Under the pieces are notes generated by a model that saw only the letters and a list, made by a program, of their open reading frames with translations, was not told the DNA's origin and ran no database searches. A DNA stretch of 64,000 nucleotides from Ensifer adhaerens. Lineage in GTDB: Bacteria; Pseudomonadota; Alphaproteobacteria; Rhizobiales; Rhizobiaceae. The stretch spans positions 1,054,001 to 1,118,000 of the forward strand of contig NZ_CP015880.1 of NCBI RefSeq assembly GCF_000697965.2, given 5' to 3'. Positions 1 to 64,000 of this stretch are shown here, piece by piece (position 1 is the stretch's first letter; every line of letters starts with the position of its first letter). The position numbers and the translations under genes are program-made.

Positions 1-1
1 C

Positions 2-691
2 CACATCCACCAGCGGCAGGTCCATGCGGCGGAGCCCTTCATCGTCATGCCGGGTATGCCGCAGGGTCGCGACATCAACGAAGTCGGCGTGAAGAGCGTG
101 TCGTTCGTCACGGTCGACGACGACGGCCATGTCAGTCTTGCCGAGCGGGCGATCGGCATCGCCAGCTTCGAACGCCTTCGTGTCGATCTGACGGGCATCT
201 CGGAATGGCGCGACATGCTCGATGCCGTCAGGCAGGCGCTTTCGCACACCTGTGGTGAAGCAGCGGCAGAGAACGTCATCCTGCGTCTGACGCTCGCCGG
301 CGCGACGCCCTTGGCCTGGCGCCTTCGCCGTGACGCGGACCTGTTGCGGGCGGAGATCGACAACATCGCCGCCGGCATCGCCGGCTGCTGGATCGAGAAG
401 GTCGAACTCACCTGCGGCAACGCCCGGACCGAAAAACCGGGCGCCATGCTCGATCCCGTCGAAGAGCTGGCGGCGCTCGTCGAAGCGGACGTCTTGCCGG
501 CGCACGGGTTTCGCCAGGACGTGCTGGCGGCCGTGGAAGACGTCCTGCAACAGCTTCCGCCCGAGCTTCGCCAATCGCTGGCACCGGACGAAGAGGCGGT
601 CGCGCGGCTGGCGTTTGAAGCCGGTCTGTCGGGAACCGCCGAGGTGCTCGCCCATCTTCATGGCGGCGGCGCCGGCGAGGGTGGCCACTGA
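2..691 (+). CDS. SbcD-like metallophosphoesterase / DNA repair exonuclease, C-terminal part (5' end outside window)
   Basis: The reading frame is open from base 2, so the gene starts before the window. The first residues read HIHQRQVHAAEPFIV followed by PGMPQGRDINEVGVKS. This fits the end of a calcineurin-like metallophosphoesterase domain, where a metal-binding GHIHQ motif is followed by a conserved PGxxQGR. About 190 residues of C-terminal domain follow, with no motif I recognise. The stop TGA shares one base with the ATG of the next gene (TGATG), so the two are translationally coupled. A nuclease next to a YhaN-type ATPase matches the Bacillus YhaM/YhaN and SbcD/SbcC arrangement. I infer a nuclease-ATPase pair acting on DNA ends; the substrate cannot be told from sequence. 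Confidence 0.8.
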   Translation, partial: HIHQRQVHAAEPFIVMPGMPQGRDINEVGVKSVSFVTVDDDGHVSLAERAIGIASFERLRVDLTGISEWRDMLDAVRQALSHTCGEAAAENVILRLTLAGATPLAWRLRRDADLLRAEIDNIAAGIAGCWIEKVELTCGNARTEKPGAMLDPVEELAALVEADVLPAHGFRQDVLAAVEDVLQQLPPELRQSLAPDEEAVARLAFEAGLSGTAEVLAHLHGGGAGEGGH

Positions 692-3600
692 TGCGGATCA
701 GCGCGCTCGATCTCGTCCGCTACGGCAAGTTTACCGATCGTCGCCTTGACTTCGGCGATGGCGTGCCCGGCACTCCCGACCTCCACATCGTCTACGGCCC
801 CAACGAGGCTGGAAAGTCGACTCTGTTTTCCGGTTTTCTCGACCTGCTCTTCGGCATCGAGCATTCGAGCCCCTACGGCTTCCTGCACCCTTACCAGACG
901 ATGCGCGTGGGCGGCACGATCGAAGCGGCCGGCCGCAGCGATCGCGTCTTCCGGATCAAGCGAAAGACGAACTCGCTGGTCGGCCTCGACGACCAGCCCT
1001 TGCCCGACAACCTGTTTTCCGGAGCGCTCGGCGCGATCGATCGCGACACCTACCAAATGATGTTCTCGCTGGACGACGAGAGCATCGAGAAGGGCGGCGA
1101 GGCGATCCTGAAAAGCGAAGGCGAACTCGGGTCGCTGCTGTTTTCGGCAAGCTCGGGCCTTCCGGACAGCACGGCGATCCTTGCAGCCCTGCGCGGGCAG
1201 GCCGACGGCTTCTACCGGCCACAGGCGCGCAAGCATCAGCTTGCGGAACTGAAAGGCGAGCTTGAGGCCCTGAGGGTCGAACGCAATGCGCTCGATATCA
1301 ATGCACGCGAATATGCGGCGCTGCGCAAAACGCTGACGCAGGCGCGTGAACGCCACGATGAAGCGATCACGCGTCGAGCCGAGTTGCGGCTGGCGCGGGC
1401 CCGCCTGAAAGCCGAGGTCGAAGCGTTGCCCCATTTCGGCAGGCTGCGCGCCCTCCGCGCGGAACTGGCGGGCGCTCCGCCGCTGCCGGTACCGCCAGCG
1501 GAGTGGGCGAGTGAACTGCCGGCGCTTCGGCGCCAGGAGGCGGAGACCGAGATCAGGCTACGACAGATCGACAGCGAGATGCAGCATCGCCGCGATGCGC
1601 TCGAGGAAATGCCGCTCGACAAGGAAGGTCTCTGCCTGATCGAGCGCCTGACCGCGCTTCAGGAAACCGCGCTTGATGCACGTTATGTCACCGCGGCGCG
1701 CGACATGCCGTCTCGATTGGAGGATCTGGCGCGGACCGGGGCAGAAATTCTTGGCTGCCTGTTGCGGCTCGGCGAACCGGCCGACCGCGATCCCGCGTCG
1801 CTTTTACTTGCGGCCGGGACCGGCGCGCAGCTTCAGGATTTGGCGCGCCGGCACTCGGCCCTCGTCGAGCGTGTCGCTTCGGCTCGCCTGGAGCTGCAGA
1901 GCGCCGTCGAATCAGATCGGGACGCTGAAGGCGATTTGCTACGGCTCGAAGAGCAGGGGGCAGCGGACGTCTCCGGACTTGCCGAAAAGCTGTCGCTGTT
2001 GCGACGCAGTGACTGCGTCCTGCGCAAGCAGGCGGCGCAACAGGCCATCGACCGGTTGGATGCGGAACTCGCCGACAAGCTTGTGCAGCTGAGGCCCTTT
2101 GCCGGAACGGCCGATGACCTGCTCGCGCTCGACGCCCCGTCGCCGGCAACGCTGGAGACCTGGCGCAGGGCAGCTGCCAGTCAGGAGGAGCGGCATTTGC
2201 GAGTTGTCGACCGCATCGCCGCCGAGCAGGAGTTGCTGGCGGGGGACGAGGCGCGGCTGGCCGGGCTGTCCGCCGTTGGCGGCACGATGGACGATTTCTC
2301 GGCCTCAGCACTGCGTCAGCGCCGCAATGAAGCGTGGCGCCAGCACAAGGCGGAGCTTGCTCTGGAAACGGCCACTGCCTTCGAGCAGGCGATGAGCGAA
2401 GACGATGAGGTTTCCGCGCGACGCCTTGCGGACACGGCGCAGCTTGCCGACATGCGCGGCTTGTCGCTGTCGATCGCCGAGCGGCGTGCCCGCATCGCGA
2501 CGCTGCGTCAGCAGGAGAAGCAATCTCTGGCCGACGCGGCGACGCAAGCGCAGGTTTTGGCAACAGCCGTCTTGGCCTGCGGCTTACCTAGCGTGATGCG
2601 TCTGACGCAGCTGGAGGCTTGGCTGACCACACGGCTTGCGGCGCTGGACCTGCGCGCGCATTTGCGCGCGGCGCGCCAGGATTTCGATCGCGCCCATTCC
2701 GAGGAGGCCGAAGCGATTGCCGGCTTGCGCGAGGAGCTTGCGGCCATAGATATCGACGGACGCCTGCCGGAGCGGCTCGACAACCTTCTCCTTGCCGCCG
2801 AGCAGGCGGTGTCGCAGGCGCGTGCGCTGGACGGCGCCCGCAACGCAGCCCGTGAGGCGGCAAAGCGGGCGCGAACGCTTCTGGAAAGCCGGCAGTCGGC
2901 GCTCGATCTGGCTGAAGACGCGATGGACGCGTGGCAAGAACAATGGTCGGAACTTCTTGCCAAAAGCTGGTTGGCCGCGCGGAGCGAACCGCTGACGCCA
3001 GAGCAGACCGGTCCGATGCTGACGATCCTGCAGGAGCTCGATAAGCTGACGCAGCGCAAGGCCGACCTCGAATATCGCATCGCCGGCATGCGCAAGGACC
3101 AGGTTGAATTCGACCGTGCCATTGCCAAGCTTGCCCGCGGGACGGCCGCTGATGACACACTGACGACCTACATGACGTTGAAGACGCGCGCCGCCGAGGC
3201 GCAGCGGCTTTCGGATCGCCGCGCAACCTTCCTCGCCGAAATCGCCCGCCTGGAGGAAGAGCGGCGTGTCGCCTGTGCGGAGCGGGAACTCCATGTGGCG
3301 CGCAGGCGGCAGGTGCTTGAATTCTTCGACTGCGAAACGCTCGATGAGGCCGCGCAGCTATTCGAGGCCGGTCGGGAACAGCAGCGCCTGCGTGAACGCA
3401 TCGCCGAATCGGAGGCGGATCTTGCCTCCCGCCTTGATGTCGCCGAGAGCACGCAGGCGGAGGCTTTGCTCGCGGAACTCGATGACACGGCGGTGCGGCT
3501 GGAGCTGGCACGGATGGATGCCGCACTCGAACAAAGCGACCGCGACGTCAGTGAACTGCATACGGAGATGCGGGAAAGAGAAAAGGCGCTCGCGGCTGTC

Positions 3601-4146
3601 GAAGGCGGCGACACGGTCGCAGAACTCGAACAGAAGCGGCGGACGTTGCTGCTCGACATCGAAAACAAGGCGCTTGCCTATCTGCGGCTTCGCGCCGGCG
3701 TAATCGCCGCCGAGACCGCGCTCCGGCTTTTCCGCGAGCGGCATCGCAGCGCAATGATGCGGCGCGCGTCGGAGACCTTCAGCCGGATCAGCGGCGGAGA
3801 ATATTCCGGCCTGTCGGCGCAGTCCGACCGGGGACAGGAGTTCCTGATCGCCAATGCGGCGGCCGGTGGGTCGAAGCTTGCCAAGGATCTCTCCAAGGGC
3901 ACGCGCTTTCAGCTCTATCTGGCGCTCAGAATCGCCGGCTATCACGAAATCGCAGCCGCGCGCGAATCGCTGCCCTTCATCGCCGACGACATCATGGAGA
4001 CCTTCGACGACGGACGCGCCGGCCGCGCCTTCGAGCAGATGGCCGAAATGGCCCGCGTCGGCCAGGTGATCTATCTGACGCACCACGAGCATCTTTGCGA
4101 GATCGCCCGTGAGGCCTGTCCGACTGTGACAATCCACAGGTTATGA
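691..4146 (+). CDS. YhaN/SMC-like AAA family ATPase (SbcC-like partner of the upstream nuclease)
   Basis: This 1151-residue protein has an SMC/Rad50 layout. A Walker A motif GPNEAGKST lies at residues 36-44. A long charged, Ala/Glu/Arg-rich coiled-coil middle fills roughly residues 180-1000. Near the C-terminus are a signature-like stretch LSKGTRFQLYLALR and a Walker B/D-loop region (LPFIADDIMETFDDGRA). The ends would pair to form one ATPase head, as in RecF/SbcC/YhaN proteins. It overlaps the upstream exonuclease gene by one base, so the two products are probably made together and may form a complex. I see no zinc-hook CxxC in the middle, unlike SbcC/Rad50, which favours the YhaN subgroup. 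The DNA-repair role is inferred from family and partner. Confidence 0.85.
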   Translation: MRISALDLVRYGKFTDRRLDFGDGVPGTPDLHIVYGPNEAGKSTLFSGFLDLLFGIEHSSPYGFLHPYQTMRVGGTIEAAGRSDRVFRIKRKTNSLVGLDDQPLPDNLFSGALGAIDRDTYQMMFSLDDESIEKGGEAILKSEGELGSLLFSASSGLPDSTAILAALRGQADGFYRPQARKHQLAELKGELEALRVERNALDINAREYAALRKTLTQARERHDEAITRRAELRLARARLKAEVEALPHFGRLRALRAELAGAPPLPVPPAEWASELPALRRQEAETEIRLRQIDSEMQHRRDALEEMPLDKEGLCLIERLTALQETALDARYVTAARDMPSRLEDLARTGAEILGCLLRLGEPADRDPASLLLAAGTGAQLQDLARRHSALVERVASARLELQSAVESDRDAEGDLLRLEEQGAADVSGLAEKLSLLRRSDCVLRKQAAQQAIDRLDAELADKLVQLRPFAGTADDLLALDAPSPATLETWRRAAASQEERHLRVVDRIAAEQELLAGDEARLAGLSAVGGTMDDFSASALRQRRNEAWRQHKAELALETATAFEQAMSEDDEVSARRLADTAQLADMRGLSLSIAERRARIATLRQQEKQSLADAATQAQVLATAVLACGLPSVMRLTQLEAWLTTRLAALDLRAHLRAARQDFDRAHSEEAEAIAGLREELAAIDIDGRLPERLDNLLLAAEQAVSQARALDGARNAAREAAKRARTLLESRQSALDLAEDAMDAWQEQWSELLAKSWLAARSEPLTPEQTGPMLTILQELDKLTQRKADLEYRIAGMRKDQVEFDRAIAKLARGTAADDTLTTYMTLKTRAAEAQRLSDRRATFLAEIARLEEERRVACAERELHVARRRQVLEFFDCETLDEAAQLFEAGREQQRLRERIAESEADLASRLDVAESTQAEALLAELDDTAVRLELARMDAALEQSDRDVSELHTEMREREKALAAVEGGDTVAELEQKRRTLLLDIENKALAYLRLRAGVIAAETALRLFRERHRSAMMRRASETFSRISGGEYSGLSAQSDRGQEFLIANAAAGGSKLAKDLSKGTRFQLYLALRIAGYHEIAAARESLPFIADDIMETFDDGRAGRAFEQMAEMARVGQVIYLTHHEHLCEIAREACPTVTIHRL

Positions 4147-4233
4147 TAGGCTCGCGGGCGAGGTCGGGCCTGTTGGCCGTAGCGCACTTTCGCTGACGAC
4201 GAGCGCCACACACGAAAATGGGAGGAACGAGAT

Positions 4234-4632
4234 ATGGACATCATACCCGGTGGATCGAGACCTTCGATGCGCGCCCCGGCGGAATACTTCACCGGCACGG
4301 TACGCCAGGACCCGGTGATCGAGGCCGCAGACCCGGCGCGCGTCCGCGCTGTCAGCGTCACCTTCGAGCCCGGCGCTCGGACGGCCTGGCATACGCACCC
4401 GCTCGGCCAGACCCTGGTTGTCACCGCCGGCCGTGGTCTCGTGCAAAGCTGGGGTGGCCCTGTGCAAGAGATTCGTATGGGCGATGTCGTCTGGTTCCCG
4501 CCGGGCGAAAAGCACTGGCACGGTGCAGCACCCGATACGGCCATGGTGCATCTTGCGATTCAGGAAGCGCTCGACGGCAAGGCTGTGGATTGGCTGGAGC
4601 ATGTCAGCGACGAGCAGTATCGCGGCGGGTAG
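4234..4632 (+). CDS. Small cupin-domain protein
   Basis: This is a 132-residue single-domain cupin. The first cupin motif is visible as [13 protein letters not shown] followed by a glycine-rich turn. The second is [15 protein letters not shown], giving the His ligands expected for a metal-binding beta-barrel. A good ribosome site (GGGAGG, 4220-4225) sits 8 bases before the ATG. Small cupins of this type often accompany carboxymuconolactone-decarboxylase or quinone-related enzymes, but nothing next to this gene fixes a substrate. It follows the YhaN-like gene by 87 bases and is followed by about 225 bases in which I see no gene. The fold is secure; the function is unknown. Confidence 0.85.
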
Positions 4633-4857
4633 CGCCGGTGGGCCTATCGATACGTTGGGATTTGGCGGGTTTGCTGCTCCGGCGAGGCTGACGGTGGCGG
4701 GTATCGCGATCGAGGCCGTCGAATCCCTGATTCCCGACCGTTGACGGCTGAGCTCTAAAGCCAAAGCAATTCGAAGCGGCAGGCCTATCGCAAACGGCAC
4801 GCGATAACGCGAACAGCAATTTGAGCAGATTTGGTGATGATTTTCTGTGGGAGAAAA

Positions 4858-4933
4858 TGGTGGGCGATGAGAGACTCGAACTCCCGACATCCTCGGTGTA
4901 AACGAGGCGCTCTACCAACTGAGCTAATCGCCC
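4858..4933 (-). tRNA. tRNA-Val (anticodon TAC)
   Basis: Read on the minus strand, the cloverleaf starts GGGCGATTAGCTCAG and has an anticodon stem CCTCG/CGAGG around the loop TTTACAC, giving anticodon TAC (valine). The T-arm GGGAGTTCGAGTCTC is present, and the acceptor stem GGGCGAT/ATCGCCC is perfect with discriminator A. The 3' CCA is encoded in the DNA (4858-4860). Length is 76 bases with CCA. Confidence 0.97.
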
Positions 4934-4976
4934 TTCCGCGTTTGGACCGGATCAGTCCGCCGCGTCGGTGGCCGTG

Positions 4977-5005
4977 ATCTAGGCGTAACCGAAAAAAACC
5001 GCAAG
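4977..5005 (-). promoter_or_regulatory. Predicted sigma-70-type promoter of tRNA-Val
   Basis: On the minus strand, CTTGCG (5005-5000) and CTAGAT (4982-4977) are separated by exactly 17 bases. This is close to the rhizobial housekeeping consensus CTTGAC-N17-CTATAT. The predicted start lies about 35-40 bases upstream of the mature tRNA 5' end at 4933, a normal leader length. Position and spacing make it convincing, but no start site has been mapped. Confidence 0.6.
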
Positions 5006-5297
5006 AGCATTTGTATCGTTTTTATGATTTTTTTTGTTGGCGGTTGCGCGACACCCTGAAACTGCGGGCTTCGTGCTTGTGGACAAAATGCGCGGACGGT
5101 GCCTCGGTAACGGCGAACGGGGGAGGGAGGGGAGGCAATCCGGAATCAGCCTCCGTGTACGCGCATCGACGAGTGCGTGTTGGGATAGGTGACGACGGGC
5201 CGGTGGCGGCAGGCGCCATTGGTCCATTCCGATTTCGATCCTTTTATCGCCCTGTGGATCAATTTTCACTCCGTCACGGATTTGTCTTCAAACACGC

Positions 5298-5326
5298 TTG
5301 ACACCCCAATCCGAACCGCTTAGTTA
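5298..5326 (+). promoter_or_regulatory. Predicted promoter of the tandem tRNA-Asp genes
   Basis: A perfect -35 TTGACA (5298-5303, preceded by C, giving the rhizobial CTTGAC) is followed after 17 bases by TAGTTA (5321-5326). The first tRNA-Asp begins 66 bases downstream. No comparably good promoter appears between the two tRNA-Asp genes, so they are probably one transcript. Confidence 0.55.
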
Positions 5327-5391
5327 GCCGCTCATCGAACGGCGCTGCTGCTCGATGCGGGGCGGAAACGCCTCAACCAAGTCAAGATGAT

Positions 5392-5468
5392 GCGGGTGTA
5401 GCTCAGTCGGTTAGAGTGCCGGCCTGTCACGCCGGAGGTCGCGGGTTCGAGCCCCGTCACTCGCGCCA
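5392..5468 (+). tRNA. tRNA-Asp (anticodon GTC), copy 1
   Basis: The 77-base cloverleaf starts GCGGGTGTAGCTCAGTCGG. Its anticodon stem CCGGC/GCCGG encloses CTGTCAC, giving anticodon GTC (aspartate). The T-arm contains GGGTTCGAGCCCC, the acceptor stem is GCGGGTG/CACTCGC with one G-T pair, and CCA is encoded. It is identical to the second copy 76 bases downstream. Confidence 0.97.
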
Positions 5469-5544
5469 CTCTTGATCTGGATTTGCCTAGGCGTTCTCAA
5501 CGAGGGCCGATGGTGATACTAATGATCGTTCGCGGTCATCATGC

Positions 5545-5621
5545 GCGGGTGTAGCTCAGTCGGTTAGAGTGCCGGCCTGTCACGCCGGAGGTCGCGGGTT
5601 CGAGCCCCGTCACTCGCGCCA
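5545..5621 (+). tRNA. tRNA-Asp (anticodon GTC), copy 2
   Basis: This is a base-for-base repeat of the tRNA-Asp at 5392-5468, with anticodon GTC and encoded CCA. The 76-base spacer shows no strong promoter, so it is probably processed from a shared precursor. A pyrimidine-rich tract follows the CCA (5622-5641), but there is no clear hairpin terminator. Confidence 0.97.
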
Positions 5622-5920
5622 TTTCTTCTCTCCGTCCTTCCTGTGAATTGCGCCGGCCCTAGGGCCGGATTGTGCGCTGCGGCAATCTGTCTCGTCTCGC
5701 TTTGTTTTACCGTAAAGTTCGCGTCGGCCCGCGAATCCGCGCTTTGTCGGTATCACCCGTCCGATCCTGTGTTGCGAAGCGGTTTAAATGGCCCCTCAAG
5801 GCTTGCGCGACGGCGCGGGCTGCGCTAACCACTCCGGCGTTGCAACATATTTTTCGGCCTGCGAGATTTGTTGTTCTGGCGCTCTCCCATGCGCCCTCCC
5901 GCAGGCAGGGACGGATAACA
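5622..5920. other. Intergenic region upstream of the nuo operon
   Basis: About 300 bases between the tRNA-Asp pair and nuoA. I see one plausible promoter (5802-5830) and a leader of about 85 bases. The nuoA frame is open far upstream of its ATG, but that part has no homology-like features, and NuoA proteins begin near MTELL, so I treat it as untranslated. Confidence 0.6.
5802..5830 (+). promoter_or_regulatory. Possible promoter of the nuo operon
   Basis: CTTGCG (5802-5807) and CTAACC (5825-5830) are separated by 17 bases, a partial match to CTTGAC-N17-CTATAT. It lies about 90 bases upstream of nuoA. The -10 match is weak and other starts are possible. Confidence 0.35.
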
Positions 5921-6286
5921 ATGACTGAACTTCTCGGTTCCTACGTTCCGATCGCGATTTTCATTGGAATCGCATTGGTGATCGGTGTGGCGCTTCTGAT
6001 TGCTCCCTTCGCCGTCGCCTTCAAGGCTCCTGATTCGGAAAAGCTGTCGGCCTACGAGTGCGGCTTCAATGCGTTCGACGACGCCCGCATGAAGTTCGAC
6101 ATCCGCTTCTATCTCGTGTCGATCCTCTTCATCATCTTCGACCTCGAAGTTGCCTTCCTCTTTCCTTGGGCGGTTTCGTTCCACGAGCTGGGCTGGTTCG
6201 GCTTCTGGTCAATGATGGTCTTCCTCGGAGTGCTGACGATCGGCTTTATCTATGAATGGAAGAAGGGAGCGCTGGAATGGAACTGA
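5921..6286 (+). CDS. nuoA: NADH-quinone oxidoreductase subunit A
   Basis: This 121-residue inner-membrane subunit of respiratory complex I has three predicted transmembrane helices. The signature loop [21 protein letters not shown], with its conserved cysteine, belongs to the mobile loop next to the quinone chamber. The ATG at 5921 is chosen because the NuoA family begins with a short hydrophilic segment such as [11 protein letters not shown], and the longer upstream frame looks non-coding. It is the first gene of the nuo cluster and overlaps nuoB by 10 bases. Confidence 0.97.
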
Positions 6287-6855
6287 CCTCCGGCACCACG
6301 CTCGTTGCGCCCAAGCCGAAAGGGATCATCGATCCCTCCACCGGCAAGCCGATTGGCAGCAATGATGCATTCTTCGGCGAGATCAACAATGAGCTCGCCG
6401 ACAAGGGTTTTCTAGTCACCTCGACCGACGAGCTCATCAATTGGGCCCGTACCGGTTCGTTGATGTGGATGACCTTCGGTCTCGCCTGCTGCGCGGTCGA
6501 AATGATGCAGATGTCGATGCCGCGCTACGACGCCGAACGCTTCGGTTTTGCGCCGCGCGCCTCGCCGCGCCAGTCCGACGTCATGATCGTCGCCGGCACG
6601 CTGACCAACAAGATGGCGCCTGCGCTCCGCAAGGTCTATGACCAGATGCCGGAGCCGCGTTACGTCATCTCGATGGGTTCGTGCGCCAATGGCGGCGGCT
6701 ACTACCACTATTCCTATTCGGTTGTTCGCGGTTGCGACCGCGTCGTTCCCGTCGACATCTACGTGCCAGGCTGTCCTCCCACGGCAGAAGCGCTGCTTTA
6801 CGGCGTGCTCCTGCTGCAGAAGAAGATCCGCCGGACCGGCACGATCGAGCGCTAA
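6277..6855 (+). CDS. nuoB: NADH-quinone oxidoreductase subunit B (N2 iron-sulfur cluster subunit)
   Basis: This 192-residue peripheral-arm subunit carries the terminal [4Fe-4S] cluster N2, which passes electrons to quinone. The ligand motifs are visible: tandem cysteines in [29 protein letters not shown], and [14 protein letters not shown]. The ATG at 6277 (protein MELTSGTT) lies inside the end of nuoA, giving a 10-base overlap that suggests translational coupling. A start seven codons earlier is possible but lacks family support. The N-terminal 45 residues form a hydrophilic extension typical of alphaproteobacterial NuoB. Confidence 0.97.
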
Positions 6856-6873
6856 GGGCAGGGGGTCTTTGAT

Positions 6874-7479
6874 ATGAGTGAAGCCCTGAATGAGCTTGCG
6901 TCCTACTTGCGCGAAACGCGCGGTGCGCTGATCTCCGACGCATCGCTGGCCTATGGCGAGCTGACGCTGACGACGACGTCGGCGAACCTGATCGCGCTGC
7001 TTACGTTCCTTCGTGACGATGTGCAGTGCGCCTTCGTCAATTTCGTCGATGTCTGCGGCGTCGACTGGCCACAGCGGCCGGACCGTTTCGACGTTGTCTA
7101 TCATCTCTTGTCGCCGCGCCAGAACCTGCGCGTGCGCGTCAAGGTCGCAACCGGCGAGAACGAGCCGGTTCCGTCGGCAACGCCGGTCTATCCCGGTGCC
7201 GACTGGTTCGAGCGCGAAGCCTACGATATGTACGGCATCCTGTTTACCGGCCATCCTGACCTGCGTCGCATCCTGACGGACTACGGTTTCGAAGGACATC
7301 CGCTGCGCAAGGACTTCCCGGTCACCGGTTTTGTCGAGGTGCGTTACGACGACGAAGCAAAGCGCGTCGTCTACGAACCCGTCGAACTGAAGCAGGAATT
7401 CCGCAACTTCGACTTCCTCTCTCCCTGGGAAGGCACGGACTACGTGCTGCCCGGCGACGAGAAGGCGAAAGCACGGTGA
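6874..7479 (+). CDS. nuoC: NADH-quinone oxidoreductase subunit C (30 kDa)
   Basis: This 201-residue subunit of the hydrophilic arm of complex I contacts NuoD near the quinone site. The 30-kDa family signature is plain: [24 protein letters not shown], followed by [10 protein letters not shown]. It is a separate gene from nuoD, unlike the nuoCD fusion of enterobacteria. It lies 18 bases after nuoB, and a ribosome site (AGGG) precedes the ATG. Confidence 0.97.
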
Positions 7480-7536
7480 GACTAAGTGGTCCGCGGTAGC
7501 CGGTGAACGGCTGTCGTCCGACCTGGAGCAATCGGT

Positions 7537-8727
7537 ATGACCGAACATAACGTCCGCAACTTCAACATCAACTTTGGTCCGCAGCATCCGGCGGCGCACG
7601 GCGTTCTTCGTCTGGTGCTCGAGCTTGATGGCGAAATCGTCGAGCGCGTCGATCCGCATATCGGCCTGCTGCATCGCGGTACCGAAAAGCTGATCGAGAC
7701 CAAGACCTACCTGCAGGCCGTGCCCTATTTCGACCGCCTCGACTACGTGGCGCCGATGAACCAGGAGCATGCCTACGCGCTGGCGATCGAGAAGCTGACG
7801 GCGACCAAAGTTCCGATCCGCGGCCAGCTCATCCGCGTCCTCTATTCGGAAATCGGCCGCATCCTCTCGCATCTTCTGAACGTCACGACGCAGGCCATGG
7901 ACGTCGGCGCGCTGACGCCGCCGCTCTGGGGCTTTGAAGAGCGCGAAAAGCTGATGGTGTTCTACGAGCGTGCCTGCGGCGCGCGCATGCACTCGGCCTA
8001 CTTCCGTCCGGGCGGCGTCCATCAGGACCTGCCGCACGAACTCGTCGAAGACATCGGCAAGTGGATCGATCCGTTCCTGAAGACCGTCGACGACATCGAC
8101 GAACTCTTGACCGGCAACCGCATCTTCAAGCAGCGCAACGTCGACATCGGCGTCGTCAAGCTTGACGATGCCTGGGCCTGGGGCTTCTCGGGCGTGATGG
8201 TGCGTGGCTCGGGCGCTGCCTGGGACCTGCGTCGTTCGCAGCCCTATGAGTGCTATTCGGATCTCGAGTTCGATATCCCGATCGGCAAGAACGGCGACTG
8301 CTTCGACCGTTATCTGATCCGTATGATCGAAATGCGCCAGTCGGCCCGCATCATGCGCCAGTGCGTCGATCGCCTGCTCGGCGATGCCAAGGTCGGCCCG
8401 GTTTCGTCGCTCGACGGCAAGATCGTTCCGCCGAAGCGCGGCGAGATGAAGCGTTCGATGGAAGCGCTCATCCACCACTTCAAGCTCTATACCGAAGGCT
8501 ACCACGTGCCGGCCGGCGAAGTTTACGCCGCCGTCGAAGCGCCGAAGGGCGAATTCGGCGTCTATCTCGTCTCCGACGGCACCAACAAGCCCTATCGCTG
8601 CAAGATCCGTGCCCCAGGTTATGCGCATCTGCAGGCGATGGATTTCCTCTGTCGGGGACACCAGCTTGCCGACGTTTCGGCCGTGCTGGGCTCCCTCGAT
8701 ATCGTGTTCGGTGAGGTGGACCGCTGA
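7537..8727 (+). CDS. nuoD: NADH-quinone oxidoreductase subunit D (49 kDa)
   Basis: This 396-residue subunit of the complex I Q-module is related to the large subunit of NiFe hydrogenases. It shows the 49-kDa signatures [22 protein letters not shown] near the N-terminus and [10 protein letters not shown], and ends [27 protein letters not shown]. With NuoB it forms the quinone cavity. It starts 57 bases after nuoC. Its stop TGA shares a base with the ATG of the following small gene (TGATG), so that gene is translationally coupled to it. Confidence 0.97.
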
Positions 8728-8984
8728 TGCGTCTCGCGCCCCTGGCCACGCTCGCTCTTCTCGCGCTTGCATCGACCGTTTCTGCGCAGGAGCAGGTCGA
8801 AAGCGGCGCGACGTCGGGCGGCATGCGCGGGGGCTCGATGGCCGATCTCGTTGCCAAGGGCTACGAGATCAAGGCCGCGGTCGCCAATGGCACGCGCTAC
8901 ATCGTATTTTTGCAGAAAGACCAGTCAGCCTATGCCTGCGAATTCGTCTCGGTGACGAAATCGCGGTGCGGTTCGATTAACTGA
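8727..8984 (+). CDS. Small secreted/periplasmic protein of unknown function inside the nuo operon
   Basis: This 85-residue protein has a clear Sec signal peptide: [20 protein letters not shown] with probable cleavage before QEQ. The mature part of about 63 residues contains a Gly/Ser-rich stretch, then [30 protein letters not shown] and a final cysteine. The pattern (GYEIK..., VFLQK..., YxCEF...) recalls small bacterial secreted proteins that form a compact beta sheet, with the two cysteines possibly paired. It overlaps nuoD by one base and precedes nuoE by 16 bases, so it is surely co-expressed with complex I. No known complex I subunit matches it, and I assign no function. Confidence 0.85.
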
Positions 8985-9000
8985 TAAGGTGTCCACTAGA

Positions 9001-10131
9001 ATGTCCGTTCGTCGACTAGCCGAAGACACCGTCCAGCCAGCGAGCTTTGCCTTCAGCAAGGAGAACGCCGCCTGGGCGAAGGAAACGATCAATAAGTACC
9101 CCAAGGGTCGAGAGCAGTCTGCCGTCATCCCGTTGTTGATGCGCGCTCAGGACCAGGACGGCTGGGTCACGAAGGCCGCCATCGAGTCGATCGCGGACAT
9201 GCTCGGCATGCCGTACATCCGCGCGCTCGAAGTTGCGACCTTCTACACCCAGTTCCAGTTGAAGCCGGTCGGCACGCGCGCCCACATTCAGGTTTGCGGT
9301 ACGACGCCCTGCATGCTGCGTGGCGCCGAAGACCTGATCAAGGTCTGCAAGAGCAAGATTGCCCATGATCCCTTCACCCTGAACGAGAGTGGCACGCTTT
9401 CTTGGGAAGAAGTCGAATGTCAGGGCGCCTGCGTCAACGCGCCGATGGTTATGATCTTCAAGGACACCTTCGAAGACCTGACGCCCGAGCAACTCGAGCA
9501 GATCATCGACCGTTTCGAAGCAGGCAAGGGTGCTGAAATCACCCCCGGTCCGCAGATCGATCGCATCTATTCGGCTCCGGAAGGCGGCCCGACGACCCTC
9601 ATGCTTGCGGATGCGGCTCCGGCCAAGGCTGCGTCCAGCGCCGCCAAGAAGGTGAGCGATGCTCCGGCCGTCTCCGTACCGCCGTCGAATGCCGGCCGCG
9701 CCAAGACCGCGTCGGCCGTGACCGACGCATCGCTGAAGACCCCGGCGACGGCAAAGGCGGAAGCCGCTGCCAACGCCAAGGTGGAAGGCGACACTGTCGA
9801 CAAGTCGAAGCCGGCCAAGGCTGCTGCCGTCTCCGGCAAGCCGTCGCTGGAGGACAAGAACCGTCCGGCCGGCATCGAGAAGCCGGCAGCGACCGACGAT
9901 CTCAAGATGATCTCGGGCGTCGGTCCGAAGATCGAGGGTACGCTCAACGAACTGGGCATCTACACCTACGCGCAAGTTGCTTCGTGGAAGAAGGCGGAGC
10001 GCGAGTGGGTCGACGGATACCTGAATTTCAAGGGCCGCATCGAACGCGACGACTGGGTCAAGCAGGCCAAGGCGCTCGCCAATGGCGGCGAAGCCGAATA
10101 CATCAAGGTCTTCGGCAAGAAGCCGCGGTAA
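9001..10131 (+). CDS. nuoE: NADH-quinone oxidoreductase subunit E with a long C-terminal extension
   Basis: This is the 24-kDa subunit of the NADH-dehydrogenase module. The first 170 residues are a normal NuoE thioredoxin-like domain with [2Fe-2S] cluster N1a ligands Cys99, Cys104, Cys140 and Cys144 (VCGTTPC and VECQGAC). The protein is 376 residues long, about twice the E. coli length. Residues about 200-295 are an Ala/Lys/Pro-rich, probably disordered linker. Residues about 297-365 form a helix-hairpin-helix-like module ([20 protein letters not shown], later [11 protein letters not shown]). The same module recurs in the protein at 11482. The ATG at 9001 fits the family start; a GTG four codons upstream is possible. 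Confidence 0.95.
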
Positions 10132-10142
10132 AGAGGTGAATT

Positions 10143-11447
<1,305 letters not shown>

Positions 11448-11481
11448 CCCGACGATGGCCGGCGCACGCGAAGAGGGACAG

Positions 11482-12105
11482 ATGAAGGGACAGGCCGAAG
11501 CAGGCATTCCGTTCGCACGTCCGCTTGGCGGCGATCCGGCCGACCCGTTCGGCATGGGCGAATGGATGAAGGGCCTTTCACAGGTGCCGCTGCATCCGCT
11601 GATGGTTCACCCGGCAGCCGCAGTTGCAGCAGCGACCGCGATCGGCTTCGGTCTCACGACCCAGATTGCGGGCGCCATGATCGGCGCGATGCAAGGGGCC
11701 GTCGAGGCGGCGCAGAAGCGGGCAGAGCCCGCATCGTCTGACACGACGACTGCCGTTGTCGCAAAGACGGTGCAGGCCGACGCAAAGCCGGAACCGGTCG
11801 CCAAGCCGTCCGCGCCTGCCAAGCGCGCAGCCGCAAAGCCGGTGGTCGAGAAGGTTGCCGCTCAAAAGGTGGTCAAGGTTCGCGCGACGCGCGCCAAGGC
11901 GAAAGCCACCGACGACCTGAAGCGGATCTCCGGCATCGGCCCGAAGCTCGAGCAGGTGCTGAACGCGAAGGGCATCAGCGGCTTTGCCGACATCGCCGGT
12001 TGGAGCGAGGCGGATGTCGCCCGCTTCGACGACGAACTCGGTTTCGGCGGGCGGATCAAGCGGGACGATTGGGTTGGACAGGCCAAGGCGCTGAAAGGCG
12101 CTTGA
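11482..12105 (+). CDS. Helix-hairpin-helix-like protein encoded within the nuo operon
   Basis: This protein of about 207 residues has three parts. The N-terminal part (PFARPLGGDPADPFGMGEWMKGLSQVPLHPLMVHPAAAVAAATAIGFGLTTQIAG) contains one hydrophobic, possibly membrane-embedded helix. Next is an Ala/Lys/Pro-rich linker. The C-terminal module (LKRISGIGPKLEQVLNAKGI, ending RDDWVGQAKAL) closely matches the tail of NuoE in the same operon. I prefer the ATG at 11482 because GAGGG lies 6 bases upstream; an in-frame ATG at 11455 is also possible. The position between nuoF and nuoG and the shared module suggest a complex I-associated factor. That role is inference. Confidence 0.85.
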   Translation: MKGQAEAGIPFARPLGGDPADPFGMGEWMKGLSQVPLHPLMVHPAAAVAAATAIGFGLTTQIAGAMIGAMQGAVEAAQKRAEPASSDTTTAVVAKTVQADAKPEPVAKPSAPAKRAAAKPVVEKVAAQKVVKVRATRAKAKATDDLKRISGIGPKLEQVLNAKGISGFADIAGWSEADVARFDDELGFGGRIKRDDWVGQAKALKGA

Positions 12106-12214
12106 GACAACAGGGCGGGGACCGGGGACGGCCATCGCCCGCAAGCAGCAAGGCTGTGTTGGAATTGTGCGTCGCCGATGGGCCGACGGACGGAAGACAG
12201 GATTGAGTACGAAG

Positions 12215-14296
12215 ATGGCAAAGCTGAAAGTCGACGGAAAAGAGATCGAGGTACCGGATCATTTCACGCTGCTTCAGGCGTGCGAAGAGGCCGGGGCTGA
12301 AGTTCCGCGCTTCTGTTTTCACGAGCGGCTTTCGGTCGCCGGCAACTGCCGCATGTGTCTGATCGAGGTGAAGGGAGGGCCGCCCAAGCCCGCCGCTTCC
12401 TGCGCCATGGGCGTGCGCGACCTCCGTCCGGGCCCGAACGGCGAAGCGCCGGAAGTCTTCACGACCACGCCGATGGTCAAGAAGGCGCGCGAAGGCGTGA
12501 TGGAATTCCTGCTGATCAACCATCCGCTCGACTGCCCGATCTGTGACCAGGGCGGCGAATGCGACCTGCAGGACCAGGCCATGGCCTTCGGTATCGACAG
12601 CTCGCGCTACCAGGAAAACAAGCGCGCCGTCGAAGACAAGTATATCGGCCCGCTCGTCAAGACCGTGATGAACCGCTGCATTCACTGCACGCGCTGCGTT
12701 CGCTTCACGACCGAAGTTGCCGGCATTGCCGAACTTGGCCTGATCGGCCGCGGCGAAGACGCCGAGATCACCACCTATCTCGAGCAGGCGATGACCTCCG
12801 AACTGCAGGGCAACGTCGTTGACCTCTGCCCGGTCGGTGCGCTGACCTCGAAGCCGTTTGCCTTCACCGCCCGTCCGTGGGAGCTGAACAAGACCGAATC
12901 CATCGACGTGATGGACGCGCTCGGTTCGGCGATCCGCGTCGATACCCGCGGCCGCGAAGTCATGCGCATCATGCCGCGCGTCAATGAGGACATCAACGAA
13001 GAGTGGATCTCCGACAAGAGCCGCTTCATCTGGGATGGCCTGAAGACGCAGCGCCTCGATCGTCCATACGTCAAGAAGGACGGCCGTCTGCAGCCGGCAA
13101 CGTGGGGCGAAGCCTTCCAGGCGGTCAAGGCTGCCGTCGCCCAGACTTCCGGCGACAAGATCGGCGCCATTGCCGGCGACCTCGCTTCGGTCGAAGAAAT
13201 GTACGCGCTGAAGCAGCTGATCGCAGCGCTCGGCTCCGAGAGTGTCGACTGCCGCCAGGATGGCGCCGCACTCGACCCGTCGCTCGGTCGCGCCAGCTAC
13301 CTTTTCAACCCGACGATCGCTGGCATCGAAAGCGCTGACGCGCTGCTGATCATCGGCTCCAATCCGCGCTTTGAGGCTTCGGTTCTCAACGCCCGCATCC
13401 GCAAGCGCTACCGCATGGGCAACTTCCCGATCGCCGTGATCGGCGAGCCGGGCGAACTGCGTTACGAATACGAGTATCTCGGCGCCGGCACCGAAACGCT
13501 CGCCGAGCTCGTCTCGGGCAAGGGCAAGTTTGCAGCGACCTTAAAGAAGGCGCAGCGCCCGATGATCCTCATCGGCCAGGGTGCTGTTGCAGGGGAGGGC
13601 GGCGATGCCGTTCTTTCTGCCGCCGCCAAGCTCGCAGGCGCCGTCGGTGCGATTACCGCCGAGTGGAACGGTTTTGCCGTTCTTCACACGGCCGCTTCCC
13701 GCGTCGGTGGTCTCGACCTCGGCTTCGTTCCGGGCGCGAACGGCAAGACGGCGGCCGAGATGGTCACCGCCTCCGACGTTCTCTTCCTGCTCGGCGCTGA
13801 CGAGATCGACCTTGCGGAACGCAAGTCCGGCTTCACGGTTTATATCGGCTCGCACGGCGACAACGGCGCACATGCCGCCGACGTCATCCTGCCGGGCGCG
13901 ACCTACACCGAAAAGTCCGGCACCTGGGTCAACACCGAAGGCCGCGTTCAGGTCGGCAACCGCGCCGGCTTCGCACCGGGCGACGCACGCGAGGACTGGG
14001 CGATCATCCGCGCGCTCTCCGACGTGCTCGGCAAGAAGCTGCCCTTTGATTCGCTTGGCGAATTGCGCTCGAAGCTCTATGCGGCCCACCCGCATTTCGC
14101 CGATATCGACGCGATCGCGAGCGGCAACGGCGACGAAATTGCCGCACTTGGTCAAAAAGCAGGTGAGATGGGCAAATCCGTGTTTGCGTCTCCGGTCAAA
14201 GACTTCTATTTGACGAACCCGATAGCGCGCGCATCCGCCGTCATGGCCGAATGCTCGGCTTTGGCACGCAACAATTTCAAAGCTGCGGCGGAATGA
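12215..14296 (+). CDS. nuoG: NADH-quinone oxidoreductase subunit G (iron-sulfur chain subunit)
   Basis: This 693-residue, 75-kDa subunit is the largest of the peripheral arm. The N-terminal ferredoxin domain carries [2Fe-2S] ligands (FCFHERL, NCRMCLIEVKG). A His-Cys cluster domain follows (NHPLDCPICDQGGECDLQD), then [4Fe-4S] ligands (RCIHCTRCVRF, VVDLCPVGALTSKPF). The rest is a molybdopterin-oxidoreductase-like domain. The ATG at 12215 (MAKLKVDGKEIEVPD) is chosen over the longer open frame because NuoG begins directly with the ferredoxin fold. It lies about 110 bases after the helix-hairpin-helix gene, the second largest gap within this operon. Confidence 0.96.
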   Translation: MAKLKVDGKEIEVPDHFTLLQACEEAGAEVPRFCFHERLSVAGNCRMCLIEVKGGPPKPAASCAMGVRDLRPGPNGEAPEVFTTTPMVKKAREGVMEFLLINHPLDCPICDQGGECDLQDQAMAFGIDSSRYQENKRAVEDKYIGPLVKTVMNRCIHCTRCVRFTTEVAGIAELGLIGRGEDAEITTYLEQAMTSELQGNVVDLCPVGALTSKPFAFTARPWELNKTESIDVMDALGSAIRVDTRGREVMRIMPRVNEDINEEWISDKSRFIWDGLKTQRLDRPYVKKDGRLQPATWGEAFQAVKAAVAQTSGDKIGAIAGDLASVEEMYALKQLIAALGSESVDCRQDGAALDPSLGRASYLFNPTIAGIESADALLIIGSNPRFEASVLNARIRKRYRMGNFPIAVIGEPGELRYEYEYLGAGTETLAELVSGKGKFAATLKKAQRPMILIGQGAVAGEGGDAVLSAAAKLAGAVGAITAEWNGFAVLHTAASRVGGLDLGFVPGANGKTAAEMVTASDVLFLLGADEIDLAERKSGFTVYIGSHGDNGAHAADVILPGATYTEKSGTWVNTEGRVQVGNRAGFAPGDAREDWAIIRALSDVLGKKLPFDSLGELRSKLYAAHPHFADIDAIASGNGDEIAALGQKAGEMGKSVFASPVKDFYLTNPIARASAVMAECSALARNNFKAAAE

Positions 14297-14316
14297 GCGC
14301 GAGGGAATAGAGTATC

Positions 14317-15360
14317 ATGGACGCTTTCGTTTCGACCTATGTCTGGCCCGCGATCATCATGGTCGCCCAGTCGCTGCTGCTCCTGGTCGCGCTGCTGCTT
14401 TTCATCGCCTACATCCTGCTCGCAGACCGTAAGATCTGGGCTGCAGTTCAGCTCCGCCGTGGTCCGAATGTGGTGGGCCCCTGGGGACTTTTCCAGTCCT
14501 TCGCCGACCTTTTGAAGTTCGTCTTCAAGGAGCCGGTTATCCCGGCCGGCGCCAACAAGGCGATCTTCCTGCTCGCCCCGCTCGTCTCCGTGACGCTGGC
14601 GCTCGCCGCTTGGGCCGTGATCCCGCTCAACGCCGGCTGGGTGATCGCGAACATCAACGTCGGCATCCTCTTCGTGTTCGCCATATCTTCTCTTGAAGTT
14701 TATGGCATCATCATGGGCGGCTGGGCGTCGAACTCCAAATATCCCTTCCTCGGCGCGCTTCGCTCCGCGGCACAGATGGTCTCCTACGAAGTCTCGATCG
14801 GCTTCGTTATCGTCACCGTCCTGCTCTGCGTCGGCTCGCTGAACCTGACGGACATCGTCAACGCGCAGTCGAGCGGCATCGGCACCAACCTCGGCCTGCC
14901 GGCGTCGTTCCTCGACTGGCATTGGCTGGCGCTGTTCCCGATGTTCATCGTGTTCTTCATTTCGGCGCTGGCCGAAACGAACCGCCCGCCTTTCGACCTT
15001 CCCGAAGCGGAATCCGAACTCGTCGCCGGCTTCATGGTCGAGTACGGCTCCACGCCTTACATGATGTTCATGCTCGGCGAATATGCCGCCATCTGCCTGA
15101 TGTGCGCGCTGACGACGATCCTGTTCCTCGGTGGCTGGCTGCCTCCGGTGGACGTCTGGTTCCTCAACTGGGTACCCGGCATCATCTGGTTTGTGCTGAA
15201 GGCATCCTTCGTGTTCTTCATGTTCGCGATGGTGAAGGCTTTCGTGCCGCGTTACCGCTACGACCAGCTGATGCGTCTTGGCTGGAAGGTCTTCCTGCCG
15301 ATCTCTCTCGCAATGGTCGTGATCACTGCGTTCGTTCTCAAGCTGACGGGAGCCGCATGA
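14317..15360 (+). CDS. nuoH: NADH-quinone oxidoreductase subunit H
   Basis: This 347-residue integral membrane subunit links the quinone cavity to the proton-pumping arm. About eight transmembrane helices are predicted. Family signatures are present: [20 protein letters not shown], the cytoplasmic loop [20 protein letters not shown], and [20 protein letters not shown]. It starts 20 bases after nuoG. Length and motifs are those of a functional NuoH. Confidence 0.97.
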
Positions 15361-15424
15361 CGATGGCTCACGTTTGGCAGCATACCGCCGGTCGCTCCCA
15401 GGCCGGCAACTCTGGAGGTAAATG

Positions 15425-15916
15425 ATGGCCGGTCTTTCGCAAGCCGTCAGCTCGCTGTTCCTGAAGGAATTCGTCGGCGCGTTCTTTCTGTCGATGCGCT
15501 ATTTCTTCAAGCCGAAGGCGACGTTGAACTACCCCTTCGAAAAGGGACCGGTCAGCCCGCGCTTCCGCGGCGAGCATGCGCTGCGCCGTTATCCGAACGG
15601 TGAAGAGCGTTGCATCGCCTGCAAGCTGTGCGAGGCGATCTGTCCTGCACAGGCCATCACCATCGAAGCCGGCCCGCGCCGCAACGACGGCACACGCCGT
15701 ACGGTTCGCTACGACATCGACATGGTGAAGTGCATCTATTGCGGTTTCTGCCAGGAAGCCTGTCCGGTCGATGCCATCGTCGAGGGCCCGAACTTCGAGT
15801 TCGCCACCGAGACGCGCGAAGAGCTTTACTACGACAAGGACAAGCTCCTCGCCAACGGCGACCGTTGGGAACGGGAAATCGCACGCAACATCGCAATGGA
15901 CTCGCCCTATCGCTGA
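15425..15916 (+). CDS. nuoI: NADH-quinone oxidoreductase subunit I (two [4Fe-4S] clusters)
   Basis: This 163-residue ferredoxin-like subunit of complex I has two classical cluster motifs, [12 protein letters not shown] and [12 protein letters not shown], holding clusters N6a and N6b. Two ATG codons are adjacent (15422 and 15425). The second sits at the better distance from the strong ribosome site GGAGG at 15414-15418, so I use it; the difference is one methionine. The 64-base gap after nuoH contains no gene. Confidence 0.97.
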
Positions 15917-16054
15917 GGCCAGAGCGTAGCGCCGCCCCGGGGAGGGCGGTGCATGTGACATAGGTTTGGGCAACGGCCGGACGCGTGTCCGGCTTTGCCT
16001 GTGGAGTGGGGCCAGAAGCGCCTCACGCCGTGCAAGACGAAGAAGGCACCGATC

Positions 16055-16669
16055 ATGGGTCTGCAGGTTCTTTTTTTCTATCTCTTTGCCTTCATCGCGG
16101 TGGCGTCGGCATTCATGGTCATTGCGGCCAGGAACCCGGTTTATTCGGTTCTGTTCCTGATCCTGACCTTCTTTAACGCGGCAGGTCTGTTCCTGCTGAC
16201 TGGCGCCGAATTCCTCGCGATGATCCTGCTGGTCGTTTATGTCGGCGCGGTCGCGGTGCTGTTCCTGTTCGTGGTCATGATGCTCGACATCGACTTCGCG
16301 GAACTGCGGGCCGGCGTGCTTGAATATGCGCCGGTGGGCGCGCTGATCGGTCTGATCCTTGCAGCCGAGCTCATCATCGTGGTTGGCGGTGCGACATTCT
16401 CGCCTGAGATCGCCAAGTCGATTTCGATGCCGATCCCGGCGGTCGCCGACCGCACGAACACGGCAGCGCTCGGCGACGTGCTCTACACGCACTACGTCTA
16501 CTTCTTCCAGATCGCCGGCCTGGTCCTGCTCGTAGCCATGATCGGCGCGATCGTGCTGACCCTGCGCCACCGCGAAAACATCAAGCGCCAGAACATCCCG
16601 CAGCAGGTTGCCCGCACGCCCGAGACCGCCGTCGAAGTGGTCACGGTCAAGCCCGGCCAGGGCATTTAA
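16055..16669 (+). CDS. nuoJ: NADH-quinone oxidoreductase subunit J
   Basis: This 204-residue membrane subunit of complex I has five predicted helices, including the conserved segment [21 protein letters not shown] that contains the third-helix pi-bulge region. The ATG at 16055 ([11 protein letters not shown]) is chosen because it begins directly with the first helix; the frame open upstream is not membrane-like. A gap of 138 bases separates it from nuoI. It contains a GC-rich inverted stretch near 15931-15950 but no gene. Confidence 0.95.
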
Positions 16670-16697
16670 GTCGGACGCGAGATCGAGGAACAAAAAA

Positions 16698-17006
16698 ATG
16701 GAAATCGGAATTTCCCACTATCTCACCGTCAGCGCCATCCTGTTCACGCTGGGCGTCTTCGGCATCTTCCTGAACCGGAAGAACGTCATCGTCATCCTGA
16801 TGTCGGTCGAACTCATTCTTCTTGCGGTCAACATCAACATGGTCGCCTTCTCGGCGTTCCTGAATGACATCACTGGCCAGGTCTTTGCCCTGTTCATCCT
16901 GACCGTCGCGGCTGCGGAAGCGGCCATCGGACTTGCAATTCTCGTCGTCTTCTACCGCAACCGCGGCTCGATCGCTGTTGAAGACGTCAACATGATGAAG
17001 GGCTGA
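16698..17006 (+). CDS. nuoK: NADH-quinone oxidoreductase subunit K
   Basis: This 102-residue subunit has three transmembrane helices and belongs to the MrpC-like family. It carries the two conserved membrane glutamates of the proton path, in [12 protein letters not shown] and [13 protein letters not shown]. The ATG at 16698 ([16 protein letters not shown]) matches the family start; the longer open frame reads through the nuoJ tail. It is followed after 7 bases by nuoL. Confidence 0.97.
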
Positions 17007-17013
17007 TTGGGCT

Positions 17014-19008
17014 ATGGATACCATCATCAAGGCTATCGTCTTCCTGCCTTTGATCGGCTTTCTGATCGCCGGCCTCTTCGGTAGTTCGATCGGCGCCAAG
17101 GCATCGGAATATGTCACCAGCGGTCTGATGATCATTGCCGCTGCGCTCTCCTGGTACGTCTTCTTCGACGTCGCCATGGGCCACCAGGAAATGATCAAGG
17201 TGTCGGTGCTGCGCTGGATCCAGTCCGGCACCTTCGATGTCGAATGGGCGTTCCGCGTCGATACGCTGACCTCGGTCATGTTCGTGGTCGTCAACACGGT
17301 GTCGACCCTCGTGCATGTCTATTCGATCGGCTACATGCACCACGATCCGCATCGTCCGCGCTTCTTTGCCTATCTGTCGCTCTTCACCTTCGCGATGTTG
17401 ATGCTCATCACGTCGGACAACCTGGTGCAGATGTTCTTCGGCTGGGAAGGCGTGGGTCTTGCGTCCTACCTGCTCATCGGCTTCTGGTACAAGAAGCCGT
17501 CGGCCAACGCTGCTGCGATGAAGGCCTTCATCGTCAACCGCGTCGGTGACTTCGGGTTCGCGCTCGGTATCTTCCTGGTCTTCGTGCTGTTCGGCTCGGT
17601 CAACCTGGAAACGATCTTCGCTGCCGCCAAGACCTATCTGCCGGCCGAAGGTGCGGGAGCAGGGGAGGCCGTCGTCACCCTGTTCGGCATGCACCTCGAC
17701 AAGGCTGACGCCATCACCGCCGCATCCCTGCTGCTCTTCATGGGCGCGATGGGCAAGTCGGCGCAGTTCCTGCTGCACACCTGGCTTCCGGACGCCATGG
17801 AAGGCCCGACCCCGGTTTCGGCTCTTATCCATGCCGCAACCATGGTTACCGCCGGCGTCTTCCTCGTCGCCCGCATGTCGCCGGTGTTCGAGCTGTCGCC
17901 GGATGCGCTGACCGTCGTCACCATCATCGGCGCGATCACCGCCTTCTTCGCGGCGACCGTCGGCCTCGTCCAGAACGACATCAAGCGCGTCATCGCCTAT
18001 TCGACCTGCTCGCAGCTCGGCTACATGTTCGTGGCCCTCGGCGTCGGTGCCTATGGCGCGGCGATCTTCCACCTGTTCACGCACGCCTTCTTCAAGGCTC
18101 TGCTGTTCTTGGGTGCCGGTTCGGTCATCCACGCCGTCGATGGCGAGCAGGACATGCGTTACATGGGCGGTCTCAGGAAGCACATTCCGGTTACCTACTG
18201 GATGATGTTCATCGGCACGATCGCACTGACCGGCGTCGGCATCCCTGGCACGATCATCGGTACCGCAGGCTTCTTCTCGAAGGACGCGATCATCGAGTCC
18301 GCCTATGCCGCCCACAGCTCGGTTTCCGGTTTCGCCTATGCGCTGCTCGTTGTCGCGGCACTCTTCACCAGCTTCTATTCGTGGCGCCTGACCTTCATGA
18401 CCTTCCATGGCAAGCCGCGCGCTTCCTCGGATGTCATGCATCACGTGCATGAATCGCCGCAGGTCATGCTGGTGCCGCTCTATATCCTTGGCGTCGGTGC
18501 GCTGGTCGCCGGCTTCATCTTCCACGATCACTTCTTCGGCGAAGGCTATGCCGAATTCTGGAAGGGTGCGCTGTTCACCTCGGCGGAAAACGAAATCCTG
18601 CATGAGTACCACCACGTGCCGAAGTGGGTTAAGTGGAGCCCGTTTGTCGCCATGGCGCTTGGCCTCTTCACGGCCTGGTACATGTATATCCGCCGGCCGG
18701 AACTGCCGAAGTATCTGGCAGAGCAGCACCGTGGCCTCTACCAGTTCCTGCTCAATAAGTGGTACTTCGACGAGCTCTATGACTTCCTGTTCGTACGCTC
18801 GGCCAAGTGGCTCGGCACCTTCCTGTGGAAGGAAGGCGACGGTCGCGTGATCGACGGCTACGGCCCGAACGGCATTGCCGCACGTGTGCTCAACGTCACT
18901 GACCGCGTTGTCCGCCTGCAGACTGGTTACCTCTATCACTACGCGTTTGCGATGCTGATCGGCATTGCCGCGCTTGTTACTTGGATGATGTTCAGGAGTT
19001 CCTTCTGA
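17014..19008 (+). CDS. nuoL: NADH-quinone oxidoreductase subunit L (antiporter-like, with lateral helix)
   Basis: This 664-residue distal proton-pumping subunit of complex I is homologous to MrpA-type antiporters. It has a first-domain [16 protein letters not shown] motif with the conserved glutamate, and the second-domain sequence [23 protein letters not shown]. The C-terminal region contains the long amphipathic helix and a terminal transmembrane anchor. The stop overlaps the ATG of nuoM by one base (TGATG), so the two are translationally coupled. Confidence 0.97.
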
Positions 19009-20519
19009 TGACCGATTGGCCCGTACTTTCCGCGGTCACCTTCATGCCGCTCGTCGGCGTCCTGCTTCTCTTGCTCACAAGGGAAGACAGCGCCTACGGC
19101 CGCCGGAATATCCTGAACGTTTCGCTGCTGACGACGATCTTCACCTTCGCCGTGTCGGTCTACATCTGGTACCAGTTCGATTCCTCGAACCCGGGCTTCC
19201 AGATGATCGAGAAGCACGAGTGGCTCGGCACCGGCATTTCCTACCATCTCGGTGTCGATGGTATCTCGATGCTGTTCGTGGTGCTCTCGGCCTTCCTCAT
19301 GCCGTTCTGCGTACTGGCGAGCTGGCTGTCGATCGAGAAGCGGCTGAAGGCCTACATGATCGCGTTCCTGGTCCTGGAAACGTTCATGATCGGCGTCTTC
19401 GTGTCGCTCGATATCGTGCTCTTCTACGTGTTCTTCGAAGCCGGTCTCATCCCGATGTTCCTCATCATCGGTGTCTGGGGCGGCAAGGACCGCGTTTACG
19501 CCAGCTACAAGTTCTTCCTCTATACGCTGCTCGGCTCAGTGCTGATGCTGCTCGCGATCATGGCGATGTACTGGCAGGCCGGTACGACCGACATCACGCA
19601 GCTACTGGCCTATAACTTCCCGCGCCAGATGCAGACTTGGCTGTGGCTCGCCTTCTTCGCCTCCTTTGCGGTGAAGATGCCGATGTGGCCGGTCCACACC
19701 TGGCTTCCCGACGCACACGTTCAGGCGCCGACGGCGGGCTCGGTCATTCTGGCCGGCGTCTTGCTAAAGCTCGGCGGTTACGGCTTCCTGCGCTTCTCGC
19801 TGCCGATGTTCCCGCTGGCCTCAGATTACTTCGCGCCGTTCGTCTTCACGCTTTCGGTCGTCGCCATCATCTACACCTCGCTGGTGGCGCTGATGCAGAC
19901 CGATATCAAGAAGTTGATCGCCTATTCGTCCGTTGCGCACATGGGCTACGTGACGATGGGTATCTTTGCCGCCAACGTTCAGGGCGTGCAGGGTGCGATC
20001 TTCCAGATGCTGTCGCACGGCATTGTCTCCGGCGCGCTCTTCCTTTGCGTCGGCGTTGTCTACGACCGCCTGCACACCCGCGAAATCGCCGCCTATGGCG
20101 GCCTCGTAAACAACATGCCGAAGTACGCCGTCGCCTTCATGGTGTTCACCATGGCGAACGTCGGCCTGCCGGGCACGTCCAGCTTCGTCGGCGAAGTCCT
20201 GACCCTCGTCGGTGCCTTCCGTGCCAACACCTGGGTTGCGCTCTTTGCGACCTCGGGCGTGATCCTCTCGGCAGCGTACGCCCTCTGGCTTTATCGCCGG
20301 GTCGTCTTCGGTGCCCTGGAGAAGGAAAGCCTGAAGTCGTTGCTCGATCTTTCCGGTCGCGAAAAGGCCATCCTTTATCCGCTGGTGATCCTGACGATCT
20401 TCTTCGGCGTCTACCCGGCACCGATCTTCGATGCGACCGCGGCCTCCGTGGATCTGCTCGTCAACAACTACTCCGCAGCCCTGCAGGCAGCGCAAAACGT
20501 TGCGCTTTCGGTGCAATGA
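19008..20519 (+). CDS. nuoM: NADH-quinone oxidoreductase subunit M (antiporter-like)
   Basis: This 503-residue proton-pumping membrane subunit has about fourteen helices. Conserved elements are [21 protein letters not shown], with the key glutamate, and [29 protein letters not shown]. The ATG at 19008 overlaps the nuoL stop; the frame is open a little further upstream inside nuoL, but coupling supports this start. nuoN follows after 19 bases. Confidence 0.97.
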
Positions 20520-20538
20520 CCACAGGACGTGATTGGAC

Positions 20539-21981
20539 ATGACTGCTGAAACCCTCCTTGCAAGCCTGCAACTCTCGATCCCCGAGCTGATCCTCGCGGT
20601 CGGCGCGATGGCGTTGCTGATGATTGGCGTGTTTTCCGGCGAGAAGTCGGCGTCGACGGTCACCGGTCTTGCGGTTGCCCTCCTGATCATCGCTGGCCTC
20701 TGGCTCGTGCTTAAGACCGGTGAAGGCGAAGCCTATGGCGGCGCCTTCCTGTCGGACCCCTTCGCCAAGTTCATGAAGGTTCTGGCCCTGATCGGCTCCA
20801 TCACCGCCCTGGTGATGACGGTCGGCCATGCGCGCTCCGCCCAGATTGACCGTTTCGAGTTCCCGGTGCTTCTGGTGCTGGCAACGCTCGGCATGCTCTT
20901 GATGATCTCGGCCAACGACCTGATCTCGCTCTACCTGTCGCTGGAACTGCAGTCGCTGGCCCTTTATGTCGTCGCTGCCATCAACCGAGACAGCATCCGC
21001 TCGACGGAAGCCGGCCTGAAGTACTTCGTCCTCGGTGCGCTTTCTTCGGGCATGCTGCTTTACGGCATGTCGCTGATCTACGGCTTCACCGGCCACACCG
21101 GCTTTACCCAGATCGCGGCTGCGCTGACGGCTGAAGGCCGCTCGCTCGGCCTGATCTTCGGGCTGGTTTTCGTACTCGCCGGCCTAGCCTTCAAGATCTC
21201 GGCCGTGCCGTTCCACATGTGGACGCCTGACGTTTATGAAGGCGCGCCGACGCCGGTCACCGCCTTCTTCGCGGCGGCACCGAAGGTCGCCGCCATGGCG
21301 ATCCTCGTTCGCATCGTCATCAACGCCTTCGAGCCTGTCGTTGCAGACTGGCAGCAGATCATCGTCTTCATCTCGATCGCATCGATGCTGCTCGGTGCCT
21401 TCGCGGCGATCGGCCAGAAGAACATCAAGCGCCTGATGGCCTATTCCTCGATCGGCCACATGGGCTACGCGCTGGTCGGCCTTGCTGCCGGCTCCATGGC
21501 TGGTGTTCGCGGCGTGCTGCTCTACATGCTCATCTACATGGTCATGACGCTTGGCACCTTCGCCTGCATCCTGGCGATGCGCCGCAAGGAAGGCGAAAAC
21601 GTCGAGAACGTCGACGATCTCGCCGGTCTCTCGCAGACCAACCCCTTCATGGCGACGGTGCTGACCGTCCTGATGTTCTCGCTCGCCGGCATCCCGCCGA
21701 TGGCAGGCTTCTTCGGGAAGTACTTCGTCTTCATGGCGGCCATTGAAGCCCAGCTCTATGCGCTCGCCATCATCGGCGTTCTCGCATCCGTCGTCGGCGC
21801 CTACTACTACCTGCGCGTCATCAAGGTGATGTGGTTCGACGATGCCAAGGGCGAGTTCGCCCGCACCGCCGGCGAACTGCGGCTGGTGTTCGGTCTCTCG
21901 GGCCTGTTCGTTCTCGGATACGTGCTCATCGGCGGCCCGCTCGGAAACGCCGCTGAAGTCGCGGCGCGGACCTTCTTTTGA
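20539..21981 (+). CDS. nuoN: NADH-quinone oxidoreductase subunit N (antiporter-like)
   Basis: This 480-residue proton-pumping membrane subunit is the last nuo gene. It shows [17 protein letters not shown] with the conserved glutamate, [27 protein letters not shown], and [19 protein letters not shown]. The ATG at 20539 is used; a TTG two codons upstream is in frame. The stop overlaps the TTG start of birA, so the nuo transcript probably continues into birA and rnj. Confidence 0.97.
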
Positions 21982-22745
21982 TCGCCTTTGAAAGTGGCGG
22001 CCGGATCTCGCTCGACGATTTCCGGCACGTCGCTCTCGATGCGGTCGGGTCGACCAACAGTGAATGCCTGGCGCGTGCGCGCCAGGGTGACCCGGGCAAT
22101 CTCTGGGTCACGGCCATCAGGCAGACCGGCGGGCGCGGACGTCGCGGCCGGGCATGGTTCTCCGAACCGGGCAATCTCTACGCTTCGCTTCTCCTCATCG
22201 AGCCGGCACCGGTCGAGTACCTGCACTCTTTGCCGCTCGCTGTCGCCGTCGCCGTTCACAGGGCGATCCGACAGGTGATGCCGCCGGGTTCGGCGCCGGT
22301 GGAGATCAAGTGGCCGAACGACATCCTGATCGACGGCAAGAAGACCTGCGGTATCCTGCTTGAAGGCGAAAGCCTCCCGGACGGGCGCCGGGCGCTGGTC
22401 ATCGGTTGCGGCATCAACATCGCGGTCCAGCCGGATGAAGGGCTCTATCCCGTGACGTCGCTGGCCAACGAAGGTGCGTCGGTTTCGCCCGACGAACTGT
22501 TTGCTCGCCTGTTCCTGACGATGGCGGAGACCCTGCAGGTTTGGGATCGGGGCGCCGGTATCGCTACGACGATCGAACAATGGCGGGCGGCAGCCCGCGG
22601 CATCGGTGAAACGATAACCGTGAACCTGCCGGACCGGTCGCTTTCAGGGCGCTTTGCCGGTATTGATGAGGCCGGACGGCTGGTGCTCGACACCGGCAAC
22701 GGCATGACGCAGGCGATTGCCGCCGGCGACGTATTTTTCGGATAA
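21978..22745 (+). CDS. birA: Biotin--[acetyl-CoA-carboxylase] ligase
   Basis: This 255-residue enzyme uses ATP to attach biotin to carboxylases. The biotinyl-AMP-binding motif is visible as [11 protein letters not shown], with [20 protein letters not shown] after it. There is no N-terminal winged-helix DNA-binding domain, so this is a group I ligase without the repressor function of E. coli BirA. The start is a TTG overlapping the nuoN stop (TTGA); no ATG lies near enough upstream of the conserved core. Coupling to nuoN suggests expression with complex I. Confidence 0.93.
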
Positions 22746-22770
22746 ATTTGGAACAGGGGCGCAACACGAC

Positions 22771-24438
22771 ATGGCGCAAGAAGAAGAATTGGTGTTCTTG
22801 CCGCTCGGCGGCGTCGGCGAAATCGGCATGAATCTTGGCCTGTACGGCTACGGACGGCCGGGCAGCCGCCAGTGGATCATGGTCGATTGCGGTGTGACTT
22901 TCCCGGGGCCAGAGCTCCCGGGGGTCGACCTCGTGCTCCCCGATATCGGCTTTCTCGCCGAAGAGCGCCGCAATCTCAAGGCGATCATCATCACCCATGC
23001 GCACGAGGACCACTATGGCGGTCTGAACGACCTGTGGCCCGGTCTCAATGTGCCGGTCTATGCCTCGCCGTTCACGGCAGGCATGCTCGAAGCCAAGCGG
23101 GACTTCGAGAAGAGCCGGGGCGAGATCCCCATCACGATCTTCAAGCAGGGCGACCGTATCAATGTCGGCCCCTTCGAGATTGAGGCCGTCGGCGTCAACC
23201 ACTCGATCCCCGAGCCAATGTCGCTGATCATTCGCACGCCGGTCGGCACCGTGGTTCATACCGGCGACTGGAAGATCGACCTTCACCCGTCGCTCGGACC
23301 GTTGACCGACGAGACACGCTTCCGCCAGATCGGCGATGAAGGTGTGCTTGCGCTCGTCTGCGATTCCACCAATGCGATGCGCGACGGCGTTTCGCCGTCG
23401 GAGCAGGAGGTTTCCGAAAGCCTGACGAAGATCATCGCCAACGCTGAGGGTCGGGTGGCGATCACGACGTTCTCCTCGAATGTCGGGCGCATCCGCTCGA
23501 TCGCCGAAGCGGCGGAAGAGGCCGGCAGGGATGTGCTTCTGCTCGGCAGTTCGATGAAGCGGGTCGTCGCCGTCGCTACGGATCTTGGGCTGATGGAAGG
23601 CATCAAACCTTTCCTCGCCGAAGACGAGTTCGGCTACGTGCCGCGCGACAAGGTCGTGGTCATCCTGACTGGCAGCCAGGGCGAGCCGCGGGCAGCCCTT
23701 GCCAAGATCGCCCGTGACGAGATGCGAAATGTCGCCTTCTCGGCTGGCGACACGGTCGTGTTTTCCTCACGCACGATCCCGGGCAACGAAAAGGCGATCA
23801 ACGACATCAAGAACGGCCTGGTGGAACAGGGCATCCACATCATCACCGACAGCGAGGCGCTGGTGCACGTATCCGGCCACCCGCGTCGCACCGAGCTGCA
23901 GCAGATGTACCAGTGGCTACGGCCGCAGATCCTCGTACCTGTTCATGGCGAGGCGGCGCATCTGACGGCGCATGGCGAACTGGGCCGGCAGTCCGGCATC
24001 GCCAGCGTTCCGCGTCTCAGGAACGGCGAAATGCTGCGTCTTGCGCCAGGTCCCGCCGAAGTGATCGACGAAGCGCCCCATGGCCGCATCTACAAGGACG
24101 GCAGCCTCATCGGCGATTTCGAGGAGATGGGCATCGGCGAACGCCGCAAGCTCTCCTTCGCCGGCCATGTCGCCGTCAACGTGGTTCTCGACAGCCGCTA
24201 CGATTTCATGGGCGACCCGGATATCGTCGCGATCGGCTTGCCGGAGTTCGACGACGAGGGCGAGGACATGGAGGACACGCTCTATGACGCCATTCTTGGC
24301 GCCGTCGAGAGCATTCCGCGGGCAAAGCGCAAGGATCTGGCAATGCTGCAGGAGGCGGTCCGCCGCGCCGTGCGCAGCACCGCCAACCAGATCTGGGGCA
24401 AGAAGCCGATCGTCACGGTGTTTGTCACCAAAGTCTGA
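22771..24438 (+). CDS. rnj: Ribonuclease J
   Basis: This 555-residue metallo-beta-lactamase/beta-CASP nuclease has both endo- and 5'-3' exonuclease activity in its family and serves rRNA maturation and mRNA decay. The metal site HAHEDH is at residues 76-81. Further motifs are VVHTGDWKID, the beta-CASP segments with LTGSQGEPRAAL and SSRTIPGNE, and VHGEAAHLTAHGEL. The ATG at 22771 (MAQEEELVFLPLGGVGEIGMN) is the family start; the earlier open frame overlaps birA. RNase J alongside RNase E-type enzymes is typical of Rhizobiales. It is probably in the same transcript as birA. Confidence 0.95.
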   Translation: MAQEEELVFLPLGGVGEIGMNLGLYGYGRPGSRQWIMVDCGVTFPGPELPGVDLVLPDIGFLAEERRNLKAIIITHAHEDHYGGLNDLWPGLNVPVYASPFTAGMLEAKRDFEKSRGEIPITIFKQGDRINVGPFEIEAVGVNHSIPEPMSLIIRTPVGTVVHTGDWKIDLHPSLGPLTDETRFRQIGDEGVLALVCDSTNAMRDGVSPSEQEVSESLTKIIANAEGRVAITTFSSNVGRIRSIAEAAEEAGRDVLLLGSSMKRVVAVATDLGLMEGIKPFLAEDEFGYVPRDKVVVILTGSQGEPRAALAKIARDEMRNVAFSAGDTVVFSSRTIPGNEKAINDIKNGLVEQGIHIITDSEALVHVSGHPRRTELQQMYQWLRPQILVPVHGEAAHLTAHGELGRQSGIASVPRLRNGEMLRLAPGPAEVIDEAPHGRIYKDGSLIGDFEEMGIGERRKLSFAGHVAVNVVLDSRYDFMGDPDIVAIGLPEFDDEGEDMEDTLYDAILGAVESIPRAKRKDLAMLQEAVRRAVRSTANQIWGKKPIVTVFVTKV

Positions 24439-24495
24439 TTGGCCGGTCGCCCGTGACCATGTAAGCGGAACCGGACGTCAAAGCGGGAGATCGCA

Positions 24496-24900
24496 ATGCT
24501 TGGAAGAGTGAACCACATCGCCATCGCAGTGCCGGATCTTCACTCCGCCGCCGAAAGCTATCGCTCGACGCTCGGCGCCTCCGTCACCGAGCCACAGGCT
24601 TTGCCCGAACACGGCGTCACCGTCGTGTTCGTCACGCTTGCAAACACCAAGGTCGAGCTGCTGGAGCCGCTCGGCGAGGGCTCACCGATTGCCGCTTTCC
24701 TGGCGAAGAACCCTTCGGGCGGGATGCATCACATCTGCTACGAGGTAGAGAACATCCTGTCGGCGCGCGACGCGTTGCGCGCCGCCGGAGCGCGAGTGTT
24801 GGGCGATGGTGAGCCGAAGATCGGCGCCCATGGCAAGCCGGTGCTCTTCCTGCATCCCAAGGATTTTCAGGGTACGCTGATCGAACTCGAAGAGGTGTGA
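24496..24900 (+). CDS. mce: Methylmalonyl-CoA epimerase (glyoxalase/VOC family)
   Basis: This 134-residue vicinal-oxygen-chelate protein is the size of methylmalonyl-CoA epimerases, which interconvert the R and S forms of methylmalonyl-CoA in propionate metabolism. Metal ligands are visible in GRVNHIAIAVPDL, GGMHHICYEVENI and the terminal GTLIELEEV. The segment VELLEPLGEGSPIAAFL is characteristic of this subfamily. A ribosome site GGGAG precedes the ATG by 8 bases. It is 57 bases after rnj and in the same direction. Confidence 0.93.
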   Translation: MLGRVNHIAIAVPDLHSAAESYRSTLGASVTEPQALPEHGVTVVFVTLANTKVELLEPLGEGSPIAAFLAKNPSGGMHHICYEVENILSARDALRAAGARVLGDGEPKIGAHGKPVLFLHPKDFQGTLIELEEV

Positions 24901-25030
24901 CAGTAGATCGCGCGATGCCGGTTTGTGCGATCGGGCGGTCAGCGCTATAAGGCGGACGGAATGTCGCGGAAGTCGCGGCGAAACGCGGGTTGCTCGCTGT
25001 CTTGCCGATCGCCTTCACCGGGAGCTTGAA

Positions 25031-25300
25031 ATGCCGCTTTTTTCGACCTTTGCCATCTACTTCATCATCTGGTGGATCACGCTCTTTGCCGTGCTGCCCC
25101 TCGGCGTGCGCACTCAGGCTGAAGAAAACAGCGTCGTTCCGGGGAGTGTCGAGAGCGCCCCGGCGAAGTTCAACGCCAAGCGTGTTGTGCTTTTGACGAC
25201 GGTGATTGCGGCCGTCATTCAACTTGCCTGGTATATCCTGTCCGTCAGGCTCGGCTACGGCATAGATTCCATTCCGCGTTTCTACCCAAAATTTGATTGA
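25031..25300 (+). CDS. DUF1467 family small membrane protein
   Basis: This 89-residue protein starts MPLFSTFAIYFIIWWITLFAVLPLGVRTQ, a first transmembrane helix ending in the family motif, and has a second helix (VVLLTTVIAAVIQLAWYILS). This matches the DUF1467 family found almost only in alphaproteobacteria. GGGAG lies 6 bases before the ATG at 25031; the frame is open upstream but without supporting features. Its place after mce is common in Rhizobiales. The function is unknown. Confidence 0.88.
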   Translation: MPLFSTFAIYFIIWWITLFAVLPLGVRTQAEENSVVPGSVESAPAKFNAKRVVLLTTVIAAVIQLAWYILSVRLGYGIDSIPRFYPKFD

Positions 25301-25506
25301 TAAGTTCATCGCGGCCGCCGCGTGAGCCGGTCGCTCTCAATGCGACATGTTCTGTGCAATTTGATGGGCACATCTGTGCCTTGACGGAGCCTGCGCGCAT
25401 GCCCGCGGGCAAAACCCGGGCAATTGCAGGATTGACCGCCGTGAAATTGACATAGTTCAATTTTGCAAGGTGCTTCGCGCGTCTGTCTCTTGCTGAAAAG
25501 CAAAAA

Positions 25507-25531
25507 AAAACAAGGCTAAAAGCCTTGTTTT
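25507..25531. terminator. Bidirectional intrinsic terminator between DUF1467 gene and proS
   Basis: An 11-base inverted repeat AAAACAAGGCT/AGCCTTGTTTT encloses the loop AAA. It has an A-run on its left and a T-run on its right, so RNA from either strand forms a hairpin followed by U residues. On the plus strand it would end the nuo-birA-rnj-mce transcript. Confidence 0.75.
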
Positions 25532-25731
25532 TCAAGTTTCGCGTGATCTTTAATCCGTTTCCGGCGGCAGCGACGAAGCGCGCCTAAGATCTTATCCTCC
25601 CAAGACTTGACCGCGAAAGTCGGCAAGAATTTAGTCTTCATGCCTGTTTTGTGAGCCGAAACTAGCCCAAACATTGGGCTCTGTCATCCTGTTTTTTTGC
25701 ATTTTTGCTACAGTTGGGTAAAATATTCCCG

Positions 25732-25763
25732 TTGACAATTACTGTCGTAATCTTGTTACTAGC
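25732..25763 (+). promoter_or_regulatory. Possible promoter upstream of proS
   Basis: A perfect TTGACA (25732-25737) is followed at 18-19 bases by TTACTA/TACTAG, a weak -10. If used, proS would have a leader of roughly 280 bases. Confidence 0.35.
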
Positions 25764-26048
25764 GTGCTCTTTTGACGCAGGAGCGGCGTCGAGTTCCCCC
25801 TGAAAATCCGTGGATGCTTTCTCTGCCCGTGACAACGGAGAGCAGGGTTTTCTTCCGCCGGCGAAGCAGCTATGAACGCAAGGCTCCTAAAGGTTCCTGC
25901 CGGCTTTGCCGGTGATGGAAAATGGAGAGCCCGACCCGAAAAGCAGCGGTCGCCTTTACCAATCAAAAGGTGAAGCCGGCATCTCGCTCAACGTCATTTC
26001 GCCCGAATCCGCCGATAGTGCGACGTTCATCAAGTTCTGGAACCCGTC

Positions 26049-27377
26049 ATGCGCCTGTCCCGCTTTTTTATGCCCATCCTGAAGGAAAATCCCAAGGAAG
26101 CGGAAATCGTTTCCCACCGCCTCATGCTGCGCACGGGCATGGTCCGGCAGCAGTCTTCGGGCATCTATACCTGGCTGCCATTGGGCAAGCGGGTTCTCGA
26201 CAAGGTCAACGCGGTCATCCGCGAGGAGCAGAACCGCTCCGGCGCGATCGAGCTTCTGATGCCGACCCTCCAGTCTGCCGAGCTGTGGCAGGAAAGCGGT
26301 CGCTACGACGCCTACGGCAAGGAAATGCTGCGTATCAAGGACCGGCAGGACCGGCCGATGCTCTACGGCCCGACGAACGAGGAAATGATCACGGACGTCT
26401 TCCGTTCCTACGTGAAGTCCTACCGCGACCTGCCGCTCAATCTCTACCACATCCAGCTGAAGTTCCGTGACGAGATCCGTCCGCGCTTCGGCACCATGCG
26501 CTCGCGCGAATTCCTGATGAAGGACGCCTATTCCTTCGATCTCGATCGGGAAGGGGCCGAACACGCCTATAACCGGATGTTTGCCGCTTACTTGCGCACC
26601 TTCGCGCGCATGGGCCTTCGCGCCATTCCGATGCGCGCCGATACCGGCCCGATCGGCGGCAATCTCAGCCACGAATTCATCATTCTTGCCGATACCGGCG
26701 AGTCCGAAGTCTTCTGCCATAAGGATTTCCTCGGCTTCGATATTCCGGGCGAAGACACGAATTTCGATGACGTTGCCGGCCTGAAGACGATCTTCGACAA
26801 GTGGACCTCGCGTTATGCGGCGACGTCGGAAATGCACGACGAGGCAGCCTTCAACGCGGTTGCCGAGGGCGACCGACTGTCGGCCCGCGGCATCGAAGTC
26901 GGCCACATCTTCTATTTCGGCACCAAGTACTCCGAAGCCATGGGCGCCAAGGTTCTCGGCCCCGACGGCAAGGAGCATGCAGTGCACATGGGCTCCTATG
27001 GCATCGGCCCGACCCGTCTGGTGCCGGCGATCATCGAAGCCTCGCATGACGACAACGGCATCATCTGGCCGAAGTCGATCGCGCCGTTCGATGGCGTCAT
27101 CATAAACATGAAAGCGGGCGATGCCGCTTGTGACGGCGCCTGCGAGACGCTCTATTCTGAACTCGGCAAGGCTGGATTCGAGGCGCTGCTCGACGACAGG
27201 GACGACCGCGCTGGTGCGAAGTTCGCGACGGCTGATCTGATCGGCGTTCCGGTCCAGATCATCGTCGGACCGCGTTCGATCGCCAATGGCGAAGTCGAGG
27301 TCAAGGACCGCAAGACCGGCGAGCGCGAGACGATGACCGTCGAAGCGGCGATCAACAAGCTGATCGCAACGAAGTGA
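26049..27377 (+). CDS. proS: Prolyl-tRNA synthetase, short alphaproteobacterial type
   Basis: This 442-residue class II synthetase charges tRNA-Pro. Motif 2 is visible around [21 protein letters not shown] and motif 3 as [16 protein letters not shown], and [11 protein letters not shown] is the proline-site region. The protein is about 130 residues shorter than E. coli ProS because it lacks the inserted Ala-tRNA editing domain, as is usual in Rhizobiales. The ribosome site is weak. lolC follows after 19 bases, so proS and the lol genes are probably one operon. The last 15 codons occur again at 29515 (see repeat entries). Confidence 0.96.
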
Positions 27378-28706
27378 CGAGGCGAGGGAAGGCAGGATGA
27401 CCGCCGTGACTGAAAATCAGGTGCAGGCCGCAGAGCGGCCTGAAAAGTCCTCCAGCCGACCCTTTTCCGCCTTCGAGCGTATGGTGGCGTGGCGCTACCT
27501 GCGCTCCAGACGCAAGGAAGCCTTCATCTCTGTCATCGCCGGCTTCTCCTTCATCGGCATCATGCTCGGCGTGGCGACGCTGATCATCGTCATGGCGGTG
27601 ATGAACGGCTTCCGCACCGAGCTCATCTCCCGCATCCTCGGCATCAACGGCCACATGATCGTCCAGCCGATCGACGGTCCGCTCAACAATTATCCGGAAC
27701 TGGCGACCAAATTTTCGGGCGTCAAGGGCGTCACCATGGCGATCCCGATGGTCGAAGGCCAGGTCCTGGCGCAAGGGGTCGGTGACAGCTCGACCGGTGC
27801 GCTGGTGCGCGGTATCCGCGCCGACGACTTGAGCAAGATGAAGTCGGTTTCTGACCACATCCAGTCCGGCGATCTCGTCGGCTTTGCCTCCGGCTCTGGC
27901 GTGGCTATCGGTTCGCGCATGGCCGAGCAGCTTGGCATAACGGTCGGCGGAACGATTACGCTGACCTCGCCCAACGGCGACGTGACACCGCTCGGCATGA
28001 ACCCCCGTGTGAAGGCCTATACCGTCTCGGCGATCTACGAGATCGGCATGTCGGAATATGATTCAACAATCATCTTCATGCCGCTTGAAGAGGCACAGCT
28101 GTTCTTCAACGCCGAGGGACTGGTTCAGTCGATCGAGATCTTCGTCGAACATCCAGATGTCGTTGAGGAGTTGCGCCAGCCGATCGAGGACGCGGCCGGA
28201 CGGCAGATCTTCATCACCGACTGGCGCGACCGCAACAAGACCTTCTTCTCCGCGCTCCAGGTGGAGCGCAACGTGATGTTCATGATCCTGACGCTAATCG
28301 TGCTGGTCGCGGCGCTCAACATCATCTCCGGCCTGATCATGTTGGTGAAGGACAAGGGCAGCGACATCGCGATCTTAAGGACCATGGGCGCGACCTCCGG
28401 CTCGGTGATGCGCATCTTCTTCATGACGGGGGCTGCAATCGGCGTCGCCGGAACGGTCGCGGGCGTGGCGCTCGGCGTCGTCGTCTGCCTCAACATCGAA
28501 TCCATCCGACAGTTCTTCTCCTGGATCTCCGGAACGACGCTGTTTAGCCCAGAGCTTTATTTCCTCAGCCAGCTTCCGGCCGACATGAACGCAGACGAGA
28601 CTGCACTCGTCATCGTCATGGCGCTGACCCTTTCCTTCCTCGCCACGATCTTTCCGGCCTGGCGCGCCTCGCGCCTCGATCCGGTGCAGGCCCTGCGTTA
28701 CGAATG
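27331..28706 (+). repeat. Direct repeat, copy A: proS 3' end plus lolC
   Basis: A segment of about 1.38 kb that recurs at 29513-30888 at a constant offset of 2182 bases with no indels. It runs from the last 15 codons of proS to the end of lolC. The flanks differ completely on both sides. Mismatches are clustered near the ends and around 28250-28310; the stretch 27790-28200 is almost identical. Confidence 0.93.
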
Positions 28707-28707
28707 A
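27397..28707 (+). CDS. lolC: Lipoprotein-releasing ABC transporter permease LolC/LolE family, copy 1
   Basis: This 436-residue inner-membrane permease of the LolCDE system extracts outer-membrane lipoproteins for hand-over to LolA. It has an N-terminal transmembrane helix ([25 protein letters not shown]), a large periplasmic domain, and three C-terminal helices with the family sequence [26 protein letters not shown] and [14 protein letters not shown]. It ends [13 protein letters not shown]. Alphaproteobacteria normally encode a single such permease with LolD, which would act as a homodimer. Of the two copies here this one keeps the canonical QVERN segment. The GAGGGAAGG ribosome region precedes the ATG. 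Confidence 0.95.
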
Positions 28708-28723
28708 CAAGGACATCACCTCA

Positions 28724-29410
28724 ATGAATGCGCGCGTGGCACTGCAGCTTTCCGGCGTCGAACGACACTATGGGGAAGGCGAGACGTTCCTTTCCATCCT
28801 CAAGGGTGCGGACTTCACGCTGAGAAGCGGCGAGACTGTGGCGCTGGTCGCGCCGTCAGGGACCGGAAAATCGACGCTGCTGCATGTGGCGGGTCTGCTG
28901 GAACGCCCCGATAGCGGCGAGGTGCTGGTCAACGGGGTGTCCTGCGGCGGGCTCAATGACGATCGGCGCACGGCGATCCGTCGCAACGAGATCGGTTTCG
29001 TCTACCAGTTCCACCACCTGTTGCCTGAGTTCTCGGCGCTCGAAAACATCATGATGCCGCAGTTGATCGCCGGTCTGCCCAAGGCGGAAGCCGCGGAGCG
29101 GGCTGGGGCGTTGCTCGACTATATGCGCATCGGCCACCGCGCCGATCACCGCCCGGCGGAACTTTCCGGCGGCGAGCAGCAGCGCGTTGCGATTGCGCGT
29201 GCCGTTGCCAACGCGCCGCTCGTTCTCCTTGCCGACGAACCGACAGGCAATCTCGATCCGGAGACCGCCGGTTATGTCTTCGAGGCGCTGGAAGCGCTGG
29301 CACGGCAGTCGGGCCTCGCGGCATTGATCGCGACGCACAATCACGAGCTCGCCGGACTGATGGATCGGCGGGTGACGATCGAAGACGGCAAGGTCGTCGA
29401 GATGAAGTGA
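28724..29410 (+). CDS. lolD: Lipoprotein-releasing ABC transporter ATP-binding protein LolD
   Basis: This 228-residue ATPase drives lipoprotein release. It has Walker [10 protein letters not shown], the Q-loop in [21 protein letters not shown], signature [14 protein letters not shown], Walker [13 protein letters not shown] and the switch histidine in [10 protein letters not shown]. The first Walker A residue is Ala rather than the usual Gly, which should be tolerated. It lies between two near-identical lolC copies, 16 bases after the first. The gap to the second copy is 168 bases and includes a proS remnant. Confidence 0.95.
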
Positions 29411-29512
29411 GTGTGCCGGAGGGCGGACGCGACGACCACTCGGACGCCGCCACGTCAGCCTGCCTTTCGCTGGCGCACGTACAAGTCTCTCGACGTAAAT
29501 CTAGACCGCCGT

Positions 29513-30888
29513 CGATGATCGTCGAAGCGGTGATCGACAAGCTGGTCGCAACGAAGTGACGAGGCGAGGGAAGGCAGGATGACCGCCGTGACTGAAAATC
29601 AGGTGCAGGCCGCAGAGCGGCCTGAAAAGTCCTCCAGCCGACCCTTTTCCGCCTTCGAGCGTTTGGTGGCGTGGCGCTACCTGCGCTCCAGGCGCAAGGA
29701 AGCCTTCATCTCTGTCATCGCCGGCTTCTCCTTCATCGGCATCATGCTCGGCGTGGCGACGCTGATCATCGTCATGGCCGTCATGAACGGCTTCCGCACC
29801 GAACTCATCTCCCGCATCCTCGGCATCAACGGCCACATGATCGTCCAGCCGATCGACGGTCCGCTCAACAATTATGCCGAGCTTGCGACTAAATTCTCGG
29901 GCGTCAAAGGCGTCACCATGGCGATCCCGATGGTCGAAGGCCAGGTTCTGGCGCAAGGGGTCGGTGACAGTTCGACCGGCGCGCTGGTGCGCGGCATCCG
30001 CGCCGACGACTTGAGCAAGATGAAGTCGGTTTCTGACCACATCCAGTCCGGCGATCTCGTCGGCTTTGCCTCCGGCTCTGGCGTGGCTATCGGTTCGCGC
30101 ATGGCCGAACAGCTTGGCATAACGGTCGGCGGAACGATTACGCTGACCTCGCCCAACGGCGACGTGACGCCGCTCGGCATGAACCCGCGTGTGAAGGCCT
30201 ATACCGTCTCGGCGATCTACGAGATCGGCATGTCGGAATATGATTCAACAATCATCTTCATGCCGCTTGAAGAGGCACAGCTGTTCTTCAACGCCGAGGG
30301 ACTGGTTCAGTCGATCGAGATCTTCGTCGAACATCCAGATGTCGTCGAAGAGTTGCGCCAGCCGATCGAGGATGCGGCCGGACGGCAGATCTTCATCACC
30401 GACTGGCGCGACCGCAACAAGACTTTCTTCTCGACGCTCGAGGTCCAGAGCAACGTGATGTTCATGATCCTGTCGCTGATCGTGCTGGTCGCGGCACTCA
30501 ACATCATCTCCGGCCTGATCATGCTGGTGAAGGACAAGGGCAGCGACATCGCGATCCTGCGGACCATGGGCGCGACCTCCGGCTCGGTGATGCGCATCTT
30601 CTTCATGACGGGGGCTGCAATCGGCGTTGCCGGAACGGTCGCGGGCGTGGCGCTCGGCGTCGTCGTCTGCCTCAACATCGAATCCATCCGACAGTTCTTC
30701 TCCTGGATCTCGGGAACGACGATATTCAGCCCTGAGCTCTATTTCCTCAACCAGCTCCCGGCCGATATGAACGCAGACGAGACCGCACTCGTCGTCGTCA
30801 TGGCGCTGACCCTTTCCTTCCTCGCCACGATCTTTCCGGCCTGGCGCGCCTCGCGCCTCGATCCGGTGCAGGCCCTGCGTTACGATTG
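29513..30888 (+). repeat. Direct repeat, copy B: proS remnant plus second lolC
   Basis: Second copy of the segment at 27331-28706. Carry-over of the proS tail in front of lolC shows that this copy derives from the proS-lolC junction, not the reverse. It is a tandem duplication with lolD enclosed between the copies. Confidence 0.93.
29515..29559 (+). pseudogene. Remnant of the proS 3' end
   Basis: Fifteen codons ending in TGA read MIVEAVIDKLVATK, against [14 protein letters not shown] at the real proS terminus (27333-27377). The preceding sequence is unrelated to proS. It marks the left edge of the duplicated segment and has no function of its own, except perhaps carrying the ribosome-site region for the following lolC copy. 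Confidence 0.88.
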
Positions 30889-30889
30889 A
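29579..30889 (+). CDS. Lipoprotein-releasing ABC transporter permease LolC/LolE family, copy 2
   Basis: This 436-residue permease is colinear with the protein at 27397 and differs at only 11 residues by my count. The differences include Met29 to Leu, Pro to Ala after NNY, and a cluster at the start of the second transmembrane segment, where ALQVERN becomes TLEVQSN. The reading frame is intact. It could form a heterodimer with copy 1, a LolC/LolE-like division of labour arising anew, or simply raise permease dosage. It is too similar to copy 1 to be the ancient LolE. The patchy distribution of differences suggests gene conversion. Confidence 0.93.
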   Translation: MTAVTENQVQAAERPEKSSSRPFSAFERLVAWRYLRSRRKEAFISVIAGFSFIGIMLGVATLIIVMAVMNGFRTELISRILGINGHMIVQPIDGPLNNYAELATKFSGVKGVTMAIPMVEGQVLAQGVGDSSTGALVRGIRADDLSKMKSVSDHIQSGDLVGFASGSGVAIGSRMAEQLGITVGGTITLTSPNGDVTPLGMNPRVKAYTVSAIYEIGMSEYDSTIIFMPLEEAQLFFNAEGLVQSIEIFVEHPDVVEELRQPIEDAAGRQIFITDWRDRNKTFFSTLEVQSNVMFMILSLIVLVAALNIISGLIMLVKDKGSDIAILRTMGATSGSVMRIFFMTGAAIGVAGTVAGVALGVVVCLNIESIRQFFSWISGTTIFSPELYFLNQLPADMNADETALVVVMALTLSFLATIFPAWRASRLDPVQALRYD

Positions 30890-31057
30890 CCCCACGCTGT
30901 GACTTGCAACGTCGTTTCTTGAATGAATGCGTGCGTCTGACACAGCGATTACCAGCTTCGCCGGCCATCCGCGGCGTTTGGCGTCCAAAGCGCGCCGCGA
31001 TCCTTCAGATTCGCGAACCGCTGCGCGCTCTTGCGTCACTTGCTGCGGGCCTTGCCC

Positions 31058-31525
31058 TCAACGCCTGATCAGACCGCCGCGATAGTCGAGCTCGTAGGCT
31101 TCCTCGCCGTCGACGAAGATGACCTCATGCCCGGAAAAATGTGAGGTGTCGCCGCGGCTGTTGTCGATGTAGTAGCCATGGGCGTGCCGGAACTCCGTGC
31201 CGCCGAGGAAATGCCGCTTGTCGCGGTACATCGCCTGAAGCGCCGCCCTGATGACGACGCCTGCCTTTTCGCCGTTTATGAGGTCAGGTCGGATGATCCG
31301 GCCGAAGTAGTTCATCGCCCAGTGCGGCTCGTCATTCTGCCACACGGTCTCCTGGCCTGCGAAATCGGTCCCGCCGAAATAGCTGTCGAGGTAGCGCCAG
31401 CTATCCCGCTCGTAGCCGATGTCGTGGGAACCCGGGCGTGACGACGGTCGCTGCCCGCCGCCGCCGACATAGGTTTTTGATTTGGCTTCAACGATGAATT
31501 CTCTGAGTGCTTCGAGCGCGGCCAT
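31058..31525 (-). CDS. DUF5680 domain protein
   Basis: This 155-residue soluble protein opens FIVEAKSKTYVGGG, then RPGSHDIGYERDSWRYLDSYFGGTDFAGQETVWQ and WAMNYFGRI. This pattern of aromatic and glycine positions matches the DUF5680 family, often seen alone or fused behind an XRE-type helix-turn-helix. Here no DNA-binding part is present. It faces the end of the second lolC copy, with about 170 bases between the two stops. The function is unknown. Confidence 0.8.
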   Translation of the reverse strand: MAALEALREFIVEAKSKTYVGGGGQRPSSRPGSHDIGYERDSWRYLDSYFGGTDFAGQETVWQNDEPHWAMNYFGRIIRPDLINGEKAGVVIRAALQAMYRDKRHFLGGTEFRHAHGYYIDNSRGDTSHFSGHEVIFVDGEEAYELDYRGGLIRR

Positions 31526-31608
31526 GATTGTTCCTCATACGTTCGCGCCGGAGGATGTCGTGATCCGCTGAAGTTGTAAAGAACAAATAGAGAACAATCA
31601 CCCGGTTA

Positions 31609-32178
31609 TTACAGGCCGCACGCCTTCTGCCCGCGATCGTCGCTCCAGTCCTTGAGAAGGATGAGCTCGCCTTTCGCGGTGATTGGCGTGTCGTTCGATT
31701 TGCCCTTGCCCGTCAGCACGTTGAGGTCGCATTGCGCGGTGTTGTCCGGATCGAGCGTATCGTAGGACGAGTAGGTGTAGCCCGCCACCACGAAGTCGAA
31801 GTTGCGATAGGCGACCGTCAGCTTCTGTTCCCAGCGGTCGCGCCCGATGGCATCGTTCTGACTGGTGATGAGCAACGAGCCGCTCGGCAGCGCCTCGATC
31901 GACGGCGCTTGGCCGACGAGTTCGAACTGACCCCAGACCTTGTTCGGAATGGCCGACTTTAATGCCAGCGCGCCGTTGTCGCCGGTGAGATAGAGATAGA
32001 TGCCGTTGTCCTCGTCGCTGCCTTGGGCGGGTCGTACGATGAGCGCGAGATCCTGGCTCCCGTCCTTGTTCCAGTCGCCGGTCGCCGCCGAGACGATGCG
32101 GGCGGGGTCTATCGTCTCTGCTGCGGAGACGGTGGTCGGAAGCAGGATCAGCAAGGGGAGAATCAGGCGTGCAAGCAT
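31609..32178 (-). CDS. Periplasmic protein of unknown function with FG-GAP-like start
   Basis: This 189-residue protein has a Sec signal peptide (MLARLILPLLILLPTTVSAAE). The mature part starts DPARIVSAATGDWNKDGSQDLALIV, a calcium-binding-like DxNxDGxxD sequence of the kind found in FG-GAP/VCBS repeats, but only once. Two cysteines near the C-terminus (QCDLN, KACGL) may form a disulphide. The ATG at 32178 is chosen because it begins the signal peptide; the frame is open 19 codons further. I recognise no characterised homologue. It diverges from the 28-codon gene on the other strand. Confidence 0.75.
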   Translation of the reverse strand: MLARLILPLLILLPTTVSAAETIDPARIVSAATGDWNKDGSQDLALIVRPAQGSDEDNGIYLYLTGDNGALALKSAIPNKVWGQFELVGQAPSIEALPSGSLLITSQNDAIGRDRWEQKLTVAYRNFDFVVAGYTYSSYDTLDPDNTAQCDLNVLTGKGKSNDTPITAKGELILLKDWSDDRGQKACGL

Positions 32179-32306
32179 GTCGGAGCGCTCCGCGTGGTCG
32201 TTCCTCTTGATATGCGGGCACCGCGCTTTCCTCAAGCGGCTTCGTCGTCAGTTAACCTGCATTCGGGCGCGATGTTAACCATCGTGAACAGAATGCCTGT
32301 GCACTG

Positions 32307-32331
32307 CTTGACGCGTGAACAAAAATGGAAC
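32307..32331 (+). promoter_or_regulatory. LexA (SOS) box with overlapping promoter element upstream of a 28-codon gene
   Basis: A perfect alphaproteobacterial LexA site, GAAC-N7-GAAC, lies at 32317-32331. A good -35 hexamer CTTGAC starts at 32307, ten bases before it, so LexA would bind in the -35/-10 spacer and block RNA polymerase. The small gene at 32365 starts 33 bases downstream with its own strong ribosome site. The -10 element is not obvious. Confidence 0.7.
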
Positions 32332-32364
32332 AAAGTAAAAACATAACGGAAAAGGAGCCATGTT

Positions 32365-32451
32365 ATGACTGATTTTGTTCGTGACCTCGCCGCCTTCGCG
32401 TCGATGAGCCTGTTCATCGCAAGCATCTCTTTCATTGCGCTCGGCCTCTGA
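32365..32451 (+). CDS. 28-residue single-pass membrane peptide, predicted SOS-induced (SidA-like)
   Basis: The frame reads MTDFVRDLAAFASMSLFI and continues ASISFIALGL to a TGA. The first eight residues are charged or polar, and residues about 9-28 form one hydrophobic helix that could span the membrane. A strong ribosome site (AGGAG, 32353-32357) sits 7 bases before the ATG; an overlapping ATG at 32360 stops after two codons. A perfect LexA box and a -35 element lie just upstream. Caulobacter SidA, a 29-residue SOS-induced inner-membrane peptide that blocks division, has the same size, topology and control, but sequence homology has not been tested. dnaE starts 146 bases downstream. That it is translated is well supported; its function is inference. 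Confidence 0.72.
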   Translation: MTDFVRDLAAFASMSLFIASISFIALGL

Positions 32452-32596
32452 AGGCGGGCGTCAACATCTTCTCTCAAGCACCTCCGCAAAGCGTCTCATC
32501 CCCGTTGAATAAGGGGGACGACATGCCAGGGGAATCTGGACATGACGGGCGATAAACGGGATATCCTTCCGACTGGACAGGAATCAGGGTGCGACA

Positions 32597-36094
<3,498 letters not shown>

Positions 36095-36203
36095 TCCGAG
36101 GCGGGGCTCCGCTGAATTGCAGTGGAGCGGCGATTGAGCCGGCTTGGAACCTATCGACCCGCGGCGGGACGCTCGCCGGGTGCTTGTCTGCCGGTCTCGC
36201 AGA

Positions 36204-37433
36204 TCAGTCGCCGGGACGTGTCCGAGTAATGGTGATGAAGTCGGTGCCCTGACCGGTCTCCAACCCGCTTTCCACATCGGCAATCGAGAGCGACGAGCCC
36301 TCGGCGAGCAACGCTTCCACGCGCCTGCGCACAACGTCGGAGATCGTCATGCGCGCCAGCGTGCGCTGGATGCCGTTATAGGCGAAGGGATCGGCCTCCG
36401 TGGAGATGCCGAGCCGCTTCTTCGTCGAGGCGGGCAGGTGGTCCTCGAGCGAGACGCCGAACCATTTGCCTTCGGCACCTTCTTCTTCATTGTGCCGGAA
36501 CTGGAGGAAATGCGTTCCGAGCGCCTCTTCCGGCTTGTCGATCGTAAGCCCGGCTTCAAAGAGCGGCTTGAACCCTTGCCGCACGAGGATCTTGCCGTTT
36601 TGCGGTGGCGTACGTCCGGCCTTGCGCAGGAGCCGGTCGGTCAGGTCCGGTGTCAGCTTGCCGTCGCCGTCGATGCCTTCGCTTGCCTGGAAGGCACGCA
36701 GGGCCGCAATCGTCGCCGGCCCGGCATGGCCGTCGATCGCGCCCGGCGCGTAGCCGAGGAAATCCAGGGACGTCTGAACCTCGCGCATGGTGTCGCGGGT
36801 ATCGCTGCGGGTGATCAGGATACGGATCGGCTCCTCGGTGGATCGCGCCGAATTGGCGCCGCCGGGCGGCTCCCGCATCGCCACTTCCACCGGCGCATCG
36901 CCGGCCTGGCTGATCGCCGGTCTGAGCGGCACGTCGGAAAGCGGCGGCTGGAGATCGATCGGGGCCGGGCGGAAGAGTAGGGCGCTCTTGACCTCCAAGG
37001 GCGTTATCTGCCGGTCGGAGATCAGCACGTGCACGCCGCGCTCGGTCAACTTGTAGAGCGAGGCAGCAAATTCGCTCGGCAACCGCACGCAGCCATGGGA
37101 CGCCGGATAGTCCGGCACATGGTTGGAGCCATGCAGAGCAATGCCCGACCAGGTGAGCCGCTGCATGAACGGCATCGGAGCGTTCGAATAGATGTTCGAT
37201 TTGTGATGACGCCGCTTTTCCAGGATAGAAAAGATGCCCGATGGCGTCGTGTGGCCCGCCTTGCCGGTCGAGACCGGTGATGTCGCAATGACAGCGTCGC
37301 CGTCATAGACGACGAGCGATTGCTGATCTTTCGAGACGATGATCTGCAGCGGCCCGCGACTGCCTGCAAAGCCGGTAGCCGGCGACAAAAGCAGTGCGAC
37401 GACGCTGGCGGTGAGAGCGAAACGCGATACCAT
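36204..37433 (-). CDS. L,D-transpeptidase (YkuD) with peptidoglycan-binding domain
   Basis: This 409-residue secreted protein has a signal peptide ending near ATGFAGS. The YkuD catalytic domain follows directly, with HGSNHVPDYPASHGCVRLP carrying the nucleophile Cys115 (SHGCVR, residues 112-117). A peptidoglycan-binding-1 domain lies around residues 205-270 (VQTSLDFLGYAPGAIDGHAGPATIAALRAFQ). The C-terminal part is less conserved. The enzyme should form 3-3 cross-links or attach proteins to peptidoglycan in the periplasm. The ATG at 37433 begins the signal peptide; a longer open frame of 15 codons is disfavoured. It is convergent with dnaE. Confidence 0.9.
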   Translation of the reverse strand: MVSRFALTASVVALLLSPATGFAGSRGPLQIIVSKDQQSLVVYDGDAVIATSPVSTGKAGHTTPSGIFSILEKRRHHKSNIYSNAPMPFMQRLTWSGIALHGSNHVPDYPASHGCVRLPSEFAASLYKLTERGVHVLISDRQITPLEVKSALLFRPAPIDLQPPLSDVPLRPAISQAGDAPVEVAMREPPGGANSARSTEEPIRILITRSDTRDTMREVQTSLDFLGYAPGAIDGHAGPATIAALRAFQASEGIDGDGKLTPDLTDRLLRKAGRTPPQNGKILVRQGFKPLFEAGLTIDKPEEALGTHFLQFRHNEEEGAEGKWFGVSLEDHLPASTKKRLGISTEADPFAYNGIQRTLARMTISDVVRRRVEALLAEGSSLSIADVESGLETGQGTDFITITRTRPGD

Positions 37434-37572
37434 ACACTCAACCCAACACGTGACTTGGCGAACAAGCCTAGCCTTCAATCTTTAAGGAATTCATCCTGCT
37501 GTGTGGGCTGTCGATCAAGGTTGCGTGATCGCTTTGCGAAGCGTGCCTGCTCGGGCAAGCACGCTTGTGGTC

Positions 37573-38865
37573 TCATGGATCGCGTTTTCTGGTGCCGAAA
37601 GTGTAGCCGGTTTCGACGCTCGCCTTGCCGAATTTGTCGCGCAGCTTGTTGATCGCGTCCTCGGCCGCAGCGCGCCTGGTGGCCGCGGGATCGACGAGAT
37701 CGGGCGGATCGGCGAGATCCGGGGCGGAGAGATCGCTGACGCCGATGCCGATCAGCCGATACTTCGTTCCGTCCGCCTCTTTTTCGAGAAGCTGCAGGCC
37801 GATGCGGAAAATGCGGTCGGCAAGGCGGGTAGGGCTATCCAGGCGCCGATTGCGGGTGCGGATCTTGAAGTCGGCGGTTTTGAGCTTGAGAACGACCGTC
37901 TGGCCGGCGAGTTCCGACTTTCGCAGCCGGTGGGCCACTTGCTCGCTGAGGCGCCGCAGATGCGTGACCAGGTCGTCATAGCGCGCGATATCGTCGTTGA
38001 ACGTCGTCTCTGCGGAAACGCTCTTGGCTTCGCCGTCGATTTCGACCGCTCTCTCGTCGAGCCCGCGCGATAGGCGAAAGAGCCGCTGCCCCATGGTGCC
38101 ATAGCGCCGCATCAGGTCGCCTTCTTCCATGGTCTGCAATTGCCCGATCGTGCGCACGCCGTCACGCTCCAGCGTGGCGGCAAAGGCCTTGCCGACGCCC
38201 CAGATCAGGGTCACCGGCTTCTCGCGCAGGAACTCCAGCGCCTCGGCTTGGCCGATGACGGAAAAGCCGCGCGGCTTTTGCAGGTCGGACGCCACCTTGG
38301 CGAGAAACTTGCAATAGGAGAGGCCGACCGAGACGGTGATGCCGACTTCCTGCTCGATCCGGCGGGCGAGCCGCGCAAGCGTGCGTGCCGGTGGATCGTG
38401 ATGCAGTCGCTCCGTGCCGCTGAGTTCGAGGAAGGCTTCGTCGATCGACAGCGGCTGCACCAGCGGGGTCAGTTCCTGCATCAGCGTGCGCACCTCGCGG
38501 CTGACGCGGGCGTATTTCTCCATATTGGGCTTGATGACAATGGCCTGGGGGCAGGCTTCCAGCGCCTTGAACATCGGCATGGCCGAGCGCACGCCGTGAA
38601 TGCGGGCGACGTAGCAGGCGGTGGAGACCACACCGCGCTTGCCGCCGCCGATGATCACCGGCTTGTCGGCAAGCTCCGGGTTGTCGCGCTTCTCGATCGA
38701 GGCATAGAAGGCGTCGCAGTCGATGTGCGCCAGCGTCAGGTCATAGAGCTCCGCATGCCGCAGAATGCGCGGGCTGCCGCAGGCAAGGCAGCGCCGCACC
38801 GACGCCGCCTGTTCCTTGAGGCAGTCGCGGCAGAAGCCTGGAGAGTGAGCAGCGCTGTCGGGCAT
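37573..38865 (-). CDS. dinB: DNA polymerase IV (Y family) with N-terminal zinc-ribbon-like extension
   Basis: This 430-residue translesion polymerase has catalytic motifs [18 protein letters not shown] and [10 protein letters not shown], followed by the thumb helix-hairpin-helix ([20 protein letters not shown]) and the little-finger domain. Residues 1-33 form an extension with Cys12, Cys15, Cys26 and Cys29 (CxxC-x10-CxxC), a zinc-ribbon pattern absent from E. coli DinB. The C-terminal [13 protein letters not shown] is typical of alphaproteobacterial Pol IV. A perfect LexA box begins 6 bases upstream of the ATG, which implies SOS control and a very short leader. Confidence 0.94.
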
Positions 38866-38870
38866 ATCGG

Positions 38871-38885
38871 GAACAAATATTGAAC
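38871..38885. promoter_or_regulatory. LexA (SOS) box immediately upstream of dinB
   Basis: GAAC-AAATATT-GAAC, the exact alphaproteobacterial LexA consensus GAAC-N7-GAAC, lies 5 bases from the dinB start codon (38863-38865). On the dinB strand it reads GTTC-N7-GTTC. It occupies the place where a ribosome site would normally be. Confidence 0.85.
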
Positions 38886-39032
38886 ATTGCGACCTTAAGC
38901 TCTACTCTAGCGAGTCTCAAGGAGGCGCGATTGGAAATCACAATGCAATTGTCGCCGTTGAAAAGGATCACCGGGCGCGTCTTTCGCAGCGCCGGCGCGG
39001 CTGAATTTGCGCCGACGGGCAGCCGATCCGGG

Positions 39033-39680
39033 CTAGCCGCGGAAGTGCGCGCGAATGGCTGCGGCTGCCTCCGGCCAGTCTGCGACGGCGCGGATGTCGG
39101 CGTCGAGCTTCGGCGCGAGCGCCTTGAACTCCGAGTCGGCCATGAGGTTTATCGGCAGGCAGGTCGGCGCGTGATCCTTCACCGATCGCAGGTTGCGAAG
39201 CATGTCGTCGATGAAGACGAGGGGGACGGTGCGGCTGCCGTGAAGTTTTTGGACGATCGGCCCCTTCGGCTCTTCGGACGCAAGCAGCGGATAGGGCAGG
39301 CCGAGCCGGTCAAGAAGAGCGCGACGAACCGCAGCGTGCTGCGGCGGCATCGCAGTCAGAAAGACGATATCGGCTTCCTCCGACAATGCGGCCAGGGTCT
39401 CGACGACCTTGGCGGCGGGCGTTTGCCAACGATCCTGCGAGCCGTAGAAGGTGTCGAGCAGGATCTTGACCTCTGGCTCCGTCACCGGCTGCTCGTCCGC
39501 GTGGGTGATGATGTTGCCGGTCAGGCGAAACGATCGGGGCAGGAGGACATGGCCGCAGCTCCCAAGGAACGCTTTGAACGGATTGATGAATTCAAGCACG
39601 ACATCGTCGATGTCGCTGACGATCAGCGGGCGGTTTCCAAGCGTGATGCGGTGAGCTGTCGGCGCGTTTGCCACCCTCAA
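39033..39680 (-). CDS. HAD-superfamily hydrolase of unknown substrate
   Basis: This soluble protein of about 215 residues has HAD motif I as IVSDIDDVVLEF, motif II near VFLTAMPP, and a late acidic motif VPLVFIDDMLRN. This supports a phosphatase-type Rossmann fold with an aspartate nucleophile. The preserved SDIDDVV differs slightly from the usual DxDGT. Start: a TTG at 39680 overlaps the stop of the upstream DUF3572 gene; a GTG two codons later is an alternative. Coupling to DUF3572 suggests a shared operon. The substrate is unknown. Confidence 0.82.
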   Translation of the reverse strand: MRVANAPTAHRITLGNRPLIVSDIDDVVLEFINPFKAFLGSCGHVLLPRSFRLTGNIITHADEQPVTEPEVKILLDTFYGSQDRWQTPAAKVVETLAALSEEADIVFLTAMPPQHAAVRRALLDRLGLPYPLLASEEPKGPIVQKLHGSRTVPLVFIDDMLRNLRSVKDHAPTCLPINLMADSEFKALAPKLDADIRAVADWPEAAAAIRAHFRG

Positions 39681-39946
39681 TCCTCGAAGCCTGCGTGGCC
39701 GGAAAGTGCCATATGGGCGCGCACGACGTCTTCAGGCGCCGTACCGGTCGCCGTGCAGAATGCCATCAGGGTCGGCTCATGGTCCATCAGAAAGGCGACG
39801 AGCCCGCCCATGAAGCCGGGTTCGGCAATCGCGTTGCGCAACGCCGTTGGGTCCGTGCCGGTCAGCGCCAGAAAGCGGGACAGAAGCTCAGGCTCGCCGG
39901 CAAGCCAGGAGAGAATGTCGATGGCGATTTCGTCGGCGCTCTTCAA
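39677..39946 (-). CDS. DUF3572 family protein
   Basis: This 89-residue helical protein starts MKSADEIAIDILSWLAGEPELLSRFLALTG and ends in a short acidic tail. It matches the DUF3572 family, which in alphaproteobacteria typically lies divergent from divK. It overlaps the following HAD gene by 4 bases. The 156 bases separating its start from divK hold two dyads. The function is unknown. Confidence 0.85.
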   Translation of the reverse strand: MKSADEIAIDILSWLAGEPELLSRFLALTGTDPTALRNAIAEPGFMGGLVAFLMDHEPTLMAFCTATGTAPEDVVRAHMALSGHAGFED

Positions 39947-39969
39947 TGGTTTGTCCCCGTATGGTTTTT

Positions 39970-40051
39970 ACGTGCGGAGTTACCTATTTTTCAACCAAAT
40001 AGGCCTATCTCTGACGTTGAGGAAATGGGTCGAGTCGTCGGCTCCGCACGT
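39970..40051. promoter_or_regulatory. Nested dyads in the divK/DUF3572 divergent control region
   Basis: Two inverted repeats are nested. The outer is a perfect 10-base pair ACGTGCGGAG (39970-39979) and CTCCGCACGT (40042-40051). Inside lies CCTATTT (39983-39989) and AAATAGG (39997-40003). They may be operator half-sites or leader RNA structure for divK. No full CtrA box TTAA-N7-TTAA was found. Confidence 0.45.
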
Positions 40052-40102
40052 TAATTGTCCTGAGGAGACTTGCAAGGTGACGATGGACAGCAAGGGATCG
40101 AC

Positions 40103-40474
40103 ATGCCCAAACAGGTGATGATTGTTGAGGACAACGAGCTGAACATGAAGCTCTTCCGCGACCTGATTGAGGCCTCCGGCTATGCGACGATCCAGACTCG
40201 CAACGGCATGGAGGCGCTCGAGCTCGCGCGCAAGCATCGGCCCGATCTCATTCTCATGGACATCCAGCTGCCGGAGGTTTCCGGTCTGGAAGTGACGAAG
40301 TGGCTGAAGGAAGACGACGAGCTACACGTCATCCCGGTCATCGCCGTGACCGCTTTTGCTATGAAGGGGGACGAGGAGCGGATCCGCCAGGGCGGGTGCG
40401 AAGCCTATGTCTCCAAGCCGATCTCCGTACCGAAGTTCATTGAGACGATCAAAACCTACCTGGGCGATGCCTGA
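40103..40474 (+). CDS. divK: Single-domain response regulator DivK
   Basis: This 123-residue receiver protein of the alphaproteobacterial cell-cycle phosphorelay has phosphoacceptor Asp53 ([10 protein letters not shown]), the acidic pair in MIVEDNELN, the conserved threonine in [11 protein letters not shown] and lysine in YVSKPIS. The sequence [21 protein letters not shown] and the pairing with pleD identify it as DivK, which through DivL and CckA controls CtrA. The ATG at 40103 is the family start; the TTG-led longer frame is disfavoured. pleD follows after 17 bases. Confidence 0.96.
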
Positions 40475-40491
40475 GCGGCGGGAAAATTGAT

Positions 40492-41859
40492 ATGACTGCG
40501 CGTATTCTTGTTGTCGATGACGTTCCGGCCAATGTGAAGCTGCTCGAAGCCCGGTTGCTTGCCGAGTACTTCGACGTGCTGACGGCCAGTGACGGTTATG
40601 CCGCCCTGGCGCTCTGCGAAAAGACGCCCATCGACCTGGTGCTGCTCGATATCATGATGCCCGGTCTCGATGGTTTCGAAGTCTGCGAACGGCTGAAGGC
40701 GAACCCGAAGACGGCACATATCCCGGTTGTCATGGTCACCGCGCTCGACCAGCCTTCTGATCGCGTGCGTGGCCTGAAGGCCGGCGCCGACGATTTCCTG
40801 ACGAAGCCCGTCAACGATCTGCAGCTGATGTCGCGGGTGAAGAGCTTGGTGCGCCTGAAGAACGTCAGCGATGAGCTGCGCCTGCGGGCCCAGACGGCGC
40901 AGACGATCGGGCTTGAAGATGTTGGCCGGGCGGACCGGCCTGACGAGCCCGGCAACGTCCTGCTCGTCGATGGCCGCGGCTCGTCGCAGGAGCGGCTGCA
41001 GCGCGCCCTCAAGCCGATTGCCGAGGTCTCGGTCATCTCCGATCCGCAGGCGGCATTGTTCGAGGCGGCGGAGAACAATTTCGACCTCGTCATCGTCAAT
41101 GCGAATTTCGACGACTACGATCCGCTGCGCCTCTGCTCGCAGTTGCGCTCCCTGGAGCGCACCCGGTTCATCCCTATCCTGCTGATCGCCGAGCAGGGCA
41201 GCGACGAGTTGGTCGTCCGCGCGCTCGATCTGGGCGTGACGGACTATCTGATGCGGCCGGTCGATCCGAATGAACTGATTGCCCGGTCGATGACCCAGAT
41301 CCGGCGCAAGCACTGCAATGACAGGCTGCGGTCGAGCGTGCAGCAAACCATCGAGCTTGCCGTCACCGACGGCCTCACCGGGCTGCATAACCGGCGCTAT
41401 TTCGACACGCACCTGAAACTGCTGATGGATCGGGCTGCTGCGCGCGGTCGGCCGCTGTCCATCTGCATGACCGATATCGACCGCTTCAAGCAGGTTAACG
41501 ACACCTACGGCCATGACGTTGGCGACGAAGTCTTGCGGGAATTCGCCAATCGCATCCGCACGACGGTGCGGGGTGCCGACCTTGCCTGCCGGTTCGGCGG
41601 TGAAGAGTTCATCGTGGTGATGCCGGATACGTCAGCCGAAATGGCGGCCGGTGTCGCCGAGCGTCTGCGCACGATCATCGAAAGCCTGCCATTTGCGATC
41701 CCGCAGGCGGACGGCCCCCTGAAGGTCACCGCGTCCATGGGGATTGCCACGCTCAGGCCCGGCAGCGACACGGCCGAAGCGCTGCTGAAGCGCGCCGATA
41801 TGGCGCTCTATCAGGCCAAGCACGAAGGCCGAAATCGGGTGGTGGCAGCCGCCGCCTGA
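40492..41859 (+). CDS. pleD: Diguanylate cyclase response regulator PleD
   Basis: This 455-residue protein has two receiver domains and a GGDEF domain. The first receiver has Asp53 (LVLLDIMMPGLDGFEV). The second, about residues 155-275, has lost the usual phosphorylation geometry (LVIVNANFDDYDPL) and serves dimerisation in the family. The cyclase active site is GGEEF at residues 369-373. The inhibitory I-site RGAD (RxxD) stands five residues before it, so c-di-GMP feedback inhibition is expected. It is co-transcribed with divK and acts in polar development and motility-to-attachment control. Confidence 0.96.
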   Translation: MTARILVVDDVPANVKLLEARLLAEYFDVLTASDGYAALALCEKTPIDLVLLDIMMPGLDGFEVCERLKANPKTAHIPVVMVTALDQPSDRVRGLKAGADDFLTKPVNDLQLMSRVKSLVRLKNVSDELRLRAQTAQTIGLEDVGRADRPDEPGNVLLVDGRGSSQERLQRALKPIAEVSVISDPQAALFEAAENNFDLVIVNANFDDYDPLRLCSQLRSLERTRFIPILLIAEQGSDELVVRALDLGVTDYLMRPVDPNELIARSMTQIRRKHCNDRLRSSVQQTIELAVTDGLTGLHNRRYFDTHLKLLMDRAAARGRPLSICMTDIDRFKQVNDTYGHDVGDEVLREFANRIRTTVRGADLACRFGGEEFIVVMPDTSAEMAAGVAERLRTIIESLPFAIPQADGPLKVTASMGIATLRPGSDTAEALLKRADMALYQAKHEGRNRVVAAAA

Positions 41860-42084
41860 GCTGCGCCTCCTGCGTTTCTGGCCTCAAAGCACCCCAGGGA
41901 ATTTCTTTGCCCGCCTCTTGCGGCCTGCATTCAAAGTTGTATTCTCGCGTCACCTGTTGCTACCGGGGAGTTTGGGTGGCAGCAGAGATCATGCAGTGTG
42001 CCTGTCCAGGTCTGATACAGAATTAACCATGCGCCGAGCGGCACCGCTCCGCGCATTAAGAATTCGTTGATTTTTTTTTATTTT

Positions 42085-42278
42085 CAGGTGATGCTCATGA
42101 AAGAGGGGGCATCCAGCCTTCTGCGATATTCGTTACCCCATGATGCTCAGGTCCGCCGCATCTCCTGGGTCGTGGGGTCGGTCGGTTGGCTTTTGGCGTC
42201 CGCGGAATCCTCGTGCCGCAGTCAGAGGCCAGCCGACCCCCTTTCCGACACGCCGTCCCGCCTTCGGGGCGGCGTTTT
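42085..42278 (+). ncRNA. Candidate small RNA with intrinsic terminator
   Basis: An 11-base stem (42180-42190 with 42228-42238, one G-U pair) and a 10-base terminator stem with CTTCGG-type loop (42251-42274, then TTTT) follow one another. Upstream are two hairpins GATGC...GCATC (42090-42111 and 42142-42162). The terminator is almost 400 bases beyond pleD, which suggests an independent transcript. The 5' end is not defined; a CTTGCG-N17-TATTCT promoter at 41917-41945 would give a longer RNA. I could not match it to 4.5S, tmRNA, RNase P or a known riboswitch. Confidence 0.4.
42251..42278 (+). terminator. Intrinsic terminator (plus strand)
   Basis: Stem CGCCGTCCCG/CGGGGCGGCG (42251-42260 and 42265-42274, one G-U pair), loop CCTT, then TTTT. 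It is a very stable hairpin with a tetraloop closed by C-G, and ends either a long pleD read-through or a small RNA. Confidence 0.8.
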
Positions 42279-42377
42279 GATTCTGGGGGAATAGCAGGGG
42301 CGGGCGAGCCGTTTCCTCCCCCTGGCGTGGAACCCGTTTCACTCAGCGCCTACGCTAGATGCTCAAGGCATTGGCCT

Positions 42378-42416
42378 AAAAAGGAAAGGGCGCCTGACCT
42401 TGCGGTCGGCGCCCTT
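42378..42416 (-). terminator. Intrinsic terminator of rpmG (minus strand)
   Basis: Nine-base outer stem AAGGGCGCC/GGCGCCCTT (42386-42394 and 42408-42416) with an inner GACC/GGTC stem. On the minus strand it is followed by TCCTTTTT. It lies 23 bases past the rpmG stop. Confidence 0.82.
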
Positions 42417-42438
42417 CAATTCCCGAAAACCGGCGATC

Positions 42439-42606
42439 TTACTTGATCTTGGTTTCCTTGAATTCGACGTGCTTCTTGACGACCGGGTCGTACTTGGTCT
42501 TCGTCATCTTTTCCGTCATCGTACGGCTGTTCTTGGTCGTGACGTAGAAGAAACCCGTGTCGGCTGTCGAAAGCAGCTTGATCTTGATGGTGGTGGCTTT
42601 TGCCAT
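42439..42606 (-). CDS. rpmG: 50S ribosomal protein L33
   Basis: This 55-residue basic ribosomal protein starts [20 protein letters not shown], continues with [14 protein letters not shown], and ends with [18 protein letters not shown]. This is the full length and pattern of bacterial L33, in the form without the CxxC zinc pairs. It lies downstream of the MFS gene, with a good terminator after it. The assignment is certain. Confidence 0.97.
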
Positions 42607-42699
42607 GGTCGTCCTGCCTTTGTAACAATGAAAGCCGTGGACAACCGGTTGCGGGCCACGGGCAAGGTTGGCGCGAAACTACAAATCGCGGCCGAAAAG

Positions 42700-43884
42700 T
42701 CAAGACCGTTTTGGTTTCAAAACGATCCTGACCACCGAAAGCGCGACATAGAGACCGAAAAAGCCGGCGATCGCCCAGGCAAAACCGTTGTTGCCGGTGG
42801 CGTCCATTGCCGCGCCGATCGCCTGCGGTCCAGCGACGGTACCGACGGCGTAGGAAAACACGAAGGCCGCGTTGGCGGCGGCGAGATCCGCGCCCTGAAG
42901 CCGTGAGCCCAGGTGGCTGAGGCCGACCGTGTAGAGGCCGGAGACACAGCCGCCCCAGAACAACAGCACAATTGCCATCAGGAACCAGCTCTCGACCAAC
43001 AGCGGCAGGAACAGCGCGCCGATAAGACCGATCAGCGTCATCGCAGAGAGCAGTGTGCGCCGGTCTTTGACCCTGTCGGAGAGCATGCCGACCGGGATCT
43101 GGAAGATGAAATTGCCGACCCCCATGACCGTTAGCAGAAGCGCTGCCTGCGATTCGCTGAAACCGGACCGCGTCCCGAAGATGAGGAACAGCGAGAGACC
43201 GCCTGATTCGACCGCGCCGAATATGAAGACGGCAGCCGTTGCCGTGGGCACGAGGAAGACGTAGCGCAGGAAATGCCGCTCGGGCTTCTCGTCGATGACG
43301 GGGCTTTCGTCGCGTGCGAGGAAAATCGGCACGGATGCCAGGAGGATGACGCCGGCGCCGACGAGGAAGGGCAGGAGGCCTTCGCTGCCGAGGATCGAAA
43401 ACAGCAGCGGGCCGGTCAGGAACCCAAGCGACAGGAATGTGCCGTAGATCCCCAGCACGAAACCGCGCTTGCTCGGCGGGGCCGTCGCGTTGATCCAGAA
43501 CTCGGAAAGAATGAAGAGGACGGTGATCGCTCCGTGGAAAACGATTCGGAGCGGGAACCAGAGCCAGAAATTGGTGATGTAATAGAAGCCGAGCGCGCTG
43601 GTGGCCGCGATTAGCACGGCCCATAGCATCGTTGGCGCTACGCCATGCCGGTGGGCGAACTTCGTCGTGAAGGGGGCAGCCACCATCGATGCCAGGCCCG
43701 CCATGGCGGAATTCAAGCCGATGAGGGTCGAGGAAATTCCGCGCTTCTCCATGATGATGGATAGCAGCGGCAGGCCGAGGCCGATGGCGATGCCGACCGC
43801 GCTGATGGCAGCAACGGCCGCGATCAGCGACCGCCAGTGAATTTCCTCAACCGGTGCAGCCGTACCGGGCGATGGCTGTGACAT
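42700..43884 (-). CDS. Major facilitator superfamily transporter
   Basis: This protein of about 394 residues has twelve predicted transmembrane helices. The MFS loop motif after helix 2 is weak (APFTTKFAHRHG), and that in the second half is GMLSDRVKDRRTLL. The segment FWINATAPPSKRGFVLGIYGTFLSLGFLTGP resembles the YcaD-type MFS subgroup, whose substrates are mostly unknown. I use the ATG at 43884 (MSQPSPG), which leaves 13 bases after the NUDIX stop; an upstream ATG at 43926 would overlap that gene. It is part of the long minus-strand operon-like run from pyrB. Confidence 0.85.
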   Translation of the reverse strand: MSQPSPGTAAPVEEIHWRSLIAAVAAISAVGIAIGLGLPLLSIIMEKRGISSTLIGLNSAMAGLASMVAAPFTTKFAHRHGVAPTMLWAVLIAATSALGFYYITNFWLWFPLRIVFHGAITVLFILSEFWINATAPPSKRGFVLGIYGTFLSLGFLTGPLLFSILGSEGLLPFLVGAGVILLASVPIFLARDESPVIDEKPERHFLRYVFLVPTATAAVFIFGAVESGGLSLFLIFGTRSGFSESQAALLLTVMGVGNFIFQIPVGMLSDRVKDRRTLLSAMTLIGLIGALFLPLLVESWFLMAIVLLFWGGCVSGLYTVGLSHLGSRLQGADLAAANAAFVFSYAVGTVAGPQAIGAAMDATGNNGFAWAIAGFFGLYVALSVVRIVLKPKRS

Positions 43885-43897
43885 CTGACGCGGATCC

Positions 43898-44602
43898 TTA
43901 GAGCAATGTGCGCACGAAGCGCCCATGGCGCGAGGTATAGAGTGGAACCGGTCGTTCGCAGGGCAGCGAAGGATCGGCGTCCAGTCCGTTCCTGAGGTCC
44001 GCGAGGATGACCGCGGTGATGTCAGGTATCCGTAGCGACGGAGTAACGTTCACATCGATCCACTGCAAATCCTGAAGCTCCCGACTGTCCAGGAACCGCG
44101 TGGGATCGATTTCGGCCTCGTCGGCGAACACGGCGAAGAAGCGCGTATCGAACCGCCTCGTGTTGCCTGGAGGGGTGATGGCCCGAGCCATATAGCGCAA
44201 CTTTGCAAGATCGGGAAGAAAGGGAACGGGAGCTTCGGCCGAAGGAAGCGGCGCGCCTATGGCGATGCCGGCTTCCTCGTAAAGTTCACGCAGGGCGGCA
44301 AGCGCGAGCGCGCGCGCCCGGGTATCCGACAGTCCGCGCGCGCCGGCCACCTTCAGCGTTCGCAGGACGGAGGGATGGAGATCGGAGCCGAAGCCAATTC
44401 GATGATCGCCGGTATCGCGGCGTCCGCCGGGGAACACATAGAGATCCGGCATGAAGGCGTGCGCACTGTGGCGCCGCCCCATAAGCACACGCACGCGGCC
44501 GCCAACGCGATCGAGCAGCATGATCGAAGCGGCATCCCGGGGCCGCATGGTCGCGGGACGCGGAGGCTTGGGTTCGTTGCCCGTCTCCCGCGCCGGCCTC
44601 AT
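43898..44602 (-). CDS. NUDIX hydrolase
   Basis: This 234-residue protein begins its NUDIX domain at about residue 24 (AASIMLLDRVGGRVRVLMGRR), with YVFPGGRRD. The box is RELYEEAGI preceded by ALAALRE, giving the catalytic REUxEExGU helix; an insertion separates it from the FPGG part. Such long NUDIX proteins hydrolyse nucleoside diphosphate derivatives or CoA (NUDT19-like), and I cannot choose between these. It overlaps the DUF983 gene by 4 bases (ATGA), so the two are translationally coupled. Confidence 0.87.
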   Translation of the reverse strand: MRPARETGNEPKPPRPATMRPRDAASIMLLDRVGGRVRVLMGRRHSAHAFMPDLYVFPGGRRDTGDHRIGFGSDLHPSVLRTLKVAGARGLSDTRARALALAALRELYEEAGIAIGAPLPSAEAPVPFLPDLAKLRYMARAITPPGNTRRFDTRFFAVFADEAEIDPTRFLDSRELQDLQWIDVNVTPSLRIPDITAVILADLRNGLDADPSLPCERPVPLYTSRHGRFVRTLL

Positions 44603-45054
44603 GCCCGTTCGTCTCTCGGGGGCAACACGTCCTCAGGCGCATCTTCGTGTCCGCCGAAGCCATGCATCTTCAGCGCCCATTGCAGGCCGATGACGGCGCC
44701 TTTTACAGGCTGCAGCAGCGCCAGCGAACTGATGACGGTGATCGGTGCCCAGATGGCGAGATGCTGCCAGCTGTTGAGCGGAAGGATGAGGTCGGTCGCC
44801 ATGTAGCCGGCAAGCACGAGGTGGCCGACGATCGTGACGACGATATAGGGCGGGAAGTCGTCGGCGCGGTGGTGGTCCATGCGCTCGCCGCAGGCCGCGC
44901 ACGTCTCAACCGACTTGAGGTAGCTGCGAAACAGCTTGCCGCTGCCGCACGCTGGACAGCGGCCGAGAAAGCCGCGTTTCATCGAAAGACCAACGGAGCG
45001 CTCGTCGCTTTTGGACCCGCCCAGATGAAGTGTTTCGCCTGACGCCGCTTTCAT
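44599..45054 (-). CDS. DUF983 family membrane protein
   Basis: This 151-residue protein has a zinc-ribbon-like N-terminal half (GRCPACGSGKLFRSYLKSVETCAACGERMDHH), then the family signature DDFPPYIVVTIVGH and two transmembrane helices. This is DUF983, widespread in alphaproteobacteria and often near cytochrome oxidase or cell-envelope genes. The ATG at 45054 is preferred over 45060 because AGAGGA lies 6 bases before it. It sits between rnr and the NUDIX gene in one run of minus-strand genes. The function is unknown. Confidence 0.88.
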   Translation of the reverse strand: MKAASGETLHLGGSKSDERSVGLSMKRGFLGRCPACGSGKLFRSYLKSVETCAACGERMDHHRADDFPPYIVVTIVGHLVLAGYMATDLILPLNSWQHLAIWAPITVISSLALLQPVKGAVIGLQWALKMHGFGGHEDAPEDVLPPRDERA

Positions 45055-45080
45055 GTGCATTCCTCTGTCCTATCGGGACC

Positions 45081-47453
45081 CTATCGCCGGCCGCGCGGCG
45101 GCCGTGTCCCCGGCTTCTTCCGGGCGCCGGTGCGATCCCTGCGACCGGACTTGTGGAAGGAGCGCGTTGCCGTCGGCATCTTGCGTCCTTCGCTGATCAT
45201 CTCGAAGCGGAGCGCACCGGCAAGCGGCACGGCCTCGACGAGCTTGACGCGTACCGGATCGCCCAGGCGATAGCCGAGCCCGGTCTTCTCGCCGGAAAGC
45301 GCCTGATGCGCCTCATCGTAGATGAAGTAGTCGCGTCCAAGTGTTGATATCGGAACGAAGCCGTCGGCGCCATAGGCCGGCAGGGTGACAAAGAGTCCCG
45401 CCTTGGTGACACCGGAAACGCGGCCGTCGAATTCCTCCCCGACGCGACCGTTGAGATGATGCGCGATCAGTCGGTCCACCGTGTCGCGCTCGGCCGCCAT
45501 GGCACGGCGCTCGAAAGTCGAGATCTCGGCGGCGATGTCGTCGAGTACGGCCTCTTCCTGCGGTGTCAGCCCGCCTTCGCCAAGGCCGAGCGAGGCAACC
45601 AGCGCCCGGTGCACGATCAGGTCGGCATAGCGCCGGATCGGAGAGGTGAAATGCGCGTACTTCAAGAGGTTGAGGCCGAAGTGCCCGATGTTCTCGGGGC
45701 TGTAGATCGCCTGGCTCTGCGAGCGCAGCACCATCTCGTTGACCATGGTTTCGAAGGGCTTGCCTTCGGCCTTGGCGAGGATGCCGTTGAAGTGGTTCGA
45801 GCGCATGTTCCCGCCCTTGACGAGCGAGATGTCGAGCGTCGCCAGGAATTCACGCAGGCTTTCCTGCTTGGCAAGCGAGGGCTGGTCGTGGACGCGGTAG
45901 ATCAGCACCTGGCGCTTCTGCTCCAGCGTCTCGGCGGCGGCAACGTTCGCCTGGATCATCATTTCCTCGATCAGCTTGTGCGCGTCGAGGCGTTCGGGAA
46001 CGAAGACACGGTCGACCGTACCGTCGGGTTTCAGGATGATTTTGCGCTCGGGCATGTTGAGCTCGAGCGGCTGGCGCCGGTCGCGGCCGCGCGTGAGGAT
46101 GCGATAGCCTTCCCAGAGTGGCTTCAGGATCGTCTCGAGGATCGGCCCGGTCTTGTCGTCCGGATTGCCGTCGATCGCTGCCTGCGCCTGCTGGTAGGAG
46201 AGCTTTGCCGCACTCTTCATCATGATGCGATGGAAGGTATGGCCGGCCTTCCGGCCTTCCTTGGAGAAGCGCATGCGCACGGCAAGCGCCGGGCGATCGA
46301 CGCCTTCCTTGAGCGAGCAGAGGTCGTTGGAGATGCGCTCGGGCAGCATCGGCACGACCCGATCGGGAAAGTAGACCGAGTTGCCGCGCTTCAGCGCTTC
46401 AAGGTCCAGAGCGGACTTCGGACGCACGTAGTAGGAGACGTCGGCAATCGCCACCGTGACGATGACGCCGCCGGGATTGTCCTCGGACGGATCCGGCTCC
46501 GCATAAACGGCGTCGTCATGGTCCTTGGCGTCGGCCGGATCGATGGTGATCAGCGGCAGCGTGCGCCAGTCCTCGCGGTGCGCCATGGTGGCGGGGCCCG
46601 CGGCGTTCGCCTCCTCGATCACCCGTTCCGGGAAAACGTGGGGAATGCCGTGGGCATGGATGGCGATCATCGAGATCGCCTTCTCCGAGGCGACCGAACC
46701 GATGACGGTCTGCACCTGCGCGCGCGGCAGACCGTAGCGGCCGAGACGCGACAGCTGCACCTCGACCAGATCGCCGTCCTCAGCGTTGCCGGTGAACTCC
46801 GGATCAACAAGTATTTCCTCGCCGCGCTTTTCGATCGGCATCAGGCGGCCACCGCCGCCGGGCGTCGAGCGGAAGACGCCGAGCACGGCATCCTTGCGCT
46901 TGTCCAGCACCTTGATGATGCGCGCCGTATAGGCCGGGCCGCCCCGTTCCTTGGCCGGGAAGATCTTGGCGAGAACGCGGTCGCCGAGACCGCCGACCGG
47001 AGCCTTGCCCTTACCCTTGGCGACGACGGATTGCTTGATCAGCACCGCCGGCGCGACGCCGTCGTCGTCGAGCCATTCGGCCGGGCGGCCGATCAGCTCG
47101 CCATCGACATCGCGGATGGTGATGTCGAGCACGGTCACCGGGGGCAGGGAGCCCGGACGCACCAGCGACTTGCGCTTCTTTTCGACCAGGCCGTCGACTT
47201 CCAGCGACTTCAGCAGGGCCTTGAGTTCGACACGGGTCTCGCCCTTCAGGCCGAAAGCCTTGGCGATTTCGCGCTTGGAGGCGCGGTCCGGGTTTTCAGC
47301 GATGAAGCGCATCAGCACGTCACGCGGCGGGACCGCGCCGTGGATGATCGGCTCGCTTGGCTGGGCCGATCCGGCCTTTGCCGCGCGAGCAGGCTTCTTG
47401 CCCTGGCTTCTCTTGCCGGACTGTTCGGTCGGGTCGCGCGGTATTCTGGTCAA
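45081..47453 (-). CDS. rnr: Ribonuclease R
   Basis: This 790-residue 3'-5' exoribonuclease degrades structured RNA. An N-terminal winged-helix/cold-shock region leads to the RNB catalytic domain, with metal ligands in LPLITIDPADAKDHDDAVYAE and RISNDLCSLKEGVDRPALAVRM. An S1 domain (FDGRVSGVTKAGLFVTLPAYGADGFV) is followed by a basic Arg/Lys-rich tail. It starts 2 bases after the topA stop, so the two are co-transcribed and probably translationally coupled. RNase R and RNase J both occur in this window. Confidence 0.95.
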   Translation of the reverse strand: MTRIPRDPTEQSGKRSQGKKPARAAKAGSAQPSEPIIHGAVPPRDVLMRFIAENPDRASKREIAKAFGLKGETRVELKALLKSLEVDGLVEKKRKSLVRPGSLPPVTVLDITIRDVDGELIGRPAEWLDDDGVAPAVLIKQSVVAKGKGKAPVGGLGDRVLAKIFPAKERGGPAYTARIIKVLDKRKDAVLGVFRSTPGGGGRLMPIEKRGEEILVDPEFTGNAEDGDLVEVQLSRLGRYGLPRAQVQTVIGSVASEKAISMIAIHAHGIPHVFPERVIEEANAAGPATMAHREDWRTLPLITIDPADAKDHDDAVYAEPDPSEDNPGGVIVTVAIADVSYYVRPKSALDLEALKRGNSVYFPDRVVPMLPERISNDLCSLKEGVDRPALAVRMRFSKEGRKAGHTFHRIMMKSAAKLSYQQAQAAIDGNPDDKTGPILETILKPLWEGYRILTRGRDRRQPLELNMPERKIILKPDGTVDRVFVPERLDAHKLIEEMMIQANVAAAETLEQKRQVLIYRVHDQPSLAKQESLREFLATLDISLVKGGNMRSNHFNGILAKAEGKPFETMVNEMVLRSQSQAIYSPENIGHFGLNLLKYAHFTSPIRRYADLIVHRALVASLGLGEGGLTPQEEAVLDDIAAEISTFERRAMAAERDTVDRLIAHHLNGRVGEEFDGRVSGVTKAGLFVTLPAYGADGFVPISTLGRDYFIYDEAHQALSGEKTGLGYRLGDPVRVKLVEAVPLAGALRFEMISEGRKMPTATRSFHKSGRRDRTGARKKPGTRPPRGRR

Positions 47454-47455
47454 GA

Positions 47456-50122
47456 TCAGTCCTTCTTGGCCTTGGCGGCCGTCTTTGTTTTGCTCTTGGC
47501 GGGCGCCTTGGCCTTAGCCTTGGTCGCCTTGGCGCCGTCCTCGGACTTCGCCGCTACCTTGGTCGTCTTGGCCTTGGTTGCCTTCCCCTTGGCCGTTCCG
47601 CCCTTGGCAGCACGCTCCGAGATCAGCACAAGTGCCTCCTCGACCGTCACCGACTGCGGATCCTTGCCCTTCGGCAGGGTGGCGTTGACCTTGCCCCAGT
47701 TGACGTAGGGGCCGTAGCGACCGTCACGAACGGTGATCGGGCCACCGTCGGGATGGTCACCGAGTTCCTTGAGCGACGCGGCAGCGGTGCGGCCCCGGCC
47801 GGCACCGGCCTTCGACTGTTTGTCGGCGAGAACCGAGACGGCGCGATTGAGGCCGATCGAGAAGACGTCCTCGATCGATTCGAGGTTGGCATAAGTGCCG
47901 TCGTGCAGCACGAACGGTCCGTAGCGGCCAAGCCCGGTTGAGATCATCTTGCCGGATTCCGGATGGGCACCGATATCGCGCGGCAGCGACAGCAGCGCTA
48001 CCGCCTTCTCATGGTCGATCGTCGACGGCGTCCAGCCCTTCGGCAGGCTCGAGCGCTTGGCTTCCTTGCCGTCGCCACGCTGGACATAGGGGCCGAAGCG
48101 GCCGCTCCTGAGCGTGATTTCCTCGCCGGTATGCGGATCCTTGCCGAGCGCCTGCGGTTCGTTCGAGACCGCCGCCTCCTCGCCGTTGCTGTCGGAGGAA
48201 AGCTGGCGGGTGAAGTTGCACTCCGGATAGTTCGAGCAACCGACGAAGGCGCCGTACTTGCCGAGCTTCAGCGACAGCTTGCCGGTGCCGCAGACCTGGC
48301 AGATGCGCGGATCGCCGCCGTCCTCGCGCTTGGGGAAGACCAGCGGCGCCAGTTCCTCGTTCAGCGCGTCGAGCACGTTCGTGACGCGCAGTTCCTTGGT
48401 TTCCTCGATCTGGGCGAAGAAATCCTTCCAGAAGTCGCGAAGCACGTCTTTCCAGTTGACCTCGCCGGCGGAGACCTGGTCGAGCTTTTCTTCGAGCGAC
48501 GCGGTGAAGTCGTAACCGACATAGCGTGTGAAGAAGCTTTCCAGGAACGCCGTCACCAGCCGTCCCTTGGCCTGGGGGATGAGCTTGCGCTTGTCGTTGG
48601 TGATGTAGTCGCGATCGAGCAGGGTCGTGACGGTGGCGGCATAGGTGGAGGGACGGCCGATGCCGAGCTCTTCCATCTTCTTGATCAGGCTTGCTTCGGA
48701 ATAGCGCGGCGGCGGCTCAGTGAAATGCTGCGAGGCATTGATCTTCTGCTTGGCGAGGTTTTCGCGCGCATTGATCTCCGGCAGGCGGCCATCCTCGTCG
48801 CCGTCATCAGTCTGTTCGCCGTCTTCCTTGGCATCCGTATAGGCAGCGATGAAGCCGTCGAAGCGGATAACCGAGCCGGTGGCGCGCAGACCGGCCTTCT
48901 GGCCGCCATTGTCCGCAGTGATTTCCGCGGTCGTACGCTCGATCTCGGCCGATGCCATCTGGCTGGCGATGCCGCGCTTCCAGACGAGGTCGTATAGCCT
49001 GAGCATGTCGCCATCGAGGAAACGGCGAACCTGGTCCGGCGTCCGGTTGAAATCGGTCGGGCGGATGGCCTCGTGCGCTTCCTGGGCATTCTTCGCCTTG
49101 GTCGAATAGAAGCGCGGCTTTTCCGGTAGATAGCGGTCGCCGAACTGGCTGGCGATCGCAAGGCGCGAGGCTTCGATCGCTTCCGGCGCCATCTGCACGC
49201 CGTCGGTACGCATATAGGTGATCAAACCGACCGTCTCGCCGCCGATGTCGACGCCTTCATAGAGCTTCTGCGCGACCTGCATGGTGCGCGAAGCGGAGAA
49301 GCCGAGCTTGGAGGAGGCGGCCTGCTGCAGTGTCGAGGTGGTGAAGGGCGGCGACGGGTTGCGCTTGACCGGCTTTGCTTCGATGCTATCGACCACATAG
49401 GCGGCGCCATCGAGCAGGGTCTTGAGACGATTTGCTTCTTCGCCGTTGCCGACAGCCTTCGGCGCAAGACGCTTGCCATCGGCCGAAACGAGACGCGCCT
49501 CGAACTCGTCGCCGCGCGGCGTCTTCAAGAGCGCCGAGATGTTCCAGTACTCCTCGGAGATGAAGCGCTCGATCTCGTTTTCACGATCGCAGACGAGGCG
49601 CAGCGTCACCGACTGCACGCGGCCAGCCGAGCGGGCGCCCGGCAGCTTGCGCCAGAGCACCGGCGAGAGGTTGAAACCGACGAGATAGTCGAGTGCGCGG
49701 CGCGCCAGGTAAGCGTCGACCAGCGAGGTGTCGATGTCGCGCGGATGAGCGATCGCTTCGAGAACGGCCTTTTTCGTGATGGCGTTGAAGGCCACGCGCT
49801 TGACCGGCTTGTCGCCGAGCACCTTCTTCTTCTTCAGAAGGTCAAGTACGTGCCAGGAAATCGCTTCACCTTCGCGATCCGGGTCGGTTGCGAGAATGAG
49901 GCCGTCAGCGGATTTGACCGCGTCGGCGATGTCCTTCATGCGTTTCGCCGAGGCACTGTCGACTTCCCAGGACATCTCGAAGTCTTCGTCCGGACGGACC
50001 GAACCGTCCTTCGCCGGCAGGTCGCGCACGTGACCAAACGAAGCCAGTACCTTGTAGCCGGGGCCCAGGTACTTGTTGATCGTCTTTGCCTTGGAAGGCG
50101 ATTCCACCACTACAACATTCAT
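47456..50122 (-). CDS. topA: DNA topoisomerase I (type IA)
   Basis: This 888-residue enzyme relaxes negative supercoils. The TOPRIM domain starts MNVVVVESPSKAKTINKYLG, with DPDREGEAISWH. The catalytic Tyr303 lies in GLITYMRTDGVQM. C-terminal repeats include one four-cysteine zinc motif (CQVCGTGKLSLKLGKYGAFVGCSNYPEC) and three related GRYGPYV/GKYGAFV elements, ending in a Lys/Ala-rich tail of about 50 residues. The ATG at 50122 fits the family; an ATG two codons upstream is in frame. About 230 bases separate it from dprA. Confidence 0.96.
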   Translation of the reverse strand: MNVVVVESPSKAKTINKYLGPGYKVLASFGHVRDLPAKDGSVRPDEDFEMSWEVDSASAKRMKDIADAVKSADGLILATDPDREGEAISWHVLDLLKKKKVLGDKPVKRVAFNAITKKAVLEAIAHPRDIDTSLVDAYLARRALDYLVGFNLSPVLWRKLPGARSAGRVQSVTLRLVCDRENEIERFISEEYWNISALLKTPRGDEFEARLVSADGKRLAPKAVGNGEEANRLKTLLDGAAYVVDSIEAKPVKRNPSPPFTTSTLQQAASSKLGFSASRTMQVAQKLYEGVDIGGETVGLITYMRTDGVQMAPEAIEASRLAIASQFGDRYLPEKPRFYSTKAKNAQEAHEAIRPTDFNRTPDQVRRFLDGDMLRLYDLVWKRGIASQMASAEIERTTAEITADNGGQKAGLRATGSVIRFDGFIAAYTDAKEDGEQTDDGDEDGRLPEINARENLAKQKINASQHFTEPPPRYSEASLIKKMEELGIGRPSTYAATVTTLLDRDYITNDKRKLIPQAKGRLVTAFLESFFTRYVGYDFTASLEEKLDQVSAGEVNWKDVLRDFWKDFFAQIEETKELRVTNVLDALNEELAPLVFPKREDGGDPRICQVCGTGKLSLKLGKYGAFVGCSNYPECNFTRQLSSDSNGEEAAVSNEPQALGKDPHTGEEITLRSGRFGPYVQRGDGKEAKRSSLPKGWTPSTIDHEKAVALLSLPRDIGAHPESGKMISTGLGRYGPFVLHDGTYANLESIEDVFSIGLNRAVSVLADKQSKAGAGRGRTAAASLKELGDHPDGGPITVRDGRYGPYVNWGKVNATLPKGKDPQSVTVEEALVLISERAAKGGTAKGKATKAKTTKVAAKSEDGAKATKAKAKAPAKSKTKTAAKAKKD

Positions 50123-50231
50123 CGTCATTTTCTGAGACAACCGGTCCTGGTTCGGCGTCAGCGCCGTTTGCGCCGTACTTCGCCTGATATCGACGCCCCG
50201 AAATGGACAGGGATTCGAACGGGGTCAAGGG

Positions 50232-50271
50232 GGTTCGCCCAAAATAACGAAGAGAGGCCAGTGGGCGAACC
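50232..50271. other. Stem-loop in the dprA-topA gap
   Basis: A perfect 10-base inverted repeat, GGTTCGCCCA (50232-50241) and TGGGCGAACC (50262-50271), encloses 20 bases. There is no T-run, so it is not a typical terminator. It may be a processing site or regulatory leader of topA. Confidence 0.5.
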
Positions 50272-50351
50272 ATGCGGAAACACGCTGAATCTGCGATCTG
50301 AAACGCGTGATTGGTCCCGCTGGCGTGCCCGCCTGTGGCTGTGGCTTGTCA

Positions 50352-51500
50352 TCATTCGGGCGTCGCGAGCGACACGAGGCCGCCAGCATGGCGATCAAGC
50401 CGACCGGCCAGATCAAGTTCCAGCAGAAGCAGATAGACCTGAGCCGGCGAAAGCCCGGCGTGGCGGACGATATCGTCGATCTCGACCGGCGTCGGGCCGA
50501 GCGCGGTGCTAACCGCGACGCGGTCTCTGTCGCTCGCGCTCACCGGAACACCAGCCCGCGCCTGACCATCCGGTTCCCGCACGCCCGGCAGCGGCAGCTC
50601 CAGCTGGCTGAGTGGCGCCAGCGCCTCGATCACGTCATCCGGGCCGGTCGTGACGATCGCGCCCTGTTTCAGGAGATCGTTGGTGCCATGGCAGCGCGGA
50701 TCGAGCGGCGAGCCGGGAACCGCAAAAACGAGCCGGCCGAAATCGGCGGCGTAGCGCGCGGTGATGAGCGAGCCGGAGCGGTGCGCGGCCTCGACGATCG
50801 CAACGCCGAGGCTGATGCCGGCGATCAGCCGGTTGCGGCGCGGAAAGTCGCGCGCCCGTGGCTCCCAGCCGAAAGGCATTTCGCTGATCGCGAGGCCCCG
50901 ACCGGCCGTGATTTCTTCGAGCAGGCCGACGTTCTCGGGCGGATAGGGGCGGTCGAGACCGCCGGCAAGGGCGGCGATCGTGCCGGTCTCGAGACTGGCA
51001 CGATGGGCGGCCGTATCGATGCCACGCGCGAGGCCCGAGGTCACGACATAACCGGCGCGGCCGGCGTCGAGCGCAATCATCGCCGCAAACTTTGCGCCGC
51101 TGACCGACGCATTGCGCGAGCCGACAATGCCGAGCGACGGGCGGCCAGCCGCGCTGAGATCGCCTTTCATCGCGAGCAGAGGGGGAGCACCGTCGATCTG
51201 CCGCAGCGCCGAGGGATAAGCCGCTTCGCCGATGCCGACGAAAACGGCGCCGTGGCGTCGGGCAGCTTCGAGTTCCCGTTCGACCTCGCTTACGGAAGCC
51301 ACACGATAGGTCTGCCTGGTTCCACCGCGCCGCGACAGTTCAGGCAAGGCGTCGAGCGCGTTGTCAGCGGTGCCGAAATGGTTGATCAGGTCGCGGAAGG
51401 CGATGGGGCCGACATTGTCGCTGCGAATGAGCCGGAGCCAGGATATCTTCTGTCGTTCGGTCAGCGCCACTCCGTTTCGTCCTGCGCTGGCGTCAGACAT
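50352..51500 (-). CDS. dprA: DNA-processing protein DprA
   Basis: This 382-residue protein loads RecA on incoming single-stranded DNA in transformation. The Rossmann-like core is clear: [54 protein letters not shown], and [19 protein letters not shown]-terminal winged-helix domain (about residues 320-382) matches DprA_WH. It overlaps the stop of plsY by one base (TAATG). In non-competent bacteria DprA is still conserved, and its role there is unclear. Confidence 0.94.
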
Positions 51501-52111
51501 TATCCCTTGTCTCCGATCTTGCTTTCCGTGCCGGCGAGCAGCCGCCGAATGTTGGCGCGGTGCTTCACCCAGGTGATGACCGTCATGGCGGTAAAGAGGA
51601 GGGCGACCTTCTCGTTGCCTGCCGCGTAAAGTAGAACCGGAATGATAGCCGTTGCAACCAGGGCGGACAATGAGGAGTAGCGGCTGATTTTCGCCATGCC
51701 GAGCCAGATGACCGCGAAGGCAAGCACCATGAGGGGAGCAAGGCCGAGCAGGACGCCGATATAGGTGGCGACACCCTTGCCGCCCTTGAAGCCAAGCCAG
51801 ACCGGGTAGAGATGGCCAATGAAGGCGGCAAAGCCCGCGGCGATTCCCGCCTCGACGCCCCAGTAGGATGCGATGAACGCTGCGGCGGAGCCTTTCAGGG
51901 CATCGAGCAACAGCGTTGCGGCAGCAAGCTTCTTGTTGCCGGTTCGCAGCACATTGGTCGCGCCGATATTGCCCGAGCCGATCTTGCGTACGTCGCCGAG
52001 CCCGGCCATGCGCGTCAGGATCAGTCCGAACGGGATCGAGCCAAGCAGATAGCCGAAGGCAAGGCTTAAGAGCGTAAAGGGCAGCCCAAGCTGCCAGGAC
52101 AATAGATCCAC
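51500..52111 (-). CDS. plsY: Acyl-phosphate glycerol-3-phosphate acyltransferase PlsY
   Basis: This 203-residue inner-membrane enzyme catalyses the first acylation step of phospholipid synthesis, using acyl-phosphate. Conserved motifs are [48 protein letters not shown], and the C-terminal [15 protein letters not shown]. Five transmembrane helices are predicted. The gene lies between pyrC and dprA and overlaps the latter by one base. Confidence 0.95.
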
Positions 52112-52141
52112 CGGTTCCCCTCCCGCGCGACCGCTTTCGGC

Positions 52142-53430
52142 TTAGGCCGAATGCACCAGCTTGCCGGCAACATAGGTTTGCACGACCCGCCCGGTAAAGC
52201 GCGCATTTTCAAACGGCGTATTCTTGGAGCGAGAAACGATCGCCTCTTCGTAAAGCACCCAAGGCTCGTCGAGATCGAGGACGGTGATATCGGCCTTGGC
52301 GCCGGGTTTCAGCGTACCGGCGTCGAGACCGAAGATCGCCGCCGGCCGCGTCGACATCGCATCGATCAGGCGCATCAGCGGAACCTGGCCGCTGTGATGC
52401 AGGCGAAGCGCGGCCGCGGCCAGCGTTTCCAGGCCGATCGCCCCATCGGCAGCATCGGCAAAGGGCAGCCGCTTGGTGTCGACGTCCTGCGGGTCGTGCG
52501 AGGAGACGATGATATCGATCGTGCCGTCGGCCAGTGCCTCGGCCATGCCGATCCGGTCGTCCTCGCTGCGCAGCGGCGGCGAAAGCTTGAAGAATGTCCG
52601 GTATTCGCCGATGTCGTTCTCATTGAGCGCGAGATTATTGATCGACACGCCGCAGGTGACGTTGGCGCCACGCTCGCGTGCGGTACGGATCGCGGCGGCC
52701 GATTCGGGAACCGAGATCTGGGCGGCGTGATAGGCGGCACGCGTCAGTCCGGCGATGCGCAGGTCGCGCTCGAGCGGAATGATCTCCGCTTCGCGCGGGA
52801 TCCCGGAAAGGCCGAGCCAGCTTGCAAGCAGGCCCTCGTGCATGACGCCGTTGGCACCGAGATACTTGTCGCGGGTCTCAAGAGAGATGACGGCGCCGAA
52901 TTCGCGCGCATAGGTCATGGCGCGGCGCAGGACCAGCGTGTCGTGAATCGAGCGACGACCATTGGTGAAGCAGACAGCACCCGCTTCGCGAAGCAGGCCG
53001 AACTCGGTCATCTCTTCGCCGGCAAGACCCTTGGTCAGCGCTGCGGCCGGGTGTACGTTGACGAGCGCCTTGTCGCGCGCCGTCTTCTTCACATACTCGA
53101 CGAGCGCGATGTCGTCGATGACAGGGTCGGTCTCCGGCATGGCGATGAAGGTGGTGACGCCGCCGGCAGCGGCGGCCCGCGATGCGGACTCGAAGGTCTC
53201 GCGGTGTTCGCTTCCCGGTTCGCCGACGAAGACGCGGGCATCGACGAGGCCCGGAACGGCGGTGAGGCCGGCGCAGTCCTTGACGAAGGCGCCATCCGGC
53301 GCGCCCTGGTTCTGGGCATCGGCACCGGCAGCAAGGATAAGGCCGTCGTCGCCGACGATAACAGTGCCGACTTCATCGAGATTGCGCGAGGGATCGACGA
53401 TGCGAAGGTTCTTCAGAACGAGTGGTCTGG

Positions 53431-53434
<4 letters not shown>
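52142..53434 (-). CDS. pyrC: Dihydroorotase-like protein lacking the metal-binding residues (PyrC', partner of PyrB)
   Basis: This 430-residue amidohydrolase-fold protein is in the position of a type I dihydroorotase, but the active site is lost. The metal-binding HxH after PGLVD is replaced by RVF (Arg67 and Phe69, in [14 protein letters not shown]). The other ligand positions read [10 protein letters not shown] and [12 protein letters not shown], and the usual TDHAPH is SSHDPQ. In Pseudomonas an inactive PyrC' of this kind assembles with PyrB to form active aspartate transcarbamoylase. A structural role here fits the 4-base overlap with pyrB. A true dihydroorotase must be encoded elsewhere. 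Confidence 0.88.
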
Positions 53435-54372
<938 letters not shown>

Positions 54373-54529
54373 GGGCCGCCCTTGCGCTCTGGAAATGTGG
54401 TCGCTCTATAAGACCTGGTCCCCGGCACGGCAAGGCTTGCGCGGTTCAGTCCGCAGAAAACTTGCAACGGCGATCCTATCTTTTCTTCGCCCCGTTCCGT
54501 GGTCGAGAAACTTGCGCTAGAACCGGCCC

Positions 54530-56182
54530 ATGAATCAGATGAACCGGACTGAACAGAAACTCGCCGAGCTCAACCAGCCCAAGCCCTGGTCCGGTGTCAA
54601 CGCCTATCGCTCCGATCCGCTGGTGGTCGACATCACATCGGGCATGAGCAAGACGCTGCGCGATGAGTTCGACGTGCTCGGCCGCTACGTCACCTCGCCG
54701 GAGGCCCAGGAACTGGCGCGCATGGCGAACGAAGGTCCGCCGAAGCTGAAGACCCACGGGCCGCGCGGCGAGCGTCTCGATGTCGTCGAGTTCCACCCGG
54801 CCTGGCATGCGCTGATGCGCCGCTCGATGTCCTCGGGCCTGCACGCGTCCGCCTGGGAAAATCTGCCGGACGAGCGCAGCCAGTCGCACAAGACGCGGGC
54901 GATCCGCTTCTATCTGACGGCGCAGCTCGAATGCGGTCATCTCTGCCCGCTGACGATGACCAGTGCATCGCTGGCAGCGATCACTGCGTCGCCGGCGGTG
55001 CAGAAGGAGTGGGCGCCGAAGATCCTGTCGCGAAAGTACGATTCCACCAACCGTCCGTGGATGCAGAAGTCGGCCGTCACCGTCGGCATGGGCATGACCG
55101 AGAAGCAGGGCGGCACCGACGTGCGCGCCAACACTTCGACGGCCGAACGGGTGGGCGAGGGCATCTATCGGCTGAATGGCCACAAGTGGTTCATGTCGGC
55201 GCCGATGAGCGACGCTTTCGTCATGCTGGCGCAGACCCGCGAAGGGCTTGCCTGCTTCCTGGTGCCGAGGCTCCTGGAAGATGGCAGCGCCAACGGCCTG
55301 CGGTTCCAGCGGCTGAAGGACAAGCTCGGCAACCGCTCCAATGCGTCTTCCGAGGTCGAGTTCTCAGACACGTTCGGTTTCATTCTCGGCGCGCCGGATG
55401 CCGGCCTCCGCACGATCCTCGACATGGTGACGCTGACGCGGCTCGACTGCGCGCTCGCTTCCGCCGGCATGATGCGCGCCTCGCTTGCCGAAGCCGTACA
55501 TCATACGCGCGGCCGCAAGGTTTTCGGCAAGCCGCTCGTCAGCCAGCCGATGATGACGCGGGTGCTCGCCGACATGGCGCTCGACGTTGCCGCGGCAAGC
55601 GCACTTTCGTTCCGCCTGGCCGAAGCCTTCGACAAGGCGCGCAGCAGCGTGGAAGACGCGGCCTACGCGCGGATCATGACGCCGGTTGCGAAATACTGGG
55701 CCTGCAAGATCGCGCCGGCTCTGATCTATGAGGCGATGGAGTGCCTCGGCGGCAACGGCTATGTGGAAGAGCGGGCACTGGCGCGCCACTACCGCGAAGC
55801 GCCTGTGAATGCCATCTGGGAAGGCTCCGGTAACGTCATGGCGCTGGATGTGCTGCGGGTTCTCGCCAAGGGCAAGGATCTGTTCGAGCAGCTCTTCGTC
55901 GTGCTGGCCCGTGATCTCGGCCCGTCCGGTCGCAAGACGATCGACGTGCTGCGCGCGGCTATGTCGCTGTGCGAGCGTGATGAGGGTGCGGCCCGCATGC
56001 TGGTCGAGCAACTGGCGCTCGCCGCCGCTGCCGCCGAGCTCTACCGTCTCGGTGCCGGTCGCATTGCCGATGCCTTCCTCGAATCGCGCCTGGCTGCCGG
56101 GTGGCGCTCGACCTACGGCATGCTCGATTCGCGCTTCGATTCCGCCTACATCCTCGACCTTCTCTATCCCCCTGCGGCCTGA
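54530..56182 (+). CDS. AidB-like acyl-CoA dehydrogenase
   Basis: This 550-residue flavoprotein contains the acyl-CoA dehydrogenase signatures VTVGMGMTEKQGGTDVRANTSTA and HYREAPVNAIWEGSGNVMALDVLRVL. The N-terminal extension and C-terminal domain make it longer than ordinary fatty-acid dehydrogenases and place it with AidB, the DNA-alkylation-response protein. It is divergent from pyrB, with about 155 bases between. The last residues (YPPAA) are encoded by the first unit of a 23-base repeat. Confidence 0.88.
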   Translation: MNQMNRTEQKLAELNQPKPWSGVNAYRSDPLVVDITSGMSKTLRDEFDVLGRYVTSPEAQELARMANEGPPKLKTHGPRGERLDVVEFHPAWHALMRRSMSSGLHASAWENLPDERSQSHKTRAIRFYLTAQLECGHLCPLTMTSASLAAITASPAVQKEWAPKILSRKYDSTNRPWMQKSAVTVGMGMTEKQGGTDVRANTSTAERVGEGIYRLNGHKWFMSAPMSDAFVMLAQTREGLACFLVPRLLEDGSANGLRFQRLKDKLGNRSNASSEVEFSDTFGFILGAPDAGLRTILDMVTLTRLDCALASAGMMRASLAEAVHHTRGRKVFGKPLVSQPMMTRVLADMALDVAAASALSFRLAEAFDKARSSVEDAAYARIMTPVAKYWACKIAPALIYEAMECLGGNGYVEERALARHYREAPVNAIWEGSGNVMALDVLRVLAKGKDLFEQLFVVLARDLGPSGRKTIDVLRAAMSLCERDEGAARMLVEQLALAAAAAELYRLGAGRIADAFLESRLAAGWRSTYGMLDSRFDSAYILDLLYPPAA

Positions 56183-56257
56183 GCCGCAGGACGTCCGGCG
56201 TAAGCCGTCAGGCCGCTGCGGGATAGGCCGTCAGCCCCCTGCGGCGTAAGCCGTCAG
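56168..56257. repeat. Four imperfect 22/23-base tandem repeats at the junction of two convergent genes
   Basis: Units lie at 56168-56189, 56189-56211, 56212-56234 and 56235-56257. On the minus strand each reads approximately CTGACGGCTTACGCCGCAGGGGG; the first (plus-strand) unit is one base shorter. They cover the last codons of the dehydrogenase gene, the gap, and the last codons of the AEC carrier gene. The unit length is not a multiple of three, so expansion changes the reading frame. Confidence 0.85.
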
Positions 56258-57166
56258 GTAGAGGACCAGCGGTATCGTGAAGAACGAAACGACCGTCTGG
56301 ACGGTCGCGACCGCCGCATAGAGTTCGGCGTCGCCATCCATCTGCTTGGCCAGTAGATAGCCGTTCATCGCGGTCGGCACGGCCGCGCCGAGCGCGATGA
56401 CCAGCAGAGCATCGCCGCGAATGCCGAGCAGGTAGCTCGCGCTCACCATGAAGACCGGCATCACGATCAGCTTGAGGAAGACCGCGAGCAACGCCGTCCT
56501 GCTGGGCTTGAGCGCATCGGATGCCCGCAGGCCCGCACCGACCATCACCAGGCCGAGGCTGAGCGAGGCGCTTGCCAGCATATCGATCGTGGCCATCACT
56601 GGGCCGTAGATCTTCAATCCGATCATGTTGACGAGAATACCGAGCACCGAGGCGACGATCAGCGGATTGGTGACGATCTTGGCGAAGAAGCGGCGGAAGT
56701 CGCGATTGCCACCGCCGAACCAGACGAGAACACCGATATTGTAGAGATTGATCGGGATGATCACGAGCGTCATCACCAGGGCGGTCAGTGTCAGGCCGAT
56801 CGGGCCATAGAGTTTCTGCGCGATCGCCAGCGCCATGAACCCATTCCAGCGTGTCGCCGTCTGGAAGACCGAGGTGAAGGACGCACCTGATACCTGGCGG
56901 TTCCGCAGCATCGGCCACAACAGCAGCACGACGACCGACATCAAACTGACGCTTCCGATCGTTGCGATCGCCGTCGCATCGGCCTTCAATCCGGCAAAAT
57001 CGGCCTGGGCGAGCGTCGAAAACAACAGCGACGGGAAAAGGATGAAGTAGCCGAATTGCTCGAGCCCGAGCCAAAGACCCTGATCGATCAAGGTCGAACG
57101 CTTGAGCCAGGCGCCAAGCAGAACCAGGAGGAAGACGGGAAGAATGCTTTCAAAGACGACGGTCAT
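56231..57166 (-). CDS. AEC family transporter (auxin efflux carrier-like)
   Basis: This 311-residue membrane protein has about ten predicted helices in two halves. Family features are FESILPVFLLVLLGAWLKRSTLIDQGLW at the N-terminus, the central LVMTLVIIPINLYNIGVLV, and GMLS-like helices toward the C-terminus. Bacterial AEC proteins include malonate, malate and amino-acid-derivative carriers, and no neighbour reveals the substrate. The C-terminal codons (YLTAYAAGG) fall in a 23-base tandem repeat, so the natural terminus may have shifted. It is convergent with the AidB-like gene. Confidence 0.88.
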   Translation of the reverse strand: MTVVFESILPVFLLVLLGAWLKRSTLIDQGLWLGLEQFGYFILFPSLLFSTLAQADFAGLKADATAIATIGSVSLMSVVVLLLWPMLRNRQVSGASFTSVFQTATRWNGFMALAIAQKLYGPIGLTLTALVMTLVIIPINLYNIGVLVWFGGGNRDFRRFFAKIVTNPLIVASVLGILVNMIGLKIYGPVMATIDMLASASLSLGLVMVGAGLRASDALKPSRTALLAVFLKLIVMPVFMVSASYLLGIRGDALLVIALGAAVPTAMNGYLLAKQMDGDAELYAAVATVQTVVSFFTIPLVLYLTAYAAGG

Positions 57167-57392
57167 GGGGGAGGGCCTGCGTGCGGGACGTCTATCGCTA
57201 CCTCAAATCATCGCCGACCGGAATGCGCTGGTGGCACGAGGCGGCGATCAAACGGGAGTGTCCCGCCTTCAAGGATCCGCGACCGGACTGCCCTGTGAAA
57301 ATTAACCTTAACAAATGGTTTACGTTGCGCGGGTCGCCGCAAGGGCGGAGATTGATCCGGCATTTTAATGGATTCCGGAATGGAGCGGTTCG

Positions 57393-57548
57393 GTGAGAAC
57401 TGGTCTTATGATCATCATGATGATGTTTTTTGCCGGACTGGCGCTAGATATCGCAGTTCCCGCGATGGTTCTTGTGGCCGTCGTGCTGGCTGACCGCGCG
57501 ATTTACCCAGTTGTCTTTCGGCAGATCTCGGAAAGGGGAGCCGCATGA
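57393..57548 (+). CDS. 51-residue small membrane protein
   Basis: A GTG at 57393 starts a 51-codon frame that includes TGLMIIMMMFFAGLALD, then AVPAMVLVAVVLADRAIYP, and ends ISERGAA. Two hydrophobic stretches suggest one or two membrane segments. A ribosome site GGAG (57382-57385) lies 7 bases before the GTG, and the stop overlaps the ATG of the next gene (ATGA), which strongly supports translation. The ATG at 57408 is an alternative start. I recognise no family. Confidence 0.7.
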   Translation: MRTGLMIIMMMFFAGLALDIAVPAMVLVAVVLADRAIYPVVFRQISERGAA

Positions 57549-57886
57549 AGTGGTTTCTGATCCTTTGGGGCGGGCCGATCCTGCTGCTGGGCTCCTGGTA
57601 TGGCCTGTCGTACTACGACATGAGCTTCGGCTTCTTCATGCTGACGAGGCAAACCCATGATCTGGTGTTCCAGATCTACGGCAATGTCCTCGGCATCCCG
57701 CCGGAAACCATTCCGCCGCTCGTAGCCCGCGCGATCGTCGTCGACAGCCTGATCGTTTTCGCCATTATCGGCTTTCGCAAGCGCCGCCAGATCGCCGCCT
57801 GGTATCGTCGCCACTTCGGTGCCGCGGCCCCTCAGTCCGAGAGGCCGTCTCTTGCCAGCGACGCCAGCCTGTCGAGCGCGCCCTGA
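57545..57886 (+). CDS. Small membrane protein, DUF6105-like
   Basis: This 113-residue protein has a first helix [22 protein letters not shown] and a second near [17 protein letters not shown], then a basic stretch ([14 protein letters not shown]). The conserved-looking [21 protein letters not shown] between the helices fits a Rhizobiales-restricted membrane family that I believe is DUF6105; that label is tentative. It is coupled to the 51-residue gene upstream and its 3' end overlaps ruvX on the other strand by 55 bases. The function is unknown. Confidence 0.75.
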
Positions 57887-58317
57887 AGAATGAACGAGGC
57901 CGCGGCCGAATCGATGCGTTCGGCCCGCTTGCGTCGTGACACGTCCATCTCGATCAGCACCCGCTCGGCCGCGACGGTCGAAAGCCGTTCATCCCAGAAG
58001 GCAAAGGGCAGGGGCGTTTTCTGTTCCATGTTGCGCACGAAGGCGCGGGTCGCCTGACAGCGCGGCCCCTCGCTGCCGTCCATATTGACGGGCAGGCCGA
58101 TGACGAAGGCCGCGATCTTTTCTTTCGTCGCTGCCGACAGCAGCGCCTCCGCGTCCACGCCGAACTTGACCCGACGGATCACCTCGCGCGGGGTCGCAAA
58201 GCGGCGACCGAGATCGGAGACCGAGAGGCCGATCGTTTTCGTGCCGAGGTCGAGGCCTGCAATCGCCTGGTTCGGCTGTAGCTGGGCTGCGAGTTCTTCG
58301 ATGGTGAGAATTGCCAT
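57832..58317 (-). CDS. ruvX: Holliday junction resolvase-like protein RuvX (YqgF)
   Basis: This 161-residue RNase H-fold nuclease family member functions in 16S rRNA 5' maturation or Holliday junction processing. Motifs are [16 protein letters not shown] with Asp23, [25 protein letters not shown], and the C-terminal [16 protein letters not shown]. The ATG at 58317 ([10 protein letters not shown]) is chosen because the conserved fold starts there. The frame is open for about 3 kb upstream, but that is an antisense artefact across gatCA. It overlaps the DUF6105-like gene tail to tail. Confidence 0.93.
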
Positions 58318-58398
58318 GGGATTGTCGATTCGATCTTTGCGCGGAGAGTTGTCTGATCCATATGCTGTTGCGACAGACAAATCATCAGGGAGATCGTC

Positions 58399-59103
58399 AT
58401 GAAGATCAAATGGCTCGGCCATGCCGCCTTTCACATCGAAACGGCAAAGTCCAAAATCCTGATCGACCCCTTCTTTACCGGCAATCCGGCGTTCCGCGAC
58501 GAGGAGCGCCGGGACGCGACCGCCGGGCTCACCCACATTCTCCTGACCCATGGTCACGGCGACCATGTCGGCGATACCATTGCGATCGCCAAGGAGACGG
58601 GCGCGACGGTCGTTGCCAATGCCGACCTTGCCGCCTGGCTCGGCCGGCATGGCGTCAAGGCGCTGGAAATGGGGAACACCGGCGGCACGATCAATCTCGG
58701 TAGTTTCTCGACGACCTTCGTCAACGCGCTGCATTCGTCGGCGCAGTTGACCGAGGACGGCGTCTCGCACTCGCTCGGCAATGCCAACGGCCTGGTGCTG
58801 CATTTCGAGGACGAGCCGACGCTCTATCACATGGGTGATACGGACATCTTCTCCGACATGGCGCTGATCAACGAGCTGCATCAGCCGGAGATCGGCATCG
58901 TGCCGATCGGCGATCGTTTCACCATGGGCGGGGCGGTTGCGGCCCTGGCCTGCCAGCGCTTCTTCAAGTTCTCGACAGCCATCCCCTGCCATTACGGCTC
59001 GTTCCCGATCATCGACCAGACCCCGGAAACCTTCGTTGCCGGCATGGAAAGCGCGTCGACCAAGGTGGCGACGCCGCACGTCGGCGGCGTCGTCGAGATC
59101 TGA
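58399..59103 (+). CDS. UPF0173 metal-dependent hydrolase
   Basis: This 234-residue metallo-beta-lactamase-fold protein has the metal motif HGHGDH at residues 51-56 ([12 protein letters not shown]), further ligands in NALHSSA and [10 protein letters not shown], and HYGSFPIID near the end. This is the UPF0173 family, whose physiological substrates are unknown. It diverges from ruvX with 81 bases between. An 8-base inverted repeat (59111-59135) follows the stop. Confidence 0.9.
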
Positions 59104-59154
59104 TGTTGCGCCGGGCCTTTTGACGAGAGGCCCGGTCCTCCGGTAATTCCCCCG

Positions 59155-59183
59155 TTGCGTGGCTCGCCCTGCGCCATTATAGC
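59155..59183 (+). promoter_or_regulatory. Predicted promoter of gatCA
   Basis: TTGCGT (59155-59160) and TATAGC (59178-59183) are separated by 17 bases and lie 30 bases upstream of the gatC ATG. Position and spacing fit a housekeeping promoter with a short leader. Confidence 0.5.
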
Positions 59184-59212
59184 GGGGGAAGTTCCAGTTA
59201 CCGGAGACGATC

Positions 59213-59500
59213 ATGTCCGTAGACCTTGCCACCGTGAAGCGCGTCGCGCGCCTTGCCCGTATCGCCGTCAGCGAAGAAGAAGCCGAACGGATGATGGGTG
59301 AGCTCAATGGCATCCTCGGTTTCGTCGAGCAGCTCTCCGAAGTGAATGTCGATGGCGTCGAGCCGATGACCTCGGTCACGCCGATGGATATGAAGAAGCG
59401 GACGGACACGGTATCGGACGGCAACAAGGCCGACGACATCGTTGCCAATGCGCCGAATTCCGATCGCAATTTCTTCCTCGTTCCGAAGGTGGTCGAGTAA
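59213..59500 (+). CDS. gatC: Asp-tRNA(Asn)/Glu-tRNA(Gln) amidotransferase subunit C
   Basis: This 95-residue subunit stabilises GatA in the GatCAB complex that converts Glu-tRNA(Gln) and Asp-tRNA(Asn) to the amidated forms. It shows the family pattern [21 protein letters not shown], then [20 protein letters not shown] and a terminal [10 protein letters not shown] ribosome site (CGGAG) precedes the ATG. gatA follows after 50 bases; gatB is not in the window. Confidence 0.96.
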
Positions 59501-59550
59501 TCTCCCGCCAGCCGCCCCGACGTTTCTGATTGCGAAAGCCAGATTTTACC

Positions 59551-61032
59551 ATGACCGACCTTACCAGCCTGACGATTGCCGAAGCCCGCAGCAAGCTCGC
59601 CGCGAAGGACATCACCGCCGTCGAACTGACCGACGCCTATCTCGGCGCGATCGATGCCGCCAATGAGGCGATCAACGCCTACATCGCCGTCACACCCGAA
59701 AAGGCACGAGAGATGGCCAAGGTCTCGGATGCGCGTATCGCCGCCGGCAAGGCCGGTGCGCTCGAAGGCATCCCGCTCGGCATCAAGGACCTCTTCGCCA
59801 CCGAAGGCGTGCACACCCAGGCCTGCAGCCACATCCTCGACGGTTTCGCGCCGCGCTACGAATCGACCGTGACCCAGAACCTCTGGAACGACGGCGCCGT
59901 CATGCTCGGCAAGCTGAACATGGACGAGTTCGCCATGGGCTCGTCGAACGAGACCTCCTACTACGGCGCGGTCAAGAACCCGTGGCGCGCCAAGGGCTCC
60001 AATCTGGATCTCGTGCCGGGTGGCTCCTCCGGTGGTTCCGCCGCAGCCGTTGCCGCGCATCTCTGCGCCGGCGCGACCGCCACCGATACCGGCGGCTCCA
60101 TCCGCCAGCCGGCAGCCTTCACCGGCACCGTCGGCATCAAGCCGACCTATGGTCGCTGCTCGCGCTGGGGCACCGTCGCTTTCGCCTCGTCGCTCGACCA
60201 GGCAGGCCCGATCGCCCGTGACGTGCGCGATGCCGCGATCCTCCTGAAGTCGATGGCAAGCGTCGACACCAAGGACACGACCTCGGTCGATCTGCCGGTG
60301 CCGGATTACGAAGCCGCGATCGGCAAGTCGATCAAGGGCATGAAGATCGGCATTCCGCGTGAATACCGCGTCGATGGCATGCCGGAAGAGATCGAAGCGC
60401 TCTGGCAGCAGGGAATTGCCTGGCTGAAGGAAGCCGGTGCCGAGATCGTCGACATCACCCTGCCGCACACGAAATACGCGCTGCCGGCCTACTACATCGT
60501 CGCTCCCGCCGAGGCCTCCTCGAACCTTGCCCGCTATGACGGCGTTCGCTACGGCCTGCGCGTCGACGGCAAGGACATCGTCGACATGTACGAAAAGACG
60601 CGCGCCGCCGGCTTCGGTCACGAAGTCAAGCGCCGCATCATGATCGGCACCTACGTGCTTTCGGCTGGCTACTACGATGCCTACTATCTGCAGGCGCAGA
60701 AGGTGCGCACCCTGATCAAGCGCGACTTCGAACTGGCGTTCCATGCCGGCGTTGACGCCATCCTGACGCCGGCGACGCCGTCGTCTGCCTTCGGCATCGC
60801 CGACGAGGATCTGGCATCCGATCCGGTCAAGATGTACCTCAACGACATCTTCACGGTAACGGTGAACATGGCCGGCCTTCCCGGTATTGCCGTTCCCGGC
60901 GGTCTCGACCACAAGGGCCTGCCGCTTGGCCTGCAGCTGATCGGCAAGCCGTTCGAGGAAGAGACGCTGTTCAAGACGGCGCATGTGATCGAACAGGCGG
61001 CCGGCCGCTTCACACCCACCAAATGGTGGTAA
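59551..61032 (+). CDS. gatA: Asp-tRNA(Asn)/Glu-tRNA(Gln) amidotransferase subunit A
   Basis: This 493-residue amidase-family subunit releases ammonia from glutamine. The Ser-cisSer-Lys triad region is visible: GIKDLF near residue 80 with the lysine, and [16 protein letters not shown] with the serines, followed by [15 protein letters not shown]. The C-terminal [24 protein letters not shown] is conserved. The ATG at 59551 ([16 protein letters not shown]) is used; the TTG-led frame upstream is disfavoured. A strong hairpin terminator follows. Confidence 0.96.
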
Positions 61033-61041
61033 TCTCTTGAG

Positions 61042-61069
61042 GGGCGGTACCGACGAGGTACCGCCCTTT
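61042..61069 (+). terminator. Intrinsic terminator of gatCA
   Basis: A perfect 10-base stem GGGCGGTACC/GGTACCGCCC (61042-61051 and 61057-61066) with loop GACGA is followed by TTTC TTC. It begins 10 bases past the gatA stop. Confidence 0.85.
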
Positions 61070-61119
61070 CTTCTTCGGTTGCATTGAAAGCCACTCTTGT
61101 CGCGGAAGGAGACCGCGTC

Positions 61120-61611
61120 ATGCCCGTCATCCGCCATGCCCGCGCCGGCGACGTCGACCGGCTGGCCGAAATCGGCCTTAGATCCTGGCAGTCGGCAATT
61201 GCGGGCCTCGCCGATGGCGAAAAGATGCGGCGCGTGGCCGAGGCCGCATTTCTCCGTTTTCTGTTCGATCACTGGCTTTCCGTTTTGCTCGTCGAAGGCG
61301 AAGGCGCCATCTGCGGTTGGGTGGCGTGCGAGAACTTCGACAATGCGATCTCCGATCTATGGATCGAGCCGCAGCTCCAGGGCAGGGGCTTCGGCGGGCT
61401 GCTGTTTGCTGAGATCGAGCGTCGTATTGCTGCGGACGGATTCGACGCGGCCACCACCAAGACGCACGCGCGCAACGACCGCGCCGTGCGCTTCTTCCGC
61501 AATCACGGCTATGGCGTGAGTTGGCTGTCGACCGCCTATGCGCCGCAACTCGACAGCGACGTTGCCTTCATCGGTCTGAGCAAATCTCTGGAGCAAAGCC
61601 CGGATCATTGA
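61120..61611 (+). CDS. GNAT family N-acetyltransferase
   Basis: This protein of 163 residues begins [17 protein letters not shown], and the acetyl-CoA-binding motif A is seen as [17 protein letters not shown]. Motif B ([19 protein letters not shown]) is typical of Rim/YjcF-like GNATs. The ATG at 61120 is chosen because AAGGAG lies 7 bases upstream; the frame is open 12 codons further. It lies between gatA and the GGDEF gene and seems to be a single-gene transcript. The acceptor substrate is unknown. Confidence 0.88.
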
Positions 61612-61743
61612 CACCCCGCCACCTCATGCATGGCAGCCACGCGCAAAGCCGGCTGGCCTATTCACACCGCATTCATTAGGCCCATGAAATATTATGGGGT
61701 ATGACGTTGTGGTGGGGCACCGCAAGGGGGGCGCTTGTTGCAG

Positions 61744-63195
61744 ATGCTGGATAAAACGGTTCCGCGACCGTTGGTTCTGAGACCTTTCCACCATTCGTTT
61801 TGGCTTGCCGGCCTGGGCGTGATCGTCTTCACCGCCTGCGTGCTCGGCATCTTGAGTCGCCCGGTCGGCATGCTGGCTTCGATCTGGCCGGCAAATGCGA
61901 TTCTGCTCGGCCTGCTGATCAGAAGACCGTCGCTCGCCAGCCCGGCTGGATGGCTGACGGCGGCATTGGCCTACGTTCTTGCGGACCTGGTGACCGGCGC
62001 GGATCTCTATGAAGCCGCGGCGTTGAATGCGGCCAACATGGTCGGCGTCGTCATCGGATTCCTGCTCTATCGCCGCTTTTCGCCGGAGCATCGGCACCTG
62101 CGCCGGGCGCGCTCGGTCCTTTACATGTTCGCTGCCTCCTCCTTGGCGGCGATGGGCGCCTCGCTCGTCGGAGCGGTCGCGGTTCACCTGTCCTTCGGCA
62201 AACCCGTCGCGGACGCATTCGTCGCCTGGCTCACCACCGAGCTGGTCAATTATGTGGTTCTGCTCCCGGTGTTCCTGGCAGCGCCGCTTCCTGAAGACGG
62301 TTTGCGATCCCGTGCCACGAGAATGACGGTTTCAACGGCCTCTGCTTCTGCAACCGTCTGGCCGTTCGTCTCCCTGGTCTTGTCCTGCGCTGCGGCGCTC
62401 GTCATCGGCGGCCCAGGCGCTTTCGCTTTCCCGGTGCCGGCACTCTTGTGGTGCGCGCTCAGCTATGGCTTGTTCCCGGTGACGATCCTGACGGCGATCG
62501 TCTGTGTGTTGACGCAGATTGCCGTTGCCTCCGGCGCCCTGCATCTCGGCGTCAGCGGCGTTGCCGAGGAGACGCTCACCTCCACCCGGCTGGGGACGAC
62601 CCTTCTTGCGCTCTGCCCGCTGGCGGTCGCCAGCGTCGATGCCGCACGACGGGCGCTGATTGGGCGCCTGTCCCATGCGGTCGATTATGATTTTCTGACC
62701 CAGTGCCTGGCGCGCGCGACCTTCATGGCGCGCGCGGCCGCGCTGATCGCAGCGCCGGTCGCCCGAAAAGGCGGGACGGTGGTAATGATGCTCGACATCG
62801 ACCGCTTCAAGGCGATCAATGACACCTATGGTCACGCCGTCGGCGATCAGGTGCTGGTCTCGGTCGCAGGCGCCGTTCGCGGGACGCTGCGTTTTGAGGA
62901 TCTCGTCGGTCGGCTTGGCGGCGAAGAGTTTGCCGTTGTGCTGGTTCGGCAATCCCCGACTGATGCGCTCAAGGTCGCCGAGCGACTGCTCGAGGCCGTG
63001 CGCGCGCTCCATATCGATCTGGAGCAGGGCGGAAGGATCGCCGTCACCATCAGCATCGGCGCTGCCGAAGTCATGACCCGCGACACCGGTCTCGACGGCC
63101 TGCTGCTTGCGGCCGACCGCGCGCTCTACCAGGCGAAGGCTGCGGGCCGTGACCGCGTGCAATGCGCTGCCCCGTCGAGCGCTCACGCAACGTAA
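61744..63195 (+). CDS. MASE1-GGDEF membrane diguanylate cyclase
   Basis: This protein of about 483 residues has an N-terminal membrane sensor of some eight helices. It matches MASE1, with SIWPANAILLGLLIRRPS and ALNAANMVGVVIGFLLYRRF. The C-terminal GGDEF domain has active site GGEEF at residues 392-396 and inhibitory I-site RFED at 383-386, so it should make c-di-GMP with product feedback. It is the second c-di-GMP synthase gene in the window after pleD. The start is uncertain: TTG codons at 61735 and 61738 lie closer to the G-rich ribosome site at 61724-61731 than the ATG at 61744. Confidence 0.9.
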   Translation: MLDKTVPRPLVLRPFHHSFWLAGLGVIVFTACVLGILSRPVGMLASIWPANAILLGLLIRRPSLASPAGWLTAALAYVLADLVTGADLYEAAALNAANMVGVVIGFLLYRRFSPEHRHLRRARSVLYMFAASSLAAMGASLVGAVAVHLSFGKPVADAFVAWLTTELVNYVVLLPVFLAAPLPEDGLRSRATRMTVSTASASATVWPFVSLVLSCAAALVIGGPGAFAFPVPALLWCALSYGLFPVTILTAIVCVLTQIAVASGALHLGVSGVAEETLTSTRLGTTLLALCPLAVASVDAARRALIGRLSHAVDYDFLTQCLARATFMARAAALIAAPVARKGGTVVMMLDIDRFKAINDTYGHAVGDQVLVSVAGAVRGTLRFEDLVGRLGGEEFAVVLVRQSPTDALKVAERLLEAVRALHIDLEQGGRIAVTISIGAAEVMTRDTGLDGLLLAADRALYQAKAAGRDRVQCAAPSSAHAT

Positions 63196-63227
63196 GTCAC
63201 TTTCCGTAAAGTAAAGTGCGCATCTGA

Positions 63228-63259
63228 CGATACCGGGCATGCTGGCATGCCCGGTATCG
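63228..63259. terminator. Long perfect hairpin between convergent genes, probable bidirectional terminator
   Basis: A perfect 15-base inverted repeat CGATACCGGGCATGC/GCATGCCCGGTATCG with a two-base centre lies 33 bases past the cyclase stop and 13 bases from the stop of the facing YjhX-like gene. It lacks a U-tract, so the terminator call is by position. Confidence 0.5.
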
Positions 63260-63272
63260 TTCGTATTCGCCG

Positions 63273-63527
63273 CTAGCGGTTGTTAAGTTCGGAGCGCACG
63301 AGCTGCAGCCCGCGTTCCGTGATGCGGTAGGGTTTTCCGCCGGACGATGAAATCGCCTTCTTCCGCTTCAATTTGCGGAAAAGTTCGAGGTCGAAGCCGG
63401 GATAGACCCAGCCGTCACGGGTGAAGCACCGGATTTCGGTGATCGCCTTGTCGTCGCGGGTGATTTCGATGCGGCCGCCCTGGGCCAAATGATGAAGAAT
63501 GCGCTGTTCTGCGCGCGAGATGTCCAT
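63273..63527 (-). CDS. YjhX (UPF0386) family protein
   Basis: This 84-residue small basic protein opens MDISRAEQRILHHLAQGGRI, has ELFRKLKRKKAI in the middle and ends PYRITERGLQLVRSELNNR. This is the full-length pattern of the YjhX family, a winged-helix-like fold. E. coli YjhX has been described as a toxin of a YjhX-YjhQ pair whose antitoxin is a GNAT protein. A GNAT gene lies 1.7 kb away here, but not adjacent, so a toxin-antitoxin role is not shown. Palindromic sequence GCGTTC-GTTT-GAACGC lies 20 bases upstream of the start. Confidence 0.88.
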   Translation of the reverse strand: MDISRAEQRILHHLAQGGRIEITRDDKAITEIRCFTRDGWVYPGFDLELFRKLKRKKAISSSGGKPYRITERGLQLVRSELNNR

Positions 63528-63734
63528 TGTCTGAATGTTCCGGAATCGCGTTCGTTTGAACGCAGGAAAACGTTCCGCAAATTACTGAAGATGCGGGGTG
63601 ACGTTTCCGGCCCGTGCGCGCAATCAAAGCGGATTACGCGGACGGGCTTTACCGGGACTCAGGCGAAGAACGGAACATAAAAACTCCAATAGAACGGTGC
63701 CTTCCTAAAAGGCCGTCGTTCGCGCGTCAAGGTG

Positions 63735-64000
63735 TCATTGCAACGCCAGGGTGCCAATGGCCGCCAGCGCCACTTGCAAGACGATGATCAACGCGAGGCG
63801 CGTGCGAAAGGGTTCCTTACGCGTCTTGTGTCGGAAGATATGGCGCGCCGTCATCGCTCCCGGGCTGCCGCCGAAAAAGGCGAGAGTGAGCAGGGTCCGC
63901 TCGCTGATCCGCCGTCGGCCGGAGCGCGCCGCTTGCTTGTCGTACCAGAACAGCCCGAAGGCCGCCAAGTTGATGAGAATTGCGAACGAGAGCAGGGCAG
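63735..64000 (-). CDS. DUF1294 family membrane protein, 5' end outside window
   Basis: The frame remains open to the window edge, so the N-terminus is missing. The visible 88 residues include FAILINLAAFGLFWYDKQAARSGRRRISE, then LLTLAFFGGSPGAMTARHIFRHKTRKEPF and a final helix. The YDKxxA and GGxxGA...RHKTRK pattern is characteristic of DUF1294, small membrane proteins sometimes fused to a cold-shock domain. Whether a cold-shock domain precedes it cannot be seen. The function is unknown. Confidence 0.88.
   Translation of the reverse strand, partial: ALLSFAILINLAAFGLFWYDKQAARSGRRRISERTLLTLAFFGGSPGAMTARHIFRHKTRKEPFRTRLALIIVLQVALAAIGTLALQ

Follow-up and report, generated by a model that had tools for sequence, protein, structure and literature searches.

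In this study, we followed up a 28-codon ORF located upstream of dnaE in Ensifer adhaerens, within a 64,000-nt stretch of contig NZ_CP015880.1 (referred to below as the window), and we conclude that it is most probably the rhizobial orthologue of sidA, coding for a LexA-repressed division inhibitor that acts as SidA does. We put the probability of this reading at roughly 0.8. It is based on the conservation of a LexA box in front of the ORF, on an alignable 29-aa peptide in a second bacterial family, on the slot before dnaE that the two peptides share, and on the traits reported for Caulobacter SidA, which is described as a 29-aa SOS-induced inner-membrane peptide that binds FtsW and inhibits division (PMC4211646).

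The peptide gene upstream of dnaE

The locus in the window is composed as follows:

32307..32312, + strand: probable −35 element CTTGAC, read in the sequence just 5′ of the LexA box
32317..32331, + strand: LexA box GAAC-N7-GAAC, GAACAAAAATGGAAC, a perfect match
32328..32342, + strand: second LexA box with one mismatch, GAAC-N7-AAAC, overlapping the first and 11 nt downstream of it; a perfect match at this place is seen in some relatives
32352..32357, + strand: Shine–Dalgarno sequence AAGGAG, 7 nt before the ATG
32365..32451, + strand: ORF for a 28-aa single-helix membrane peptide, MTDFVRDLAAFASMSLFIASISFIALGL, read as a member of the SidA family (ATG at 32365, stop ending at 32451)
32597..36094, + strand: dnaE, DNA polymerase III alpha subunit, the conserved downstream neighbour of the 28-aa ORF

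The perfect LexA box, the CTTGAC element, the ribosome site and the 28-codon ORF all lie where a previous sequence-only reading of this DNA had placed them, and its statement that the ORF is located upstream of dnaE also holds, since dnaE starts on the same strand 145 nt after the stop codon. The gap between the LexA box and the ATG is 33 nt. With its 28 residues and a mean Kyte–Doolittle hydropathy of 2.16 over residues 8–26, the peptide agrees in length and hydropathy with a SidA-type protein of approximately 29 residues and one transmembrane helix. A generic promoter scan of positions 32150–32650 returned no site. Searches of Pfam and NCBIfam with the peptide were likewise negative, and PHROG gave a single weak match (E 0.073).

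An S. meliloti record shows the gene order proline-tRNA ligase, lolC-type permease, ABC ATPase, the unlisted peptide position and dnaE; no CDS is given at the peptide position in its gene table, which is known to be incomplete, and a 28-codon gene is easily missed in annotation. A Ribo-seq study of S. meliloti 2011 describes a translated ORF, sORF25, in the 5′-UTR of dnaE1 (Hadjeras 2023, PMC10117765). In the corresponding S. meliloti stretch (L214), the 28-mer alone among the ORFs is preceded by what we consider a good ribosome site, and sORF25 is thus very likely the S. meliloti orthologue of the 28-aa peptide. SEP6 of S. meliloti, which is reported in the same paper as a peptide of <30 aa in the membrane pellet (PMC10117765), may be the 28-aa peptide or another peptide. 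The words SOS and LexA do not occur in the main text of that paper.

Conservation of frame, box and position in rhizobia

Judged by chance counts, a single LexA box is weak evidence: the window contains five perfect boxes against 2.15 expected, at least five such boxes were also obtained in 7 of 100 shuffled windows, and the genome-wide count is 217 perfect boxes compared with 156 for the reversed pattern. The decision therefore rests on conservation. A box of this form also stands approximately 50 nt upstream of the lexA match in this genome.

Using the region 32260–32600 as query, matches were obtained in 17 of 41 genomes, 16 of them belonging to the genus of the window and one to another. 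Among these 17, the eight most distant genomes had a main match covering only the segment from 32302, 32307 or 32308 to 32451, that is, the promoter and box together with the ORF, and in seven of the eight another short match lies close to dnaE. A rhizobial profile built from four peptides then found the peptide, at E≤0.01, in 118 of 297 Rhizobiaceae genomes and 42 of 109 genera, with no match at this threshold in the other 179 genomes. The search yielded 124 places, of which 117 (in 111 genomes) entered the box count and seven were read separately. A perfect box was present between −80 and −20 at 95 of the 117 places and, with one mismatch allowed, a box was present at 109, compared with 0 and 19, respectively, of 468 control stretches (four per place); all seven remaining places, one genome each, have a perfect box as well. 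Counted by genome, a perfect box is missing from 16 of the 111, and 2 do not have even a box with one mismatch. At 23 of the 117 places there are two perfect boxes within 80 nt, and at 91 TTGAC, searched as a loose pattern, precedes the box on its 5′ side. The frame and its box are thus conserved across rhizobia outside the genome of the window, as the sequence-only reading required for its proposal. Beyond the Rhizobiaceae, in one genus (loci L361, L362 and L364), 27-aa orthologues are encoded before dnaE with no box within one mismatch at −110 to −15, which may reflect a loss or change of control by the SOS system there.

A second collection, of named genomes, gave 80 matches to a peptide pattern, 61 of which were confirmed. 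These loci were picked by the peptide pattern and not by the box, and all 61 encode 28 aa and have a perfect box; a pair of perfect boxes within 80 nt is found at 21 of them. They span Sinorhizobium/Ensifer (including S. meliloti, S. fredii and S. medicae), Rhizobium, Shinella, Pararhizobium, Mycoplana, Metarhizobium, Agrobacterium and other Rhizobiales, and as they share some genomes with the profile-search set, the two sets are not independent. In the latter, the ORF has exactly 28 residues at 103 of 117 places, with starts set by rule where the profile match began elsewhere than at a start codon.

The sequence variation of the ORF is that of coding DNA. In a set of 26 distinct Sinorhizobium-type ORFs, pS is 0.46 and pN 0.070, giving a dN/dS of approximately 0.10, and heterozygosity at codon positions 1, 2 and 3 of 57 distinct ORFs is 0.25, 0.05 and 0.47. 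Stops are present in frame +1 of all 57 ORFs and in frame +2 of 55. When 31 sequences were compared at fixed offset, conservation was mostly around 0.9 inside the ORF and 0.40–0.48 after the stop, with a value of 0.43 beginning ten nt past the ORF, a drop to which indels contribute. A chance ORF standing beside a chance box is ruled out by this coding signature together with the conservation and the box controls.

The position before dnaE is conserved too. Of 87 Rhizobiaceae loci, 75 have dnaE downstream of the peptide gene, as do all 61 named loci, on the same strand in all 136 cases, and dnaE is likewise downstream in 30 of 30 loci of another set (L033–L062). lolC lies within the examined stretch in 53 of the 87 and 59 of the 61 loci, as well as in many loci of the family f102 described below, though other genes may separate it from the peptide gene, as they do in the window. 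With dnaE as its neighbour, a plasmid or mobile gene was rejected as an explanation; five matches labelled 'plasmid' are records of 3.5–4.6 Mb, and the one examined has dnaE adjoining the ORF.

Probable relationship to SidA of Caulobacter

Outside the Rhizobiaceae, a narrow profile (A2) matched 29 of 397 genomes of the order, 16 of them in other families. Of 17 loci from outside the Rhizobiaceae (L072–L088), 14 adjoin dnaE and 13 of these are preceded by a perfect box no more than 160 nt away; the peptides are 29–32 aa long where the match begins at the start codon. At E≤0.05, which is permissive enough to let in chance hits, a broader profile (A5) matched 56 of 171 genomes of the order. Its 27 new loci include 25 next to dnaE (24 of them on its strand); a perfect box was present at 20 of the 27 and, with one mismatch allowed, a box was present at 22. 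The rhizobial profile A3 was matched at E≤0.05 by 11 of the 387 genomes of a class-wide sample, and only one of the nine new places examined, which belongs to the same order (L179), was boxed and plausible.

Profile A3 was also run on 109 genomes of one further family, f102, where 44 matched at the loose threshold of E≤1. Thirty of these matches were examined. Twenty adjoin dnaE, and all 20 have a 29-aa ORF, 14 with a perfect box and six with one-mismatch boxes only; the other ten are not beside dnaE, and nine of them lie within frames of 116 aa or more. As dnaE was left unexamined until the f102 peptides had been picked, its adjacency can serve as independent confirmation. From 17 f102 peptides we then built profile A4, which at E≤0.01 matched 180 of 199 f102 genomes, representing 19 of 21 genera; its source genomes match by construction, and 11 of the 19 genomes without an A4 match belong to one genus. 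Comparison of the rhizobial and f102 profiles by hhalign gave probabilities of 94.1% (E 1.3e-7) and 95.0% (E 4e-8), in alignments that run from M1 over 21–22 columns, although this comparison is not independent, because the f102 peptides behind A4 had been found with A3. The rhizobial peptide is thus homologous by profile match and alignment to a 29-aa SOS-type peptide of f102, and the slot before dnaE on the strand of dnaE is the same in rhizobia, other Hyphomicrobiales and f102.

We infer that f102 corresponds to the Caulobacteraceae and that its 29-mer is SidA of Caulobacter. The family assignment makes use of the holdfast protein family HfaA as a marker, which among 14 control genomes matches only Caulobacter vibrioides. 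Of 387 class genomes, 13 have an HfaA match: ten belong to three other families and three to f102, which has the top score by a wide margin but also one match below the cut-off. This distribution slightly lowers our confidence in the assignment. In C. crescentus, sidA (CCNA_02004) and dnaE (CC1926) are presumably side by side, as we take it from the gene numbering. The two designations are those given for sidA in PMC10769358 and for dnaE in PMC1839093.

If the f102 29-mer is SidA, the rhizobial peptide resembles it in size (28 versus 29 aa), in having one membrane helix and a LexA-boxed promoter, in its place before dnaE, and in an alignable N-terminal two-thirds of roughly [RKHQ][DE]xx[AS][FL]xSxxxF[VI]. 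This supports the proposal of the sequence-only reading that the peptide is a counterpart of SidA in size, topology and control, where control by LexA is predicted at the level of the box. However, the C-terminal halves differ, with FVWM set against FIAS/FVAS and the rhizobial tail being without FVWM, and the contact with FtsW could therefore differ as well. The arrangement of the boxes is also not the same. The rhizobial box is mostly at −47 to −53, with the second, where present, mostly 11 nt further on and overlapping, whereas f102 shows a one-mismatch box, often reading GAAC-N7-GAAT, mostly at approximately −50 to −58, and frequently another box 17–18 nt further on.

Small SOS-induced membrane proteins that block a late step of division are also known as YneA, ChiZ and SosA, for which FtsW is reported as the shown or modelled target (PMC13396833); YneA and ChiZ differ by description from the 28-aa peptide in having a LysM domain. 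DidA of C. crescentus is likewise a small single-helix division inhibitor acting after damage, though it has 71 aa, is SOS-independent and works through FtsN, according to PMC4211646.

Proposed function, alternative explanations and related loci

According to the model that we favour, LexA would hold the peptide promoter shut until DNA damage leads to RecA-stimulated cleavage of LexA and the promoter opens. The product would be a 28-aa inner-membrane peptide with a short polar head, probably cytoplasmic and containing a conserved R6-D7, followed by one helix. By analogy with SidA, the peptide would bind FtsW within the septal peptidoglycan complex of FtsW, FtsI and FtsN and keep this complex inactive until repair is finished. 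We infer LexA repression, membrane topology, the FtsW target and division arrest in rhizobia from these likenesses, and the analogy with SidA strongly suggests a division-inhibitor role. dnaE1 may be co-induced from the peptide promoter.

This last point is shared with an alternative explanation, that the ORF is an upstream ORF or leader peptide regulating dnaE1, or nothing more than the leader of a dnaE1 transcript induced by the SOS response, with a peptide that is inactive in trans. dnaE is the same-strand downstream neighbour in most loci examined, no terminator-like site was found between the two genes in the window, the spacing in f102 is very short (approximately −15 to 137 nt with a median of about 5 nt in 19 loci), and sORF25 is named among possible uORFs (Hadjeras 2023, PMC10117765). 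However, neither a conserved regulatory spacing nor a conspicuous RNA structure was found between the ORF and dnaE1: over 166 Rhizobiaceae loci the estimated spacing varies from 74 to 1733 nt around a median of 145, and the RNA fold is not unusual (z 0.23). Selection acts on the amino acid sequence, as seen from the dN/dS value, and the fixed-offset conservation falls past the stop, both of which argue for a functional peptide rather than a leader. Furthermore, related peptides are found in prophage-like loci away from dnaE, and SidA itself is reported to be active when expressed from a plasmid (PMC4211646). We therefore consider it improbable that the ORF serves only as a leader.

A second alternative, that the peptide is an SOS-induced membrane toxin which, like TisB or DinQ, depolarizes the cell and does not inhibit the divisome, has in its favour the size class, the single helix and the control by LexA. 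TisB falls into the same size class as the 28-aa peptide. DinQ is described as a 27-aa, LexA-controlled peptide (PMC3567139). However, the long processed leader of such type I toxins was not found here; the 33 nt between box and ATG leave little room for a leader like that of dinQ or tisB, and the unremarkable fold is against it as well. A search of Rfam gave no credible match (one chance hit, E 0.94), although an antisense RNA absent from Rfam would be missed by it. As both sequence and locus match the 29-aa peptide of f102 instead, we regard a toxin of this kind as very improbable.

If the gene is sidA, deleting a few codons in S. meliloti would suffice to test for a damage checkpoint in rhizobia, and a family that the literature consulted describes as a system of Caulobacter becomes widespread in the Alphaproteobacteria. 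Since the peptide looks like the same gene as SidA, the checkpoint is probably an old and widely distributed one, not a peculiarity of Caulobacter, and the many orthologues constitute a natural mutagenesis series for the peptide–FtsW contact. The literature matches listed showed no named factor by which rhizobia arrest cell division in response to DNA damage, which is a weak negative, and no title among the matches listed, mostly from the open literature, concerns a rhizobial SidA, though Modell 2011 may itself treat conservation; a five-letter peptide string used to look for the letters of SidA had no match in literature text.

Some relatives are located away from dnaE. Four loci (L129, L136, L143 and L168) encode related 29-mers with no box within one mismatch. 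According to Pfam searches with three N-terminal pieces of neighbouring proteins, L136 and L143 adjoin genes for a YqaJ-type recombinase and NinB and L143 has in addition an SSB gene, and L168 has an SSB-like neighbour as judged by eye. A single genome (G307) encodes three 44-aa relatives beginning MIRDLAALASI (L138, L140 and L162), without a LexA box. In Rhizobium phage RHph_TM3_3_14B, a 34-aa protein of the repressor–integrase region (QIG68682.1; L343, 2989–3093) resembles SidA-type peptides. It was the best of 187 small-ORF candidates from a 6-kb stretch, nested starts included, with E 2.4e-4 against A4 and 0.011 against A3, while tblastn gave only E 2 and its PHROG matches are weak. Pattern searches of viral contigs produced 67 and 25 matches, none of which was confirmed, and a search of phages and plasmids with an f102 peptide had no match. 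Taken as they stand, these loci are suggestive of carriage of SidA-family peptides by phages and prophages. A wider scenario, which we offer tentatively and with more doubt than confidence, is that SidA is an ancient alphaproteobacterial checkpoint peptide that stayed in one SOS unit with dnaE throughout the time in which Caulobacterales and Hyphomicrobiales diverged, where a single LexA promoter would couple division arrest to the supply of dnaE1, and that LexA-free copies were captured by temperate phages to hold host division.

Further LexA boxes and a duplication were observed in the window. A DUF5680 gene on the − strand (region 31058–31595, start at 31525) has the box GTTC-N7-GTTC 67–70 nt before its start. 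Of 25 Sinorhizobium-type loci whose start could be read, the window included, 24 have this box, which is followed by TTTACA in the rows shown; the gene is probably an SOS gene, judged from these sequences. A perfect box on the − strand at 38871–38885 ends 5 nt before the start of a dinB-like gene (37573–38865; DNA polymerase IV, named from sequence), which is probably an ordinary SOS gene. Two lolC-like copies (27397–28704 and 29579–30886), which are 97.5% identical, flank lolD (28724–29407), whereas the S. meliloti stretch contains a single lolC-type and ATPase pair.
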